Notes under the pieces: model-generated
Database searches by the model: none
Seen by the model: only the letters and a program-made list of their open reading frames with translations
Told to the model about the DNA's origin: nothing
Shown: piece after piece, positions 1 to 64,000 of the stretch
How the letters are laid out: each line of letters starts with the position of its first letter
How positions within the stretch are numbered: position 1 is the first letter of the stretch
NCBI RefSeq assembly: GCF_000174415.1
Contig: NZ_ACJM01000011.1
Span: 1 to 64,000 of the forward strand
Length of the DNA stretch: 64,000 nucleotides
Source: Dethiobacter alkaliphilus AHT 1
GTDB lineage: Bacteria; Bacillota; Dethiobacteria; Dethiobacterales; Dethiobacteraceae
Direction: 5' to 3'
Program-made: the position numbers and the translations under genes

Positions 1-38
1 ACCTCTTTCACTTTTTTCCATTATTATATCGAAATAGA

Positions 39-62
39 GGCCAGCCTGCAAGCAGGCCGGCC
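39..62 (-). terminator. Hairpin, possible terminator of the GerMN lipoprotein gene
   Basis: An 11-bp inverted repeat with one mismatch and a 2-4 nt loop lies just past the stop codon of the leftmost minus-strand gene. The tail on the minus strand is only modestly T-rich, so it could be a processing hairpin rather than a full terminator. Confidence 0.45.
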
Positions 63-83
63 TTAAACACGGGTTTTTTGTGC

Positions 84-2159
84 TTAATCTTCCAGATTAA
101 CAAAGTACGGCCGTGAAATAACACTGCTCCACGGCAGATATAACTGAGAAGTTTGCGGTATTTCTCCGTCCACTGTTATTTGTATCTGTGAGTAAAACGC
201 ATTTTCAGCGATTGTCAGGCTGATGGCATCGCGGAGCATGGCGGCCCTGGCAGCGGACTCTGCATCATTTCCCAGATGCCGTCTTATGGGTTGGGCCAGG
301 TCCACGTGCACAACGCTGTTCTCAATGGTTACATCCTGCAGTTCCAGATTGTAAGAGAAGAATGGCTGGCTTTCGGCTAACACATAACGTACCAGCGTCT
401 CAATCAAAGCCCGGTCTCTTAAAGGTAAGAACTCGTTGGTGGTCATACGCAGGTAATACCTGTCGCCGGATTGGGCCGGAGCAAAAATCAGCCGTTCTCC
501 TTCCTGGCGCCCAAAGCGCCGGGACGCAAAAGGTTCATCAATGGCCATTCCTTCCTGTCCGAAAAATTCCTGCTCCTGGCCGTCCACAGTATAGCGCACT
601 TGCTCAACGGTGGGAAACTGGCTAACGGTAAAAAGCAGGGAATCCAAAACGCCGGTGATAAAAGTGCTGCCGGCCATCTCATCCAGTTGGGCTGGCAAAT
701 CCAGCTGCACCGTACCCTCTTCCACAGAAACTCCTACTTGTGCATCTTTGGGGATGGTACGGCTCAGGCGACTACCCTGGACAGGGCCCCGGACTAACTC
801 ATCGATGCTGGAGCGCAAAAGGGAAGAAGTCCGCTTGATACGGCGGGTAACGGGAATCAGATTGCTGGCATTTTCATCGTAGAAAAACAGAGTGATTAAG
901 CTTTCCCCTTCGCCCCGAGTAAAGCTCACCGGATTATAATAATCCTCCACGGTCTTCTCCATTTCCTGCACCACGTCCGACTGCTGCACGGATTGGTCCT
1001 GTATGCTCAGGTAGTAGACCCTTCCGTCCTCCAGACCCAACACCAACACGGAAGTGCGGTCGGCAAGAACCATTTTCTCTGCGCGGCCGGCAACCCCCAG
1101 GCTGTTTATTTCCTCACCATCCTGGTTATAAGTTATCACGTGGGTGGAATCATCCCGGTACTGACGCCAGGAGGAAACGATAACCTGTCGTCCGTTAGGA
1201 GATAAAACCACGTTAGACTCATCGGGCAGCCGTACACTCCATAGTTTCTCCCCATTTGCATTAAGATAAAGCAGTTGTTGATTTTGCGTGGCTTCATCTG
1301 TAATGACCAAGGCCAGGCGGGAGCCGTCCCGGGCCAGAATAATCCTGTTTACGGTGCCCTCTGCTTCATAGCTCCAATTCTCGGTACCGCTTCTGTTATA
1401 GCGGAACACTTGATTTTCCCTGGCGCTAAACAGCATGGAAGCTTCGCTATCCAGGCTCATCAGATTCTGCCCGGCACGCTCCCAAAGGGGTTCGCCGTCA
1501 ATGGAGAATACGCCCAACACCGGTTCATCGTCTTCCAGCCAATTGATAAAAACATCATTGCCTCTGCCGGCAATTTTGGCATCCAGTACTGCAGGGAATG
1601 TTTTTTCCCATTGTACTTCTCCCTCTTTGTTTAACAGCAGTAAAGTATCCGGCTCTTTTGCTTCTTCTTTTTCTTTGCCGGAAACCCTGATTAAAATATT
1701 TTCTCCGTCCCCGGAAACAGAAATCAGGTCCACAGGTCCGTCTAAACTTTTTGTGGCCCGCTCAGTTTGGTCCGGGTCCATGATTAAGAGCTTTCCTCCG
1801 GCGGTACCTACAGCCAGATAACGCCCCTCCGGCTCCAGATAAGTTACCAGCGGTTCGCTGCTCATGGCCATCTCCCAGCTTAAATTCCCATCGCCCTCCA
1901 AAAGGTATACACCCCGTGATGCGGTGGCCACCAGCGTAAGAGGGCCGCTTCTGGTCACAGCAAGATCACGGATTTGCACATCACTGCTTCTCACGTAAAA
2001 TCCACCCTGCAGAGCCTGCGCTTCTCCTTTTTCCACGCCGGGGGCAATGGGCTCCACTGGGTCCCCATTGCTTGTGTTGCGGCCACTGCAGCCTCCCAAT
2101 AATACACCCAGGGCCATTATTATAATCATTAACTTTGTTTGTCCCTTAAAAAATTGCAT
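84..2159 (-). CDS. Lipoprotein with beta-propeller and two GerMN-like domains (LpqB-like, permuted)
   Basis: A 691-residue protein with a signal peptide ending in the lipobox LGGC (Cys near residue 24), so it should be anchored on the outer face of the membrane. Residues about 50-390 are a run of short beta repeats with recurring W and NxxGE turns typical of a PQQ/WD-like propeller. Residues about 418-553 match a GerMN domain (LxVRGP-like core), and 554-691 look like a second, weaker GerMN unit. GerMN is found in spore germination and sporulation proteins and in actinobacterial LpqB. It follows a response regulator and a histidine kinase on the same strand, 71 nt after the kinase stop, with a GAGGTG ribosome site. 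Inference: an accessory lipoprotein of that two-component system, as LpqB is for MtrAB. LpqB has GerMN first and the propeller last; here the order is reversed. The exact role is unknown. Confidence 0.75.
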   Translation of the reverse strand: MQFFKGQTKLMIIIMALGVLLGGCSGRNTSNGDPVEPIAPGVEKGEAQALQGGFYVRSSDVQIRDLAVTRSGPLTLVATASRGVYLLEGDGNLSWEMAMSSEPLVTYLEPEGRYLAVGTAGGKLLIMDPDQTERATKSLDGPVDLISVSGDGENILIRVSGKEKEEAKEPDTLLLLNKEGEVQWEKTFPAVLDAKIAGRGNDVFINWLEDDEPVLGVFSIDGEPLWERAGQNLMSLDSEASMLFSARENQVFRYNRSGTENWSYEAEGTVNRIILARDGSRLALVITDEATQNQQLLYLNANGEKLWSVRLPDESNVVLSPNGRQVIVSSWRQYRDDSTHVITYNQDGEEINSLGVAGRAEKMVLADRTSVLVLGLEDGRVYYLSIQDQSVQQSDVVQEMEKTVEDYYNPVSFTRGEGESLITLFFYDENASNLIPVTRRIKRTSSLLRSSIDELVRGPVQGSRLSRTIPKDAQVGVSVEEGTVQLDLPAQLDEMAGSTFITGVLDSLLFTVSQFPTVEQVRYTVDGQEQEFFGQEGMAIDEPFASRRFGRQEGERLIFAPAQSGDRYYLRMTTNEFLPLRDRALIETLVRYVLAESQPFFSYNLELQDVTIENSVVHVDLAQPIRRHLGNDAESAARAAMLRDAISLTIAENAFYSQIQITVDGEIPQTSQLYLPWSSVISRPYFVNLED

Positions 2160-2230
2160 GAATACACCTCGGCTTAATATGCACTACGTCTATTATAACG
2201 CCTATTTTGGGAAGTTCCTTTAATTCTGTT

Positions 2231-3673
2231 TTAATTTTTATTAACAGACTGAGCAGCCTCTGCTTCTGGAATTAAAGGCAGTTTCACTACAAAACGGGAA
2301 CCGATGCCGTCATCATTATCCTCTACGAAAATTTGCCCGCCATGGCGCTGGACAATTTCATACACAATTGATAAGCCCAGTCCGGTACCGCCTGCCTCAC
2401 GGGAACGGGCCTTGTCCACACGGTAAAAGCGCTCAAAAACTTTTTCCCGGTGCTCAGCCGGAATGCCTATTCCGGTATCAGCCACAGTCAATACCAGCCA
2501 ATTGGGGTCCTGTTTCAGGGAAACATGCACCTGTCCGCCGGCAGGAGTATACTTAATGGCATTATCTACAAGATTAAAGACCACTTGCTTGATCTGATGC
2601 AAAACGGCAAAAACCGGTGCCGTTTCCTCCGGAACCGTATAATCAAGGGAAATCTCTTTTTCCAGGGCTTTCTTTTTCAGCATTTCCAGAGTATTGACCA
2701 CTGTGGGCACCAGATCGGCCATGGCCACCGTGTCTTCTGCCGCCAACCGGTCCAGCCGGGTAAGATCCAGCAGGCTTTCCACCAAGCGAATCATCCGCTC
2801 CAACTCCTGGTCTATATCTTCCAGAAATTCCTCCCGCTCCTCTTCCTCCAGCGGATATTCGCGCATGGACTTAACCAGAATGTTAAGGGATGTGAGCGGT
2901 GTCCGCATTTCGTGGGACGCATTGGCCACAAACTCCCGCAGCTGACGGGTCATTTCCTGCAGCCTTTCCGCCATGTTGTTAAACTGTTTAGCCAGGCGGC
3001 CAATTTCATCCTTGGAACGGACCGGCACCCGCTGTGACAGGTCTCCGCGGGCCATCTGTTCGGTGGCGCCGGTCAAAGCTTCAATGGGACGGGTCAGGCG
3101 CTGAGCCAGATAAATTCCGATTAGCGCCGCAAATAATAGCGAAAGGACCGTGGCAATCTGTAGCAGTCGGCTGATATCGCCCAGTACCTGATAGATAAAG
3201 GCCAAAGATGTGGAGATAAAAACGGTTCCCACAATATTTTCTTCACTGTAGATAGGAACGGCAACCTGCATCACCCATTGCTGGGACTGCTGGGAAAACT
3301 GGACGCTGCGCCCCTCTTCCCCCTCCAGGGCCGCCTCTATCTCCTCACGCTCCAGGGTGGAGCCCACCATTCCCCCCACACGCAAAGAATCCCCCAGTAC
3401 CCGCTGGCGGTGATCGGTTATCAGTACACGGGCATTAATTTGCTGGGCAAACCCTTCGGCCAGATTAGAGATGGTAACCACATCCGGCGTTGTCCGCAAA
3501 TAACTGCCCGCCAACTCCGAAATGGGCATGGCGGCCCGGGACACAGTTTCGTACTGATGGTCTATATAGTATTGTTCAAGAAGGCTGTGGAGAAAAAAAG
3601 AAGTCAGTACCATGACCGCCAACATTAAAATAACATATGTGGCGGTCAGTTTGGTACGGATGCTGTTAACCAT
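2231..3673 (-). CDS. Sensor histidine kinase, HAMP-HisKA-HATPase
   Basis: A 480-residue membrane kinase. Transmembrane segments lie near residues 8-30 and 170-192, enclosing an extracellular sensor region of about 140 residues. A HAMP domain follows (about 190-245), then the phospho-acceptor H-box (NASHEMRTPL, His254), the N-box (NLVDNAIKYT), G1 (DTGIGI) and G2 (GGTGLGLSI). There is no PAS domain, unlike the WalK protein on the right arm. The start is supported by GGGAGG. It begins 2 nt after the response regulator stop, so the two are translationally linked. It should autophosphorylate and pass phosphate to the regulator encoded just upstream. The signal is unknown; the lipoprotein encoded downstream is a candidate partner. 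Confidence 0.9.
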   Translation of the reverse strand: MVNSIRTKLTATYVILMLAVMVLTSFFLHSLLEQYYIDHQYETVSRAAMPISELAGSYLRTTPDVVTISNLAEGFAQQINARVLITDHRQRVLGDSLRVGGMVGSTLEREEIEAALEGEEGRSVQFSQQSQQWVMQVAVPIYSEENIVGTVFISTSLAFIYQVLGDISRLLQIATVLSLLFAALIGIYLAQRLTRPIEALTGATEQMARGDLSQRVPVRSKDEIGRLAKQFNNMAERLQEMTRQLREFVANASHEMRTPLTSLNILVKSMREYPLEEEEREEFLEDIDQELERMIRLVESLLDLTRLDRLAAEDTVAMADLVPTVVNTLEMLKKKALEKEISLDYTVPEETAPVFAVLHQIKQVVFNLVDNAIKYTPAGGQVHVSLKQDPNWLVLTVADTGIGIPAEHREKVFERFYRVDKARSREAGGTGLGLSIVYEIVQRHGGQIFVEDNDDGIGSRFVVKLPLIPEAEAAQSVNKN

Positions 3674-3675
3674 TT

Positions 3676-4365
3676 TTAGCCTCCCGGAATTTGTACCCGG
3701 CTCCCCAAACCGTTAAAATTAACTGTGGTGTGCCCGGGATCCGGTTCAATCTTTTCCCGCAGATGACGAATATGCACATCCACAGTTCGGGCATCACCGT
3801 AGTAATCATAGCCCCAGACATGTTCCAGCAGTTTCTCGCGACTGAAAACGCGGCCGGGATGACTGGCCATTAAACTCAGCAGAGCAAACTCTTTGCTGGT
3901 AAGATCCACTTCTTTATCCCGGACCCGGACCTTGTGCTGGAATAAATCAATCTGTAAATCCTGCAGACGAATTACCTGCAGATTGCCGGAATCTCCGGAG
4001 GAAGACTGTGAGCGACGCATAATAGCCTTAACTCTGGCGGCCAGTTCCCTAGGATTAAAAGGTTTGGTAACATAATCATCGGCACCCAACTCCAGGCCCA
4101 GGATTTTATCGATATCCTCACCCCGGGCTGTAAGCATAACTATGGGCACATCGCTGGTTTTGCGGATATTGCGGCAAACCTCAAAACCATCCAGCTTGGG
4201 CAGCATTAAGTCCAGCACTATTAAATCCGGGCTTTCCTCGTTAAAAACCCGCAGGGCCTCTTCACCGTCAAAGGCCACCAGCACTTCATACCCTTCCTTT
4301 TCCAGATTGAACTTTAAGCCTTTAACAATGGTTTTTTCATCATCTACCACAAGAACGCGGGGCAT
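3676..4365 (-). CDS. OmpR/PhoB-family response regulator
   Basis: A 229-residue regulator with an N-terminal receiver (VVDDE acidic pocket, phospho-Asp in LDLMLP, TARGED, conserved Lys in YVTKPF) and a C-terminal winged helix (SREKLLEHVWGY, RTVDVHIRHLR). The ATG at 4365 is chosen because GGAGGT sits just upstream and the protein then begins MPRVLVVDDE. A longer reading frame to 4455 would run into the glycosylase gene. It lies 16 nt after that gene and 2 nt before the kinase gene. It is similar in kind to WalR on the right arm, so the window holds two OmpR-type systems. Target genes cannot be read from the sequence. Confidence 0.92.
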   Translation of the reverse strand: MPRVLVVDDEKTIVKGLKFNLEKEGYEVLVAFDGEEALRVFNEESPDLIVLDLMLPKLDGFEVCRNIRKTSDVPIVMLTARGEDIDKILGLELGADDYVTKPFNPRELAARVKAIMRRSQSSSGDSGNLQVIRLQDLQIDLFQHKVRVRDKEVDLTSKEFALLSLMASHPGRVFSREKLLEHVWGYDYYGDARTVDVHIRHLREKIEPDPGHTTVNFNGLGSRVQIPGG

Positions 4366-4381
4366 AGGCTTCGTACCTCCT

Positions 4382-5038
4382 TTACGAATGTAGACGGTAT
4401 GCATCTCTGATTTTTTGAATATCTTCCCAAACCGGTCGCTTGCGTGACGGATCACGTAGCAGGGCGGCGGGATGGAACGTGGCCATCATTTGCAGGCCGT
4501 CTTTTGTAAACCACCGGCCCCGCACCGCACTGACACGGGCTTGGGGGTCGATTAACGCCTGGGTGGCCAAAGAACCCAGGCATACTACTATGCGTGGTTT
4601 TAGCAGAGCGATTTGTTTTTGCAGATGTTCGCTGCAGGCTGCCGCTTCATCCGGGTTTGGCGTCCGGTTTTTAGGGGGGCGGCACTTAACCACATTGGTA
4701 ATATATACTTCCTCACGGGAAATCTCAGCGGCGGCCAGAATCTTATTTAAAAGCTTCCCCGCCTCACCCACAAAGGGGCGCCCCTGTGCATCTTCCTCTG
4801 CACCCGGTGCCTCTCCCACAAAGAGTAAGTCGGCATCGGGGTTACCCTCTCCAAATACTACCTGAGTGGCCTGGCTACGCAGCCCACATTGAGCGCAGTC
4901 TAATACATCTTTGGACAGAGCGGCTATAGTTTGGGGTTGTTCCACAACAGGCAGAGGAGCAAAAACTTTGGCGGGCTTTTGCAGCCTTTTTTTCTCCGAG
5001 CCTGGTACCAATAGATCAAAAAGTATTCTTTCGCGCAT
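4382..5038 (-). CDS. Uracil-DNA glycosylase, family 4/5 type with Fe-S cluster
   Basis: About 218 residues. It removes uracil from DNA as the first step of base excision repair. Visible motifs are GEAPGAEEDAQGRPFVG (uracil pocket and catalytic region) and the C-terminal FHPAALLRD. Four cysteines (CAQC near the N-terminus, one in KCRPP, one in AACSEH) match the 4Fe-4S ligands of this family. The start chosen, ATG at 5038, has GGTGA five bases upstream. An ATG four codons earlier (5050) is possible but has a weaker ribosome site. It heads the group that continues into the response regulator, which is probably co-transcription rather than shared function. Confidence 0.9.
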   Translation of the reverse strand: MRERILFDLLVPGSEKKRLQKPAKVFAPLPVVEQPQTIAALSKDVLDCAQCGLRSQATQVVFGEGNPDADLLFVGEAPGAEEDAQGRPFVGEAGKLLNKILAAAEISREEVYITNVVKCRPPKNRTPNPDEAAACSEHLQKQIALLKPRIVVCLGSLATQALIDPQARVSAVRGRWFTKDGLQMMATFHPAALLRDPSRKRPVWEDIQKIRDAYRLHS

Positions 5039-5096
5039 ATTATTCACCATATGAATAGTTCCACGTCAAACTCTGTTCTCCTCTTCCCTTTATAGA

Positions 5097-5125
5097 GAAG
5101 AGAAGGGTGATATACCCTTCTCTTC
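5097..5125 (-). terminator. Hairpin downstream of pdxT
   Basis: A perfect 12-bp inverted repeat with a 5-nt loop (GATAT) lies between the pdxT stop and the glycosylase start. The T tract that follows on the minus strand is poor (TCTATAAAG). It probably ends the pdxST transcript, perhaps incompletely. Confidence 0.6.
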
Positions 5126-5138
5126 AGCACAGTTTATA

Positions 5139-5705
5139 TTATTTAGCCATCTTAACAAAATAGAGGTGCATACGGTGGTCGTCTGTAAGTTCGGGATGAA
5201 AGGAACTCACCAGAATATTACCCTGTCGCGCCGCCACCACCCGATCATCACAGGTGGCCAGAATTTCCACATCTTTGCCGTATTGGGTGATCAGGGGCGC
5301 CCGGATAAATACGGTACGAAACGGCTCATCTCCCAGACAGGCTATAGGCAAGTCTGCCTCAAAGCTTTCCCGCTGCCGACCAAAGGCATTACGTTCCACA
5401 CAAATATCCATCTGGCCCAGCAAAAACTGGTCTGAACCCTCAACTTTCCTTGCTAAAAGAATCATTCCCGCACATGTGCCGTACACCGGCTTACCCTGTT
5501 CAATGAGGCCTTGAATGGAAGAAGCCAAATCATAGCGGTCAATTAGCTTGCCGATGGTGGTACTTTCACCGCCGGGAATAATCAAACCGTCCAGATCGGC
5601 AAAGTGCTCTTTCTTTTTAACGCACGCCACTTCCACACCGCACTTTTCCAGAGCAGCCACATGCTCGCGCACCGCACCCTGCAGGCAGAGAACGCCAATC
5701 TTCAT
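5139..5705 (-). CDS. pdxT: Pyridoxal 5'-phosphate synthase glutaminase subunit PdxT
   Basis: A 188-residue class I glutamine amidotransferase that releases ammonia from glutamine and feeds it to PdxS, which makes pyridoxal phosphate. The protein opens with KIGVLCLQGAVREH. It has PGGESTT, the nucleophile Cys in GTCAGM and the His-Glu of the triad in SFHPEL. Length is usual for the family. It starts 3 nt after the pdxS stop, so the two subunits are made from one transcript. Confidence 0.97.
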   Translation of the reverse strand: MKIGVLCLQGAVREHVAALEKCGVEVACVKKKEHFADLDGLIIPGGESTTIGKLIDRYDLASSIQGLIEQGKPVYGTCAGMILLARKVEGSDQFLLGQMDICVERNAFGRQRESFEADLPIACLGDEPFRTVFIRAPLITQYGKDVEILATCDDRVVAARQGNILVSSFHPELTDDHRMHLYFVKMAK

Positions 5706-5708
5706 TAA

Positions 5709-6593
5709 CTACCAGCCCCGTTCCTGCATCCGCTCTTCCGGGCGAATGCCGGAAATCTCCAGGCCGGGCATGGCCTCGCCCAACCCACGGGAAACGTCGG
5801 CCAACAGCTTGGGGTCATCATAATGCAGTGCCGCATCTACAATGGCTTTGGCCCGGCCCTGGGGGTCTGTGGATTTAAAGATGCCGGAGCCCACAAAAAT
5901 ACCATCACAGCCCAGCTGCATCATTAACGCCGCATCCGCCGGAGTAGCAATGCCGCCTGCAGCAAAATTCACCACCGGCAGCCGGCCCAGTTCTTTAATC
6001 TGGCGCACCAGCTCATAAGGTGCGGCAATATTTTTGGCAAAGGTCATCAGCTCATCATCGGGAGTATTAATTAGCTTGCGGATTTCAATCATCATCATCC
6101 GCATATGCCGTACGGCTTCCACCACATTGCCGGTACCCGGCTCGCCTTTGGTGCGGATCATGGCTGCGCCTTCACCGATACGGCGCAAAGCTTCGCCCAG
6201 ATTGCGGGCTCCACAGACAAAAGGCACGGTGAAATCATGCTTGTTGATATGAAATTCATCATCTGCCGGCGTAAGCACTTCGCTTTCGTCAATATAGTCT
6301 ACACCCAGTGCTTCTAAAATCTGCGCTTCCACAAAATGCCCGATACGCGCCTTGGCCATCACGGGAATAGTGGCCACGTCCATAATGCGGGCAATTATAT
6401 CCGGATCAGCCATGCGGGCCACGCCCCCTGCGGCACGAATATCTGCAGGTACGCGTTCCAGGGCCATAACGGCCACAGCACCGGCTTCTTCTGCAATCTT
6501 AGCCTGTTCAGGAGTGGTGACATCCATGATAACACCGCCCTTTTGCATCTCTGCCAGGCCTTTTTTAACTCGAAAAGTTCCTTGTTCTGCCAT
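5709..6593 (-). CDS. pdxS: Pyridoxal 5'-phosphate synthase lyase subunit PdxS
   Basis: 294 residues, the normal length. It condenses ribose 5-phosphate, glyceraldehyde 3-phosphate and ammonia into pyridoxal phosphate in the DXP-independent pathway. Conserved blocks visible are [32 protein letters not shown] (Lys that forms the Schiff base), [14 protein letters not shown], and [20 protein letters not shown]. The ATG at 6593 is chosen over one eight codons upstream because AGGGGA lies 8 nt before it and the protein then matches PdxS homologues at the N-terminus. It is first in the pdxST operon. Confidence 0.97.
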
Positions 6594-6650
6594 ACTGTAA
6601 TCCCCTTTCATCAGCAAACCCTGTTTCCATATATGTTTAGCTAATAATAT

Positions 6651-6679
6651 ATTTTACTACACTTTACCATAAAGGACAA
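6651..6679 (-). promoter_or_regulatory. Promoter for pdxST
   Basis: On the minus strand TTGTCC and TAAAAT are separated by 17 nt, matching a SigA-type promoter. It lies 57 nt before the pdxS start, in the divergent gap between pdxS and the plus-strand gene at 6758. No MocR-type regulator gene is next to it. Confidence 0.55.
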
Positions 6680-6757
6680 GCAGGAGAAGGTTTTGGCAGG
6701 ATAGTATTATATAGGTGAAATATATCACACATATCATAGCGGAAAAGGAGGGTTAGT

Positions 6758-7321
6758 ATGCCACGGAAATTTATACTTACCGCTTTAGTTGTACTTGTGG
6801 TGGGAGTTTTTCTGGTTTTGTATCAGGGTAGCCCAGAGCAGGCTGAGCCAGAACAGCCAGCTGCGGCAGAACAGAACCAGGCTGAACAGGATCAGCAAAT
6901 TGCCGAAGAAAGCTCTGACCTGCCGGATTTGCCGCAGCAGACGGCAGAAATGGAGTTGGTCGACTCCTACAGTGGGGACCGGGCCATGTGGGAAATACTG
7001 CGGCTGCACCGCAACGATTTCCCTCTGGATGACGGAGTGGTGGCCATTTATCAAGGCGAAAATGCCGAAGGAGTGCTTTGGGTATCTGTATCTCCCGATG
7101 TGGAGGAAGCAACCAAGTTGATGCAGCTGATGGTACAGGAATTGCCCACCAGCGACGTCTTCCGGGAAGAAGACGTTTTTGAAGCCGCGGGTAAAACCAT
7201 CTACTATGTTACCGGAATGGGAAAGGATCATTATTATTGGCATGACGATCTTTATGTGTATTGGCTGCAAATAGACAGCCAGGATCCCATCAGCGAACTT
7301 AATGTCTTTTTGGAGTACTAG
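6758..7321 (+). CDS. Membrane-anchored extracellular protein of unknown function
   Basis: 187 residues, not recognised. Residues 5-22 form one hydrophobic segment (signal anchor or signal peptide). Residues about 25-65 are a low-complexity linker rich in Gln, Glu and Ala, and the rest is a compact domain of about 120 residues with many aromatic residues (YYVTG, HYYWHDD, YVYWL). The start has a strong GGAGG site. It is a single plus-strand gene among minus-strand genes, and its stop codon overlaps the stop codon of the convergent gene on the other strand by 4 nt. It probably acts outside the membrane. No enzyme motif is visible. Confidence 0.7.
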   Translation: MPRKFILTALVVLVVGVFLVLYQGSPEQAEPEQPAAAEQNQAEQDQQIAEESSDLPDLPQQTAEMELVDSYSGDRAMWEILRLHRNDFPLDDGVVAIYQGENAEGVLWVSVSPDVEEATKLMQLMVQELPTSDVFREEDVFEAAGKTIYYVTGMGKDHYYWHDDLYVYWLQIDSQDPISELNVFLEY

Positions 7322-7935
7322 CGTTGTGTTTTTTTAATTCTTGCCTGAAAGACTAACAGGAGTACGGCAACCCCTGCCAGCATCAAAAAAAGTGACGGGG
7401 CCACTTCTCCCGGCCGTTGCGTGGGGGCCCTCTCTTGTTCCCTCTCCCCTTGGTCAGTTTGGGCGGAGGGGATTTTTTTTGGCTCGCTTTCTGCCAGAAA
7501 TTCATTATACGCCGTAATATATTGGCTCTCATCCCAGTTATGATAACGGGCACCCATAAAAAGACGGGTAACCCTCTCCTCTTCCAGAAAGCCGGCCCAA
7601 TTTAAATCAGCCATGGGTGTTAGCTGTCCCGCTTCGTTTAAAGAAAAAAACATTATCAGGCGCTCTTGGGCCTGGGGAATCTCCGGCTCTTGTCTGAATT
7701 GGCCGGAAGATGTCAGGGGGATTCTCAGCACGGCAGCGCCTATATCTCCCCGGTAAACAGTATCCACTTCCACCAACAATTCCGGGATATCAGCATCGCT
7801 CACTTCTATAACGCCACCGGCCAGAATAAACTCTGCTTCCTCCACCATCTCCGTCGGTGAAACCATGTCCACACCATGGACAGTGCCTGTCCACAACAGG
7901 ACTAAAAAAAGGAGTAAAAACCCCAATCTTTTCAT
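7318..7935 (-). CDS. Type I membrane protein of unknown function
   Basis: 205 residues with an N-terminal signal peptide (KRLGFLLLFLVLLWTGTVHG), an external domain of about 150 residues, and one C-terminal transmembrane segment near residues 183-198 followed by a basic tail (RIKKTQR). The ATG at 7935 has GAGGTGA upstream; a start ten codons earlier lacks one and would bury the signal peptide. The external part resembles small secreted proteins with phrases such as AEFILAGGVIEVSD, but no family can be named safely. It follows ddl on the same strand and may share its transcript. Confidence 0.65.
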   Translation of the reverse strand: MKRLGFLLLFLVLLWTGTVHGVDMVSPTEMVEEAEFILAGGVIEVSDADIPELLVEVDTVYRGDIGAAVLRIPLTSSGQFRQEPEIPQAQERLIMFFSLNEAGQLTPMADLNWAGFLEEERVTRLFMGARYHNWDESQYITAYNEFLAESEPKKIPSAQTDQGEREQERAPTQRPGEVAPSLFLMLAGVAVLLLVFQARIKKTQR

Positions 7936-7951
7936 ATTCTCACCTCTGTCT

Positions 7952-9013
7952 TCAGGACGGATCAAATGTGGTCTTTAATCTTTCCTTCTGGGAGAAGCGC
8001 TCCAAGGCCAGTTTTACCAGCTTCTGCAATAATTCATTGAAAGAAATCCCCGATGCTTCCCACAGTTTTGGATACATACTGATGGATGTGAAGCCGGGCA
8101 GGGTGTTTATTTCTATAATCCACATCTCTCCGGTTTTTTCATCCACAAAAAAGTCCACCCGGCCCAGTCCGGCACAGTCCAGCGCAATAAATGTTTGTAC
8201 CGCCATCTCCCGAACCTTTTTTATGGTCTCCGGGGCCAGTTTTGCCGGGATCTCCAAACCGGAGTTATCGTCCAGATATTTGGCACTGTAATCATAAAAG
8301 TCGTTACAGGGGATGATTTCACCGGGAACCGAGGCCTCCGGGCGGTCATTGCCCAGTACACTGCACTCAATCTCACAGCCGGTAAGCATCTTTTCCACCA
8401 ACACCCGCCGGTCATACTGCAGCGCTTCGTTTATGGCTTTCTCCAGTTGTGCACTGTCATAAGCTTTGGATATTCCCACACTGGAGCCCAGATTAGCCGG
8501 CTTTACAAAACAGGGAAAAGCCAACTCTTCTTCAATCTGTTTTAAAAGCTGTTTTTTATTCTCCTCCCAGTCGGCCACGGTAAACCAGAGATATGGCCCC
8601 ACCGGTAAGCCGGCTGCCAAAAGCCCGGCCTTCATTAATATCTTATCCATACCGATGGCGGAGCCGGGAACTCCGGCCCCCACATAGGGTATCCGTGCCA
8701 ATTCCAACAGGCCCTGCACCGTGCCGTCTTCGCCGTATGTACCGTGCAAGACCGGGAATACCACATCCACCGGAATTACCTCTCCTGCCTTTTCTCCCTC
8801 CAGAACATATAAGCCTCCAATGCCCGGTTCCGGCAGTATTGCCACCCGGACCCCTTCCAGCGTCCAGATTCCTTCCCGGGAAATAAATACCGGTAAAACT
8901 TCGTACTGGCCAACATCCCGCAACCCGTCCATAATGGACGCGGCGGAACGCAGTGAAACTTCATGTTCCCCGGAACGGCCGCCATGCAGGACGGCAATGG
9001 TTGTTTTACTCAT
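7952..9013 (-). CDS. ddl: D-alanine--D-alanine ligase
   Basis: 353 residues. It joins two D-alanines with ATP in the cytoplasm to make the dipeptide that ends the peptidoglycan stem. ATP-grasp features are clear: LHGGRSGEHEVSL at the N-terminus, VFPVLHGTYGEDGTVQG, PYVGAGVPGSAIGMDK, the GSSVGISKA loop, the YDYSAKY omega-loop region with the tyrosine typical of D-Ala-specific ligases, and EINTLPGFTSISMYPKL at the metal site. No sign of a D-lactate-type ligase. It stands near the right end of a minus-strand run after the EF-G-like gene. Confidence 0.95.
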   Translation of the reverse strand: MSKTTIAVLHGGRSGEHEVSLRSAASIMDGLRDVGQYEVLPVFISREGIWTLEGVRVAILPEPGIGGLYVLEGEKAGEVIPVDVVFPVLHGTYGEDGTVQGLLELARIPYVGAGVPGSAIGMDKILMKAGLLAAGLPVGPYLWFTVADWEENKKQLLKQIEEELAFPCFVKPANLGSSVGISKAYDSAQLEKAINEALQYDRRVLVEKMLTGCEIECSVLGNDRPEASVPGEIIPCNDFYDYSAKYLDDNSGLEIPAKLAPETIKKVREMAVQTFIALDCAGLGRVDFFVDEKTGEMWIIEINTLPGFTSISMYPKLWEASGISFNELLQKLVKLALERFSQKERLKTTFDPS

Positions 9014-9110
9014 AGTACCCCTCCATGCTCTTAGCTTGGCTATAGTCTATTCATAATTGTGGGCAAATGTGCACAAATACATGCGTCCACACTTCTACTC
9101 TTAAGTGTAA

Positions 9111-9135
9111 AGAGCAAGCGCCACGCGCTTGCTCT
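9111..9135 (-). terminator. Terminator after the EF-G2-type gene
   Basis: A perfect 11-bp stem with a 3-nt loop, GC-rich at the top, followed on the minus strand by TTTA. It lies 13 nt past the stop codon of the translation GTPase gene and separates it from ddl. Confidence 0.65.
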
Positions 9136-9148
9136 CTCTCTAATTTTC

Positions 9149-11236
9149 TTAGCTGACTTCTGCTTTTTCCGCTTTGGCTTCGGCTATCACCTGTTCGGCG
9201 GTATGAGCCGGCACTTCTTCATAGCGGTCAAATTTCATGGTAAAGGAGCCGCGCCCCTGGGTCATGGACCGCAGGTCAATGGCGTATTTAAGCATTTCCG
9301 ACATGGGCACATTGGCTTTTACCACCTGTAGCCCGTCAATGGGCTCCATACCAAGGATGCGTCCGCGGCGGCTGTTCATATCACCCATGATATCGCCCAT
9401 AAACTGATCCGGCACCGTTACCTCCACATACATTACCGGCTCAAGCAAGACAGGCTGGGCCTGTTCCGCCCCTTTTTTAAAGGCCAGGTTGGCGGCAATC
9501 TTAAAGGCCATTTCCGAAGAATCCACGTTATGATAAGAACCGTCGTAAAGTGTAGCCTTAATATCCACCACGGGATAGCCGGCCAGAATGCCCGACTCCA
9601 TGGCTTCGCGCAAACCTTTTTCCACAGCGGGAATATATTGTTTGGGTACCGCACCCCCGAAGATTTTATCCTCAAACTCAAAATATTGACCGGACTCCAG
9701 CGGTGAGAATTCAATCCAGACATGACCGAACTGTCCACGTCCACCCGACTGTTTCTTGTGCTTTCCTTCCACCTTGGCGGTACCGCGAATAGTTTCTTTA
9801 TAGGGGATTTTAGGCGCCAATAAATCTACTTCCACGCCAAACTTACTGGCCAGTCGGCTGGTGATGATCTCCAGATGAAGCTCACCCATACCGGAAATCA
9901 ATGTTTGCTTTACCTCGGTGTTGCGTTCCATGCGGAATGTGGGGTCTTCCTCCAGGAAACGGGCCAAACCGGCGGCCACCTTGTCTTCCTCACCCTGCTT
10001 TTTGGGCTCCACCGCAAATGTGGTTACCGGTTCCGGGAATGCAATGGGAGCAAACTCCACAGCGACACTCTTTTCGCACAGTGTATCTCCGGTGGCTGTA
10101 GACTGCAGTTTGGCAACGGCGGCAATATCGCCGGCGGGAACCTGATCCAGGTTAATCTGGTTTTTACCCAACATGGTAAAGACCTGCCCTAACCGTTCTC
10201 CCTTATCCTTGCTGGAGTTATGCAATTGGCTGTCGCCTTTTAATGTTCCGGAATAGACTCGGAAATAAGAAATCTTACCCACAAAGGGATCGGCAAAGGT
10301 TTTAAATACCAACGCAGAAACCGGCCCATTGGGATCTATTTTTACAGCGACTTCTTCTTCGCTGCCTGCTTTCGTAGCTATTACTTCCGCCACATCTGCC
10401 GGAGACGGGAAGGCGGAAACAATCATGTCCAACAACGGCTGAGTACCGATATTTTCTGTGGCGGCGCCGCAAAGAACCGGGACAATACTGCCGGTGAGAA
10501 TACCTTTGCGCAATCCGGAAACTACTTCCTCATCGCTGAGCGGCTCCCCTTCCAGATATTTCATCAGCAGGTCGTCGTCACTTTCAGCCACCGCTTCAAT
10601 TAACTTTTCCCGGTAATTTTCCACGGTGTCGGCAAGATCGGCGGGGATATCCCCTTCATTAACTTTCTTTCCGTCTCCCTCAAAGGTCAGCGCTTTCATG
10701 GAAACCATGTCCACCACACCTTTAAAGGATGCTTCAGCGCCGATGGGAATCTGCACCGGGGCCACTTTGTGGCCGAAAAACTCCTGCAGGTTATCCATAA
10801 CCTTATCAAAGTTTGCATTCTCTTTGTCCATACGGTTTACAAATACCAACCGCGGCAGACGGTTTTCATCGGCATAGGTCCATACTTTTTCCGTACCAAC
10901 CTCCACACCGGAAGTGGCAGATACCACCACCACCGCAGCGTCGGCCGCACGCAATGCACCGGATACATCACCAATAAAATCAAAATATCCCGGGGTATCC
11001 AATAGGTTAATTTTGACACCGGACCATTCCACCGGTGCCAGAGCTGTGTTGATTGTTACCTGGCGTTTTACTTCTTCAGGGTCAAAATCCGTGGTTGTCG
11101 TGCCAGAATCAGCTTTTCCCAAACGATTGATGGCGCCGGTGGTATAAATCATGGCTTCCGCCAAAGAAGTCTTACCTGCCCCGCCATGTGAAACTAAGGC
11201 CACGTTGCGAATTTTTTCCGTTGTGTAGGTTTTCAC
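9149..11236 (-). CDS. EF-G-like translation GTPase (EF-G2 type)
   Basis: About 695 residues with the five-domain plan of elongation factor G. The P-loop is SHGGAGKTSL (residues 16-25) and G4 is NRMDK. The G3 motif is DTPGY (residues 80-84): standard EF-G has DTPGH, whose His helps GTP hydrolysis. The SHGGAGK loop and the Tyr both fit the EF-G2 paralogue class rather than canonical FusA, so a second, canonical fusA is expected elsewhere in the genome. The start chosen is a GTG at 11236 with AAGGAGG nine bases upstream; the reading frame is open for 53 more codons but that part has no EF-G similarity. EF-G2 proteins bind the ribosome, but their cellular task is not firmly known. Confidence 0.88.
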   Translation of the reverse strand: MKTYTTEKIRNVALVSHGGAGKTSLAEAMIYTTGAINRLGKADSGTTTTDFDPEEVKRQVTINTALAPVEWSGVKINLLDTPGYFDFIGDVSGALRAADAAVVVVSATSGVEVGTEKVWTYADENRLPRLVFVNRMDKENANFDKVMDNLQEFFGHKVAPVQIPIGAEASFKGVVDMVSMKALTFEGDGKKVNEGDIPADLADTVENYREKLIEAVAESDDDLLMKYLEGEPLSDEEVVSGLRKGILTGSIVPVLCGAATENIGTQPLLDMIVSAFPSPADVAEVIATKAGSEEEVAVKIDPNGPVSALVFKTFADPFVGKISYFRVYSGTLKGDSQLHNSSKDKGERLGQVFTMLGKNQINLDQVPAGDIAAVAKLQSTATGDTLCEKSVAVEFAPIAFPEPVTTFAVEPKKQGEEDKVAAGLARFLEEDPTFRMERNTEVKQTLISGMGELHLEIITSRLASKFGVEVDLLAPKIPYKETIRGTAKVEGKHKKQSGGRGQFGHVWIEFSPLESGQYFEFEDKIFGGAVPKQYIPAVEKGLREAMESGILAGYPVVDIKATLYDGSYHNVDSSEMAFKIAANLAFKKGAEQAQPVLLEPVMYVEVTVPDQFMGDIMGDMNSRRGRILGMEPIDGLQVVKANVPMSEMLKYAIDLRSMTQGRGSFTMKFDRYEEVPAHTAEQVIAEAKAEKAEVS

Positions 11237-11390
11237 GCCAAAATGCCTCCTTTTTAGTGCTAAAACAATTAGGACACAAAAAGTACAGGACAATCGGTAC
11301 ACAATACAAATTCTTTGGATACTTCGACTATCTGGGAAGAAAATCCTTCCCCGACCTTTAATATTTCTCCAAATACCAGAAATATGCAAA

Positions 11391-11503
11391 TGCAAATTGG
11401 TGCAAATTGGGGACGGACCTTTTCTCGCACAAACCGTGCAATTTACTGCAACAGGGGTCAGACCCTTTTTTGCCCGGATGAAAGAACTTAAGGGTCTGAC
11501 CCC
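11391..11503 (+). repeat. Dispersed palindromic repeat, copy A (REP-like)
   Basis: This sits in a 317-bp stretch without a gene (11237-11553). It begins with a perfect tandem 10-mer (11391-11400 and 11401-11410), followed by a 40-bp core at 11411-11450 that is 35/40 identical to the inverted copy at 46087-46127. Then comes a perfect 14-bp inverted repeat, 11454-11467 against 11490-11503, built on GGGGTCAGACCC. No transposase lies nearby. It looks like a REP or small non-autonomous element. The remainder of the gap (11237-11390) is the upstream region of the EF-G-like gene and shows no clear promoter. Confidence 0.75.
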
Positions 11504-11522
11504 ACATCGACCCCACGCAAAA

Positions 11523-11549
11523 GAGGCACGCCGGTGCGTGCCTCTTTTT
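11523..11549 (-). terminator. Terminator of the small zinc-ribbon gene, possibly bidirectional
   Basis: A perfect 9-bp stem (GAGGCACGC) with a 4-nt loop, flanked by T tracts on both strands (five on plus, four on minus). It begins 4 nt beyond the stop of the minus-strand zinc-ribbon gene. Confidence 0.75.
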
Positions 11550-11553
11550 GATG

Positions 11554-11688
11554 TTACTTTTTCTTATTCTCTTCGCTTTTTGCTTCCTTTTTTTCAAACG
11601 CTACCTGTTCATCACAGGTGGTGCACTTTTTGGGTTTACAGCGGCCTTCCCGTTCCAGGCCGCATTTGGGGCACTGCCATACTGCCAT
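11554..11688 (-). CDS. Small zinc-ribbon protein, 44 residues
   Basis: A short gene beginning MAVWQCPKCGLE. Two CxxC pairs (QCPKCG and KCTTCD) with RCKPKK between them give a rubredoxin-like zinc knuckle, followed by a very charged Lys/Glu tail to the stop. The ribosome site is excellent: GGAGGTGA six bases before the ATG. A terminator follows the stop directly. These facts argue for a real gene despite its size. Similar tiny CxxC proteins with an RCKPKKC core are known in Clostridia and methanogens, but their role is not established; metal or redox handling is a guess. Confidence 0.75.
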   Translation of the reverse strand: MAVWQCPKCGLEREGRCKPKKCTTCDEQVAFEKKEAKSEENKKK

Positions 11689-11793
11689 GCATGTTCACCT
11701 CCAAACGTTTTATAATTTCCGTTTCACAAAGAGGATTTATCCTTTCCCCGCCAGAATAATATGTTAGAAAACCGGCAGGAAAGGAGAACAAAG

Positions 11794-11991
11794 ATGACAA
11801 CCAAAAAGCTCTATCGTTCACGGCACAACAGAATGCTCTCCGGGGTTTGCGGCGGCATTGGTGAATATTTCGATCTGGATCCCACATTAATCCGCCTGGG
11901 ATGGGTTGTTTTTTCCGTATTTTCAGCAGGCTTTGGCGGGCTGTTGGCCTACATCATCTGCGCACTGATTATTCCGGAACAACCGGCATAA
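11794..11991 (+). CDS. PspC-domain membrane protein
   Basis: 65 residues, a stand-alone PspC domain. It begins KLYRSRHNRMLSGVCGGIGEYF, the family signature, followed by one transmembrane helix (LGWVVFSVFSAGFGGLLAYIIC) and a short IIPEQPA tail. ATG at 11794 is chosen for AAGGAG upstream; an in-frame ATG eleven codons earlier has none. PspC proteins sit in the membrane and in proteobacteria take part in envelope stress response; no other psp gene is present here, so its role is open. It is a single plus-strand gene between minus-strand genes. Confidence 0.85.
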   Translation: MTTKKLYRSRHNRMLSGVCGGIGEYFDLDPTLIRLGWVVFSVFSAGFGGLLAYIICALIIPEQPA

Positions 11992-12010
11992 ATATGTTTT
12001 TTACTCTTTA

Positions 12011-12034
12011 CCGCACCCGGAGTGCGGTTTTTCT
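12011..12034 (+). terminator. Terminator of the pspC-like gene
   Basis: A 6-bp GC stem (CCGCAC/GTGCGG), 5-nt loop and a T-rich tail, 20 nt after the plus-strand stop codon. It sits just before the convergent end of ilvC. Confidence 0.8.
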
Positions 12035-12040
12035 TTTATT

Positions 12041-13045
12041 TTAAAAGTCTTCTTTGGCATCAATCCAGGTCATCATGCGGCGCAATTCTTTACCCACTTT
12101 TTCAATCTGGTGCTCCTGCTCCAGATTATTGGTGGCTTTAAAGAACGGGCGGTTGGCCTGGTTTTCTAAAATCCAGTCCAGAGCAAACTTACCGGTTTGC
12201 ACTTCTTCCAGGATTTTCTTCATTTCCTGGCGTGTTTCATCGGTGACAATCCGCTTGCCCCGGGTTAAATCACCGTACTGTGCGGTGTCAGAAACGGAAT
12301 AGCGCATATAGGACAGTCCGCCCTGATAAATCAGGTCGATGATCAGTTTCAGCTCATGGAGACACTCAAAGTAAGCAATTTCCGGCTGGTAACCTGCGTC
12401 CACCAGGGTGTCAAAGCCGGCCTTAATTAACTCGGAAACTCCACCGCACAATACGGCCTGCTCACCGAAGAGATCGGTTTCCGTTTCCTCTTTGAAAGTT
12501 GTTTCAATTACACCGGCGCGGGTGCAGCCAATGCCTTTGGCATAAGCCATGCCAAGATCCCGTGCATTGCCGGTGAAGTCCTGATACACAGCCAAAAGTC
12601 CGGGTACTCCTGCACCTTCGGTGTATGTACGGCGCACCAGATGACCCGGGCTTTTCGGGGCCACCATAAACACGTCCACATTTGCCGGCGGCTCAATCTG
12701 CTGGAAGTGGATGTTAAAGCCGTGGGAGAAAACCAGGGCATCCCCTTCATTGAGGTAAGGCGCAATTTCATTTTCGTAAACTGCCCGTTGTGTTTCATCG
12801 GGCAGCAGAATCTGAATCACGCTGGCCTCACGGGCAGCATCTGCCACCGTCATCACCTTCAGCCCGGCGCTTTCCGCCTCGGCCCGGCGGGCGCTGCCTT
12901 CACGCAAACCCACCACCACATCTACACCGGAATCTTTTAAGTTTTGGGCCTGAGCATGTCCCTGGCTGCCAAATCCCATCACCGCCACGGTGCGGCCCTT
13001 CAACAATTCCAGGTTTGCATCCTGATCATAATACATTTTTGCCAT
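12041..13045 (-). CDS. ilvC: Ketol-acid reductoisomerase
   Basis: 334 residues, class I length. It isomerises and reduces acetolactate or acetohydroxybutyrate with NADPH, the second step of valine and isoleucine synthesis. The Rossmann motif [17 protein letters not shown] is clear, as are [19 protein letters not shown]-like [16 protein letters not shown] (metal ligands), and [15 protein letters not shown] with [13 protein letters not shown]. It is the last gene of the ilvEDBNC operon, 1 nt after ilvN. Confidence 0.97.
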
Positions 13046-13046
13046 C

Positions 13047-13553
13047 TTACTTTACCTCCCCATTTTTGGTTGTTTTGCTGCCGCGCAGCAGTGCTATTTT
13101 TCCTGTTCGGACAATTTCCAGAATTCCGTAGTGCGAAAGCAGAAGCGCGATGGCCTCCAGTTTTTCTTCGTTGCCCGTGATTTCAATAATCAGGGAATCC
13201 AGGGAGACATCCACAATTTTGGCACGGAATGTTTCCACAATCTGCTGGATTTCCGCCCGGTTTGCCGCATCAGCCTTCACTTTGATTAGCACCAGTTCCC
13301 GGTTTACCGAGGGCTCTTCCGTCAGATTGCTGATCCTAATTACATTTATCAGCTTATTAAGCTGCTTTATTACCTGCTCCAGCGTTTTCTCGTCGGCGTC
13401 CACTTCTATGGTCATGCGGGAAATGCCGGGATCCAGGGTTTTACCCACCGCCAGGCTTTCAATGTTAAAGCCACGGCGGGCAAAAAGGCCTGCCACCCGC
13501 ACCAACACACCGGGTTTATTCTCCACAAGAACGGCAAGAACGTACTTCATCAT
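13047..13553 (-). CDS. ilvN: Acetolactate synthase small (regulatory) subunit
   Basis: 168 residues with an N-terminal ACT domain ([24 protein letters not shown], valine-binding loop) and a C-terminal domain ending near the [10 protein letters not shown] motif. It activates the large subunit and makes it sensitive to feedback by valine. Its start overlaps the end of ilvB by 4 nt (ATGA), a sign of coupled translation. Some annotations would call it ilvH. Confidence 0.95.
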
Positions 13554-15226
13554 TCTTCCCCCCTGACCATATCACAGATGGGACAATTGGGCGGTACCAT
13601 GGGGAACACATTTTCCTCGGCGCGCACCCTAAAATCCATAACCACAGGTCCCGGTGTCTCCAGGGCCTTTTTAATCACCGCAGTGACCTCAGACGGTTTT
13701 TCTGCCCGCAGGCCCGTTGCTCCGTACGCTTCGGCCAACTTGACAAAATCCGGACCCTGCTCCATTACCACCGAAGAGTAGCGACGTTTGAAAAACATCT
13801 GCTGCCACTGGCGTACCATTCCTAGAAACTGGTTATTAATAATTGCCACTTTCACCGGTATGTTATACTCCACCGCAGTGGCCAATTCCTGTGAATTCAT
13901 CTGAAAACTGCCGTCACCGGCAATACAGAACACCGTCTCTCCGGGACGTGCCACCTGTGCTCCCAGCGAAGCGGGGAAGCCGTAACCCATGGTTCCCAGT
14001 CCACCGGAAGAAGCAAAGGAGCGCGGTTTGTTAAACTTGTAGTATTGCGCCGTCCACATCTGATGCTGGCCCACTTCGGTGGTAATCAGCGCTTCACCAT
14101 CGGTTTCCTGATAAATCATTTCAATGACGTATTGCGGCGAAATATCGCTGTCGTCTTCCTGATTATACCCTAAAGGCACTTCTTTACGCCATTCTCCGAT
14201 TCTTGCCAGCCAGTCCTCATGGTTTTTGGGTTCAACTTTTTTCAGAACCTCACAGAGAACCCGTTTCACATCACCCACCACCGGAATGTCTACTTTCACA
14301 TTTTTGCCGATTTCCGCCGGGTCAATATCGATATGAATAATTTTAGCATTTTTGGCAAAATGACTTAATTTACCCGTTACCCGGTCATCAAAGCGGGCCC
14401 CGATGGCAATAATCAAATCTGCTTCGTGCATGGCCATATTGGCCCAGTACATGCCGTGCATCCCCAACATACCCACCGACAGCGGGTGATTTCCGGGAAA
14501 ACCGGAAAGTCCCATCAATGTGGTGGTGACAGGAATCTGCGCTTTTTCTGCCAGTGTTAAAAGCTCTTGGTGAGCTTCGGCATAAACAACGCCGCCACCG
14601 GCATAAATAACGGGCTTTTTGGCCCGGCCAATTGCTTTGGCCGCCCGGGTTATCTGACCGGGATGGCCTTCATAGGTGGGATTATAGCCGGGAATCTCCA
14701 CTTTGTCGGGATAGCGATAATCAGTTACCGCCTGCTGCACGTCCTTGGGTAAATCGATGAGCACCGGGCCGCGGCGGCCGGTGGTGGCCAGATAAAAAGC
14801 TTCCTTGATAATTCTGGGCAGTTCTTCAACATCTGTAACCAGATAGTTGTGTTTGGTTATGGGCAGGGTAATGCCGAAAATATCCGCTTCCTGGAAAGCG
14901 TCGGTACCAATCAGAGGCGAGGCCACCTGCCCGGTAAATACCACCATGGGCACCGAATCCATATAAGCGGTGGCTATCCCGGTAACCAAATTGGTAGCTC
15001 CCGGTCCGGAAGTGGCAAATACCACCCCGGGGCGTCCCGTCATCCGGGAATACCCGTCTGCGGCATGAATTGCTCCCTGCTCATGACGGCTCATAATATG
15101 GCGGATATCGGCATCATACAGCTGGTCGTAGAGGTTTAAAACAGCTCCGCCGGGATAACCGAAGATCACATCCACATTTTCCTTTTTTAACGATTCAATA
15201 ATCATCTGTGCGCCTGGTATTTTCAT
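13550..15226 (-). CDS. ilvB: Acetolactate synthase large (catalytic) subunit
   Basis: 558 residues, a thiamine diphosphate enzyme that joins two pyruvates, or pyruvate and 2-oxobutyrate. The catalytic Glu is in [35 protein letters not shown] is present, the FAD-binding middle domain has [10 protein letters not shown], and the C-terminal ThDP-binding motif is [15 protein letters not shown]...[12 protein letters not shown]. It begins 4 nt after the ilvD stop, and the small subunit gene overlaps its end. Confidence 0.97.
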
Positions 15227-15230
15227 CTCG

Positions 15231-16895
15231 CTACACCTCTTTGAAAACAGCGCCGGTATTGGCTGAAGTTACCTGCCGTGCATAACGCGCCAGGTACCCT
15301 TTGCTGATTTTTGGCTTGGGAAGTTCCAACTCCGCCAGTCTTTTTTCCAGTTCTTCCTCGGTTAAATCCACCGCCAGCTTACGGTTGGGAATATCGATAA
15401 TAATGGTATCCCCTTCCTGCACCGCCGCAATGGGACCTCTTTCCATGGCTTCGGGCGAAACGTGGCCGATGGAGGCGCCCCGGGTTGCCCCGGAAAAACG
15501 CCCGTCGGTAATCAGGGCCACATCTTTGTCCAGCCCCATGCCCGCCACCGCCGAAGTGGGGGTGAGCATCTCCCGCATACCCGGGCCGCCCTTGGGCCCC
15601 TCGTAACGTATTACAATAATATCGCCGGCGGAAATTTTGCCACCCATAATGGCCTCCACCGCTTCTTCTTCACTGTGAAACACACGGGCCGGCCCCGTTT
15701 TCTGCATCATTTCCGCAGCCACAGCGCCTTGCTTAACCACCGCGCCATCCGGTGCCAGGTTCCCCCGCAACACTGCGATGCCGCCGCTTTCGCTGTAAGC
15801 CCGTTCAAAAGGCCGGATAACTTCTTCATCCATAACACGAGCCTCTTCTATAAGCTCACCCACCGTCCGACCGCTGACCGACAGACAATCGCTGTCGATG
15901 AGGCCGCGCTCATTCAGCCGCTTCATCACCGCCTGAACTCCCCCTGCTGCCGCCAAATCTTCGATATGGCTCTCTCCCGCCGGAGATAATTTGCTGATCT
16001 GGGGAGTCTCGCCGCTGATTTTATCCACCAGCTCCAAATCTAATTTAACGCCTGCCTCATGGGCAATGGCGGGTAAATGCAGCACCGTATTGGTGGAGCA
16101 GCCCAGCGCCATATCCATGGCCAGTGCGTTGGTAAAGGCCTGCTTGGTCATAACTTTTTTAGCTGTTAAATCATTTTTTACCGCATCCAGAACCTGAATC
16201 CCGGCTTTTTTAGCCAGGCGAAAACGGGCTGCAGAAACTGCAGCTGCCGTGCCGTTGCCGGGCAGTCCCATTCCCAGGGCTTCGGTGATACAATTCATGG
16301 AATTGGCGGTAAACATCCCGGCACAGGAGCCGCAGCCTGGGCAGGCCGATTCTTCCAGAGCCGCCAGTTGTTCTTCACTCATCTGTCCGGCTTTAACCCG
16401 TCCCACCGCTTCAAATACATTACTTAAATCCACAGCTTTGTTTTCAAAGCGGCCGGCCATCATGGGGCCGCCACTGACAAATACCGCCGGCAAATCCAGT
16501 CTGGCCGCAGCCATCAGCATGCCGGGAACTATTTTATCGCAGTTGGGAATAAACACCAATCCGTCCAGCGGATGGGCGCTGACCATTACCTCAATGGAAT
16601 CAGCAATTAACTCCCTGCTGGCCAATGAGTAATGCATCCCCTGATGGTTCATTGCCAGTCCGTCGCAAACGCCAATTGTAAAAAACTCCATAGGCGTACC
16701 GCCGGCCAGACGTACTCCTTCTTTTACCGCGTCTCCGATTTGGTGCAGATGTTTATGGCCGGGAACAAAATCGCTGGCGGCATTAATAACGCCTATTAGC
16801 GGCCTGTCCATTTCTTCTTCCACCCAGCCCATGGAGAAAAGCAGGGAACGATGCGGTGCCCGTTCCAGTCCTTTTTTCAGTTTATCACTTCGCAT
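15231..16895 (-). CDS. ilvD: Dihydroxy-acid dehydratase
   Basis: 554 residues. It dehydrates dihydroxy acids to 2-keto acids, the third step of the branched-chain pathway. Fe-S ligand cysteines are visible in [12 protein letters not shown] and [18 protein letters not shown], the carbamylated-lysine/metal region in [14 protein letters not shown], and the end motif [20 protein letters not shown] at 16895 has AGGAGGAG upstream; an extension of 25 codons is open but lacks family similarity. It follows ilvE by 34 nt. Confidence 0.96.
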
Positions 16896-16929
16896 GGGGC
16901 TCTCCTCCTGTTTAATATCTTTTAATCCA

Positions 16930-17808
16930 TTAGGGATGAATATCTGTTCCTGTGGTTCCCGCCAGTTCACGGAACCGTGCCACCAGATCCCGGGTGACAG
17001 GGCCTGGTGTGCCGCTGCCGATTTGGCGGCCGTCCACTCCGATGACCGGAATTACTTCTGCTGCGGTGCCGGTGAGGAAACACTCATCGGCCACATACAG
17101 TTCATGACGGGTAAAGGGCCTCTCTTCCAGCAAATAACCGGCCTCGGCAGCAAGATCAATAATTACCTGGCGGGTAATGCCACACAGGGCGCCCACATAG
17201 GAGGGCGGCGTCAGTATTTTACCCCTTTTGACAATAAACACATTATCGCCGGTTCCTTCTGCCACATACCCCTGGCCGTTTAGCATAATGGCTTCCATTA
17301 CGCCGGCCCGGTTGGCCTCTATTTTTACCAGAATGTTATTCAGGTAGTTTAAAGATTTAATCTGCGGATCCAACGCGTCGGGGACATTGCGCCGGGTGGC
17401 CACCGTAATTACTTCCAGGCCCTGTTCATACAACTCTTCCGGAAACAGGGTAATGGAGCTGGCAATAATCACCGTGGTAGCTTTGGGACATTTGCGCGGG
17501 TCAAGCCCCAAATCCCCTGTGCCGCGGGAGACCACAATCCGAATATAGGCATCTTCCAGGTTGTTTTGCCGGATAGTCTCCAGGGTGGCTTCGGTCATTT
17601 CCTCATAGGACTCGGGAATATCCAACATAATGGATTTTGCCGACTCGTATAGACGGGCCATATGTTCTTCCAATTTAAAAACTTTTCCTTTATAGGCACG
17701 GATGCCTTCAAAGACGCCGTCGCCATATAGAAAGCCGTGATCAAAAACGGATACTTTTGCCTCCTGTTCCGGGACATATTTTCCGTTTAAGTAGATGATT
17801 CTGCTCAA
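16930..17808 (-). CDS. ilvE: Branched-chain amino acid aminotransferase
   Basis: 292 residues, PLP fold type IV. It swaps the amino group between glutamate and branched-chain keto acids, the last step of the pathway. Motifs are [17 protein letters not shown] at the N-terminus, the PLP-lysine in [17 protein letters not shown], and [21 protein letters not shown] and [12 protein letters not shown]. The start codon is TTG with a strong GGAGGAGG site. It is first in the operon, directly behind the T-box leader, and so directly subject to amino acid control. Confidence 0.95.
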
Positions 17809-17880
17809 TATTTTCGCCTCCTCCGACTACTGAAATCTGGTTACTTTACAGCACTAAAGTACTAAAAGATGATTATGAGT

Positions 17881-17914
17881 AAAAAAAAACTCCCACCCTG
17901 AAAGGGGCGAGAGT
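17881..17914 (-). terminator. T-box attenuator terminator
   Basis: A fully paired 10-bp stem with two G-U pairs, a loop of about 5-6 nt and nine T residues on the minus strand. It lies directly after the T-box antiterminator and before ilvE, so it is the regulated stop of the leader. Confidence 0.93.
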
Positions 17915-18132
17915 ATTCCTCCGCGGTACCACCCTTATTCTCCGGTATAACCGGACTTAGGTTCAACCTGCATGTAACGGGCAGGAACCGGCCGTGCCTA
18001 ATAACTGTGGCAGTTTTCAGACGGCAGCTTCGGGGTGACTTTCATCAAGGTTATTTACCGGTTCACAGCAACCACCGGCTCTCTGCAAAATAAGCCTGGA
18101 ATACTCTCCCCATCATTGCTTTTGTAAAAAAT
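17881..18132 (-). promoter_or_regulatory. T-box leader with GUC (valine) specifier
   Basis: This fills most of the 391-bp gap between the glutaredoxin gene and ilvE. On the minus strand the hallmark T-box AGGGTGGTACCGCG lies at 17922-17935; its UGGU face would pair with an ACCA tRNA end. Stem I has the AGUA motif near 18110 and, opposite it, GAA-A-GTC-A with the GUC at 18037-18039, the same layout as the well-studied glyQS leader (GAA-A-GGC-A). GUC codes valine. A terminator at 17881-17914 competes with the antiterminator. Uncharged tRNA-Val should bind and let transcription enter the ilv genes. Confidence 0.95.
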
Positions 18133-18139
18133 TTCTTTA

Positions 18140-18168
18140 ATTATAGCGGAGTAGGTTTTCAATGTCAA
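18140..18168 (-). promoter_or_regulatory. Consensus SigA promoter of the ilv operon
   Basis: TTGACA and TATAAT match the consensus exactly, spaced by 17 nt on the minus strand. Transcription should start near 18133, giving a leader of about 325 nt before ilvE. The promoter lies just past the end of the glutaredoxin gene; no terminator is seen between them. Confidence 0.93.
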
Positions 18169-18199
18169 TAACAAAGTCTGGCAAACTCATTCACTTGCT

Positions 18200-18442
18200 T
18201 TAGGGCCGCTTCCCCGGCAAAAGCTTTGCCAGGCGTTTGGGATCAAAGCCCACCACCACTTCATCACCCACCACTATGGTTGGCACCGTGGTGTGACTGG
18301 ACAAATCCACCATCCGCTCCCGGGCCTCTTCATCATCTTCCACATTATACTCCACAAAGTCCACCCTGCGCTCGGAGAGAAACTCTTTGACCCGGAGGCA
18401 GTAGGTACAGGAGTGGGTAGTATACAGTTCAACGTCCTGCAT
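18200..18442 (-). CDS. Glutaredoxin-like protein
   Basis: 80 residues in a thioredoxin fold. The active site is CTYC (Cys12 and Cys15), followed by RVKEFLSERRVDF and the cis-proline motif TTVPTIVV. GDEVVVGFDPKRL is the usual end. Such small proteins reduce disulfides or mixed disulfides in the cytoplasm. The ATG has AAGGAG upstream. It lies 56 nt after the carboxyltransferase gene; a CGGCGC/GCGCCG inverted repeat at 18456-18483 with a long loop lies between them. The true electron donor is unknown. Confidence 0.88.
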   Translation of the reverse strand: MQDVELYTTHSCTYCLRVKEFLSERRVDFVEYNVEDDEEARERMVDLSSHTTVPTIVVGDEVVVGFDPKRLAKLLPGKRP

Positions 18443-18498
18443 GACAAACTCCTTTCGGCGCTTTTCTCATAGTTTCTGCGCCGAAGCTGGAATTATGC

Positions 18499-20004
18499 CT
18501 AAACCACCGGATACGCCAAAATATCTGTTTCGTCAAAGAGCAGTCCGTCATCTACCAGGTAAAGCTGCTCCAGATTAGCTTCTTTCTTGCCGTTAGCCTT
18601 ATTTCCCCCGTTATTTTTCTGTCCGGGAGGGAAACCGCATTTTTCTGTTTCGCAGATGCGGGGTTCAAGACCCTTGCGCCTTTTAAAGAACGCTTCCGCC
18701 ACCTGCGGGAAAATGGCATAAGAAATAACATCTTCTTCGCTTTCGGCCAATTCGCCAACCTCTTTGGCCGCCGCCTCCATCTGGGGCTCCAACAGGTCAG
18801 CTGGCCGGCATTGGGCCGGCTCGGCATCGCCCAGCACTTTCTTCTGCAGCTCTTCATTTAACGGTGCCGGAGAGCGCCCGTAAAGGCCGCGCACATAATT
18901 TTTCACTTCGGTGGAAATCATCTTATAACGCTCTCCCAGAAGGACATTGACCACTGCCTGGCTGCCAACAATCTGAGATGTGGGTGTTACCAGCGGGGGA
19001 TAACCCAAATCCTCCCGCACCCGCGGTACTTCCTTTAACACTTCAGGCAGAAGATGGCTGGCTTTTTGCTGCTCCAGCTGGGAAGCCAGGTTGGAAATCA
19101 TACCGCCGGGAATCTGATAGTTTAGCACATTGGTATCCACACCCAGCGCGATGTCCAGAGGGATGTAGTAGTGCTTGCGTATTTCTTTGAAAAACTCACT
19201 GGCCTGGGAGAGTAGATCCAAATCCAGCCCAGTGTCATAAGGTGTTCCTTTTAGCGCCGCCACCAAACTTTCGGTGGGTGGCTGGCTTGTTCCCAGTGCC
19301 AGGGGCGAACAGGCGGTGTCCACCACATCCACACCGGCTTCGATTGCTTTTAAGTACGCCATAGAGGCCATGCCGCTGGTGTAGTGGCAATGCAGCTGGA
19401 TGGGCACGCCCACCTCTTTTAAACGGGTAACCAGCTCCACCGCATCATAGGGGGAAATCAAACCTGCCATATCTTTGATGGCAATGGAATCTGCTCCCAG
19501 GTCCACCATCTGACTGGCCATATCCACAAAGTAATCCAGGTTGTGCACCGGCGACAAAGTGTAGGACAAAGTAGCCTGCACATGGGCACCTTCCTTACGG
19601 GTTACTTCCATGGCTTTGGCCATGTTGCGGGTGTCGTTTAACGCATCAAAAATACGAATGATATCGATTCCGTTGGCCACCGCTTTTTTGATAAACGCTT
19701 CCACCACATCGTCGGCGTAGTGTCGGTACCCCACCAGGTTTTGGCCGCGCAGAAGCATCTGCAGCTTGGTATTTTTAATGACGCTTCTCAGTTTACGCAA
19801 CCTTTCCCAGGGGTCCTCATCCAGAAAACGCATACAGCTGTCAAAGGTGGCTCCACCCCAGACTTCCATAGAGTGAAAACCGATTTTATCCATCAGTTCC
19901 GCGACTCCAAGCATATGCTCCGTCTGCATGCGAGTCGCCATTAAAGACTGGTGTGCATCTCGAAAAGATGTATCCGTAATTCTGGCGGGCTTCCTTTCTG
20001 ACAT
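18499..20004 (-). CDS. Biotin-dependent carboxyltransferase subunit without biotin domain (5S/PycB/OadA type)
   Basis: 501 residues. The N-terminal TIM barrel has RDAHQSLMATR (residues 15-25; metal Asp16), the carbamylated Lys177 in DSIAIKDMAG and the metal-binding LHCHYT at 204-209. The post-barrel region (RPADLLEP, ISYAIFPQVAEAFF) matches the conserved carboxylase domain. The C-terminus ends without the MKM biotin motif, so the carboxyl group must come from a separate biotin carrier. Length and sequence resemble the 5S subunit of propionibacterial transcarboxylase (about 505 residues); PycB or oxaloacetate decarboxylase alpha subunits without a biotin domain are the alternatives. Substrates should be pyruvate/oxaloacetate. 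No carrier or partner subunit is in the window. Confidence 0.85.
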   Translation of the reverse strand: MSERKPARITDTSFRDAHQSLMATRMQTEHMLGVAELMDKIGFHSMEVWGGATFDSCMRFLDEDPWERLRKLRSVIKNTKLQMLLRGQNLVGYRHYADDVVEAFIKKAVANGIDIIRIFDALNDTRNMAKAMEVTRKEGAHVQATLSYTLSPVHNLDYFVDMASQMVDLGADSIAIKDMAGLISPYDAVELVTRLKEVGVPIQLHCHYTSGMASMAYLKAIEAGVDVVDTACSPLALGTSQPPTESLVAALKGTPYDTGLDLDLLSQASEFFKEIRKHYYIPLDIALGVDTNVLNYQIPGGMISNLASQLEQQKASHLLPEVLKEVPRVREDLGYPPLVTPTSQIVGSQAVVNVLLGERYKMISTEVKNYVRGLYGRSPAPLNEELQKKVLGDAEPAQCRPADLLEPQMEAAAKEVGELAESEEDVISYAIFPQVAEAFFKRRKGLEPRICETEKCGFPPGQKNNGGNKANGKKEANLEQLYLVDDGLLFDETDILAYPVV

Positions 20005-20170
20005 CGGTTCTCCTCCTCATAAATGAGTTTTTTTTTTTGGCAGCTCTGCTTTTCATAATTCTCTCTGTTGTTTTCATCAGGCAAAAAAAAATAGTTATGT
20101 TATCCAATATATCATTTTTTTTCAGAGTATTCAATAATTAATATTTTGCCTGTGCTTTTTCCGGCGTTTT

Positions 20171-21502
20171 TTAGCGCCTTGCCCATTGTGCCGCACTACT
20201 TCCTGCAATTCTGGCCGAGGTAATGTATTCACTGAAAAAAAGGTCGGTGATGGCTCTTCTGCCATGGATTCCCCCGGTAATCTCACCGGCGGCAAACAAG
20301 CCGTCTATCCCACCGTCTTCACTCATAACACGGTACTGTTGATCCACAATCAGGCCCCCCGGTGTAAGGGCAACATTGCCAAGAATGGCCACATGGTATG
20401 GGGCTGACAGCTCAGAGGTCACTTCCTGCAGCTCAGCAACCTCCATCCCCAGTCCGGAGGCTAATTCAGGCAAAGAGTTCATACGCATAAAATTACGGTT
20501 AATATCCGCATCTTCGTCTCCATACACCACATACAACCGGCCGCCCGCTTCCCGGACGGTTTCGGTAATGTCATTCTCATTTTCCAGCACCTCTCCGGCG
20601 GTGTTCAGCAGCACGGCGCCGGGAAAACTGCTGCGCTGCACCCTGCGTGCCTCCGGCAAATAAACGGGCAGCATGGTCACGTATTCCATATCCCGGGTCA
20701 ACGCACCGGCATCTGTGGCCAACTCCAGTCCTGTACCTTGGTGGTTGCCGTCGGGACGGGGTGTAACGGCGGTGACTCCGCTGAATTCTTCAAGAAAATC
20801 CATGTTACTGCCAAAGCCGCCGTCGGCCAAAATAACGGCCTGAGCATAAATTTCCTCCGTCTCATTTTCCCGGTTTTCCACCACCATTCCCCGGATCCGT
20901 TGATTTTCTACCAATAGTCCTTTTGGCTGTAGGGCTTGGGTAGTTTCCACAGCTTTATCTTCCAGTTGACGTGCTGTGTTCCACACCACCAAATCGGCAG
21001 CTCTTCCCTCCTGGGGAAAATGCAGGCCCGGGTTTGTTTCCGAGGTAAGCTCTGAAAATTCCGTGTTGGTCAATTCCTCCAGCCAGGACAGGCCGGCAGC
21101 GGTGTCTTCGGCCAGGTGCATAATCAGGTTAAAATCCCCTCTTTCCCGGCCTCGCTCATAAATGTCCAGTGCCATGGCTTCCACGGTATATTCTAATTCT
21201 TCTTCCTGCTGATATTGTGTTCCGGCAGCCCAAAAAGCCGGACTGAAGGCGGGAAAACCGCCTGAATCCGGCTGACTTAAGTCAATATATAAAACATGAG
21301 CGCCTTCCCCGGCGGCGGCCAAAGCCGCCACCTCACCTGTGATTTCACTGCCAATCACGATCACGTCCACACTCCTTGGTAGGGGTGGATAGACAGGTAC
21401 GTCACGGCGCAGGGAATAAACCCCGATAAGATAACCTGTGGCTATCAGCATAATCAGAAAGGTAATGGGGCGCCAGCTCCCAGTGCTGCTACTTCTTGCC
21501 AT
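20171..21502 (-). CDS. Divergent membrane-anchored FAD-dependent oxidoreductase (flavocytochrome c/fumarate reductase-like)
   Basis: 443 residues. A hydrophobic segment at about 13-30 anchors it; the rest resembles the FAD_binding_2 family with VDVIVIGSEITGEVAALAAA at the start, AVILADGGFGSNMDFL, GNHQGTGLELATDAGA and the ending GLFAAGEITGGIHG. The dinucleotide motif GSEITG (residues 51-56) lacks the central Gly of GxGxxG, and the substrate-side stretch after GGIHG is shortened to RRAITDLFF. It may bind FAD in altered form or have lost activity. It lies 12 nt after gyrA on the same strand and so is probably co-transcribed. Substrate unknown. Confidence 0.75.
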   Translation of the reverse strand: MARSSSTGSWRPITFLIMLIATGYLIGVYSLRRDVPVYPPLPRSVDVIVIGSEITGEVAALAAAGEGAHVLYIDLSQPDSGGFPAFSPAFWAAGTQYQQEEELEYTVEAMALDIYERGRERGDFNLIMHLAEDTAAGLSWLEELTNTEFSELTSETNPGLHFPQEGRAADLVVWNTARQLEDKAVETTQALQPKGLLVENQRIRGMVVENRENETEEIYAQAVILADGGFGSNMDFLEEFSGVTAVTPRPDGNHQGTGLELATDAGALTRDMEYVTMLPVYLPEARRVQRSSFPGAVLLNTAGEVLENENDITETVREAGGRLYVVYGDEDADINRNFMRMNSLPELASGLGMEVAELQEVTSELSAPYHVAILGNVALTPGGLIVDQQYRVMSEDGGIDGLFAAGEITGGIHGRRAITDLFFSEYITSARIAGSSAAQWARR

Positions 21503-21514
21503 AAACTCACCTGC

Positions 21515-23962
21515 TTAAGCTTCGTTTTCCTCCACCACAACCCGGGCCAGGCTGACAACCCGGTCACCTTCATCCAGGCGAATCAGTGTCACGCCCTGAG
21601 TATGGCGCCCCTGAATGGAGATATCGGCGGCGTCTTGGCGAATTACCACACCACGGGCTGTAATCATCATCACTTCATCACCGGGGCGGACCATTTTGGC
21701 ACCCATTACCGGCCCGTTTTTCTCCAGAATGCGAATGGTGTAGATTCCCTTGCCACCCCTGGTCTGTGCCCGGTACTCGCTAAAGGGCGTGCGTTTGCCA
21801 AAACCTTTTTCAGTAACCACCAGCATTTCTGTTTCTTGCTCCATCTCAGGAGGAAGTACTTCCAGCGACATTACCTTATCGCCAGGCCCCAGACTGATAC
21901 CGCGCACACCACGGGCACTGCGTCCCATGGAACGGACATTCTCTTCGGCAAAACGGATAGACAGACCATGATAGGTAACCAAAGCCACTTCATATTTTCC
22001 GTTAGTGAGCCGAACATCAATTAGCTCATCGTTTTCTGCCAGAGACAGAGCTATCAGGCCGCCTTTACGGGCATTTATGAACTCCTCCAGCGGAGTTTTC
22101 TTCACATACCCCTGACGGGTACACATAAACATAAATTGCCCTGCGTTGAAGTCTTTGACGGGAATAACCGCGGTTACGTATTCGCCCGGCTCCACTGCCA
22201 GCAGGTTAACTATGGCCACACCGCGGGTAGTTCGTCCTGATTCAGGAATCTCAAATACTTTCTTACGGTACATCTTACCGCGGTTTGTAAAGCAGCACAG
22301 ATAATCATGGGTAGAGGCTACAAAAACATGTTCCACAAAATCATCGCCTTTGGTGGACATGCCGGTTATGCCGCGCCCACCCCGTTTCTGTACCCGGTAG
22401 GTGGTGACAGGCAGCCTTTTTATGTAGCCGTTGTGGGTAAGTGTTACCACCATGTCTTCCTCGGCAATCAAATCTTCCACCGCAAAGTCGTCCTCATCAA
22501 TGACAATGGCGGTGCGTCGGTCATCACCGTATTTTTTACGAATCTCGCCCATCTCATCTTTAATAATCTGATAGACCAGCCGCTCATTGGCCAGAATTTC
22601 TTTTAAGTAAGAAATCTTCTGAATCAGCTCCAGATATTCATCTTCCAGCTTCTGCCTCTCCAGTCCGGTAAGCTTTTGCAGGCGCATATCAAGAATGGCC
22701 TGGGCCTGAATCTGAGTGAGGCCGAAATTCTCCATTAGCCCGGTTCTGGCCTCCTCTGTGTTTTTAGAGGCTCGAATCAGCTTGATTACCGCATCCAGAT
22801 TCTTCAGCGCGATACGCAAACCTTCCAGAATATGAGCACGCTCTTCTGCTTTACGTAAATCAAAGCGGGTTCTGCGGGTAATAACATCTTTTTGGTGTTC
22901 CAGGTAATGGCCCAGCATTTCCCGCAGGTTCAGCACCTGGGGCTTGTTATTAACCAGCGCCAGCATAATTATGCCGAAGGTCTGCTGCAGTTGGGTAAAT
23001 TTAAACATTTGGTTAAGCAGAACCTGGGCGTTTGTTTCCCTCTTTAACTCTATCACAATACGCATGCCGGTCCGGTCTGATTCGTCCCGCAGGTCGGTGA
23101 TGCCTTCCAGCTTCTTTTCCCGTACCAAATCAGCAATTTTTTCAATGGTTTTGGCCTTATTTACCTGATAGGGTAATTCGGTAACCACAATCCGGGACTT
23201 GCCGTTTTCCATGCGCTCAATTTGGGTTTTCGCCCGGATTTTAATAATGCCCCGCCCGGTGCGATATGCACTGCGAATACCTTCCCGTCCCAGAATCAAG
23301 CCACCGGTGGGAAAATCGGGGCCGGTGATATGCTGCATGATTTCCGTATCTTCGCACTCCGGATTATCTATCATATGTACCAGTGCGTCCACCACTTCGC
23401 GCAGATTATGGGGTGGAATGTTGGTGGCCATACCCACCGCAATACCGGCGGAACCGTTTAACAGCAGGTTGGGGAAACGGGCCGGCAGCACCTCCGGCTC
23501 TTCTAAGGTATCATCAAAATTAGGGCGAAAATCAATGGTTTCTTTATGAATTTCCGAAAGCATTTCCGTAGCGATTTTTGACATGCGTGCTTCGGTATAA
23601 CGCATGGCCGCCGCCCGGTCCCCGTCAACGGAACCAAAGTTGCCGTGGCCGTCCACCAGGGGGTAGCGGCTGGAAAAATTCTGTGCCAGGCGCACCATGG
23701 CATCATATACCGCCGTGTCGCCGTGGGGATGGTACTTACCCAGCACTTCACCCACCAGACGGGCAGACTTTTTATGGGGTTTATCCGGCCACATCCCCAA
23801 TTCGTACATGGCATAGAGAATACGGCGATGAACCGGCTTTAAGCCGTCCCGCACATCGGGAAGGGCCCGGCTCACAATAACACTCATGGCGTAATCAAGG
23901 AATGAATTTTTTACTTCATCATGGATTGGCATCGGCATAATTTTGCCGTGGGTAAAATTCAT
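21515..23962 (-). CDS. gyrA: DNA gyrase subunit A
   Basis: 815 residues. With GyrB it adds negative supercoils to DNA using ATP. The catalytic Tyr is in [14 protein letters not shown]. The quinolone-determining region reads [12 protein letters not shown], with Thr at the position of E. coli Ser83, a natural variant in several Clostridia. GyrA-box [10 protein letters not shown] lies in the C-terminal beta-pinwheel, which shows repeated GxK/TxR motifs. It starts 18 nt after gyrB. Confidence 0.98.
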
Positions 23963-23980
23963 GCAGGCTCACCTCCCAAC

Positions 23981-25948
<1,968 letters not shown>

Positions 25949-25963
25949 TCACCCAAAACATCT

Positions 25964-26203
25964 TTATTTGTCAAATATGTTGGCCTGAAACCTTTTTTTC
26001 AGCGTAACCGGAGCAATGGGTGAAAAACTGACGGAATCGGTGGTGACAATAAAAGATTTCACCTCTTCGGCCAGGTTGTTTTCCATTACTTTTGTGCTCT
26101 GCAAAAATTCTTTGTTGCATTGTTTGTCCCGGATGCGGGTATCAAAAATTCCAATAATATCCTTTGCCCCCACTACCCGGGAACCGCCGATATGTAAAAA
26201 CAT
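25964..26203 (-). CDS. remB: RemB/YaaB-type extracellular matrix regulator
   Basis: 79 residues (DUF370 family). It begins MFLHIGGSRVVGAKDIIGIFD and ends FSPIAPVTLKKR, both hallmarks. In Bacillus subtilis RemB lies at the same place between recF and gyrB and influences biofilm matrix genes with RemA. ATG at 26203 has AAGGGGG upstream; a longer frame to 26260 has no family match. Conserved position makes the call firm; the target genes here are unknown. Confidence 0.9.
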   Translation of the reverse strand: MFLHIGGSRVVGAKDIIGIFDTRIRDKQCNKEFLQSTKVMENNLAEEVKSFIVTTDSVSFSPIAPVTLKKRFQANIFDK

Positions 26204-26243
26204 AGTATCCCCCTTTTCCTGAATTCCTGCTTTACCTGTTATT

Positions 26244-26813
26244 TTACCCTTTATCCTCATTCTTACAGCAAAAACATGTTTTTTCCGGCCGTACCACTAT
26301 CTGCGGCATACCGCATTTTACGCAGGGAGTATACCCCTGCTTCAGGTACCAGCGAATCCTTTGCTGCTGTGCTGTAAAAAATGATTTCATCGTATCTTCC
26401 AGGTCGGCGGGAAGCTCTGTTTCTGAAAAAGCCTGATTGATGCGCGAAAGTGTTTCTTCATCCAACTTGTTCAGACGCCAGTTTTCCACGGCCTCCTCCG
26501 GCTGGTTCTCCCCTGATAGGGAGGGCCTTTTACCGCCGGCCTGAAAACGCAGATCGGTGAGCGCCCTGGTTTTGGCATACCTGTTTAATTGAGCAATAAT
26601 CTGTTTTTTTTGCAGGGCCAAATGCTGTGCCCAAACCGAATCATTAACCCAGACAAACAAAATACCGTTTTCAAAGGAAACCGCCATGGTTTTCTTGGCA
26701 ATTTGCCCGCCCACCACATGCGGCCAGGCATCGATCATCATCTGCCCTTTTATTTTTTTGGCATTAGGGAGCCGCTTTAAGGCTTGGTCCAAAACAGTGG
26801 CAATAGTTTTCAA
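26244..26813 (-). CDS. DUF721/DciA-like protein with C-terminal zinc ribbon
   Basis: 189 residues. The N-terminal 95 residues have the DUF721 pattern (AWPHVVGGQIAKKT, LFVWVNDSVWAQHLALQK), the KH-like fold of DciA, the ancestral loader of replicative helicase DnaB. The C-terminal part is helical and ends in two cysteine pairs, CVKCG and CFCC, which should bind zinc. The start codon is TTG, 1 nt after the recF stop, with GAGGTGG inside the end of recF. Its place in the dnaA-dnaN-recF-gyrB run suggests a DNA replication or repair role, but a loading function is not shown. Confidence 0.8.
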   Translation of the reverse strand: MKTIATVLDQALKRLPNAKKIKGQMMIDAWPHVVGGQIAKKTMAVSFENGILFVWVNDSVWAQHLALQKKQIIAQLNRYAKTRALTDLRFQAGGKRPSLSGENQPEEAVENWRLNKLDEETLSRINQAFSETELPADLEDTMKSFFTAQQQRIRWYLKQGYTPCVKCGMPQIVVRPEKTCFCCKNEDKG

Positions 26814-26814
26814 A

Positions 26815-27924
26815 CTAGACCACCTCTCCCTCTCTTACCTTAAACATTTTACCCGATTCTTTAAATTGCCGCAGTTTTTCCGCTTCTGTTCCGGTAATAA
26901 ATGTCTGAATGCGGCCGTCAATGGTTTCCACCAACAGCCTGCGGCGCCGCTCGTCCAATTCGGAAAAAACGTCATCAAACAACAGTACCGGGTATTCCCC
27001 TGTTTCACCTTTGATAAACTCCAGCTCCGCCAACTTCAGCGCCAAAACCAGCGTGCGCTGCTGACCCTGCGAGGCATACAGCCTGGCATTGCGTCCGTTA
27101 ATGTTAAAAACGATATCATCCCGGTGTGGGCCCAAAAGTGTTTGGCCCAAACGTGCTTCCTCATGTTTTTTTTCTTCCAGCCCTGCCAGCAAAGCATCTT
27201 GAATTACCTGCGCATCTAAAATTCCATCATCCAACGGCAAAAATGACTGATACAAAATTTCCAGACTTTCATCCCTGCCGGTCAGATTACGGTGGGAAAG
27301 CCGGGCTAAAAGGCCAATTCGGCGAATAGCAGTCACTCTTTTTATAAGAATTTTAGCAGAAAGTATGGCCAACTGCTCATTCCAACTGGCCAACTCCTGT
27401 GAACCCAATACTTTCTGGCGAAATTTTTTCAGCAAGTTATTGCGCTGCCGAATGATTTGCTGCAGGCGGCCCAGTTCATACTCATAAACCGGTGATATTT
27501 TACTGATTTCATCATCGAAGAATTTTCGCCGTACCGCAGGGGACCCTTTGACAATGGATAAATCCTCCGGTGTAAAAAGTACCGTAACCAGTCTGCCCGC
27601 ATAATTGCTGCGATTCATGGTCAGACCGTTTACCGAAAATATCTTGTTTCTACTGCCGGCATCGAAGGAAACTTTTAGTGTTTCCCGGCCCATACGGTTA
27701 CAGACCCGGGCAGAAGCTGTGCAGTTATTTTCTCCCCACAAAATCAGTTCCCCTTCATTGCGGGTACGAAAAGAGCGTCCCGCAGCGATAAATGCCACAG
27801 ATTCCAGTAAATTGGTTTTTCCCTGGGCGTTGGAACCAAAAAGAAGATTGATGTTGGGGTTCAGCTCTAAGCTGAGGGAAGAATAGTTTCGGTAATTTCG
27901 CAGCTCTATTGTTTCTAGTCGCAA
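26815..27924 (-). CDS. recF: DNA replication and repair protein RecF
   Basis: 369 residues. An SMC-like ATPase that helps load RecA at gaps. Walker A is FGSNAQGKTNLLES, the signature region ASQGQQRTLVLALKLAE, and Walker B VLLFDDVFSELDERRR. The chosen start is TTG at 27924, giving a protein that opens LRLETIELRNYRNYSSL like other RecF proteins, with AGGAG seven bases upstream. The frame is open further up to 28026 but overlaps dnaN. It begins 25 nt after dnaN; the small S4-domain gene often found between them is absent. Confidence 0.95.
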   Translation of the reverse strand: MRLETIELRNYRNYSSLSLELNPNINLLFGSNAQGKTNLLESVAFIAAGRSFRTRNEGELILWGENNCTASARVCNRMGRETLKVSFDAGSRNKIFSVNGLTMNRSNYAGRLVTVLFTPEDLSIVKGSPAVRRKFFDDEISKISPVYEYELGRLQQIIRQRNNLLKKFRQKVLGSQELASWNEQLAILSAKILIKRVTAIRRIGLLARLSHRNLTGRDESLEILYQSFLPLDDGILDAQVIQDALLAGLEEKKHEEARLGQTLLGPHRDDIVFNINGRNARLYASQGQQRTLVLALKLAELEFIKGETGEYPVLLFDDVFSELDERRRRLLVETIDGRIQTFITGTEAEKLRQFKESGKMFKVREGEVV

Positions 27925-27949
27925 TGCCTGTCTCCTAACACCCAAAGGG

Positions 27950-29053
27950 TCAGATTTTAATTGGCAGGACGAGATAGAGATATTCCTGATAAAGTGAATC
28001 CCTGAGAATACAGGGTTTGTTTGCATTGGTCAGTTCTAGTATACACTGGTCACCTTCGTGCACTTTAAGCATGTCCAGAATGAACCGGGAGTTCAGGGAT
28101 ATCTCCAGCCCTTCTCCGGAGAGCTCAACGGGAACATGCTCCTGAGTTTTACCAAACTTAGAAGAAGCACGGATAACCAGGCCTTCTTCACCTATTGACA
28201 ATCTCACCACATGGTTTACCCCTTCGGATAACAAAGAAGCTCTTTCCACCGCATGTAAAAAATCGGCAACATCCACTGTGGCTCGTCCGCTGAATTCCCG
28301 CGGTATCACCCTGTCAATATTTGGAAAGTTCTCATCAAGCAGACGGGAACTAAGCTTGATATTTTTGCAGGTGATTAAAAGCTGATTGTCTGCCACCGCC
28401 AACTGCACACTGTCTTCGTCATTGGTGAGAATGCGAATGACTTCCTGCAGATTTTTAGCAGGAACCAGAAAAACTCCGTCTGCTCCCTGGTTTTGCACAC
28501 GGCAGCTGGTGGTGGCCAGACGGAAGGTATCGGATGAAGACAAAGTCAGAGTATTGTCTTTTAGAGTAAACATGATCCCGGTAAAAGCCGGTTTTCCTTC
28601 ATCCTGAGAAGCGGCAAAGAGAGTTTGGCGCAGTGCGCGGCGGAATTCTCCGGCTTTTATTTCACAGGCATACTGGCCTGAATCAGCTGAAAGATCTGCA
28701 AACGCCGGGTATTCCTCAGTACTTAACCCGTAAAGTTGAAATTCCGACTGTCCGCTTTTGATTTCTGTCAGAAAGTTTTCCTCATTTACGGTTAAAGAAA
28801 CAGTATCACCAGGAAGCTTACGGATAATTTCCACCGCTTTTGCCGGCAGAACCACTTCTCCCTTTTCCTGGTCAGGAACAGGAAATGAAGTGCGGATTCC
28901 CAGCTCCAGATTGGTGGCGGTAAGTGTCATTGTTTGACCGTCGCTTTGAAATAATATCCCTTCCAAAACCGGCATAGTGCTTTTGGGAGGAGCGGCTTTA
29001 GCCGTAATCTGCAGATGCTCAGCCAACAGAGCTTTTGGTACAGTCAGTCGCAA
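27950..29053 (-). CDS. dnaN: DNA polymerase III sliding clamp (beta subunit)
   Basis: 367 residues. It forms the dimeric ring that tethers polymerase to DNA. Three repeated clamp domains are evident; KSTMPVLEGILFQ and TGIMFTLKDNTLTLSSSDTFRLA are typical, and it ends YLVLPIKI, the usual LVLPIR-like tail. TTG at 29053 is preferred (GAGGTGA five bases upstream) over GTG at 29062, which lacks a ribosome site. Immediately downstream of dnaA. Confidence 0.96.
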   Translation of the reverse strand: MRLTVPKALLAEHLQITAKAAPPKSTMPVLEGILFQSDGQTMTLTATNLELGIRTSFPVPDQEKGEVVLPAKAVEIIRKLPGDTVSLTVNEENFLTEIKSGQSEFQLYGLSTEEYPAFADLSADSGQYACEIKAGEFRRALRQTLFAASQDEGKPAFTGIMFTLKDNTLTLSSSDTFRLATTSCRVQNQGADGVFLVPAKNLQEVIRILTNDEDSVQLAVADNQLLITCKNIKLSSRLLDENFPNIDRVIPREFSGRATVDVADFLHAVERASLLSEGVNHVVRLSIGEEGLVIRASSKFGKTQEHVPVELSGEGLEISLNSRFILDMLKVHEGDQCILELTNANKPCILRDSLYQEYLYLVLPIKI

Positions 29054-29062
29054 AAGAATCAC

Positions 29063-29321
29063 CTCACATTTTTTTTTTAAGTTTTGGTTCTAAAGAATTA
29101 CTTACAGTCATATAATTTAAATTTTAGTCGTATTGGTATTAAGGGCTGTGTATGGTGTGTATAACACTAAAAGGTGCTGATAATACCGGGCCTTGTCCCT
29201 GGGGACACAGCGGTGGATAAAACGGTTTTGTTTTCCACAGGATTCACATATTAACAGTGACCCTTAATTTATTCAGAAACTGACAACAGGAAACAAGCAT
29301 CTTTTCCACAAGTTATCCACA
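29063..29321. other. oriC: dnaA-dnaN intergenic part of oriC
   Basis: About 250 bp with a perfect DnaA box TTATCCACA at 29313-29321 (it overlaps the end of dnaA), and near boxes at 29302-29310 and 29231-29239 (TTTTCCACA), 29212-29220 (reverse, one mismatch) and 29156-29164 (reverse, TTATACACA form). AT-rich tracts at about 29085-29150 could unwind. Firmicute origins usually have this second cluster downstream of dnaA. The dnaN ribosome site is also here. Confidence 0.75.
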
Positions 29322-30677
29322 GTTGTTAATTTTTTCGATTATCTGTTCGATTGTGCCTCGCAACTCATTGTTGTTACGCATGTCCTGTAAGATTTTTTTA
29401 TGGGCATGCATCACGGTGGTGTGGTCTCTTCCGCCAAATTCTTCTCCAATCTTAGGCAGGGAGGCATCGGTCAGCTCTCGGGACAAATACATGGCCACCT
29501 GTCTGGGCAAGGCCACGTTCCTGGTTCTTTTTTTGGCTTTTAACTCTTCCGGTTTAAGAGCAAAGTGCTCGCAGGTTTCTTTTTGAATCCTTTCGATGGT
29601 GATGAATTTTGGACGGTTTTTTTGGGAAAGAATACCTTGTAGTGCTTCCTCGGCCAAAGAAACATCAATATTGCGATTGGTCAGGGAAGAATAAGCTATA
29701 ACCCGGATAAAGGCGCCTTCCAACTCCCGAATGTTGGTGACAATGTTATTTGCTATATATAACATGACATCATTGGCCACCGTGATTTTTTCCGAATGGG
29801 CTTTTTTGCGTAAGATGGCAATTCTTGTCTCCAGATCAGGAGACTGAATATCGGTAATAAGGCCCCATTCAAAACGGGAGCGCAGCCGGTCTTCCAGGGT
29901 GGGAATCTCTTTTGGCGGACGATCACTGGAAATGATAATTTGCTTGTTGTTCTCATGCAGCGCATTAAAGGTGTGGAAAAATTCTTCCTGTGTTTGTTCT
30001 TTACCGGCTAAAAACTGAATATCATCAATCAATAACACATCAATATTACGGTATTTGTTACGAAAATCCACGGTTTTGTTATCACGGATGGAATTGATGA
30101 ACTCATTGGTAAACTTTTCGGAAGAAATATAAAGCACCCGATAAGAGGGGATGTTCTCCAGCACATGGTGGCCAATGGCATGCATCAGGTGAGTTTTTCC
30201 CAGGCCCACTCCCCCATAAATAAACAATGGGTTGTACGCTCGGGCCGGTGCTTCCGATACAGCCAGTGAAGCAGCATGGGCAAAACGGTTACTGTTGCCG
30301 ATGACAAAAGTATCGAAAGTGTACTTGGGGTTCAGCCAGGAAGAGGACAACTTTGGCTCCTCAACCTGCTTTAAACGCGGGGCCGTTTCTTTTTCACCGG
30401 ATGTATCGAAGGTTTCATCTTCGTTGATGCGCGGTGTGATAAAATGAACATGGTAATTTTTATTAGAAACATCCTGCAGAGTTTCTGTGATCATCTCGGC
30501 ATATCTGCCTTGCAGCCAGTCTTTTGTAAAATCATTAGGCACACTGATGACAAGAGTATCGTCACTTAAAGAAACGGGACGTGTAGTTTTTAGCCATGTT
30601 TCAAAACTGGGCTTACTCATCTTCTCCGAAATTTTATCTAGTGTGGCCTGCCAGATTTCCAGCAGTTCCTGTTCCAT
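29313..30677 (-). CDS. dnaA: Chromosomal replication initiator DnaA
   Basis: 454 residues. It binds DnaA boxes, melts oriC and starts replication. Domain I is at 1-85 ([14 protein letters not shown]), a short linker follows, then the AAA+ domain III with [38 protein letters not shown] and sensor motifs, and the DNA-binding domain IV with [15 protein letters not shown]. The ATG has GGAGGG upstream. It is flanked by DnaA boxes on both sides. Confidence 0.98.
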
Positions 30678-31022
30678 TACGTACCCTCCTACTTAATTCT
30701 TACTACATAATAAACATACACATCTTATCCACAAGTGGAAAAGTAGATTGTATGGGGCAAACGAGCTTATCCACAAATGCACGCAATTATCCACATTAAA
30801 TGTGGATAAAATGATAAAACAGCCAGTGGACAGGCTTTTTTGGCTAGTTTTGTGGAAAGTTATTAACATTTTATTAATAATTTTTTACAAACGAATTATG
30901 TAGTAAAAAAATATGCTTCAAACCAATACTATCTTAACAAAATCTTTCCAATGCTGCAATAGCGCATTGTGTATAAGCGATAAAAAGCAAGTAATATCAA
31001 GGGTTTATCCACAATCCAGACC
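30678..31022. other. oriC: Main DnaA-box cluster and AT-rich region of oriC
   Basis: Within the 429-bp gap between dnaA and rpmH there are five perfect DnaA boxes: 30725-30733, 30767-30775, 30787-30795 (plus orientation), 30801-30809 (reverse) and 31005-31013 (plus). Near matches lie at 30851-30859 and 30968-30976 (reverse). The boxes at 30787 and 30801 face each other. A strongly AT-rich stretch at about 30859-30915 is a candidate unwinding element. Gene direction changes here, which fits bidirectional replication. Confidence 0.9.
30707..30734 (-). promoter_or_regulatory. Possible dnaA promoter overlapping a DnaA box
   Basis: On the minus strand TTGTGG and TATTAT are separated by 16 nt, 30 bp before the dnaA start. 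The -35 element lies within the perfect DnaA box at 30725-30733, so DnaA would be able to block its own promoter. The -35 match is weak. Confidence 0.4.
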
Positions 31023-31051
31023 TTGACATGTAATAGTGAAAACGTTATAAT
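31023..31051 (+). promoter_or_regulatory. Consensus SigA promoter of rpmH
   Basis: TTGACA and TATAAT, both perfect, with a 17-nt spacer. It lies 56 bp before the rpmH start and only 10 bp from the last DnaA box. It probably drives rpmH-rnpA-yidD-yidC-jag. Confidence 0.92.
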
Positions 31052-31106
31052 CGGTTTGATATAGACAAGGATACCTTTATAGAGATAGTTTTAGGAGGTG
31101 TGAGGA

Positions 31107-31242
31107 TTGAAACGGACTTATCAGCCAAAAGTAAGAAAAAGAAAGCGGATTCACGGTTTTCGTAGCCGCATGTCTACGGCTGCGGGCCGTCTGATTATTA
31201 AAAGAAGACGCGCCAAAGGCAGAAAGAGACTGTCTGCTTAAC
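31107..31242 (+). CDS. rpmH: Ribosomal protein L34, apparent one-base frameshift
   Basis: L34 is a small, very basic protein of the large ribosomal subunit. The first 31 codons (TTG start, [18 protein letters not shown] and so on, ribosome site GGAGGTG) align residue for residue with L34. After ATT-ATT the sequence has five A bases (31200-31204) where four are needed; the expected tail [13 protein letters not shown] is encoded in the +1 frame and ends at TAA 31240-31242. Read as given, translation would leave the L34 frame and stop at TAG 31260-31262. L34 is highly conserved, so a sequencing or assembly error is most likely; a real mutation or recoding is less likely. Confidence 0.85.
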
Positions 31243-31270
31243 CTGCTGTATCCTGGTTTAGGGGAACGAT

Positions 31271-31621
31271 GTGGATAAGTATATGGAGAAAAAGGGACGT
31301 ATCACTAAAAACAGCGAATATCAACAGGTCTTTCAGCATGGTAAATCCGTGGCATCCCGTGGTCTGGTTTTGATAATGTTGAAAAATAATGCGAACGGGA
31401 ATCGCACCGGGTTTATTACCAGTAAAAAAATTGGCAATGCTGTGATACGAAACCGTGTGAAAAGATTGCTGAGGGAGACGTACAAAATGTATGCCGCCGA
31501 TCTGGCCACCGGCTATGATCTGGTTTTTGTGGCACGTCGTCCCGCAGCGGGTTTTGACTTTAAGCAGGCCGCCGCCGAGATGAGACGGGTTTTACAACGG
31601 GGCGGCCTTTTTACAGTTTAA
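31271..31621 (+). CDS. rnpA: Ribonuclease P protein component
   Basis: 116 residues, basic. It binds the RNase P RNA and helps cut 5' leaders from tRNA precursors. The signature RNRVKRLLRE is present, preceded by TSKKIGNAVI. The start is GTG with AGGGGA five bases before it; an ATG four codons later is an alternative. It follows rpmH in the usual order. Confidence 0.95.
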   Translation: MDKYMEKKGRITKNSEYQQVFQHGKSVASRGLVLIMLKNNANGNRTGFITSKKIGNAVIRNRVKRLLRETYKMYAADLATGYDLVFVARRPAAGFDFKQAAAEMRRVLQRGGLFTV

Positions 31622-31656
31622 ATTAAAAGAAGAACTTGAAAATAACAGGTGATATA

Positions 31657-31887
31657 ATGAAGTGGCCACTGATAGCACTGATATGGATTTACCAGAAATT
31701 CATTTCCCCCATGAAAAGACCCAGTTGCCGTTTCTATCCATCCTGTTCGCAATATGCCTTGGAAGCTTTGCAGCGTTATGGATTTATTCGGGGTACAATA
31801 ATGGCCCTTTGGCGGCTTTTGCGTTGCAATCCATTTAATCCCGGCGGTTACGACCCGGTGGAACCACAGAATAAAGGAGGCCACTAG
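31657..31887 (+). CDS. yidD: Membrane protein insertion efficiency factor YidD
   Basis: 76 residues. The core [22 protein letters not shown] with three cysteines and the [16 protein letters not shown] end are diagnostic. An N-terminal amphipathic helix should hold it at the membrane near YidC. ATG at 31657 has AGGTGA upstream; a TTG seven codons earlier is not favoured. Its stop codon directly abuts the yidC start. Confidence 0.95.
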
Positions 31888-32550
31888 ATGGGCGCCATTG
31901 TTGATTTTTTGAATGAGATTCTTATGTTTTTTAATAATGTCACCGGCAATTACGGAATTGCCATTATCTTGTTAACCCTTTTGATACGTCTTGTTACCTG
32001 GCCCCTGCAGAACAAACAGCTTACTTCAGCTAAAGCTATGCAGGAGTTGCAACCCGAACTAAAAAAATTACAGGAAAAATATAAGAATGATAAGGAAAAG
32101 CTTAACCAGGCAACAATGGAGCTGTGGAAAGAGCATAAGGTTAACCCCGCTGCTTCATGTTTGCCGTTATTGATTCAAATGCCGGTCTTATGGGCCATGT
32201 TTCAGGTTTTACGTGATCAGGTAACCATCGCTGATACCATGTTTTTGGGAATGGATATGACCGTATCCGTTATGGATCTGCGCGAACTGGGCCTTTTGTT
32301 TGCCGCCACCAGTATAGGTTACTACTTGCTGGTTATCATTTCCGGAGTGACCACCTTTTTGCAGCAGAAAATGATGATGAGCGACAAATCGCAGCAGGCT
32401 ATGATGATTATGATGCCCCTGATGCTTTTGTTCTTCAGTTTACAGTTCCCTGCAGGTTTGGTTCTGTACTGGGTGGTAAACAACTCTTTGTCCATTGGCC
32501 AGCACTTCCTTATCAATAAGAACGTCAAGAAAGGAGCGGTCACCGAATAA
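31888..32550 (+). CDS. yidC: Membrane protein insertase YidC/Oxa1 family
   Basis: 220 residues with five likely transmembrane segments. It helps membrane proteins insert, alone or with Sec. TLLIRLVTWPLQNKQ carries the Arg of the hydrophilic groove; a charged cytoplasmic hairpin with LQPELKKLQEKYKND follows, then NPAASCLPLLIQMPVLWAMF. No lipobox is present, unlike Bacillus SpoIIIJ. GGAGG lies 10 bases before the start. Its end overlaps jag by one base. Confidence 0.95.
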   Translation: MGAIVDFLNEILMFFNNVTGNYGIAIILLTLLIRLVTWPLQNKQLTSAKAMQELQPELKKLQEKYKNDKEKLNQATMELWKEHKVNPAASCLPLLIQMPVLWAMFQVLRDQVTIADTMFLGMDMTVSVMDLRELGLLFAATSIGYYLLVIISGVTTFLQQKMMMSDKSQQAMMIMMPLMLLFFSLQFPAGLVLYWVVNNSLSIGQHFLINKNVKKGAVTE

Positions 32551-33170
32551 TGCGATCTGCAGAGGCTACGGGAAAAACAGTGGGTGAAGCTACACAAAAA
32601 GCTTTGGAAGAATTGGGAATAGATGCAGAATATGCTGAGGTAGAAACCCTGGAAGAACCTTCCAACGGGTTGTTTGGCCTGATTGGCTCAAAATTGGCTC
32701 GAGTACGCGTCACTGAAAAAGAAAGGCCGGAAAACTATCTGCTTGAATTTTTAAACGGCATCATGACCAAGATGAATCTTGACGGAGATGTGGAAATTAT
32801 TAAGGATGATGACATTCTGAAAATGAATGTGAGCGGACCTAAAATGGGCATGCTAATCGGCAAACGGGGCCAAACACTCAATGCCCTGCAGTATCTGCTT
32901 AATGTGGCCTACCATAAGCGTTTCAGCGGCCAGAGCCGCCGTGTTATCCTGGATGTGGAAGATTACCGGGAAAAACGTGAGGAAACCCTACGGGTGCTTG
33001 CTTCCAACCTGGCAAAAAAAGCTCTGAGAAATGGCAAGCAGGTTATTCTGGAGCCCATGTCCCCCCAGGAAAGAAGAATTATCCACACTGCTCTGCAGGA
33101 CCATCCCGATGTTTCCACCTATAGCCAGGGCGATGAACCTTACAGGAAAGTGGTCATCGCGCCCAGGTAA
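32550..33170 (+). CDS. jag: RNA-binding protein Jag (KhpB)
   Basis: 206 residues: a Jag-N domain (TGKTVGEATQKALEELG), a KH domain with GMLIGKRGQTLNALQYL, and an R3H domain with PMSPQERRIIHTAL and GDEPYRKVVI. It binds RNA and is linked to cell envelope growth in Firmicutes. Its start shares a base with the yidC stop (TAATG), so the genes are translationally coupled. It is the last of the rpmH group; a terminator follows. A perfect DnaA box at 33079-33087 falls inside the coding region. Confidence 0.95.
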   Translation: MRSAEATGKTVGEATQKALEELGIDAEYAEVETLEEPSNGLFGLIGSKLARVRVTEKERPENYLLEFLNGIMTKMNLDGDVEIIKDDDILKMNVSGPKMGMLIGKRGQTLNALQYLLNVAYHKRFSGQSRRVILDVEDYREKREETLRVLASNLAKKALRNGKQVILEPMSPQERRIIHTALQDHPDVSTYSQGDEPYRKVVIAPR

Positions 33171-33181
33171 TTAATTTCAAT

Positions 33182-33213
33182 AAACCGCGGCTCATATGGG
33201 CGGCGGTTTTTTT
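33182..33213 (+). terminator. Terminator after jag
   Basis: Paired arms AAACCGC and GCGGTTT enclose a second small palindrome, followed by a T run. It ends the rpmH-to-jag transcript before mnmE. Confidence 0.8.
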
Positions 33214-33246
33214 ACACACACACAAACTGTTAAAGAGGTGGCTTTT

Positions 33247-34629
33247 ATGCATGAAGATACCATTGCCGCCATAGCAACCCCTGTGGGTGAGGGCGGTATA
33301 GGTATTGTCAGAATCAGCGGCCCCCAGGCCAAAGATATTGGCAAAGAACTGTTTCGTTTCCATCGGCCTGTGCAGAATCCACAGAGCCATAAGCTTTATT
33401 ACGGCCATGTTATTGGGGAGGGCGGCGAAGTACTGGATGAAGCTTTGCTGGCCTTTATGCACTCCCCCCGTACATATACCACCGAAGATGTGGTGGAAAT
33501 CAACTGTCACGGTGGAATTATGCCGCTTAAAAAAACGCTGGAGCGAACCCTGCAGTTAGGTGCCAGGCTGGCGGAAGCGGGAGAGTTTACGCAACGGGCT
33601 TTTTTAAACGGCCGTATAGACCTGGCTCAGGCTGAAGCAGTAATCCAGATCATCCGGGCCCGCACCGAAACAGCCATGCAGTTAAGTGTGGCCCAGCTGC
33701 AGGGCCGTCTCTCCCAAAAGGTTGGAGAAATCAGGCAGCAGCTCCTTTCGGTGCTGGCGCATATGGAAGCCTCCATCGATTTTCCCGAACACCAGGATGT
33801 GGAAGATGTGGCTTTTGTGCAGCTCAGGGAAGCAGCTGAGCTGGCCCACAAAGAAATTGACTTGCTGTTACAAACAGCAGATAAGGGCCGTATATTACGG
33901 GAGGGGTTACGAACCGCCATTGTGGGCCGTCCCAATGTGGGTAAAAGTTCCCTGCTCAATGCCCTGTTAAAGGAGCAGAGAGCCATTGTTACCGATATAC
34001 CCGGAACCACCCGGGATGTGCTGGAGGAAAGCGTTAACCTGGGGGGCATAGCTCTTACCATGGTAGATACCGCCGGCATCCGGGAAACCACAGATACCGT
34101 GGAAAAAATGGGTGTGGAGAGGTCGCGGGAGGCCCTGGGGCAGGCAGATTTGGTCCTTTATGTTTTAGATGCCTCCGATGATCTCACTGCGGAAGATATA
34201 GAACTGCTGCAGGCGGCCGGTGAGAAACCCCTTATTGTGATTGTTAATAAAACAGATTTGGTCAGCAGCCCGGCAGATGTGACAACCAAGCTGCACAGTG
34301 AGTTGGCTTCTGTGCCGGTTGTGCCCATGTCGGTGGTGGAAAACAGAGGTTTGCAGGAATTGGAGGAGGCCATTGTTTCTCTGGTTTTTCAGGGCGATGT
34401 TAAGCCCTCCCAGTCGGCAATGGTTACTTCTGCCCGACATAAAGATGCTTTGAGCCGTTCGCTTACCTTTTTGCAGGACATGCTTTCAGCTTTGGAAAGT
34501 GGTTTTGCCATTGATCTGCTGGCCATAGATTTACATTCGGCCCTGGATGCCCTGGGGGAAATTACCGGTGAGACTGTGGGAGCAGATCTGGCTGATGAAA
34601 TATTCAGTGCCTTTTGTATCGGGAAGTAA
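33247..34629 (+). CDS. mnmE: tRNA modification GTPase MnmE
   Basis: 460 residues. With MnmG it adds the carboxymethylaminomethyl group to U34 of certain tRNAs. The N-terminal folate-binding domain starts [20 protein letters not shown]; the G domain has [35 protein letters not shown] and NKTDL; the C-terminus has the conserved FCIGK. ATG at 33247 has GAGGTGG upstream; the frame is open 17 codons earlier through the terminator hairpin, which is not coding. Confidence 0.97.
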
Positions 34630-34650
34630 ACATAGTTTGAGGTGAGGCAG

Positions 34651-36534
34651 ATGAATTTTCTCGGAGGAGAATACCATGTGGTTGTTATCGGAGCAGGTCA
34701 TGCCGGCAGTGAAGCGGCGCTGGCCTCTGCTCGCATGGGCTGTAAGACATTACTGTTAACATTGAACCTGGACGCGGTGGCTCTCATGCCCTGTAACCCG
34801 GCCATAGGTGGTCCCGCCAAGGGACATTTGGTCCGTGAAGTGGATGCGCTGGGTGGTGAAATGGGCAAGGTCATTGACCGGACCAAAATTCAGATACGCA
34901 TGTTAAATACCGCCAAGGGGCCCGCTGTCCATGCGCTGCGTGCCCAGGCTGACAAATGGGTCTACCAGCGGGAGATGCGTACTGTTTTGGAGAATACCCC
35001 GAACCTGGATTTACAGCAAGCTACCGTGGAAAGGTTTCAGGTCAAGGGTGGCCGGATCCGCGGTGTGATAACTCAAAACGGTACAATGTATAAAACACAA
35101 GCGGTGGTGCTCACCGCGGGAACATACCTGCGGGGCCGTATTATTGTGGGCGCTTCCATGACTGCCGGTGGGCCCAACGGTCAGTTGGCCAGCACTAAAC
35201 TTTCCGGCTATCTGAAGCGTATCGGTTTGGAGCTTTTACGTTTTAAAACCGGCACCCCGCCCCGTATTCACCGCGATTCCATCGATTTTAGCAAAACTGT
35301 GATTCAACCAGGTGATGAAGACCCCTTTTCTTTTTCCTTTGCCCAGGTACCGCCAAAGATTGAATCAGTTCCCTGTTGGCTCACTCATACCACCGAGGAG
35401 ACCCATCGGGTTATTCAGGAAAACCTGCACCGCTCTCCTTTATATGCCGGGGATATTGAAGGTGTGGGTCCCCGCTATTGTCCTTCCATTGAAGATAAGG
35501 TGGTCCGCTTTAGTGAGCGTCCTTCCCATCAGGTTTTTCTGGAGCCGGAAGGACGCAATACAGCTGAGTTTTATGTCCAGGGGATGTCCACCAGCCTGCC
35601 TGAAGATGTGCAGCGCGCCATGTTAAAAACTATCCCCGGCCTGGAAAATGTGTTGATTATGCGCCCCGGGTATGCCATAGAATATGACTGCATTGATCCG
35701 CTGCAGCTTAAACCCACCATGGAAACAAAAACGGTTGCGGGACTCTTCAGTGCCGGACAGATTAACGGTTCTTCCGGTTATGAAGAAGCGGCGGCCCAGG
35801 GGATTGTGGCCGGAATTAATGCTGCTTTAACCTTTAAGGGCCAACCTCCGCTGCATATAGACCGTTCCATGGCCTACATCGGAGTATTAATTGATGATCT
35901 GGTAACCAAAGGCACCTCTGAACCGTACCGGATGATGACCTCCCGTGCCGAATACCGTCTGCTTCTCCGGCAGGATAATGCGGATCTGCGCCTGACCCCG
36001 CTGGGACACAGAGCGGGCCTGGTATCAGAAGAACGCTTTCAGAAATTCCAGGAGAAATGCCGCGCTGTGGAGGAGGAAATAGAGCGCCTTAACTCTGTAA
36101 ACATCTCTCCTGCTGCGGCTGTAAATGACTTACTGCAGGAAAAAGGCAGCAAGCCTCTTTCCGGTCCTGTGGCCGCCGGGCAGTTGCTTAAACGACCTGA
36201 ATTAACCTATGATGCCATAATTCATATCCTGGGTGAAGAACATCGTCTGAGCGGGGAGGCAGCCCGTCAGGTGGAAATTCAAATAAAATATCAGGGTTAT
36301 ATAGAAAAACAGTTACAGCAAATTGAGAAATATAAAAAAATGGAAAACAAAGCATTGCCCGAAGACCTTCCTTATTGTGATTTGGATGGGTTATCCACAG
36401 AAGCTGTGGAAAAGCTGATGAAAATCCGCCCCCGTTCTGTGGGTCAGGCCAGCCGTATTTCCGGAGTATCTCCAGCAGACATTGCGGTGCTTTTGGTTTA
36501 TATGGAGCAGCGGCGCCGACGGGAGGGACGCTAA
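34651..36534 (+). CDS. mnmG: tRNA uridine-5-carboxymethylaminomethyl modification enzyme MnmG
   Basis: 627 residues, the FAD partner of MnmE. The FAD motif is [60 protein letters not shown] and [21 protein letters not shown] are family markers, and the helical C-terminus binds MnmE. ATG at 34651 with GAGGTGA is preferred over a GTG three codons earlier. A DnaA box lies inside the gene at 36391-36399. Confidence 0.97.
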
Positions 36535-36536
36535 AT

Positions 36537-37244
36537 ATGCGTGATAAGATATGGGAACTGGCAAAGACTCGCAACATTACCCTGCCGCCGGAAGCTCCGG
36601 ACAGATTTGAGATGTATTACAGGCAACTGGTGGAAGCTAACCGGCAGGTTAATTTGACCCGTATTACCGAGCCGGCAGAGGTAATGATCAAGCATTTCCT
36701 GGATTCTCTGGAAGTTCTCTCTGCCTGCCGGGAATTTAAGGGCCCCCTACTGGATGTGGGAACAGGGGCCGGCCTGCCTGGAATCCCCTTAAAGATAGCC
36801 TGTCCGCAAATTTCTCTCACGTTATTGGACTCCTCCAAGAAGCGAGTCTCCTTTCTTAAGGATCTGGTTTCCGCTTTGGAATTGGAGAATGTCACAGTTA
36901 TCCACGGTCGGGCCGAAGATTATGCCCGGCAGGATGATTACCGGGAACAATTCCCCTTTGTTGTTTCCCGGGCCGTTGCCAGACTGAATGTGCTGGCGGA
37001 GCTTTGTCTGCCCTTTGTCTCCCAAAACGGTTATTTTGTAGCTTATAAGGGACCGGAAGGAGCAACCGAATTGCAAGAGGCACAAAATGCCCTCTCCCAA
37101 TTGGGCGGTGCGCCGGGAAAAGAGTGGCGCTACCAGCTTCCAGAGAATATGGGTGAGAGGTCACTGCTTTTTTTGCGTAAGCTGGAGACCACACCGGCAA
37201 AATACCCCCGCAAGGCAGGATTACCGGAAAAACGCCCTTTATAG
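36537..37244 (+). CDS. rsmG: 16S rRNA (guanine527-N7)-methyltransferase RsmG
   Basis: 235 residues. It methylates G527 of 16S rRNA using S-adenosylmethionine. The SAM-binding motif is LLDVGTGAGLPGIPLKIA; LTLLDSSKKRVSFL and VVSRAVARLNVLAEL follow, and it opens with the helical region containing NLTRI and HFLDSL. It starts 2 nt after mnmG. A strong hairpin follows. Confidence 0.96.
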   Translation: MRDKIWELAKTRNITLPPEAPDRFEMYYRQLVEANRQVNLTRITEPAEVMIKHFLDSLEVLSACREFKGPLLDVGTGAGLPGIPLKIACPQISLTLLDSSKKRVSFLKDLVSALELENVTVIHGRAEDYARQDDYREQFPFVVSRAVARLNVLAELCLPFVSQNGYFVAYKGPEGATELQEAQNALSQLGGAPGKEWRYQLPENMGERSLLFLRKLETTPAKYPRKAGLPEKRPL

Positions 37245-37277
37245 CTGAGACCTTGATACTTTTTGCAGTATAGTATG

Positions 37278-37310
37278 GCGCAAAAGACAAAATTTGTCTT
37301 TTGCGCTTAT
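37278..37310 (+). terminator. Hairpin after rsmG
   Basis: A 14-bp perfect inverted repeat (GCGCAAAAGACAAA and its complement) with almost no separation, then TTATTTTATT. A good terminator for the mnmE-mnmG-rsmG transcript. It may work in both directions because of the A-rich stem. Confidence 0.75.
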
Positions 37311-37417
37311 TTTATTCCCCGAATGTTTTCATTTTCTTCCCGGCAAGATGGCAGGATATTCCTTTCCTGTGTCGAAAAATATAGTTATGCTAAACTAACC
37401 CGAACGGAGGTAATTTA

Positions 37418-38317
37418 ATGGCGGAGGAATTAAAAACCCTTATGGAGATTGAGGAAACCCAGTTCGATCAGGAGCAGATTCAATACATAGCCATTGCAAA
37501 TATTCGACCAAACCCCTACCAACCACGTAAAAACATCGAAGAGGAAAAAATATATGAGTTGGCGCAGTCAATTAAAACTTACGGGCTGCTCCAACCTGTA
37601 ATTGCCCGTAAGTCTGCCACCGGCTATGAACTGGTGGCGGGGCACCGCCGGCTGTTGGCCTGTAAGAAACTTGGTTGGGCAGAAGTACCGGCCATAGTCA
37701 GGGAATTATCCAACAGTGCCATGGCCACCGTGGCTCTCATTGAGAACCTGCAGCGGGAAAACCTCTCCTTTTTGGAAGAGGCACAGGGCTATGAAAGCCT
37801 GATTCGCGAGTTTAAGTTAACCCAGGAAGTGCTGGCGCAAAGGCTGGGGAAGTCCCAATCCACCATCGCCAACAAGCTGCGTATTCTCAAACTTCCGCGG
37901 GAAGTAAAAGAGAAGTTGCAGATACAGGAGTTGACGGAGCGGCACGCCCGTGCCCTGCTCAAGCTACCTGGCGAAGAAGATCAGTTAAAAATTCTGCAGG
38001 AAGTATGTAACCTGCGTTATACGGTTCAGCAGACTGAGAAACGGGTGGCGGATTATCTCAGTAACCTGGAGCCCACTGCGGTGAAGGAGCGTAAAAAAGT
38101 TATTATCCGCGATATCCGTATTTTCCTGAACACTGTCCGCCAGGCTGTCTCTATCCTGGAAGCCGGCGGGTTAAATGCCCGACTACAGGAAAATGATCTT
38201 GGTGACAGTATTGAGGTTACCATTCGGCTTCCCAAAAACAAAAAGAATTCTGCTCAGGCTGTTAAATCGACATCGGTTGCTGCCGCAGTACAGCGCCCAT
38301 TATTGCCCGGGCAATAA
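37418..38317 (+). CDS. noc: Nucleoid occlusion protein Noc (ParB family)
   Basis: 299 residues. Noc binds DNA sites across the chromosome, needs CTP, and keeps the division septum off the nucleoid. The ParB N-domain has NPYQPRKNI and ELVAGHRRLLACKKLG (residues 71-86), the middle domain ALIENLQRENLSFLEEA, and the helix-turn-helix LAQRLGKSQSTIANKLRILKLP, which is Noc-like (TERHARALL, QTEKRVADYL). The CTP motif, normally GERR, is GHRR at 75-78. It lies before soj and parB, the usual place in Firmicutes. A matching binding palindrome lies at 43457. Confidence 0.93.
   Translation: MAEELKTLMEIEETQFDQEQIQYIAIANIRPNPYQPRKNIEEEKIYELAQSIKTYGLLQPVIARKSATGYELVAGHRRLLACKKLGWAEVPAIVRELSNSAMATVALIENLQRENLSFLEEAQGYESLIREFKLTQEVLAQRLGKSQSTIANKLRILKLPREVKEKLQIQELTERHARALLKLPGEEDQLKILQEVCNLRYTVQQTEKRVADYLSNLEPTAVKERKKVIIRDIRIFLNTVRQAVSILEAGGLNARLQENDLGDSIEVTIRLPKNKKNSAQAVKSTSVAAAVQRPLLPGQ
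38300..38317. promoter_or_regulatory. 18-bp perfect palindrome at the end of noc
   Basis: TTATTGCCCGGGCAATAA is perfectly symmetric and includes the noc stop codon. Its core ATTGCCCGGGCAAT differs from the Noc-binding palindrome ATTTCCCGGGAAAT by one symmetric base pair, so it could be a weak Noc site; it could also be a hairpin in the mRNA. Confidence 0.45.
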
Positions 38318-38471
38318 GCATTGCTAGGGCAAGACTGTTAACTTGCGGAATCGACTTTGCCGCAATCCGGACAATGTTCGACCTGAAAATACATGAAAAT
38401 CATGCCACCCTGCAGGAGAAGAGCCAAAATTCGCGAATTTATATCGTACTGCGGAGAAGCGAGGTGGAATC

Positions 38472-39248
38472 ATGTCCCGTGTAATTGCGGTGGCTAACCA
38501 AAAAGGCGGTGTGGGGAAAACTACCACATCGGTGAATCTGAGTGCGTGCCTGGCTGCACAAGGACGTTCTGTCCTGCTCTTGGATATCGATCCTCAGGGG
38601 AATGCCACAAGTGGAATAGGACAGGAAAAAAAGAATATTAAAGTATGTATTTACGATGCATTAATTAATGAACTGCCCTTAAAAAACATTATTATTAAAT
38701 CCGTCATTAAGAACCTGGATTTGGTTCCGGCCACCATTCAGCTGGCAGGTGCTGAAATTGAGCTGGTACCAACCATGTCCCGTGAAGTTCGGCTACGCCG
38801 CGTCCTGGAAGAGGTCAGAGATTTATACGATTACATAATCATAGATTGTCCTCCTTCCCTGGGCTTGTTAACCATTAATGCCCTAACTGCTGCCGACACT
38901 GTTTTGGTACCAATTCAGTGTGAATATTATGCCCTGGAGGGGCTAAGCCAGCTGACTAATACGGTAAAGCTGGTGCAGAAGCACTTAAACACAGAACTGC
39001 GGTATGAAGGTGTGGTGCTGACAATGTTTGATTCCCGCACCAACCTGGCAAACCAGGTGGCCGACGAGGTGCACAACTATTTTGGTAATAAAGTATTTAA
39101 AACTGTGATTCCCCGGAACGTGCGCCTCAGTGAAGCTCCCAGTCACGGACAACCCATCATTGTCTATGACGAGCGCTCCAAAGGCGCAGAAACATATATA
39201 GAATTGGCAAAGGAAGTGATGGCCAATGAGCAAAAAGCGGCTGGGTAA
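38472..39248 (+). CDS. soj: Chromosome partitioning ATPase Soj (ParA)
   Basis: 258 residues. A Walker-type ATPase that moves ParB-bound origins and affects DnaA. The deviant Walker A is NQKGGVGKTTTSVNLSACLA, Walker A' region DIDPQGNATSGIG, and Walker B DYIIIDCPPSLGLLT. The ATG has GAGGTGG upstream. It overlaps parB by 23 nt. The 154-bp gap to noc shows no other feature. Confidence 0.96.
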   Translation: MSRVIAVANQKGGVGKTTTSVNLSACLAAQGRSVLLLDIDPQGNATSGIGQEKKNIKVCIYDALINELPLKNIIIKSVIKNLDLVPATIQLAGAEIELVPTMSREVRLRRVLEEVRDLYDYIIIDCPPSLGLLTINALTAADTVLVPIQCEYYALEGLSQLTNTVKLVQKHLNTELRYEGVVLTMFDSRTNLANQVADEVHNYFGNKVFKTVIPRNVRLSEAPSHGQPIIVYDERSKGAETYIELAKEVMANEQKAAG

Positions 39249-40074
39249 AGGTCTGCAGGCTCTGATTCCAGAAATAGAGGATACCCCGCTCTCCGATGCG
39301 GTGGATGTGGATGTTGCACAAATCAGTGTTAACCCATATCAGCCCAGAAAGCATTTTGACGAGGAGAAACTGGCGGAGCTAGCTCGCTCCGTGGAACAGC
39401 ACGGAATTCTGCAACCGCTTATTGTGCGTCCCTCCGACGGAGAGTACGAACTGGTGGCGGGAGAAAGAAGGTTACGCGCTGCCAAAAAAGCCGGCCTACA
39501 AAGGGTCCCGGTGGTAATCCGTCCTCTCACCGACAAAGAGATGATGGAGATTGCCTTGATTGAAAACCTGCAAAGGCAGGATTTAAACCCGCTGGAAGAG
39601 GCACAGGCCTATCAGCGCCTGATGGAAGAGTTTAATTACACACAGGAACAGCTGGCTGAAAGGGTTGGAAAAAGCCGCTCAGCGGTGGCAAACACCCTGC
39701 GCCTCACCGCTCTGCACCCCGAGGCACGCAATTTTGTGGCCAACCAGCAGTTAAGTGAGGGGCATGCCCGGGCCATTCTGTCTCTACCCTTGGAAAAGCA
39801 ACCCCTAGCCGCCCGTAAAGCGGTGGAGTTGGGCCTGTCAGTCCGGGATACGGAGAGAATGGCCGGCCAGGAGCCGAAGAAGAAAGCGGCGAGAAAGCCA
39901 AGGGCAGCAACCGGTGGGGCCACAGACAGCTATATTGCCGACTTGGAGGACAGGTTGCGTCAGGTCTGTGGAACGGCAGTAAACGTTCGCATGTCTGCCA
40001 AAGGCGGCGGCAAGTTGGAGATTCAGTTTTACGATCTGGATGAACTGGAAAGAGTATGCGAGATATTATTTTAA
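39226..40074 (+). CDS. parB: Chromosome partitioning protein ParB (Spo0J)
   Basis: 282 residues. A CTP-dependent clamp that loads at parS. It begins KKRLGKGLQALIP and has NPYQPRKHFDEEKL, the CTP motif GERRLRAAKKAGL, ALIENLQRQDLNPLEEA and HTH VGKSRSAVANTLRL. A Lys/Arg/Ala-rich linker leads to the dimerisation domain. Two parS sites lie just downstream. Confidence 0.96.
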   Translation: MSKKRLGKGLQALIPEIEDTPLSDAVDVDVAQISVNPYQPRKHFDEEKLAELARSVEQHGILQPLIVRPSDGEYELVAGERRLRAAKKAGLQRVPVVIRPLTDKEMMEIALIENLQRQDLNPLEEAQAYQRLMEEFNYTQEQLAERVGKSRSAVANTLRLTALHPEARNFVANQQLSEGHARAILSLPLEKQPLAARKAVELGLSVRDTERMAGQEPKKKAARKPRAATGGATDSYIADLEDRLRQVCGTAVNVRMSAKGGGKLEIQFYDLDELERVCEILF

Positions 40075-40088
40075 TCAGTACTATAATT

Positions 40089-40104
40089 TGTTTCACGTGA
40101 AACA
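40089..40104. promoter_or_regulatory. parS: parS site 1
   Basis: TGTTTCACGTGAAACA, an exact match to the 16-bp parS palindrome. It starts 15 bp after parB. Confidence 0.97.
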
Positions 40105-40123
40105 TTTGCGGAAAATACCTTAG

Positions 40124-40139
40124 TGTTTCACGTGAAACA
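40124..40139. promoter_or_regulatory. parS: parS site 2
   Basis: A second exact 16-bp parS palindrome, 35 bp from the first (start to start), just before the DUF554 gene. Two sites together should give strong local ParB loading. Confidence 0.97.
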
Positions 40140-40167
40140 TTTAATCGGACAATAAGAGAGGTTGGCC

Positions 40168-40881
40168 ATGGAGGTTACATGGGGTTTTGCGCTCCTGGGT
40201 ACAGTGGTAAACAGTGCTGCCATTGTGGCCGGGGGCGTGCTTGGTTTATTTCTGGGAAGCCGGATACCGGAAAAAATGAAAGTGTTGGTGATGGAGGGCG
40301 TCTCGCTGGCAGTGCTGCTAATCGGTATAAAAATGGCGCTGGAAGCGCAAAACATCCTGGTTGTGGTGTTAAGTGTGGTTTTGGGCGGGATTGCCGGGGA
40401 GTTGATAGGTATTGATGCCTGGCTGCGTCGAACCGGAGCATGGTTGGAGCAGCGGGCAGCTAAGAGTGAATCGGGAATTTCCCGTGCTTTCGTGTTTGGT
40501 ACCCTGTTGTACTGTGTGGGTGCCATGGCCGTAAATGGAGCGTTGGAAAGCGGCCTGCTGGGGCGGCATGACACCCTTTATGTAAAAGCCGTTTTGGACG
40601 GGGCCATTGCTGTTTCCGCTGCGGCAACAATGGGCATCGGTATTACACTCTCCGCGGTACCGGTGATGATCTATCAGGGGGGGATTGCGTTGGCCGCAGG
40701 CACACTGCAGCCTTTTTTAGGGCCGGAAGTTGTAACTGAGCTCTCAGGTGTGGGCGGTTTGCTCATTGTGGCCATTGGGCTTAACTTGTTGGAGTTAAAG
40801 GAGATCAGGGTGGCAAATTTTCTGCCCGCATTTATTGTGGTTTTAATCTGGACCGGGATACTGCCAAATTTATTTTATTAG
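40168..40881 (+). CDS. DUF554 membrane protein
   Basis: 237 residues with about six to seven hydrophobic segments. Family marks are LGTVVNSAAIVAGGVLGLFLG at the start, VLGGIAGELIGI, and GTLLYCVGAMAVNGALESG in the middle, and YQGGIALAAG near the end. Members are likely transporters, but the substrate is unknown. ATG at 40168 follows AGAGAGG. In several Clostridia it lies near parB, as it does here. Confidence 0.85.
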   Translation: MEVTWGFALLGTVVNSAAIVAGGVLGLFLGSRIPEKMKVLVMEGVSLAVLLIGIKMALEAQNILVVVLSVVLGGIAGELIGIDAWLRRTGAWLEQRAAKSESGISRAFVFGTLLYCVGAMAVNGALESGLLGRHDTLYVKAVLDGAIAVSAAATMGIGITLSAVPVMIYQGGIALAAGTLQPFLGPEVVTELSGVGGLLIVAIGLNLLELKEIRVANFLPAFIVVLIWTGILPNLFY

Positions 40882-40944
40882 TTACAAGGATTTGATTTCT
40901 TTATGGCGAAAATTTTATAGCTGCACTTTTATAGGAGGTTTTGT

Positions 40945-41442
40945 ATGGAAGAATATTTGTTATTAATTTTTTTGGCGGCTGTGGCGGTGCTGTTTATTTT
41001 TTATCTGGTCTTATATCGTAAGTTTTTATTTCTTTCCCGTCGGTACCAGGAGTTTATGGTCGGGGGAAACGGGGAAAGCCTGGAAGGAACGCTGGAAAAC
41101 CTTTTTGCCGATATCCGAATGGTTAATGAGAGTATTAATTCTAACCGGAAGCGGATGGAGAAGATTGAAAAAGTGCTGGATACCGCAACGCGCGGTATCG
41201 GAGTGGTTCGTTTCAATGCTTTCCAGGAAACCGGCAGTGACCTCAGTTTTGCTGTGGCCTATCTGGATGCACAGAGAAACGGCGTGGTTATAAGCAGTAT
41301 TTACGGCAGGGAAGAATCACGGACGTATGCCAAGCCGGTTAAGAACGGGGAGTCCACCTACCAGCTGAGTATGGAGGAACAAGAAGCTATCCGTCAGGCG
41401 GCGGCCTCCCTGCAGCCGCTCTCCATACAGGAAAAAACATGA
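40945..41442 (+). CDS. DUF4446 membrane-anchored protein
   Basis: 165 residues. One N-terminal transmembrane helix (LLLIFLAAVAVLFIFYLVLYR), a coiled-coil-like region at about 50-85 and a C-terminal domain with GIGVVRFNAFQETGSDLSFA and SIYGREESRTYAKPV, which are typical of DUF4446, a family found near parB in Firmicutes. Its function is not known. AGGAGG lies upstream of the ATG, and its end overlaps the lipid kinase gene by 4 nt. Confidence 0.85.
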   Translation: MEEYLLLIFLAAVAVLFIFYLVLYRKFLFLSRRYQEFMVGGNGESLEGTLENLFADIRMVNESINSNRKRMEKIEKVLDTATRGIGVVRFNAFQETGSDLSFAVAYLDAQRNGVVISSIYGREESRTYAKPVKNGESTYQLSMEEQEAIRQAAASLQPLSIQEKT

Positions 41443-42395
41443 GTCCACAGCATTTTGAGGATAGGGCCAGCCATCTGCCTGCTAAAGACAGGCCGCTGTA
41501 TTTTATCATTAATCCTGCAGCCAGCAACGGCAAAGCCCGCACAGCCTGGGACGAATTACAGCAATACCTGCATCAACAAGACATCCCCTACTGGTTTGCC
41601 ATCAGTGAGGATGAGGATAATCTGACAGCACTGGCAAAGAAGGCGGCAGAAACACCGGGGGCTGTGGTAGCCGGGGTGGGGGGTGACGGGACCATGTCCC
41701 TCATTGCCACGGCCATTTACGGCACCGATGCCGTGTTGGGTATTATCCCGGCCGGAACGGGAAACGATTTTGCCCGTACGTTTTCTATTCCTGCCAACCC
41801 CGTTCAGGCCTGCCGCAGCTTGCTTGACGGTAATATAGTGCCTTTGGACCTGGGGCGTCTGAACGGAAAGCTGTTTTATAATGTGGTGGGGGCCGGCCTG
41901 GATGCGGAGGTGGTGGCCGATGCCAACCGATTGTTTAAAAAAGTTTCCGGTTCACTGGGATACATGCTGGCCTTGGTTAAACAGTTGGTGTTTTATCGCC
42001 CACATCGCTTTCACATTACTGTGGATGGAAAACACACGGAATTGGACGCCTGGCTTGTTTCGGTGGCTAACGCCCAATACTACGGCAGCGGCATGAGAGT
42101 AGCTCCGGAAGCCGATCCCCAGGATGGCTATGCAGATGTGGTCATTGTGGGTAAACTACACCGCCTGCAGTTTATGCGCCTCTTCCCCCTGGTTTATCAG
42201 GGTAAGCACGTAAAACATCCGGCAGTACAAGTTTTGCGCGGCAAACAAATTGCTGTAAAATGTGCTAAGCCCCTTCATGTGCATGCCGACGGTGAACTGA
42301 TCGGTAAAACTCCGCTGAAAGTAGAGATGTGCCATCACGCCATTAGCATAAAGGTCCCTGCTGCAGAAAACGAAAAAATAAGCCCGGCAGTATAA
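41439..42395 (+). CDS. Diacylglycerol/lipid kinase family protein
   Basis: 318 residues. Opens the catalytic domain with LYFIINPAASNGKA; GVGGDGTMSLIATAIYG and IIPAGTGNDFART are the nucleotide-binding signatures of DgkB/YegS-type kinases. GMRVAPEADPQDGYADVVI and HVHADGELIGKTP appear in the C-terminal half. It phosphorylates diacylglycerol or a related lipid; the actual lipid is not readable. Translation is coupled to the previous gene (ATGA overlap). Confidence 0.92.
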   Translation: MSPQHFEDRASHLPAKDRPLYFIINPAASNGKARTAWDELQQYLHQQDIPYWFAISEDEDNLTALAKKAAETPGAVVAGVGGDGTMSLIATAIYGTDAVLGIIPAGTGNDFARTFSIPANPVQACRSLLDGNIVPLDLGRLNGKLFYNVVGAGLDAEVVADANRLFKKVSGSLGYMLALVKQLVFYRPHRFHITVDGKHTELDAWLVSVANAQYYGSGMRVAPEADPQDGYADVVIVGKLHRLQFMRLFPLVYQGKHVKHPAVQVLRGKQIAVKCAKPLHVHADGELIGKTPLKVEMCHHAISIKVPAAENEKISPAV

Positions 42396-42443
42396 AAACA
42401 CCGCTAAATGCGAAGGATAATGCCAGAAAAGGAGGCATGATCC

Positions 42444-42683
42444 ATGGAACGCAGAATTGCAGTGGAAGAAGGTTTGTCCCCCATCAGGGAATATTTGCAG
42501 CAGAAAGGGTATAAGGTCGTAGATATGAAGTCTGTTGCTCAGGCTGATGCGGCAGTTATCAGCGGTGGTGACAAAAACTTTATGAATATGCAGGACGCCA
42601 TGACCGATGCCCCGGTAATCAGTGCCCAGGGGTTGACGCCAGAAGATGTCCTGAAACAACTGGAAAGCAAATGGTTGCACTAA
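42444..42683 (+). CDS. UPF0180 (YkuS-like) protein
   Basis: 79 residues. It matches the UPF0180 family by MERRIAVEEGLSPIREYLQQKG, AVISGGDKNFMNMQDAM and PVISAQGLTPEDVLKQLE. It is small, soluble and has no known function. AGGAGG precedes the ATG. A bidirectional terminator overlaps its stop codon. Confidence 0.85.
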   Translation: MERRIAVEEGLSPIREYLQQKGYKVVDMKSVAQADAAVISGGDKNFMNMQDAMTDAPVISAQGLTPEDVLKQLESKWLH

Positions 42684-42717
42684 AAAATCAGGCACCGACG
42701 GGTGCCTGATTTTTTTA
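42682..42717. terminator. Bidirectional terminator between ykuS-like gene and yyaC
   Basis: A stem of about 14 bp, AAAAATCAGGCACC against GGTGCCTGATTTTT, with a 3-nt loop. A and T tracts on both sides let it stop transcripts from both convergent genes. Confidence 0.92.
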
Positions 42718-42723
42718 GTGTGC

Positions 42724-43362
42724 TCATCCTGAATGTACAAGTTCGGGCTTGCCTTGCTTTTTACTGTCGTCACTGCTTAGCCTGGGTAGGCTCTGCAGGC
42801 TGAAATAAAGCCCCCGGGCGATGGTTTCCGCCAGCCGGACCACCACGCTGAGGCGGGTGTTTTGCAAAACAAAGTACTCTAAGAAACCTCCCACATTAAC
42901 AATGCCGTTGATATGGATTTCTCCTACGGCGGGTAACTCTTTGTTTACTCCTGCTCCCGGTTTCATGGGACCAATGCCGATGTCGATGGACCCCACGCTT
43001 TCCATCCGCCCCAGGCAGGCATCCACCGCAATTATCAGAGGAGAGGGGTAAGTGTTATTAATTTTGTCAATGGTTTCTGCTAAATTAACTGCATGTACCG
43101 GTTCATCCAGAGTGCCAAAAATTGCGGCATGCCTGGGTTGAAGGCGTCCTAGTTTGGTGCCGATTAACGGTCCCAGGGCATCGCCTGTGGACCGGTCTGT
43201 CCCGATACACAACACCACAAGCTGATGAACGGGTTGCTGATATTTATCCTCCAGCATCTGATTAAGTGTACACCTAATTTTTTGAACTGCAAAAGGATCG
43301 GTACTTTCAACTCTGACGTTCTTTTTATGTGGACTCAGAAGACGATTTCCAATGTTAGACAT
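42724..43362 (-). CDS. yyaC: Spore protease YyaC (DUF1256)
   Basis: 212 residues. Family marks: VVLCIGTDRSTGDALGPLIG, PLIIAVDACLGRMESVGSI, GPMKPGAGVNKELPAVGEI and NVGGFLEYFVLQNTRL. In B. subtilis YyaC is a spore-associated protease-like protein related to Gpr. ATG at 43362 with a GGGGG stretch six bases upstream is chosen over a TTG five codons earlier. It is a minus-strand gene inside the rightward arm. Supports an endospore-forming host. Confidence 0.9.
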   Translation of the reverse strand: MSNIGNRLLSPHKKNVRVESTDPFAVQKIRCTLNQMLEDKYQQPVHQLVVLCIGTDRSTGDALGPLIGTKLGRLQPRHAAIFGTLDEPVHAVNLAETIDKINNTYPSPLIIAVDACLGRMESVGSIDIGIGPMKPGAGVNKELPAVGEIHINGIVNVGGFLEYFVLQNTRLSVVVRLAETIARGLYFSLQSLPRLSSDDSKKQGKPELVHSG

Positions 43363-43456
43363 AGCATACCCCCGCAAAGAATACGTATATGATAGTATAT
43401 TTAACTGCCATCCTTTTTATGTGTAGAGTATTTGGCATACTATGGTAATTTTCGTT

Positions 43457-43470
43457 ATTTCCCGGGAAAT
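43457..43470. promoter_or_regulatory. Noc-binding site (NBS)
   Basis: ATTTCCCGGGAAAT, an exact match to the 14-bp palindrome bound by Bacillus subtilis Noc. It lies between yyaC and the cvpA-like gene, 23 bp before the latter's start codon, so it may also affect that promoter. Confidence 0.85.
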
Positions 43471-43492
43471 AAAGTTATGCGGAGGTTTTAGA

Positions 43493-44131
43493 ATGTCCTG
43501 GATCGATCTGGCTGCATTGACCATGACCCTGTGGAGCGCGGCAAAGGGCTACATCTACGGCGGCTATAAAATGTTTCTGCACTGTCTGGGGCTGGGGGCA
43601 GCTTTAGCCATGGCGGTTTATTTTCAACGTCCATTTAGTGCCTACCTTAATCAGGAGTGGCAGGCAGAAACAGTCTTTGCAGAATTCTTTAGCAAAAATT
43701 CGCAATTGGTGCTGGAAGCCGGCACGTCCCAAACAACAGGAGTTAACCTCCCCCCCCTGGCCGGGCAGGTTATGCTGAGACTGATGCCGGAGGCACAGCT
43801 GCTGCCGGCGGCTACGGGAGAAGGAGCCCTGGCACTGATGGCAACCATGCTGGTAAAAGTGCTGGCTCTCTTTGTTTTCTTTGTATTTATAGCAGCGATT
43901 ATCACCCTGCTCATCAGAGTAAAGCACTTTGGAACAAATTGGAAAAATATACCAGAGCATCAGCGGCTGGTCGGTGTACTTTTGGGCGCTTTATATGGGC
44001 TGATGTTATCAATGGTGGTTTGTGTAGCGCTGGATGCCCTGTCCATGCTGGGCATTTTCGGTTTTTTGCATCAAGACCTGACCGTTTCCTATCTTGCCTG
44101 GATGGTATCTTATCTACTGCAGTTTATCTGA
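43493..44131 (+). CDS. CvpA-like membrane protein
   Basis: 212 residues with about four hydrophobic segments (near 5-20, 25-45, 110-140 and 155-185) and the CvpA-like start SWIDLAALTMTLWSAAKGYIYGG. The family is named for colicin V production but its true role is unknown; envelope homeostasis is the usual suggestion. ATG at 43493 has GGAGG upstream; a longer frame to 43442 crosses the Noc site and lacks a ribosome site. Confidence 0.75.
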   Translation: MSWIDLAALTMTLWSAAKGYIYGGYKMFLHCLGLGAALAMAVYFQRPFSAYLNQEWQAETVFAEFFSKNSQLVLEAGTSQTTGVNLPPLAGQVMLRLMPEAQLLPAATGEGALALMATMLVKVLALFVFFVFIAAIITLLIRVKHFGTNWKNIPEHQRLVGVLLGALYGLMLSMVVCVALDALSMLGIFGFLHQDLTVSYLAWMVSYLLQFI

Positions 44132-44146
44132 TAAGCAGTGATATGA

Positions 44147-44914
<768 letters not shown>

Positions 44915-44944
44915 GTTTACTTAGGCTAGGTAAGGAGTTTTTTG

Positions 44945-45832
44945 ATGCAGGAATTACTACAGGGCAACTTCTTAGGTGCCAATCTGGAGGATGTACTTTA
45001 TCCTCTGGCTCTGAATTGGGGCGGCCGGATTTTGACAATCCTTATCATTCTGGTTCTGACCAGACTGGCCATGCGCTTTGGTAACGCTCTGATTCACCGT
45101 ATCTTCGCACCAACGGAGGACAAGCCTTCCTATATACCGGAAAACAAGGTAAACACGCTGATTGCGCTGTTATCCTCTATCCTGCGCTATGTACTTTATG
45201 CGCTGGCCGGTGTGCTAATACTTGCAGAACTGGGTCTGGAAATTGGGCCCATCCTGGCCGGTGCCGGTGTCTTGGGCCTGGCCGTGGGCTTTGGCGCGCA
45301 AAACCTGGTAAGAGATCTCTTAGGCGGATTCTTTATCATTCTGGAAGATCAGTTTTCTGTGGGCGATTTCATAACCACCGGCTCCTATTCCGGTATTGTG
45401 GAAGAGCTGGGGCTTAGAATCACCAAGATCCGCGATTTTGGCGGCGAGCTCCATATTTTGCCCAACGGGATGATTGAAACGGTAACCAACAGAACCCGCG
45501 GCAACATGCGCGCCATGGTGGATGTGGGTGTGGCCTACGAGGAAGATGTGGACCATGTTCTTGTGGTGCTGGAAGAGCTGATGCGGGAGTTTGGTGAAAG
45601 TGAACAGGATGTGGTAGAGGGTCCCACCGTATTGGGCGTGGTGGAACTGGCAGACTCTTCTGTGGAAATCCGCATTATTGCCAGAACAGAACCCATGACA
45701 CAGTGGCAGGTGGAACGGAATATGCTGCGGGCCATTAAAAATAAATTTGATGAGCTGGGCATTGAAATCCCCTATCCACGCCGGGTAATTTATGACCGGG
45801 GCAATGACAAGGAGGAAAATCAGCATGGCTGA
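44945..45832 (+). CDS. Small-conductance mechanosensitive channel (MscS family)
   Basis: 295 residues. Three hydrophobic segments precede the pore helix region AGAGVLGLAVGFGAQNLVRDLLGGFFII, the MscS signature, followed by the beta domain (EDQFSVGDFI, EELGLRITKIRDFGGELHILPNG) and a C-terminal alpha/beta domain. It opens on membrane tension and lets ions escape during hypo-osmotic shock. ATG at 44945 has AAGGAG seven bases upstream. It overlaps the next gene by 8 nt. Confidence 0.93.
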   Translation: MQELLQGNFLGANLEDVLYPLALNWGGRILTILIILVLTRLAMRFGNALIHRIFAPTEDKPSYIPENKVNTLIALLSSILRYVLYALAGVLILAELGLEIGPILAGAGVLGLAVGFGAQNLVRDLLGGFFIILEDQFSVGDFITTGSYSGIVEELGLRITKIRDFGGELHILPNGMIETVTNRTRGNMRAMVDVGVAYEEDVDHVLVVLEELMREFGESEQDVVEGPTVLGVVELADSSVEIRIIARTEPMTQWQVERNMLRAIKNKFDELGIEIPYPRRVIYDRGNDKEENQHG

Positions 45833-46019
45833 TTATGCCGTGGGCCAAACAGTTCGCATGAAAAAACAGCATCCCTGCGGCAGCAATGTCTGGCAGATTC
45901 TGCGCATCGGCATGGATTTTCGCATTAAATGCAGCGGATGCGGACGCAGCGTCATGGTGCCCAGAGCTAAATTCGAAAAAGGCGTACGTGAAGTACTCAC
46001 CGATAATGAAAAGAGCTAA
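45825..46019 (+). CDS. DUF951 protein
   Basis: 64 residues. The pattern YAVGQTVRMKKQHPCGSNVW, RIGMDFRIKCSGCGRSVMVPR marks DUF951, a small conserved Firmicute family often next to mscS and near rpsF. Cys residues in HPCG and CSGCG may hold a metal. AAGGAGG lies upstream, inside mscS. Function unknown. Confidence 0.9.
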   Translation: MADYAVGQTVRMKKQHPCGSNVWQILRIGMDFRIKCSGCGRSVMVPRAKFEKGVREVLTDNEKS

Positions 46020-46022
46020 ACC

Positions 46023-46047
46023 AAAACCCCGGCGTGCCGGGGTTTTT
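46023..46047 (+). terminator. Terminator after the DUF951 gene
   Basis: An 11-bp perfect stem, AAAACCCCGGC with its complement, a short loop and five T residues. It starts 3 nt past the stop codon and ends the adk-mscS-DUF951 transcript. Confidence 0.9.
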
Positions 46048-46058
46048 CCATACTTCTT

Positions 46059-46129
46059 GTGGGGTCAGGCCCCACATATGAACCTATGCAATATATTGCA
46101 CGGTTTAAGCGAAAAAAGGTCCGTCCCTG
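46059..46129 (-). repeat. Dispersed palindromic repeat, copy B
   Basis: Inverted relative to copy A at 11391-11503. It holds a palindrome GTGGGGTCAGGCCCCAC at 46059-46075 and the 40-bp core at 46087-46127 that matches 11411-11450 at 35 of 40 positions. Its left part overlaps the 3' end of the SIR2-like gene, which ends inside it. Confidence 0.75.
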
Positions 46130-47049
46130 TTTTGCGTTTCGCGGCAGAATTGGGGGAAGCCGGAGACAGCGCGCCAGGGGACGGCGGGCGGCAAGAGTTC
46201 TCCGATGGCGGCACACCGTTTTTCATCACGGTTGATGATGACCACCTCTTCCAGGCTGAGATTGTTTTTGATGCCGCTTATGAACCGGGCGCGAATGTCG
46301 GCGTCCCGTTGGGCAAAAGACAGCCCGCCGATGATAATGCGGGTGGCGCGGGCTAAAAGCCGGTCGGCCTGCTGCCAGAGGGGGGTAAGGGGCCGGGCCA
46401 GAACAGATGCTTTATGGAAGGTGGGCGGGATAATCAGCGGAATCAGGGGCTTTTGGCACAGCGGGCAGGGCTGTTGGTGATAAGCGTCGGCCAGGATGTG
46501 CCGGTAACGGTTTGCCGAGTAACTGCAGCTTAGGCACCTAAGCCAGCTTATGGAGCCGTGAAGTTTGTAGATGGGCACGGCGCCGGCTTTTGCCGTATGG
46601 CAGGGGCGACAGTAGCTTTCTGTAAAGGAGAGGGAATAATCTTCCCCCAAACCTGTACGCCACCACAATACGTCCTCTAATATTAAATCATAGTTAAAAG
46701 TAAGGACCCGGGCGTCGGTGTTGGCCAAAAGCCGCGCAAAGTCCTGGTACCAGCCCACATCACCGCCGGTGCGGCAGATGTCAAGAAATTTACGGGAACA
46801 CTGGTTGATGGTCATGCCGAAAGCCCAGATTAAATCAAAGAAAACCGGCTTATTTATAGCTGCTGCCAGCAAGTCTTCTATGTTTTGGGTGCCGGTTTCT
46901 GCGGCATAACCAACGGCACGGTCCAGTACTTCCCAAACAGTCTTATCGGCCAGGGTTTCTTTGGTTTGTTCCACCGCAGCGATAAAGTTTTTCATGGTGG
47001 GCACGCCGGCATCGCTGGAAAAGCCGGCTCCCAGTAAATAAAGGTCCAT
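46105..47049 (-). CDS. SIR2-like protein with zinc cysteines
   Basis: 314 residues. It starts MDLYLLGAGFSSDAGVPT (residues 7-18 match the NAD-binding GAGxSxxxGIP of sirtuins); TFNYD (117-121) and KLHGS (162-166) fit the conserved Asn-Asp and catalytic His positions. Two Cys pairs at 172/175 and 195/198, with another at 147/150, suggest zinc binding. The 3' end of the gene falls inside repeat copy B, which supplies about the last eight codons (NRDGPFFA). It could be an NAD-dependent deacylase or an NAD-consuming defence-type SIR2 protein; no partner gene is seen. It is the only minus-strand gene in this part and lies by itself. Confidence 0.75.
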   Translation of the reverse strand: MDLYLLGAGFSSDAGVPTMKNFIAAVEQTKETLADKTVWEVLDRAVGYAAETGTQNIEDLLAAAINKPVFFDLIWAFGMTINQCSRKFLDICRTGGDVGWYQDFARLLANTDARVLTFNYDLILEDVLWWRTGLGEDYSLSFTESYCRPCHTAKAGAVPIYKLHGSISWLRCLSCSYSANRYRHILADAYHQQPCPLCQKPLIPLIIPPTFHKASVLARPLTPLWQQADRLLARATRIIIGGLSFAQRDADIRARFISGIKNNLSLEEVVIINRDEKRCAAIGELLPPAVPWRAVSGFPQFCRETQNRDGPFFA

Positions 47050-47152
47050 CTTATCACAGTCCTGTCGAAAAAAGTCATGTTAATAGCATGAGCATCATTT
47101 TTTAATCTCATGCTTGTCTTGTCTGGCTGATTATGGTACTATAAAGGATGTA

Positions 47153-47196
47153 CTTCCCTGCTCCCGGTTACCGGGGGCCAAAAGTCCATAGGGAGG
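47153..47196 (+). promoter_or_regulatory. Candidate rpsF leader structure over the ribosome site
   Basis: CTTCCCT at 47153-47159 can pair with AGGGAGG at 47190-47196 (one G-U), and an inner hairpin CCCGG/CCGGG forms at 47163-47175. The outer stem covers the first part of the rpsF ribosome site. Many bacteria have an S6:S18-binding hairpin here. A TATAAA -10 at 47140-47145 lies directly upstream. Not verified as that specific motif. Confidence 0.45.
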
Positions 47197-47210
47197 AGGT
47201 GAAATAGGCC

Positions 47211-47501
47211 ATGAACAAATACGAAACCATGTTTATTTTAAAGCCCGAACTGGAAGAGGAAGCTTATGATACTCTGGTGGAAAGATTTAAGGGTATCCTG
47301 GAAGGTGAAGGCGCTGAAGTAACCAATGTAAATCGCATGGGACGTCGCAAGTTGGCCTATGAGGTAAAGAAGAAGTTCAATGAAGGGTATTATGTGCTCT
47401 TCAACTATACCGGTGAGTCGCGTGCAACCGACGAGCTGGAGCGGAACTTCCGGATATCTGATGATGTCATTCGTTACCTCTTTGTTAAAGAAGAAGAATA
47501 A
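47211..47501 (+). CDS. rpsF: Ribosomal protein S6
   Basis: 96 residues, small-subunit protein that pairs with S18. It begins MNKYETMFILKPELEEEAYD and has RRKLAYEVKKKFNEGYYVLF and DDVIRYLFVK, all typical. GGAGGAGGTGA precedes the ATG. First of the rpsF-ssb-rpsR operon. Confidence 0.97.
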   Translation: MNKYETMFILKPELEEEAYDTLVERFKGILEGEGAEVTNVNRMGRRKLAYEVKKKFNEGYYVLFNYTGESRATDELERNFRISDDVIRYLFVKEEE

Positions 47502-47522
47502 AGTGTGCAGGTGGTGAAATGA

Positions 47523-47915
47523 ATGCTAAACCGTATCGTGCTGATAGGTCGTCTGACAAGAGACCCCGAGCTTAGGTACACACCGGCAAACGGCGTGGCG
47601 GTGGCCTCGTTTACGTTAGCTGTTAACCGCCGGTTTTCCTCACAGGGTGGACAGAAGGAAGCGGATTTTATACCCATTGTGGTCTGGCGCGCCCAGGCGG
47701 AAAACTGTGCCAAGTACCTGGGAAAAGGCAGCCTGGTGGCTGTGGAGGGCCGTTTGCAGATTCGCTCTTATGAGGACCGCGAAGGACAAAAGCGAACCGC
47801 AACAGAAGTGGTGGCCGACAGCGTCCAGTTCCTCGACACCAAGGAAAAGCGTTCATTTGACGGGCCACCGGCCTTCGATGATTCAATGATTGGTGAAGAT
47901 GACGTTCCCTTTTAA
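47523..47915 (+). CDS. ssb: Single-stranded DNA-binding protein
   Basis: 130 residues. The OB fold begins [23 protein letters not shown] and has [22 protein letters not shown] and [12 protein letters not shown]. The acidic tail ends DDVPF, which docks partner proteins. It lies between rpsF and rpsR, the classic order. Confidence 0.97.
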
Positions 47916-47958
47916 GCCTGCCTGAGGGCGGTTGTGGGAACAAAAGGAGGTTTAGGTA

Positions 47959-48189
47959 ATGCGCAGAGAGCGTGGTCGCAGAGGCAGACGTAAAGTCTGT
48001 AACTTCTGTGTAGATAAAGTGCAGAATATCGATTATAAGCTGACAGGCAAGCTGGCACGTTTTGTCACCGAGCGGGGCAAAATCCTGCCGCGCCGTATTT
48101 CCGGCAATTGCGCCAAGCATCAGCGTCAGCTGACCATTGCCATTAAAAGGGCCCGCAATATTGCTTTGCTGCCCTACTCAACTGAGTAA
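47959..48189 (+). CDS. rpsR: Ribosomal protein S18
   Basis: 76 residues, basic. It keeps a CNFC and a C-x-x-H pair (NCAKH) that can bind zinc, and the core [27 protein letters not shown] precedes the ATG. A terminator follows directly. Confidence 0.97.
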
Positions 48190-48199
48190 ATAAAGGATA

Positions 48200-48223
48200 A
48201 GCGTCCGGGTTCCGGGCGCTTTT
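48200..48223 (+). terminator. Terminator after rpsR
   Basis: A 9-bp stem with one G-U pair (AGCGTCCGG/CCGGGCGCT), 3-nt loop and a short T run. Separates the rpsF operon from rplI. The 170-bp stretch to rplI holds no gene and no clear promoter. Confidence 0.7.
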
Positions 48224-48396
48224 CATATACCGGCAGGCAAATCTGTTTCACAGTTTATGATGCTTTTCCTATCTTCCCAAAAATAGCGAAAAATTAGCAA
48301 TGAAAAGCAAAGGAAAACAGGCAGGAAATCATTTGCGGCTTGTGGAAAGAAGAACAGTCACGCAAGTCTGTTGCCTGTGAAGAGGAGGTTGATCAG

Positions 48397-48837
48397 ATGC
48401 AGGTGATTTTATTAAAAGATGTTAAGGCTCTGGGAAAAAAGGGTGAGATTAAAGAGGTGGCGGAAGGCTACGGCCGAAACTTCCTTTTGCCCCGTGGTCT
48501 GGCGGTGGAAGCCAGCGGCGGCCACTTAAAGCAGCATAAGCAGCAGGAAAAAGTGGTGGCAGGCAAAAAAGCCAAAGCCCTGACTGAAGCCCAGGAAACG
48601 GCGTCCAAGCTAAATGGGCTTAAGTTGGAGATGAAGGCCAAGGTGGGTGAAAACGGCCGCCTGTTTGGTTCCATCACCAGCAATGATGTGGCGGCTGCCC
48701 TGAAAAAACAGGGTTTTTCCGTGGACAAGCGTAAAGTAGAACTCTCCGACCCGGTAAAGGCTCTGGGGACGTATTCTGTACGTGTAAAACTTCATCCCGA
48801 AGTGGATGCCAACCTGGAGCTTATCGTTAAGTCATAA
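48397..48837 (+). CDS. rplI: Ribosomal protein L9
   Basis: 146 residues. N-terminal domain [34 protein letters not shown] is diagnostic; a long central helix and the C-terminal domain ([18 protein letters not shown]) follow. ATG at 48397 with GAGGAGG is chosen; the frame is open for 19 codons before it without similarity. The yybS and gdpP genes that often precede rplI in Firmicutes are absent. Confidence 0.96.
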
Positions 48838-48857
48838 GCACTAAGGAGCTTGTAGTA

Positions 48858-50804
48858 ATGAAAAAAACATGGACAACAAGAGTATCACAAAACCTACAGT
48901 CACTGGACCAGGAAGATCAGCTTAAGCGGGAGATCAATGCCCTCTATACCATGCTATCCGGGATGGTTGGTGCAGATAAGCTGATTTTAAAGGCAGGGAA
49001 GCTGGAGGCTTTAACTCTGCTGCGTTCCCGTAAACCGGAGGAAAGGGTACTGGGTCTGCAGCGGGTGATTTATGAAAACCCCGCCATCGTGGAGACTCCG
49101 GCTATGGAGGATATTCCCGCTGTATTACAGGAGCTCTATGACGAGCTGGCGGACCAGACCGCCCGCCGCGCTGTGGAAGATTCCATTGAGCGCAAAGTGG
49201 CGGAGAAAATGCAGGAAAAGCATGAAGAATATATAATGGAAGTTAAGCGCCAGCTGGTTAAAGAACAGGGCGGCCCGGAAAGCCCGCAGACATTAAAAAA
49301 GTTTGCCCAGCTGGAAAAGATGAAGTGCCAAAAACTTAACCGTTCCGCCATGGATATTCTGCGTCCCCAGTCCCTGGACGAAATAGTGGGCCAGGAAGCA
49401 GGGGTTCAGGCGCTGATGGCCAAGCTGGCCTCTCCCTATCCCCAGCATATGATTATCTACGGCCCTCCCGGCGTGGGTAAAACCACAGCGGCCCGCCTGG
49501 CACTGGAGGCAGCCAAAAAGCTGAAACAAAGTGCTTTTCATGCCGAAGCGCCCTTTGTGGAAGTTGACGGCACCACTTTGCGCTGGGATCCCAGAGAGAC
49601 CACCAATCCCCTCTTGGGGTCGGTCCATGATCCCATTTATCAGGGCGCCAAAAGAGACCTGGTGGACGGCAGTGTGCCGGAGCCCAAGCCGGGCCTGGTA
49701 ACCGAGGCGCACAGCGGTATCCTGTTTATCGATGAAATCGGCGAGCTGGATTTGCACCTGCAGAGTAAGCTTTTAAAGGTACTGGAAGATAAAAACGTCA
49801 AGTTTGATTCCGCATATTATGATTCCAGCGACAGCCAGGTGCCGCAGTATATCCGTAAGCTTTTTGAAGAAGGGGCTCCGGCAGATTTTGTGCTTATCGG
49901 AGCCACAACCTGCGCCCCGGAGGAAATTAATCCGGCGTTGCGTTCCCGCTGCACCTCAGTGTTTTTTGAGCCACTGACTTCAGCGCACATTGAAGAAATT
50001 GCCGCCGGTGCCGCCGTCAAGCTGGAAGCCAAACTGGAACCGGGCGTGGCGCGCACCATCAGCGAATATACCACCGAAGGTCGCCAGGCGGTAAACCTGG
50101 TGTCAGATGCTTTTGGACTGGCTCTGTACCGGCAGGCCGAAAGTGACAACGAAGAAATTATCATCACCCGGGAGATTGTGATGGATTCCCTGCGTTCCGG
50201 GCGCCACAGTCCCAATGCGCCGCAGAAAAATACCGAAGGTGAAGCTTGCGGCCGGGTTTTTGGCCTGGGAGTGAGCGGCTACCATGGCGGAGTGCTGGAA
50301 ATAGAGGCCATATCCTTTCCTGCCCGCCAGCCCGGCAAAGGTACAATCCGGTTTAATGAAACCGCCGGCAGCATGGCCCGCGATTCGGTTTTTAATGCGG
50401 CGGCGGTCATCCGTCGTATCACCGGGGAGGATTTACAGGACTATGATTTGCATGTCAATGTAATCGGTGGCGGACGTATAGACGGTCCTTCTGCGGGACT
50501 GGCGGTGGTTATTGCCCTGATAAGCGCTATTAAAGACTGGCCTGTGCGGCAAAACGTTGCTGTGACCGGCGAAGTTTCCCTGCAGGGTTATGTCCGTCCT
50601 GTGGGCGGAATCCCCGAAAAGATCTACGGTGCCAGACTTTCCGGCATGCCGGTGGTTTTAGTACCGCAAGAGAATAAAGATGATGTTCCCAAAGTGCCGG
50701 ACGGGATGCAGGTTATTCCCGTGGCCACTGTAGAAGAAGCTCTGCCCTGGTTCTTTGGAGAAACCGCCGCAGAACTGGTGCAGAAAAGAAATAAAGTTTC
50801 CTAA
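48858..50804 (+). CDS. lonC: ATP-dependent Lon-family protease LonC
   Basis: 648 residues. A helical N-terminal region, then an AAA+ module with GPPGVGKTTAARLAL (202-216) and ILFIDEIGELDLHLQSKL, and a Lon protease domain whose catalytic dyad is Ser545 in RIDGPSAGLAVV and Lys588 in GGIPEKIYGARL. The 43-residue Ser-Lys spacing is that of Lon. This architecture fits LonC, a Lon branch found in endospore formers, rather than LonA or LonB. It lies 20 nt after rplI and just before dnaB. Substrates unknown. Confidence 0.9.
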   Translation: MKKTWTTRVSQNLQSLDQEDQLKREINALYTMLSGMVGADKLILKAGKLEALTLLRSRKPEERVLGLQRVIYENPAIVETPAMEDIPAVLQELYDELADQTARRAVEDSIERKVAEKMQEKHEEYIMEVKRQLVKEQGGPESPQTLKKFAQLEKMKCQKLNRSAMDILRPQSLDEIVGQEAGVQALMAKLASPYPQHMIIYGPPGVGKTTAARLALEAAKKLKQSAFHAEAPFVEVDGTTLRWDPRETTNPLLGSVHDPIYQGAKRDLVDGSVPEPKPGLVTEAHSGILFIDEIGELDLHLQSKLLKVLEDKNVKFDSAYYDSSDSQVPQYIRKLFEEGAPADFVLIGATTCAPEEINPALRSRCTSVFFEPLTSAHIEEIAAGAAVKLEAKLEPGVARTISEYTTEGRQAVNLVSDAFGLALYRQAESDNEEIIITREIVMDSLRSGRHSPNAPQKNTEGEACGRVFGLGVSGYHGGVLEIEAISFPARQPGKGTIRFNETAGSMARDSVFNAAAVIRRITGEDLQDYDLHVNVIGGGRIDGPSAGLAVVIALISAIKDWPVRQNVAVTGEVSLQGYVRPVGGIPEKIYGARLSGMPVVLVPQENKDDVPKVPDGMQVIPVATVEEALPWFFGETAAELVQKRNKVS

Positions 50805-50817
50805 AAAGAGGTGTCCT

Positions 50818-52175
50818 ATGAGCGGGAATATGGAACGGGTACCCCCGCAAAACCTGGAGGCGGAACAGTCTGTTCTGGGCTCTATGCTGATTGACAAAGA
50901 TGCCATTGTGGCCTCCAGCGAATATTTGCGGGCCACAGATTTTTATCGTGACGGCCATCAAAAAATTTACCAGGCCATGCTGGATTTAAGTGAACGCGGT
51001 GAACCGGTGGATCTGGTTACTTTGGCCGAGGAGTTAAGCCAGCAAAACCAGCTGGATAATATCGGCGGCATGCCCTATCTCACCACCCTGGCCAATATAG
51101 TCCCCACCGCGGCCAATGTGGGTTATTATGCCCGCATTGTGCAGGAGAAAGCGGTGCTGCGTTCGCTGATTAACAGCGCCACCCGTATTGTTTCGCGCGC
51201 TTTTGAAGCCAAGGACGATGTGGAAGAAATCATGGATGAGGCCGAGCAGGCCATTTTTGAAGTATCCCAGCGCTCTAACCCCCAGGGGTTTGCTTTGATG
51301 AAGGATATTTTAAAAGGTGCCTTTGACCGCATCGATAAACTGTGGGGCAACAAAGGGGGCGTAACCGGTGTGCCCACCGGTTTCCCCGACCTGGACAACA
51401 TGACCTCCGGCTTCCAGAATTCAGATTTGATTATTCTGGCCGCCCGGCCTAGTATGGGTAAGACCACCCTGGCGCTAAACATAGCCCAGCATATAGCGGT
51501 GAATGAAAAACTGCCGGTGGCTGTCTTTTCCCTGGAAATGTCCAAAGAGCAGCTGGTACAGCGGATTCTTTGTGCCCAGGCCAATATCGACGCGCAACGC
51601 CTGCGGCGCGGTTTTCTGGCCGAGGATGATTACCCCCGGCTGACCAAGGCGGCGGGGCCGCTGGCGGAAGCGCCGCTGTTTATTGATGACACCGCCGCCA
51701 TTTCCGTGATGGAGATGCGGGCCAAAGCCCGCCGCCTTAAAGCGGAGCATGGCCTGTCTGCCATCTTTATCGACTACCTGCAGCTGATGCAGGGCAGCGG
51801 ACGGGCGGAAAACCGACAACAGGAAATTTCGGGTATCTCCCGTTCCCTGAAGGCACTGGCCAAGGAACTGGATTGCCCCGTTGTGGCGCTGTCTCAGTTA
51901 TCCCGTGCGGTGGAACAGCGGGAAAAGAAGCGGCCCATTCTCAGTGACCTGCTGGAATCGGGCGGGATTGAAGCCAACGCCGATATTGTGGCCTTTATTT
52001 ATCGCGAAGGCTATTATGATCCCAACATGGAAAACCGTCAGGATACAGAAATTATCCTGGCCAAGCAGAGAAACGGCCCGGTAGGGACCATTAACCTGTA
52101 CTTCAAAGAGAGCCACAACAAATTCCTCAGCATTTCCCGTGACCATGAACCGGGGATGGAACCTCCGGCCACCGC

Positions 52176-52179
<4 letters not shown>
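50818..52179 (+). CDS. dnaB: Replicative DNA helicase DnaB/DnaC
   Basis: 453 residues, the ring helicase that unwinds DNA at the fork. N-terminal domain with PQNLEAEQSVLGSMLIDK; RecA-like domain with ARPSMGKTTLALNIA, VAVFSLEMSKEQLVQR, IFIDYLQLM, and SQLSRAVEQREKKRPILSDLLESGGIEANAD. No intein. GAGGTG precedes the ATG at 50818, 14 nt after lonC. In Bacillus it is called dnaC. Confidence 0.97.
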
Positions 52180-53593
<1,414 letters not shown>

Positions 53594-53633
53594 GGCTCTC
53601 TTCTAAGGCATTGCTTATTTCCTGAATTAACCG

Positions 53634-53662
53634 TTGACAAAGTATCAATGATATAGTAGTAT
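53634..53662 (+). promoter_or_regulatory. Promoter of the tRNA-Lys/tRNA-Glu unit
   Basis: TTGACA and TAGTAT with a 17-nt spacer, about 20 bp before tRNA-Lys. Confidence 0.7.
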
Positions 53663-53681
53663 ATTATTCCGTAGGACATTT

Positions 53682-53757
53682 GAGCCATTAGCTCAGTTGG
53701 CAGAGCACCTGACTTTTAATCAGGGTGTCGGTGGTTCGAGCCCACCATGGCTCACCA
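53682..53757 (+). tRNA. tRNA-Lys (TTT)
   Basis: 76 nt with a full cloverleaf. The 7-bp acceptor stem is GAGCCAT/ATGGCTC, the anticodon loop CTTTTAA gives anticodon TTT, the T-loop is GTTCGAG and CCA is encoded. It heads a two-tRNA unit in the 421-bp gap between purA and the M23 peptidase gene. Confidence 0.98.
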
Positions 53758-53764
53758 TTATTCT

Positions 53765-53839
53765 GGCCCCTTGGTCAAGCGGTCAAGACACCGGCCTTTC
53801 ACGCCGGTAACACGGGTTCGATTCCCGTAGGGGTCACCA
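53765..53839 (+). tRNA. tRNA-Glu (TTC)
   Basis: 75 nt with a full cloverleaf. Acceptor stem GGCCCCT/AGGGGTC (one G-U), anticodon loop CTTTCAC gives TTC, T-loop GTTCGAT and an encoded CCA. Seven nt after tRNA-Lys. Confidence 0.97.
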
Positions 53840-53847
53840 AGAATGTT

Positions 53848-53880
53848 AAGAGACCTATTAATGGTCTCTTATTTTTTTTT
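53848..53880 (+). terminator. Terminator of the tRNA unit
   Basis: An 8-bp stem AAGAGACC/GGTCTCTT, 7-nt loop, and nine T residues after one A. Between here and the next gene (53881-54014) the DNA is AT-rich and has no clear feature. Confidence 0.93.
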
Positions 53881-54014
53881 AAGTTTTTTTAATAAAGTAT
53901 TAAATTTTTGCAGGATTTTCTTAAGAAATGAAGAAATAGACTGAAGTGAAGTCAGAAAATACCATTGTAGAACCGGAAATTACATATTTTCCCGGCAAAC
54001 TAGAGAGGTGTCAT

Positions 54015-55565
54015 ATGCATAAAGAAAAACTGACGGCAATCATGCAAATGGCTAAGAAAAAGCTGCAGGCAGGGTTGACAGGGTTACGGCAACGCTCAGC
54101 AAAGCTGGTCAAGCCGGATCTGGCAAAATTTAAAGCCAAGTTACAGTCAGTGAGGTTACCAAAACCGGATTTAACTAAACTTCGGGACATAAAGGTTCCT
54201 AAGCCGGATTTTACAAAACTTCTTGCGCAGGCCAGGCGCATTAATTTAAAATATGTCGGCGCCGTTTTGGCCGTGGGTTTAATCCTGGCCACTTCGCTGG
54301 TGGTTCAGGCAGGATCCTACGCTTATGTGGTCTATGTTGATGATGAGGAAGTGGGACTGATAAGCGAAGAGGAATTTGTCACGGAGCTTCTGGCCGAGCT
54401 TAAAGAGCAGGAAGAAGAGCGTTTTGGCCTGGACGTGAGCGCACTTCAGCAAATCCGTGTGGAGAGGGAGCAGCGCCGGGGCGAGAAACCCGATGACTGG
54501 GAAGTGAAGGATTACCTTCGCCGCACTTTGGATTATAATGTATACGCCTATGTCATTTACATAAATGGCAAATCCACTCTGGCAGTGGAGAGTGAAGAAG
54601 ATTACGAAACGGTGCTGGAAGGTTTAAAAACCGCCTATGTTAGCGGCGATGATAATGCCATTATCCAGGCCGTGGTCTTAAACGACCAGGTGGAGGCGCG
54701 CCTGATGCTGGTGGATCCCGATGAATTATACGCTGCGGAAACAGCCACACAGATTCTGGCCCGCGGTACAGACCGCCGGGAAACTTATCTGGTTTCCCGC
54801 GGGGACTCGCTGTGGACCATTGCCCGAAACAATAATCTTACCGTCAGTGAGATCAGGGAAGCCAACCCCCAGATAGATGAAGACAGTATCAAGCCCGGTG
54901 AGGAACTGGACCTTTTAGTCTCCCAACCCCTTGTTAATGTATCGGTAACCGAAGATGTGGTAGTGACCCAAAGAATCCCCTACGAAACAAAGTACCAAAA
55001 TGACAGCAGCATGTATCGCGGCAACACCCGCGTTGTTGAGTCGGGGAAACAGGGAACCAAAGAAGTTACGTATCGAATTACCACAGAAAATGGTCATGAA
55101 GTTAAGCGTGAAATGGTGTCTGAAGAGGTTATTCAGGAACCGGAAGACCGGATTGTGGCCCGGGGTACGGCTGCAGTACCTGCCGCACAGGGCACCGGCC
55201 GGTTCCAGTGGCCGGTATCCGGCGGCGGCAGAATTACATCCCCGTACGGACCGCGTGGAGGCGGATTCCATCGTGGTGTAGACATTGCCACTTCCAGTGG
55301 TACACCGGTGTTGGCTGCAGACAGTGGACGGGTGACCCAGGCCGGCTGGTCCGGCGGGTACGGACTGATGGTAACCATTGACCACGGAAACGGCTATGTG
55401 ACACGGTATGCGCATAACTCTTCAAACCAGGTTTCTGTGGGCCAAACAGTACAGCGCGGTCAGCAGATTGCCCGAATAGGCAGCACCGGCAATTCCACCG
55501 GCCCGCACCTGCATTTTGAAGTGCTTCGCAACGGCTCTCATGTAAACCCGATGCAGTTTTTCTAA
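54015..55565 (+). CDS. Membrane-anchored M23 endopeptidase with LysM and G5 domains
   Basis: 516 residues. A basic cytoplasmic N-terminus of about 75 residues carries three KPD-type repeats (KPDLAKF, KPDLTKL, KPDFTKL). One transmembrane segment follows (YVGAVLAVGLILATSLVVQA). Outside come a region of unknown fold, a LysM (YLVSRGDSLWTIARNNN), a G5 domain with TQRIPYETKY, and a C-terminal M23 domain with HRGVD and GPHLHFEV zinc ligands. It should bind peptidoglycan and cut its cross-links. ATG at 54015 with GAGAGG is chosen. Similar proteins are linked to sporulation and cell wall growth. Confidence 0.9.
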   Translation: MHKEKLTAIMQMAKKKLQAGLTGLRQRSAKLVKPDLAKFKAKLQSVRLPKPDLTKLRDIKVPKPDFTKLLAQARRINLKYVGAVLAVGLILATSLVVQAGSYAYVVYVDDEEVGLISEEEFVTELLAELKEQEEERFGLDVSALQQIRVEREQRRGEKPDDWEVKDYLRRTLDYNVYAYVIYINGKSTLAVESEEDYETVLEGLKTAYVSGDDNAIIQAVVLNDQVEARLMLVDPDELYAAETATQILARGTDRRETYLVSRGDSLWTIARNNNLTVSEIREANPQIDEDSIKPGEELDLLVSQPLVNVSVTEDVVVTQRIPYETKYQNDSSMYRGNTRVVESGKQGTKEVTYRITTENGHEVKREMVSEEVIQEPEDRIVARGTAAVPAAQGTGRFQWPVSGGGRITSPYGPRGGGFHRGVDIATSSGTPVLAADSGRVTQAGWSGGYGLMVTIDHGNGYVTRYAHNSSNQVSVGQTVQRGQQIARIGSTGNSTGPHLHFEVLRNGSHVNPMQFF

Positions 55566-55574
55566 AGAAACCCC

Positions 55575-55599
55575 AAAGCCCGGACCTTGTCCGGGCTTT
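55575..55599 (+). terminator. Terminator after the M23 peptidase gene
   Basis: A perfect 11-bp stem AAAGCCCGGAC/GTCCGGGCTTT with loop CTT, 9 nt after the stop codon. The T tail is short. Confidence 0.8.
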
Positions 55600-55692
55600 G
55601 TCATATAAAAATAACTCCACTGTAATCTGCTTGTAATATAAGCACTGTATAATGAAAATAAGTTTGACCCCCTCTTAATATATTTTTCTTTT

Positions 55693-55722
55693 AATAACGT
55701 GGCACCCCACGTTATTTTTTTT
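55693..55722 (+). terminator. Orphan terminator
   Basis: A perfect 10-bp stem AATAACGTGG/CCACGTTATT, 4-nt loop, six more T residues. It lies in a 253-bp gap, 94 bp beyond the terminator of the previous gene, with TATAAT at 55648-55653 before it. A second terminator without an obvious gene suggests a short transcript. Confidence 0.8.
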
Positions 55723-55818
55723 GCCTAAATTTATCTTCTTTGTGCCTGCTATTTCCAATGAAGAGTCGGCATAAATCTGTTATGATGAAAATGAAGGATT
55801 GACGGGGGAGGGGATACC

Positions 55819-56706
55819 ATGGCAGGAGTCCAACTTAAACGCCATCAAATGCGCCTGGCAGTGGTGGCGCTTTGTTTTTTGCTGGTTACCAGTCCAATGT
55901 TTTCTAATCTGCTGCACACTGCCTGGCAGGGCATTGTGGCGGTCTCGGCCCGCAGACACTATGTGCAGTGGCCGGCACTGGAGACCGAGTATTTTCAGTT
56001 GCGCTACAGCCCGGAAGATGAGGATATAGCTGCCTGGCTGGGATCGGAAGCCGATGCGGCGGTAAAGCAGGTGGCCGCCATTTTACCTCACCAATCCGGA
56101 ACAAAAAGACCTTGGCTGGTGGTTGTCCCCGACCAGGAAACTTTTCAGGAGGTTTTTGGCTGGAGTGACGGTACGGGAGCATTAGGAGTATACCTGGCAG
56201 ATACAGTTAAAATCCTTACTCCCCGCGCCTGGGACTGGGTGGGAGAAGAAGAACGGCTGGAGCAATTTGTGCAGAAGGGCCCTTTGGTTCATGAGTACAC
56301 CCATTTTGTGCTGGATTTGCGTACCCGGGGAAATTACACCCGGTGGTTCAGTGAAGGACTGTCCCAAATAGTCGAATATCAGGTGCTGGGTTATGAATGG
56401 CTGGAAGCGGGAAGCTCGCTGGCCAATACCCTGTACTCTCTGGATGAACTGGACAAAGGCTTTGATGAACTGCCAAATCAGGCTCTGGCCTATCGGCAGG
56501 GTCTGAGTATGGTGACATACATGGAGCATTTGAAAGGCGTGGATGGCCTAAACCGTTTTATTGATGTGCTGGGAGAGCAAACACCTTTTTATCAGGCCCT
56601 AAAGCAGGTGTACGGCCTGGACAGAGAAGAATTTATAAACGGCTGGCAAAAGTGGCATAGGGAAGATGACCGCTGGTTCAGGGTCAGAGAAGATGGAAAA
56701 AACTAA
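55819..56706 (+). CDS. Membrane-anchored zinc metallopeptidase (peptidase MA-like)
   Basis: 295 residues. A signal anchor (LAVVALCFLLVTSPMFSNLL) leads to an outer domain with PWLVVVPDQETFQEVFGW, then the zinc motif HEYTHFVLDLRTRGNYTRWFSEGLSQIVEY. HEYTH gives two zinc ligands and the catalytic Glu; the Glu of FSEG is the likely third ligand, as in gluzincins. It should hydrolyse an external peptide or act on the wall, but the substrate is unknown. GGAGGGG precedes the ATG. Confidence 0.85.
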   Translation: MAGVQLKRHQMRLAVVALCFLLVTSPMFSNLLHTAWQGIVAVSARRHYVQWPALETEYFQLRYSPEDEDIAAWLGSEADAAVKQVAAILPHQSGTKRPWLVVVPDQETFQEVFGWSDGTGALGVYLADTVKILTPRAWDWVGEEERLEQFVQKGPLVHEYTHFVLDLRTRGNYTRWFSEGLSQIVEYQVLGYEWLEAGSSLANTLYSLDELDKGFDELPNQALAYRQGLSMVTYMEHLKGVDGLNRFIDVLGEQTPFYQALKQVYGLDREEFINGWQKWHREDDRWFRVREDGKN

Positions 56707-56804
56707 GCGCCTTATCAGGCGCTTTTTGCACTATCGGGGTCCAGGCAGGAAAAAAACTCTTTTAAACGAAGTAATAGGTACTAACTAACAGATGAGGTGT
56801 GGCC

Positions 56805-57503
56805 GTGCTTAGCAAAAAGATTTTGGTGGTGGATGATGAAAAGCCCATTGCGGAAATCCTGCGTTACAACCTGGTGCAGGAAGGCTATGCCGTGGTGGTG
56901 GCCTATGACGGCGAGGAAGCTACCCGCCTGATGCAGACCGAATCGCCTGATCTGGTTCTGTTGGATATTATGCTGCCCAAAAAGGACGGCTTTGCCGTCT
57001 GCCGCGATATCCGGCGGGTAAGCAATGTTCCCATTATTATGCTCACAGCAAAGGATACCGAACTTGATACGGTGCTGGGCCTGGAGCTGGGTGCCGATGA
57101 CTATGTGACCAAGCCTTTTTCCGCCCGTGAAGTGTTGGCCCGCGTTAAGGCCCAACTGCGCCGCACACAAGCTGCCAAAGGGCCTGGCGGCGAGTTTCTC
57201 ATCTGTGATGACCTGCAGGTGGACACCGGCAGGATGGAAATCCGCAAAAACGGTGTAGACATTGATCTTACTTACCGGGAATATCTGCTCCTTGTGTACC
57301 TGATGCGCAACGCGGGGTATGTTATCAGCCGTGAGAAGCTGCTATCTGAAGTGTGGGGCTATGATTTCTACGGTGATGAGCGAACAGTGGATGTCACTAT
57401 TCGCCGTTTGCGGGAAAAGATTGAAGAAAACCCCAGTCAGCCCCGCTATATTCGCACCAAGCGCGGTGCCGGGTATTTCATCAGGAGAAAAGATCATGTT
57501 TAG
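56805..57503 (+). CDS. walR: Response regulator WalR (YycF)
   Basis: 232 residues, OmpR family. It starts LSKKILVVDDEKPIAEILRYNL, close to WalR of Bacillus, has the phospho-Asp region LVLLDIMLPKKDGF, KDTELDTVLGLELGADDYVTKPF and the winged helix SREKLLSEVWGYDFYGDERTVDV. WalR controls cell wall hydrolases and is essential in many Firmicutes. GTG at 56805 with GAGGTG five bases upstream is preferred over GTG at 56799. It heads walR-walK-walH-walI. Confidence 0.95.
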   Translation: MLSKKILVVDDEKPIAEILRYNLVQEGYAVVVAYDGEEATRLMQTESPDLVLLDIMLPKKDGFAVCRDIRRVSNVPIIMLTAKDTELDTVLGLELGADDYVTKPFSAREVLARVKAQLRRTQAAKGPGGEFLICDDLQVDTGRMEIRKNGVDIDLTYREYLLLVYLMRNAGYVISREKLLSEVWGYDFYGDERTVDVTIRRLREKIEENPSQPRYIRTKRGAGYFIRRKDHV

Positions 57504-59307
57504 AAGCGTTCAGTGGAAAATTGTCTTTATCTATTCTCTGCTGATTCTTTTTGCCATGCAGTTTTTCGCCGTGTTTTTGACCCAGTCCCTGGAGCGGTAC
57601 TATCTGGATACGTATGCGGAAAACCTGGAATCCCAGGGTTTACTACTGGCCAATTTTGTGGAACGCTATCTGGCCGGCGGCGATGACGACGGTTCCATTG
57701 ACGGCCTGGTATTGGAGTACTCCCGTTATGCGGGAACCACCGATATTATGGTCCTGGATGCTTTTGGCCGGGTTGTTTCCTCCTCCCGCCCTGAAGAGCA
57801 GCTGCAGGGCCAGCGAATTTTTCAGGAAGAAATAACCCGGGCTCTTACCGGCAGCCGCAGCGAAGAAATACGGTTGGAACCGGAAACAAGGGAACGGGTC
57901 AAATATCTTGCTCTGCCTGTCCGCTCCGGTGAAAAAACGCTGGGTGTGGTATATCTGATTGGTTCACTGGAGCCCATTTATGCCACACTGCGGGAAATCC
58001 AGTTTATCTTTTTAACAGGGGCGGTACTGGTCATCGGAGTCACGGTTTTGCTGGGCTTTTTTCTGGCTAAGACCATTACAGGCCCTATTCAGGAGGTTAC
58101 CTCCAAGGCAGCACAAATTGCCCACGGTGATTTCCGGCAGCGTATTACAATCCATTCCCAGGATGAAATCGGCCGGTTGGGCCAGATGTTTAATTACCTC
58201 TCCCGCCAGCTTGACGCCACGTTAAGGGAAATCTCTTCGGAAAAGGGAAAAGTGGAGGCTATCCTCAATCATATGACCGACGGCATTGTGGCTCTGAACC
58301 GGGACGGACAGGTCCTGCATGTCAACCCCACTGCCCACCGACTCCTGGATTTAAACGAAGAGAGTGAACCTACTGCGGAAGTACTGGGACAGTTGGTGGC
58401 GCCGGTGGATTTGGCGGCCATTTTAAATACGGGACGGCAGGAAAGCCGTGAGATTATGCTGCAGCCCCACCAGCAGCTGATTGTTGCCAGCTATGTTCCC
58501 TTCCATACCCAGGATGAAATTACCGATACCGAATTTCTCTCCGGAGTGCTTATTGTTCTCCATGATGTCACCAAAGAACGGGAACTGATTCGCATCCAAC
58601 AGGAATTTGTGGCCAATGTTTCCCATGAACTGCGTACACCGCTGACCACCATGAAAAGTTATACCGAAACCTTATTGGGCGGAGCCATGTATGAGCCTGA
58701 GACCTGCCTGTCTTTTCTTTCCACCATGGAAAAGGAAACGGAACGGATGGTGCGGTTGGTAAAGGATCTTTTGGCGCTCTCCCAGTTGGATTACCGGCAG
58801 GTGGCCTGGCGGAAGGAAAAGCTTCCTTTAAATGAACTGGTGAGTGAAGTGGTCAACGAACTGCGCGTTAAATTTCAGGAAGAACCGCGCCATGTTACGG
58901 TGGAACTGCCTGAGACTACGGTCTGGCACTGTTTTGACCGCGACAAAATGAAACAGGTTTTGATTAATGTCATTCAGAATTCCTTTAAGTATACGGCGGA
59001 ACACGGTTTAATCCGGATTGCACTGGAAGTGGCTGAAGACCAGGCTGTAATCCATGTAGCCGATGACGGCATAGGTATTCCACCTGAGGATGTTAAACGG
59101 GTATTTGACCGTTTTTACCGTGTGGACAAGGCACGGTCCCGTGATTTTGGCGGAACCGGACTGGGACTGTCCATTGCCCGTGAAATTGTGGAAGCACACG
59201 GCGGCAGTATTACCGTATGCAGTGAGCCGGAAAAGGGCACCCAATTTACCATAAGCCTGCCGCTGACAACGGATGAAGGAGGGGCGGATGCATGCGAGAG
59301 CGCATAA
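57496..59307 (+). CDS. walK: Sensor histidine kinase WalK (YycG)
   Basis: 603 residues. Two transmembrane segments (about 8-30 and 170-190) flank an external sensor domain; HAMP (about 190-245), PAS (about 250-355), HisKA with NVSHELRTPLTTMKS (His377) and HATPase with NVIQNSFKYTAEHG, DDGIGIP and GGTGLGLSIA follow. This layout is that of WalK. It overlaps walR by 8 nt and walH by 16 nt. It has the PAS domain that the left-arm kinase lacks. Confidence 0.95.
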   Translation: MFRSVQWKIVFIYSLLILFAMQFFAVFLTQSLERYYLDTYAENLESQGLLLANFVERYLAGGDDDGSIDGLVLEYSRYAGTTDIMVLDAFGRVVSSSRPEEQLQGQRIFQEEITRALTGSRSEEIRLEPETRERVKYLALPVRSGEKTLGVVYLIGSLEPIYATLREIQFIFLTGAVLVIGVTVLLGFFLAKTITGPIQEVTSKAAQIAHGDFRQRITIHSQDEIGRLGQMFNYLSRQLDATLREISSEKGKVEAILNHMTDGIVALNRDGQVLHVNPTAHRLLDLNEESEPTAEVLGQLVAPVDLAAILNTGRQESREIMLQPHQQLIVASYVPFHTQDEITDTEFLSGVLIVLHDVTKERELIRIQQEFVANVSHELRTPLTTMKSYTETLLGGAMYEPETCLSFLSTMEKETERMVRLVKDLLALSQLDYRQVAWRKEKLPLNELVSEVVNELRVKFQEEPRHVTVELPETTVWHCFDRDKMKQVLINVIQNSFKYTAEHGLIRIALEVAEDQAVIHVADDGIGIPPEDVKRVFDRFYRVDKARSRDFGGTGLGLSIAREIVEAHGGSITVCSEPEKGTQFTISLPLTTDEGGADACESA

Positions 59308-60647
59308 AAACGCTGGTTTTATTAATTTTGGTTCTCACAAGCATTGGCCTGACCGGCAGGCTGCTATTTGGTCAGCCCGCACTGGAAACGGCGGCCTTGC
59401 CTGCTTATGAGCAGCTGGTATTTGGTGAAATGCGCCCCGTAACGGAACAAAATCTTCCTACACTGCGTCTTCAGGAAGTAGAAGAAAAGGAAGAAGAAGA
59501 AGAAGAAGAGAAAGAGACCACCTGGCGGATACTGTTTCCCTGGGACAATGAACACCGCCAGGCCTGGGGCCTGATGCTGGATTTGATGCGCATCTCTGAG
59601 CTGCCGCAGCAGCAGGAAGAAGCGCCGGAGCTGACCGGCAGGGTTGTTACCGCTGAGTTTGCCGTGCCCGCTACTCCCGGCCTTTGGTTGTCCTCTGCCG
59701 CCTCCGCAGACTTACAGATTACCGAGGCGGCCTGGCTGGCTGCCGAGCCGGAGTACATCTGGTACAGGGACGTGGCGGGAGAATGGCTAAAAGGACAACT
59801 GCCTGCTCTGCCGCCGGAATGGGAAAGTGAGACTGTGGAAACTTTTTCTCAGGCAGCAGTATATGTGGCCAGCGAAGCTGAGTCCTGGGAGGCGTTAAAC
59901 CTACCTGAAGAAGAGGTTATTTTGCTGCCCGGGGAAATGCCTGTCCTGGCAGCTTATGCTACGGTACCGGAGGAATTGGATGCGGAAAAACTGCTGCGCA
60001 GTATTTTTGTGGACACCGCTCTGGTGCGACGCATTGAGGAGCGGGACGGCGCCTTTATTTATACCGACGGACAACGGGGGTTACGTTTCTTTTCCCGTGG
60101 CGAACTGGAGTATTCTTCCCCCAATAGTGAACCGGGCCAGGAACCACTGGAGCTTTCCCAGATATTGCGGGAAACAGCCCAGTACCTGCAGTTGATGGGC
60201 GGATGGCCCGACCATCTGCATTTGAATCAGTTGGAGGAGGCTCCTCAGTTAAGTTGGGACAGGCGTCAGCAGCGCACCTATTCACTGTCTATGTTTTCAG
60301 TTCAGCACGGAGTGCCGCTGATTACACCCCAGCCTCCCGTTTCCCTGCGCCTTTCAGACCGTGGTGTGATTCATTATAACCGCCAAATCACCTTACTGGA
60401 CAACCCGGTGGGGCAGGAAAGCCGGCTTTTGGATCCCCGCGAACTGGCAGAAACTGTGGCGGAAAGGCTGGAGGCCGACCATGGCGGCGCAAGGCTTGTA
60501 GATATCTACCCCGCCTATTTTGTTGGCAGGGCCGCCGGCCAAAGCACAGCCCATCCGGTTTGGACATTTTCTTTTTCCGGCAATAAAAAGGCGGTAATGC
60601 ACGGCCACACCGGCCGCTTTCTCACCTGGATTGAGGAGGAGCAATAA
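59292..60647 (+). CDS. walH: WalK regulator WalH (YycH)
   Basis: 451 residues. One N-terminal transmembrane helix (TLVLLILVLTSIGLTG) and a large external part, as in YycH, which with WalI restrains WalK in Bacillus. Sequence is poorly conserved, so the call rests on position, topology and size. Residues about 61-74 are nearly all Glu, coded by a GAA run at 59475-59516. It ends one base into the walI start (TAATG). Confidence 0.85.
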   Translation: MRERIKTLVLLILVLTSIGLTGRLLFGQPALETAALPAYEQLVFGEMRPVTEQNLPTLRLQEVEEKEEEEEEEKETTWRILFPWDNEHRQAWGLMLDLMRISELPQQQEEAPELTGRVVTAEFAVPATPGLWLSSAASADLQITEAAWLAAEPEYIWYRDVAGEWLKGQLPALPPEWESETVETFSQAAVYVASEAESWEALNLPEEEVILLPGEMPVLAAYATVPEELDAEKLLRSIFVDTALVRRIEERDGAFIYTDGQRGLRFFSRGELEYSSPNSEPGQEPLELSQILRETAQYLQLMGGWPDHLHLNQLEEAPQLSWDRRQQRTYSLSMFSVQHGVPLITPQPPVSLRLSDRGVIHYNRQITLLDNPVGQESRLLDPRELAETVAERLEADHGGARLVDIYPAYFVGRAAGQSTAHPVWTFSFSGNKKAVMHGHTGRFLTWIEEEQ

Positions 60648-61495
60648 TGGATCTTTCCAGAGCAAAAACCATTCTGATTATAGCCTTTCTGCTGCTAAAT
60701 ATTTTTTTGGGTTACCGCCTCTGGTATACCCCTCAGTTTCTGCAGGCCGGACAGGTCATTACCTCAGAAGAAGTGGAAGCAGCCCGGCAATTGCTGCGGG
60801 AACATGGCTATGAGTTGCAGGCAGCCATCCCCCGTGAGGTGCCACGCCTTGCCCTTTTACATGTTTCCCGGGAAGCAAAGCCTCCGTCAGCCTGGGCTAA
60901 ACTCCTGCTGGATGAAGAAGTGCCCGGCGTGGTGACAGAAACAGGCAGCATTAAATTTCAAAGCGGTGAGGCCTCGGTGGAGGTAGCCCCCAACGGCCAG
61001 GTAATATATCGCCGCGATAAGACCGGCGCTGCTTCCGGGGATACATCTCCACAGACAGCCGATAGTTTCCTGAGGGAGCGGCAGCTTTGGTACGATGACT
61101 TAACCTTGGATGCGCAGCAACCCCTTGGCACCCAGGAGGGCAGCCGCATCAGTTATGTGCAGACGCACCAGGGGTTTCCCATATTTTTCAGTACAATTGA
61201 TGTTTTTATTGCCGATGGCTTTGTATATGGTGCTAACTTTTACCGGGTTAATCCCCTGAGCTTTAGCGAGCAGGAAGTACAGGTTATTTCCGCAGCGGAG
61301 GCCATGGAGGCCTTTATCGAAATATCTGCCGATTCTGGCGAAAATAAAATTACCGATATCTCCCTGGGGTATTTCAGCGCGGAATATGACGCTGAGCGCT
61401 GGGAAATAGTGCCTGTTTGGCGAATTACCGCCGATGATGGCTCCGCTCTGTATATTAATGCCTTTACCGGAGAAGCCGAAGCTTCCGCCTTGTAA
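60647..61495 (+). CDS. walI: WalK regulator WalI (YycI)
   Basis: 282 residues. Short N-terminal tail MDLSRAKTILIIAFLLLNIFLGY with a transmembrane helix, then an external domain; the phrase DLSRAKTILIIAFLLLN is typical of YycI. It pairs with WalH in the membrane to tune WalK. Coupled to walH by overlap. Confidence 0.88.
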   Translation: MDLSRAKTILIIAFLLLNIFLGYRLWYTPQFLQAGQVITSEEVEAARQLLREHGYELQAAIPREVPRLALLHVSREAKPPSAWAKLLLDEEVPGVVTETGSIKFQSGEASVEVAPNGQVIYRRDKTGAASGDTSPQTADSFLRERQLWYDDLTLDAQQPLGTQEGSRISYVQTHQGFPIFFSTIDVFIADGFVYGANFYRVNPLSFSEQEVQVISAAEAMEAFIEISADSGENKITDISLGYFSAEYDAERWEIVPVWRITADDGSALYINAFTGEAEASAL

Positions 61496-61543
61496 AAAAC
61501 TGTCTTTAAGACAGGAATTTCATATTTATATCACGAATATATA

Positions 61544-61572
61544 TTTTCAGTAGCAGAAATGTATTGTATACT
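61544..61572 (+). promoter_or_regulatory. Possible promoter of murA
   Basis: TTTTCA and TATACT with a 17-nt spacer, about 50 bp before the murA start. A small hairpin (CTGTCTTTAAGACAG) lies just after walI upstream of it. Both are weak, so this is tentative. Confidence 0.4.
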
Positions 61573-61624
61573 GATATGGTATGGAGTTATGACAACTAAC
61601 AGTCACACGCAGGAGGACTAATAG

Positions 61625-62881
61625 ATGCCCAAATTGCTTATTAAGGGTAACAGACAACCCCTTCAGGGAGAAGTTAAAGTAAGCGGCGCCAAAAATGCTG
61701 CCGTAGCCATTATTCCGGCAGCCATTCTTACTGCTGCACCGGTGCGGATAGAAAATTTGCCGGAGATTAACGACATTAAAATTCTGGTGGATATACTGGA
61801 CGCGCTGGGCGTAAAAACCCAGTGGGAGAGCAGTTCAACCCTGCTGGTGGATGCGTCTACGCTAAAGAGCTGGCAACCACCCTATGATTTGGTAAAAAAA
61901 CTGCGAGCCTCCTACTATCTCATCGGCGCTCTGGTGGGTCGTTTCGGCAAAGCGGACGTGCCTATTCCCGGCGGCTGCGATCTGGGCCCCCGGCCCATAG
62001 ACCAGCATATTAAGGGCCTGGCAGCCCTGGGCGCCCAGGTGGATGTGGAGCATGGACTCATCAGAGTGGAAGCGAATCATCTCACCGGGACCAATGTTTA
62101 CCTGGATGTGGTCAGCGTCGGTGCCACCATCAATATTATGCTGGCTGCTGTGCGGGCCCGCGGAAAAACCATTATTGAAAACGCAGCTAAAGAGCCGGAA
62201 ATTGTGGATGTGGCCAATTTTCTTACTTCCATGGGAGCCAAGATTCGCGGAGCCGGCACTGATGTAATCAAAATTACCGGCGTGGACGAACTGGGGCCCG
62301 CGGATCACTGTGTGATCCCCGACCGCATTGAAGCAGGCACATATATGATTGCCGCCGCTGCCACCGGTGGAAATGTGCTGTTGCGTGACGTGATTCCCAA
62401 GCATCTGGATCCCATCACCGCCAAGCTGCGGGAAATGCATATGACGGTGGATGTCACCGATGACCAGATTCGTGTTGTGGGCTGTGCTTCACCGCAGGCT
62501 GTGGATATCAAGACCTTCCCCTATCCCGGCTTCCCCACCGACTTGCAGTCCCAGGCCATGGTCCTTTTGACTCAGGCCAGTGGTAGCAGTGTTATTACCG
62601 AAAATGTATTTGAAGGGCGCTTTAAGCATGTTGATGAATTAAAACGCATGGGAGCCCGTATTAAGGTGGAAGGGCGCACGGCCATAATTGACGGCTGCTG
62701 TGGTCTTTCCGGTGCCCCTGTCCGGGCCACCGACCTGCGGGCAGGAGCTTCCTTTATTATTGCCGGGCTCATTGCCGAAGGTGATACCGTTATCAGTGAA
62801 ATTAATCATATTTACCGTGGTTATGAAAAGATTTGTGACAAATTAAATGCCCTGGGCGCATCGATTCAGGAAATTGAATAG
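61625..62881 (+). CDS. murA: UDP-N-acetylglucosamine 1-carboxyvinyltransferase
   Basis: 418 residues. It adds enolpyruvate to UDP-GlcNAc, the first committed step of peptidoglycan synthesis. It has LLIKGNRQPLQGEVKVSGAKNAA and the catalytic Cys118 in PGGCDLGPRPIDQH; the Cys means it should be sensitive to fosfomycin. DRIEAGTYMIAAA and TDLRAGASFIIAGLIAEG are also typical. GGAGG precedes the ATG. Confidence 0.96.
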   Translation: MPKLLIKGNRQPLQGEVKVSGAKNAAVAIIPAAILTAAPVRIENLPEINDIKILVDILDALGVKTQWESSSTLLVDASTLKSWQPPYDLVKKLRASYYLIGALVGRFGKADVPIPGGCDLGPRPIDQHIKGLAALGAQVDVEHGLIRVEANHLTGTNVYLDVVSVGATINIMLAAVRARGKTIIENAAKEPEIVDVANFLTSMGAKIRGAGTDVIKITGVDELGPADHCVIPDRIEAGTYMIAAAATGGNVLLRDVIPKHLDPITAKLREMHMTVDVTDDQIRVVGCASPQAVDIKTFPYPGFPTDLQSQAMVLLTQASGSSVITENVFEGRFKHVDELKRMGARIKVEGRTAIIDGCCGLSGAPVRATDLRAGASFIIAGLIAEGDTVISEINHIYRGYEKICDKLNALGASIQEIE

Positions 62882-62889
62882 GTAGCGTT

Positions 62890-63507
62890 ATGCAAATACT
62901 TTTGGCACGTCACGGCCAAACAACGGCAAACGCCGAAAAGCGTTTTCAGGGGCAGATTGACTGCCCCTTGAATTCCACAGGGCAAGACCAGGCCCGCCGT
63001 CTGGCAGGGCTTCTGGCCCAGTTTGAGCCGGGCAGGATTTTTACCAGTGATTTAAGCCGCAGTATCCACACCGCCCGGCCGGCGGCAGAACTGCTAAAGC
63101 TTGAGCCGGTGGTATCCCCGGTTTTCAGGGAATATTCCTGGGGTGTGTTGGAGGGTCTGACCTGGCCGGAAATAAAAGAGCGGTATCCCGCTCTTTTTTC
63201 AGAGCTGCGCATAGATCTGCGCCGGGTAAACATCCCCGGGCAGGAGCCGCTGGAAAGTTTTCGCCAACGACTGCAGCAGGGGCTGAAGCTGCTGCTGGAT
63301 GAAGGCAACCCCCGCACCGTGGCCCTGGTGGGCCATGGACGGTACTTAAATGCCCTGGTGGTGGAGTTTCTCGGTTTGGATTTTGCCGGACCTTGGCCCT
63401 TTTCTTTTTCCTCTGCTGCGGTCACCGTCCTGGAAGCGCGCGGCGGACGCCGCCGGTTAATCAGGTTCAATGAAGAATGCCATTTGATGGGAGAAACCAA
63501 TGCTTGA
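62890..63507 (+). CDS. Histidine phosphatase family protein
   Basis: 205 residues. The phospho-His motif is LLARHGQTTANAEKRFQGQ, followed by SDLSRSIHTARPAAE and LVGHGRYLNALV. Members include phosphoglycerate mutase-like and CobC-type phosphatases; the substrate cannot be told. It starts 8 nt after murA and overlaps walJ by 8 nt. Confidence 0.88.
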   Translation: MQILLARHGQTTANAEKRFQGQIDCPLNSTGQDQARRLAGLLAQFEPGRIFTSDLSRSIHTARPAAELLKLEPVVSPVFREYSWGVLEGLTWPEIKERYPALFSELRIDLRRVNIPGQEPLESFRQRLQQGLKLLLDEGNPRTVALVGHGRYLNALVVEFLGLDFAGPWPFSFSSAAVTVLEARGGRRRLIRFNEECHLMGETNA

Positions 63508-64000
63508 AATATGTATGCTGGCCAGCGGCAGTTCCGGCAACGCCATTTATGTGGCAACAGAGCAAACAAAACTGTTAATAGATGCCGGCCTGAGCGGTAA
63601 AAAGCTGGCCGCCGCCCTGACGGAAATTGATGTTGACCCTTTTTCTCTGGATGCACTGCTTTTATCTCATGACCATAACGATCACACCTGTGGCGCCGGC
63701 ATTATGGCCCGGCGCTACCGTATGCCTCTGTATGCCACAGGCCCTACCTGGCAGGCCGCCGCCTGTAAAATGGGTCCTGTTCCAGAAGAGATGTGCCGTA
63801 CCCTGCCCTCCTTTGGAGAGATGCAGTTTGCCGACTTAACGGTGGAAAGCTTTCCCATACCCCACGATGCGGCAGGGCCGGTTGGTTTTGTCTTTCGCCA
63901 GGCAGAGAAATCCATAGCCCTGGTCACCGATCTGGGCATGATTACTCCAGACATTTTTCAAATGCTGCAAAACGTAAATTGCCTGGTGCTGGAAGCAAAC
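63500..64000 (+). CDS. walJ: WalJ (YycJ) metallo-beta-lactamase-fold protein, 5' part
   Basis: The first 167 codons of a gene that runs off the right edge. It begins LEICMLASGSSGNAIYVAT, has the metal motif LLSHDHNDHTCG, and IPHDAAGPVGFVF and LVTDLG. This is the YycJ/WalJ MBL-fold family, which is linked to WalRK and to coordination of cell division with replication. GGGAG lies before the ATG, inside the phosphatase gene. No stop codon is seen within the window. Confidence 0.9.
   Translation, partial: MLEICMLASGSSGNAIYVATEQTKLLIDAGLSGKKLAAALTEIDVDPFSLDALLLSHDHNDHTCGAGIMARRYRMPLYATGPTWQAAACKMGPVPEEMCRTLPSFGEMQFADLTVESFPIPHDAAGPVGFVFRQAEKSIALVTDLGMITPDIFQMLQNVNCLVLEAN

Follow-up and report, generated by a model that had tools for sequence, protein, structure and literature searches.

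A probable Noc-binding palindrome near noc in Dethiobacter alkaliphilus, and candidate self-encoded sites at homologous codons of noc and parB

Introduction

Does a single perfect copy of the Noc-binding sequence (NBS) in a genome mark a place where Noc loads, or can it be put down to codon usage, to some other DNA-binding protein or to RNA structure? The question is raised by the palindrome ATTTCCCGGGAAAT, found in a 64,000-nucleotide stretch of Dethiobacter alkaliphilus AHT 1 (contig NZ_ACJM01000011.1, positions 1 to 64,000), which we call the window. Noc, which is related to ParB, prevents the cell from dividing across its chromosome. We asked what the palindrome, its gene neighbourhood and its counterparts in related genomes suggest about its function, and then extended the comparison to noc and parB genes across the phylum.

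Results

An exact NBS in the cvpA leader

In a sequence search, ATTTCCCGGGAAAT at 43457-43470 was the sole exact copy both in the window and in the whole 3.11-Mb genome. A first-pass annotation had called it a perfect Noc-binding palindrome, and it turned out to be even longer than that, with perfect symmetry over the 18 bp of TTATTTCCCGGGAAATAA (43455-43472) centred on the exact 14-bp NBS. The full 16-bp consensus TATTTCCCGGGAAATA, as used by Jalal et al. (PMC7383237), is therefore contained in it and matched exactly. The stop of noc (37418-38317, + strand) is 5.1 kb upstream of the site, in agreement with the 5 kb first given; the likely oriC, which sequence and gene order place in the gap between dnaA (29313-30677, - strand) and rpmH (at 31107), at ~30.7-31.1 kb, is about 12.5 kb away. 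It was also said to precede a cvpA-like start: 22 nt, including the ribosome-binding site GGAGG, separate the 14-mer from the ATG of a gene (43493-44131, + strand) that passes the Pfam cut-off for the Colicin_V family (PF02674, 34 bits against 29.3), and a search for viral homologues of this cvpA found none. The palindrome thus sits in the cvpA leader, with the ribosome-binding site directly after it and the divergent spore protease-family gene yyaC (42724-43362, - strand; TIGR02841) on the far side of the intergenic region.

Two other sequences in the window deserve mention. A (C/G)ATAGTATA element at 43385-43405, between yyaC and cvpA, is conserved in all five members of the family compared below and is possibly a promoter element of one of the two genes. 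At 60862-60877, TGTTTCCCGGGAAGCA is a near-hybrid that combines parS flanks with an NBS core.

Since an 18-nt perfect palindrome could give a 7-bp hairpin, we considered whether the site acts in RNA, as a hairpin or a terminator in the cvpA leader. Shuffled versions of that leader fold better than the real one (z = +1.4) and no terminator-like site was found there on either strand; on these two grounds this reading was rejected, and we regard its probability as negligible.

The gene at 37418 encodes a Noc with NBS-type specificity residues

The annotation of a Noc-type ParB paralogue at 37418 was confirmed by family score, specificity residues and tree placement. The 299-aa product passes the TIGR04285 cut-off (337.2 bits against 315) whereas that of the neighbouring parB (spo0J; 39226-40074, + strand) fails it (250); parA (soj) occupies 38472-39248, + strand. 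The nearest solved structures to the window Noc are Noc structures (7nfu, 7ng0, 7ol9). At the four residues that set NBS versus parS preference (Q173, K179, K184 and R201 in Caulobacter ParB numbering; Jalal et al., PMC7383237), the window Noc has QKKR and the window ParB RTAG. All 93 distinct Noc proteins examined in a 199-genome phylum sample share the first of these residues (Q) and the fourth (R), two positions that were also used for sorting Noc from ParB, and a quick tree has a branch (SH-aLRT 96) that separates the 93 Noc rows from ParB. One genome of the sample (G043) has two Noc paralogues (L086 and L102), both with QKKR, and an NBS in the hinge of one of them.

For comparison within the family we used the window, three metagenome assemblies (L016, L017 and L018, two of them named Dethiobacter sp.) and a further genome, G096 (locus L111). 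The CTPase motif ENLQR is kept in the window Noc, while GERR is changed to GHRR with both arginines retained. The same change is seen in L016-L018, which read GHRRLL or GHRRLM where others have GERRxR; G096 keeps GERRLR despite belonging to the same family.

Near-exact sites are in modest excess genome-wide

A genome-wide scan for enrichment of the motif over chance had been proposed as a check. Allowing up to one mismatch to the NBS, the genome has 14 sites, and allowing up to two, 75. For the expected numbers we trained a 3-periodic Markov model, which takes codon usage into account, on a 400-kb sample of this genome; shuffling alone would not have served, as the sample contained no near-exact site. 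The near-exact sites exceeded expectation (14 against 2.4-5.1, P 3e-7 to 8e-4 depending on model order), as did ATTNCCCGGGNAAT (9 against 0.8-2.8, with 0 for its reversed control). At two mismatches the enrichment was weak: 75 sites against 38-65, the high-order codon models predicting 61-65, so that the excess is nearly gone. The genome-wide excess is real but modest, and restricted to near-exact sites; a lack of enrichment, which the first-pass annotation had named as refuting, was thus not what the scan showed. An apparent 14-fold enrichment, obtained with simple reversed or rearranged palindromes as controls (0-1 at one mismatch), was rejected as too generous; such controls are unfair because ATTTCCCGGGAAAT reads as the favoured codons ATT-TCC-CGG-GAA, Ile-Ser-Arg-Glu.

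The same codons could make NBS-like strings common, in which case the palindrome would have arisen by chance and would lie near noc by accident. That most of the 14 near-exact genomic sites are inside open frames, mostly reading ISRE-like in frame 0, fits such an origin, as do two-mismatch counts near the codon-aware expectation. However, codon usage fails to explain the 43457 site, which is outside the cvpA and yyaC coding sequences, and exact 16-mers are expected only 0.004-0.014 times per genome under the codon-aware model. For exact 14-mers the figure is 0.08-0.19, so one exact copy at an unspecified place is only slightly out of the ordinary; what counts for this site is its position near noc together with its recurrence in relatives.

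Two class-level relatives (G057 and G160) have four exact NBS copies each. Across the phylum sample, near-exact sites average 7.6 in genomes with noc and 3.5 in those without (Mann-Whitney p = 2e-10, relatedness ignored). Four genomes in which no Noc was found (G045, G048, G087 and G122) have 17-24 near-exact NBS-like sites each, where another protein may use an NBS-like motif, and three with Noc (G039, G152 and G179) have no near-exact site, their Noc perhaps preferring another sequence; motif count alone is therefore not diagnostic. Because the window genome consists of 34 unordered contigs, distribution along the chromosome was followed in four other near-complete noc-containing genomes, where 12 of 71 sites fall in the terminal third (P 0.0016). 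The Bacillus-like G139 is the main source of this deficit (11 of 50 sites without it, P 0.06), and G091 runs contrary to the pattern.

Sites recur at the noc 3' end and upstream of cvpA in the family

A second NBS-like perfect palindrome, TTATTGCCCGGGCAATAA at 38300-38317 (palindrome 38302), differs from the NBS at two symmetric positions and spans the last codons of noc and its stop. In all four relatives a copy of ATTTCCCAGGCAAT lies no more than about 10 bp from the noc stop, and an NBS-like site at the noc 3' end is present in all five family members. Upstream of cvpA the window has the exact site; its counterpart differs from the NBS at one position in L018, at two in G096 (L111) and at four in L017, and in L016 it has been lost to erosion. 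This site recurs, with erosion, in four of the five. The window Noc is about 67-78% identical to those of the four relatives (core at most 78%), and given such coding divergence the recurrence of both sites suggests selection, albeit within a small set of five related genomes. This recurrence, which includes a site at every noc end, speaks against accident, and we consider a chance origin of the 43457 palindrome very unlikely. The further claim of the first-pass annotation, that Noc keeps its DNA specificity in this lineage, is well supported by this recurrence, the TIGR04285 score, the QKKR residues and the exact NBS copies in class-level relatives.

The family's Noc has an acidic N-terminal helix

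Most Noc proteins in the sample begin with a short cationic amphipathic stretch (MKEQLSKLLG-like), reminiscent of the stretch by which B. subtilis Noc is targeted to the membrane (PMC8429893). The window Noc instead has an acidic N-terminus (MAEELKTLMEIEE; 37418-37460). For MAEELKTLMEIE the hydrophobic moment is 0.62, like that of other Noc, but the net charge is -3, as against +1 to +3 in most others. Starts resembling MAEELKTLMEIE occur in the four relatives too, in the same hydrophobic register, and net charges across the five are -2 to -3 (for L016 the start was set by eye at MGDDLKTLIDIE, the automatic choice being an upstream ATG). With the hydrophobic face kept but the positive charge lost, membrane tethering by the window Noc is doubtful, and with an acidic helix in place of the usual cationic one, so is any confident assignment of nucleoid occlusion. 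As far as the sequences can tell, Noc of this family may have kept its DNA specificity while differing in membrane tethering and nucleotide handling.

These features bear on the idea that Noc binds the site but that selection acts through local gene control (feedback on noc-parAB, or control of cvpA) rather than nucleoid occlusion. The acidic N-terminus, which speaks against the known membrane tether, is compatible with it, and so are the positions of the two sites, one at the noc stop and in the parA leader, the other in the cvpA leader. On the other hand, further near-exact sites lie elsewhere in the genome and no promoter overlap was found at the site, and to us local control as the main function seems possible but rather unlikely.

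Candidate self-encoded sites at homologous codons of noc and parB

We scanned 93 Noc loci (191 kb) from the phylum sample and found exact ATTTCCCGGGAAAT inside the noc ORF in 25 of them (L019, L020, L031, L045, L050, L054, L061, L068, L070, L071, L073, L075, L077, L079, L080, L086, L090, L091, L095, L098, L103, L106-L108 and L110), or 24 distinct genes; L019 and L031 appear to be one organism. Eight control palindromes each gave at most one match in the same loci, even with one mismatch allowed. The in-gene NBS is always in frame 0, reading ISREI or ISREM, and in 19 of the 24 genes it directly precedes the recognition segment (T/S)ERHAR, the other five having it in the hinge after the DNA-binding domain. 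Within those 19 genes the codons ATT-TCC-CGG-GAA never vary and ATA or ATG comes next. Each of the neighbouring residues E, R, H and L, no less conserved, is encoded by two to five synonymous codons, indicating that the DNA sequence, and not the peptide alone, is under selection. The window family has no NBS before TERHAR and has one at the noc 3' end instead.

Such a prevalence inside noc also matters for the 43457 site, which might be the operator of an unrelated transcription factor acting on cvpA or the divergent yyaC, with Noc uninvolved. An intergenic position in a 5' leader, 22 nt before a start codon, would suit an operator, and some genomes lacking noc have many NBS-like palindromes. 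Yet the half-site matches the known Noc specificity exactly, and the same type of motif occurs at the noc end in every family member and within noc in the 25 loci elsewhere; we judge an operator of this kind very unlikely.

The known parS within B. subtilis spo0J has counterparts in the sample. In 16 ParB (L020, L023-L025, L036, L042, L120, L122-L129 and L131) a parS inside the ORF reads VSRET or VSRGT directly before xxGHAR, in the same alignment column and the same register as the in-gene NBS of noc. Seven genomes (G001, G021, G065, G138, G168, G171 and G193) and locus L020 have both in-gene sites together, and the hinge is a second region common to the in-gene sites of both paralogues. The two genes, then, have predicted self-encoded sites at homologous codons, each fitting the specificity of its own protein. 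The literature searched held no mention of the in-gene NBS of noc (ISREI before TERHAR), nor any papers on Noc in Clostridia or Negativicutes.

Shared descent through duplication is the simplest reading of this coincidence. The site of an ancestral gene would have been inherited through the duplication, becoming VSRET/VSRGT (parS) in parB and ISREI (NBS) in noc, its specificity bases co-evolving with the switch in protein specificity; in the lineage of the window and some others the in-gene copy would have been lost, with an NBS at the noc 3' end instead, and a self-encoded site in cis would be a selected part of the system and not an accident of location. We give this whole scenario about an even chance. 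On the tree, the in-gene site needs six changes within Noc, and the sites may instead have arisen by repeated gain at a permissive loop, or by gene conversion.

Discussion

We conclude that 43455-43472 is probably a genuine Noc-binding and nucleation site. Noc, encoded 5 kb away, would load there as a CTP-dependent clamp and slide over the adjacent origin-proximal DNA, and the noc-parAB-cvpA cluster would hold at least two NBS, this one and that at the noc 3' end. We infer this binding, loading and spreading from what was observed: the sequence itself, the specificity residues, the positional recurrence and the modest genome-wide excess. The most likely role of such a site would be to mark the origin region or to act in nucleoid occlusion as in B. 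subtilis, and any effect on expression of cvpA or noc would be secondary.

Compared with the systems of B. subtilis and S. aureus (PMC8429893, PMC5540599), the window has an identical site consensus; its Noc likewise carries QKKR-type residues and keeps ENLQR and both GxRR arginines, and its noc gene adjoins rsmG and parAB. At the same time, near-exact sites in its genome are few (14 allowing up to one mismatch, only one of them exact), its Noc has an acidic rather than cationic N-terminal helix and GHRR rather than GERR, and its sites lie at the 3' end of noc and in the leader of cvpA. A parS in or beside parB/spo0J is comparable in that the clamp nucleates in cis to its own gene; two exact parS (TGTTTCACGTGAAACA, at 40089-40104 and 40124-40139) directly follow the window parB. 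Unlike a parS embedded in parB, the noc-linked site of this lineage is at the 3' end of the gene.

The divergence of Noc and NBS from ParB and parS has so far been studied mainly as protein mutations (PMC7383237). A site in homologous codons of both paralogues connects the change in protein specificity with a DNA site that the gene itself contains and that would serve as a molecular record of the change, and raises the question of why clamp proteins should encode their own loading site. For the Dethiobacteraceae, the window site extends the predicted NBS specificity to this family, whose Noc seemingly does without the cationic membrane helix, suggesting that the two properties, DNA specificity and membrane tethering, may be separable.
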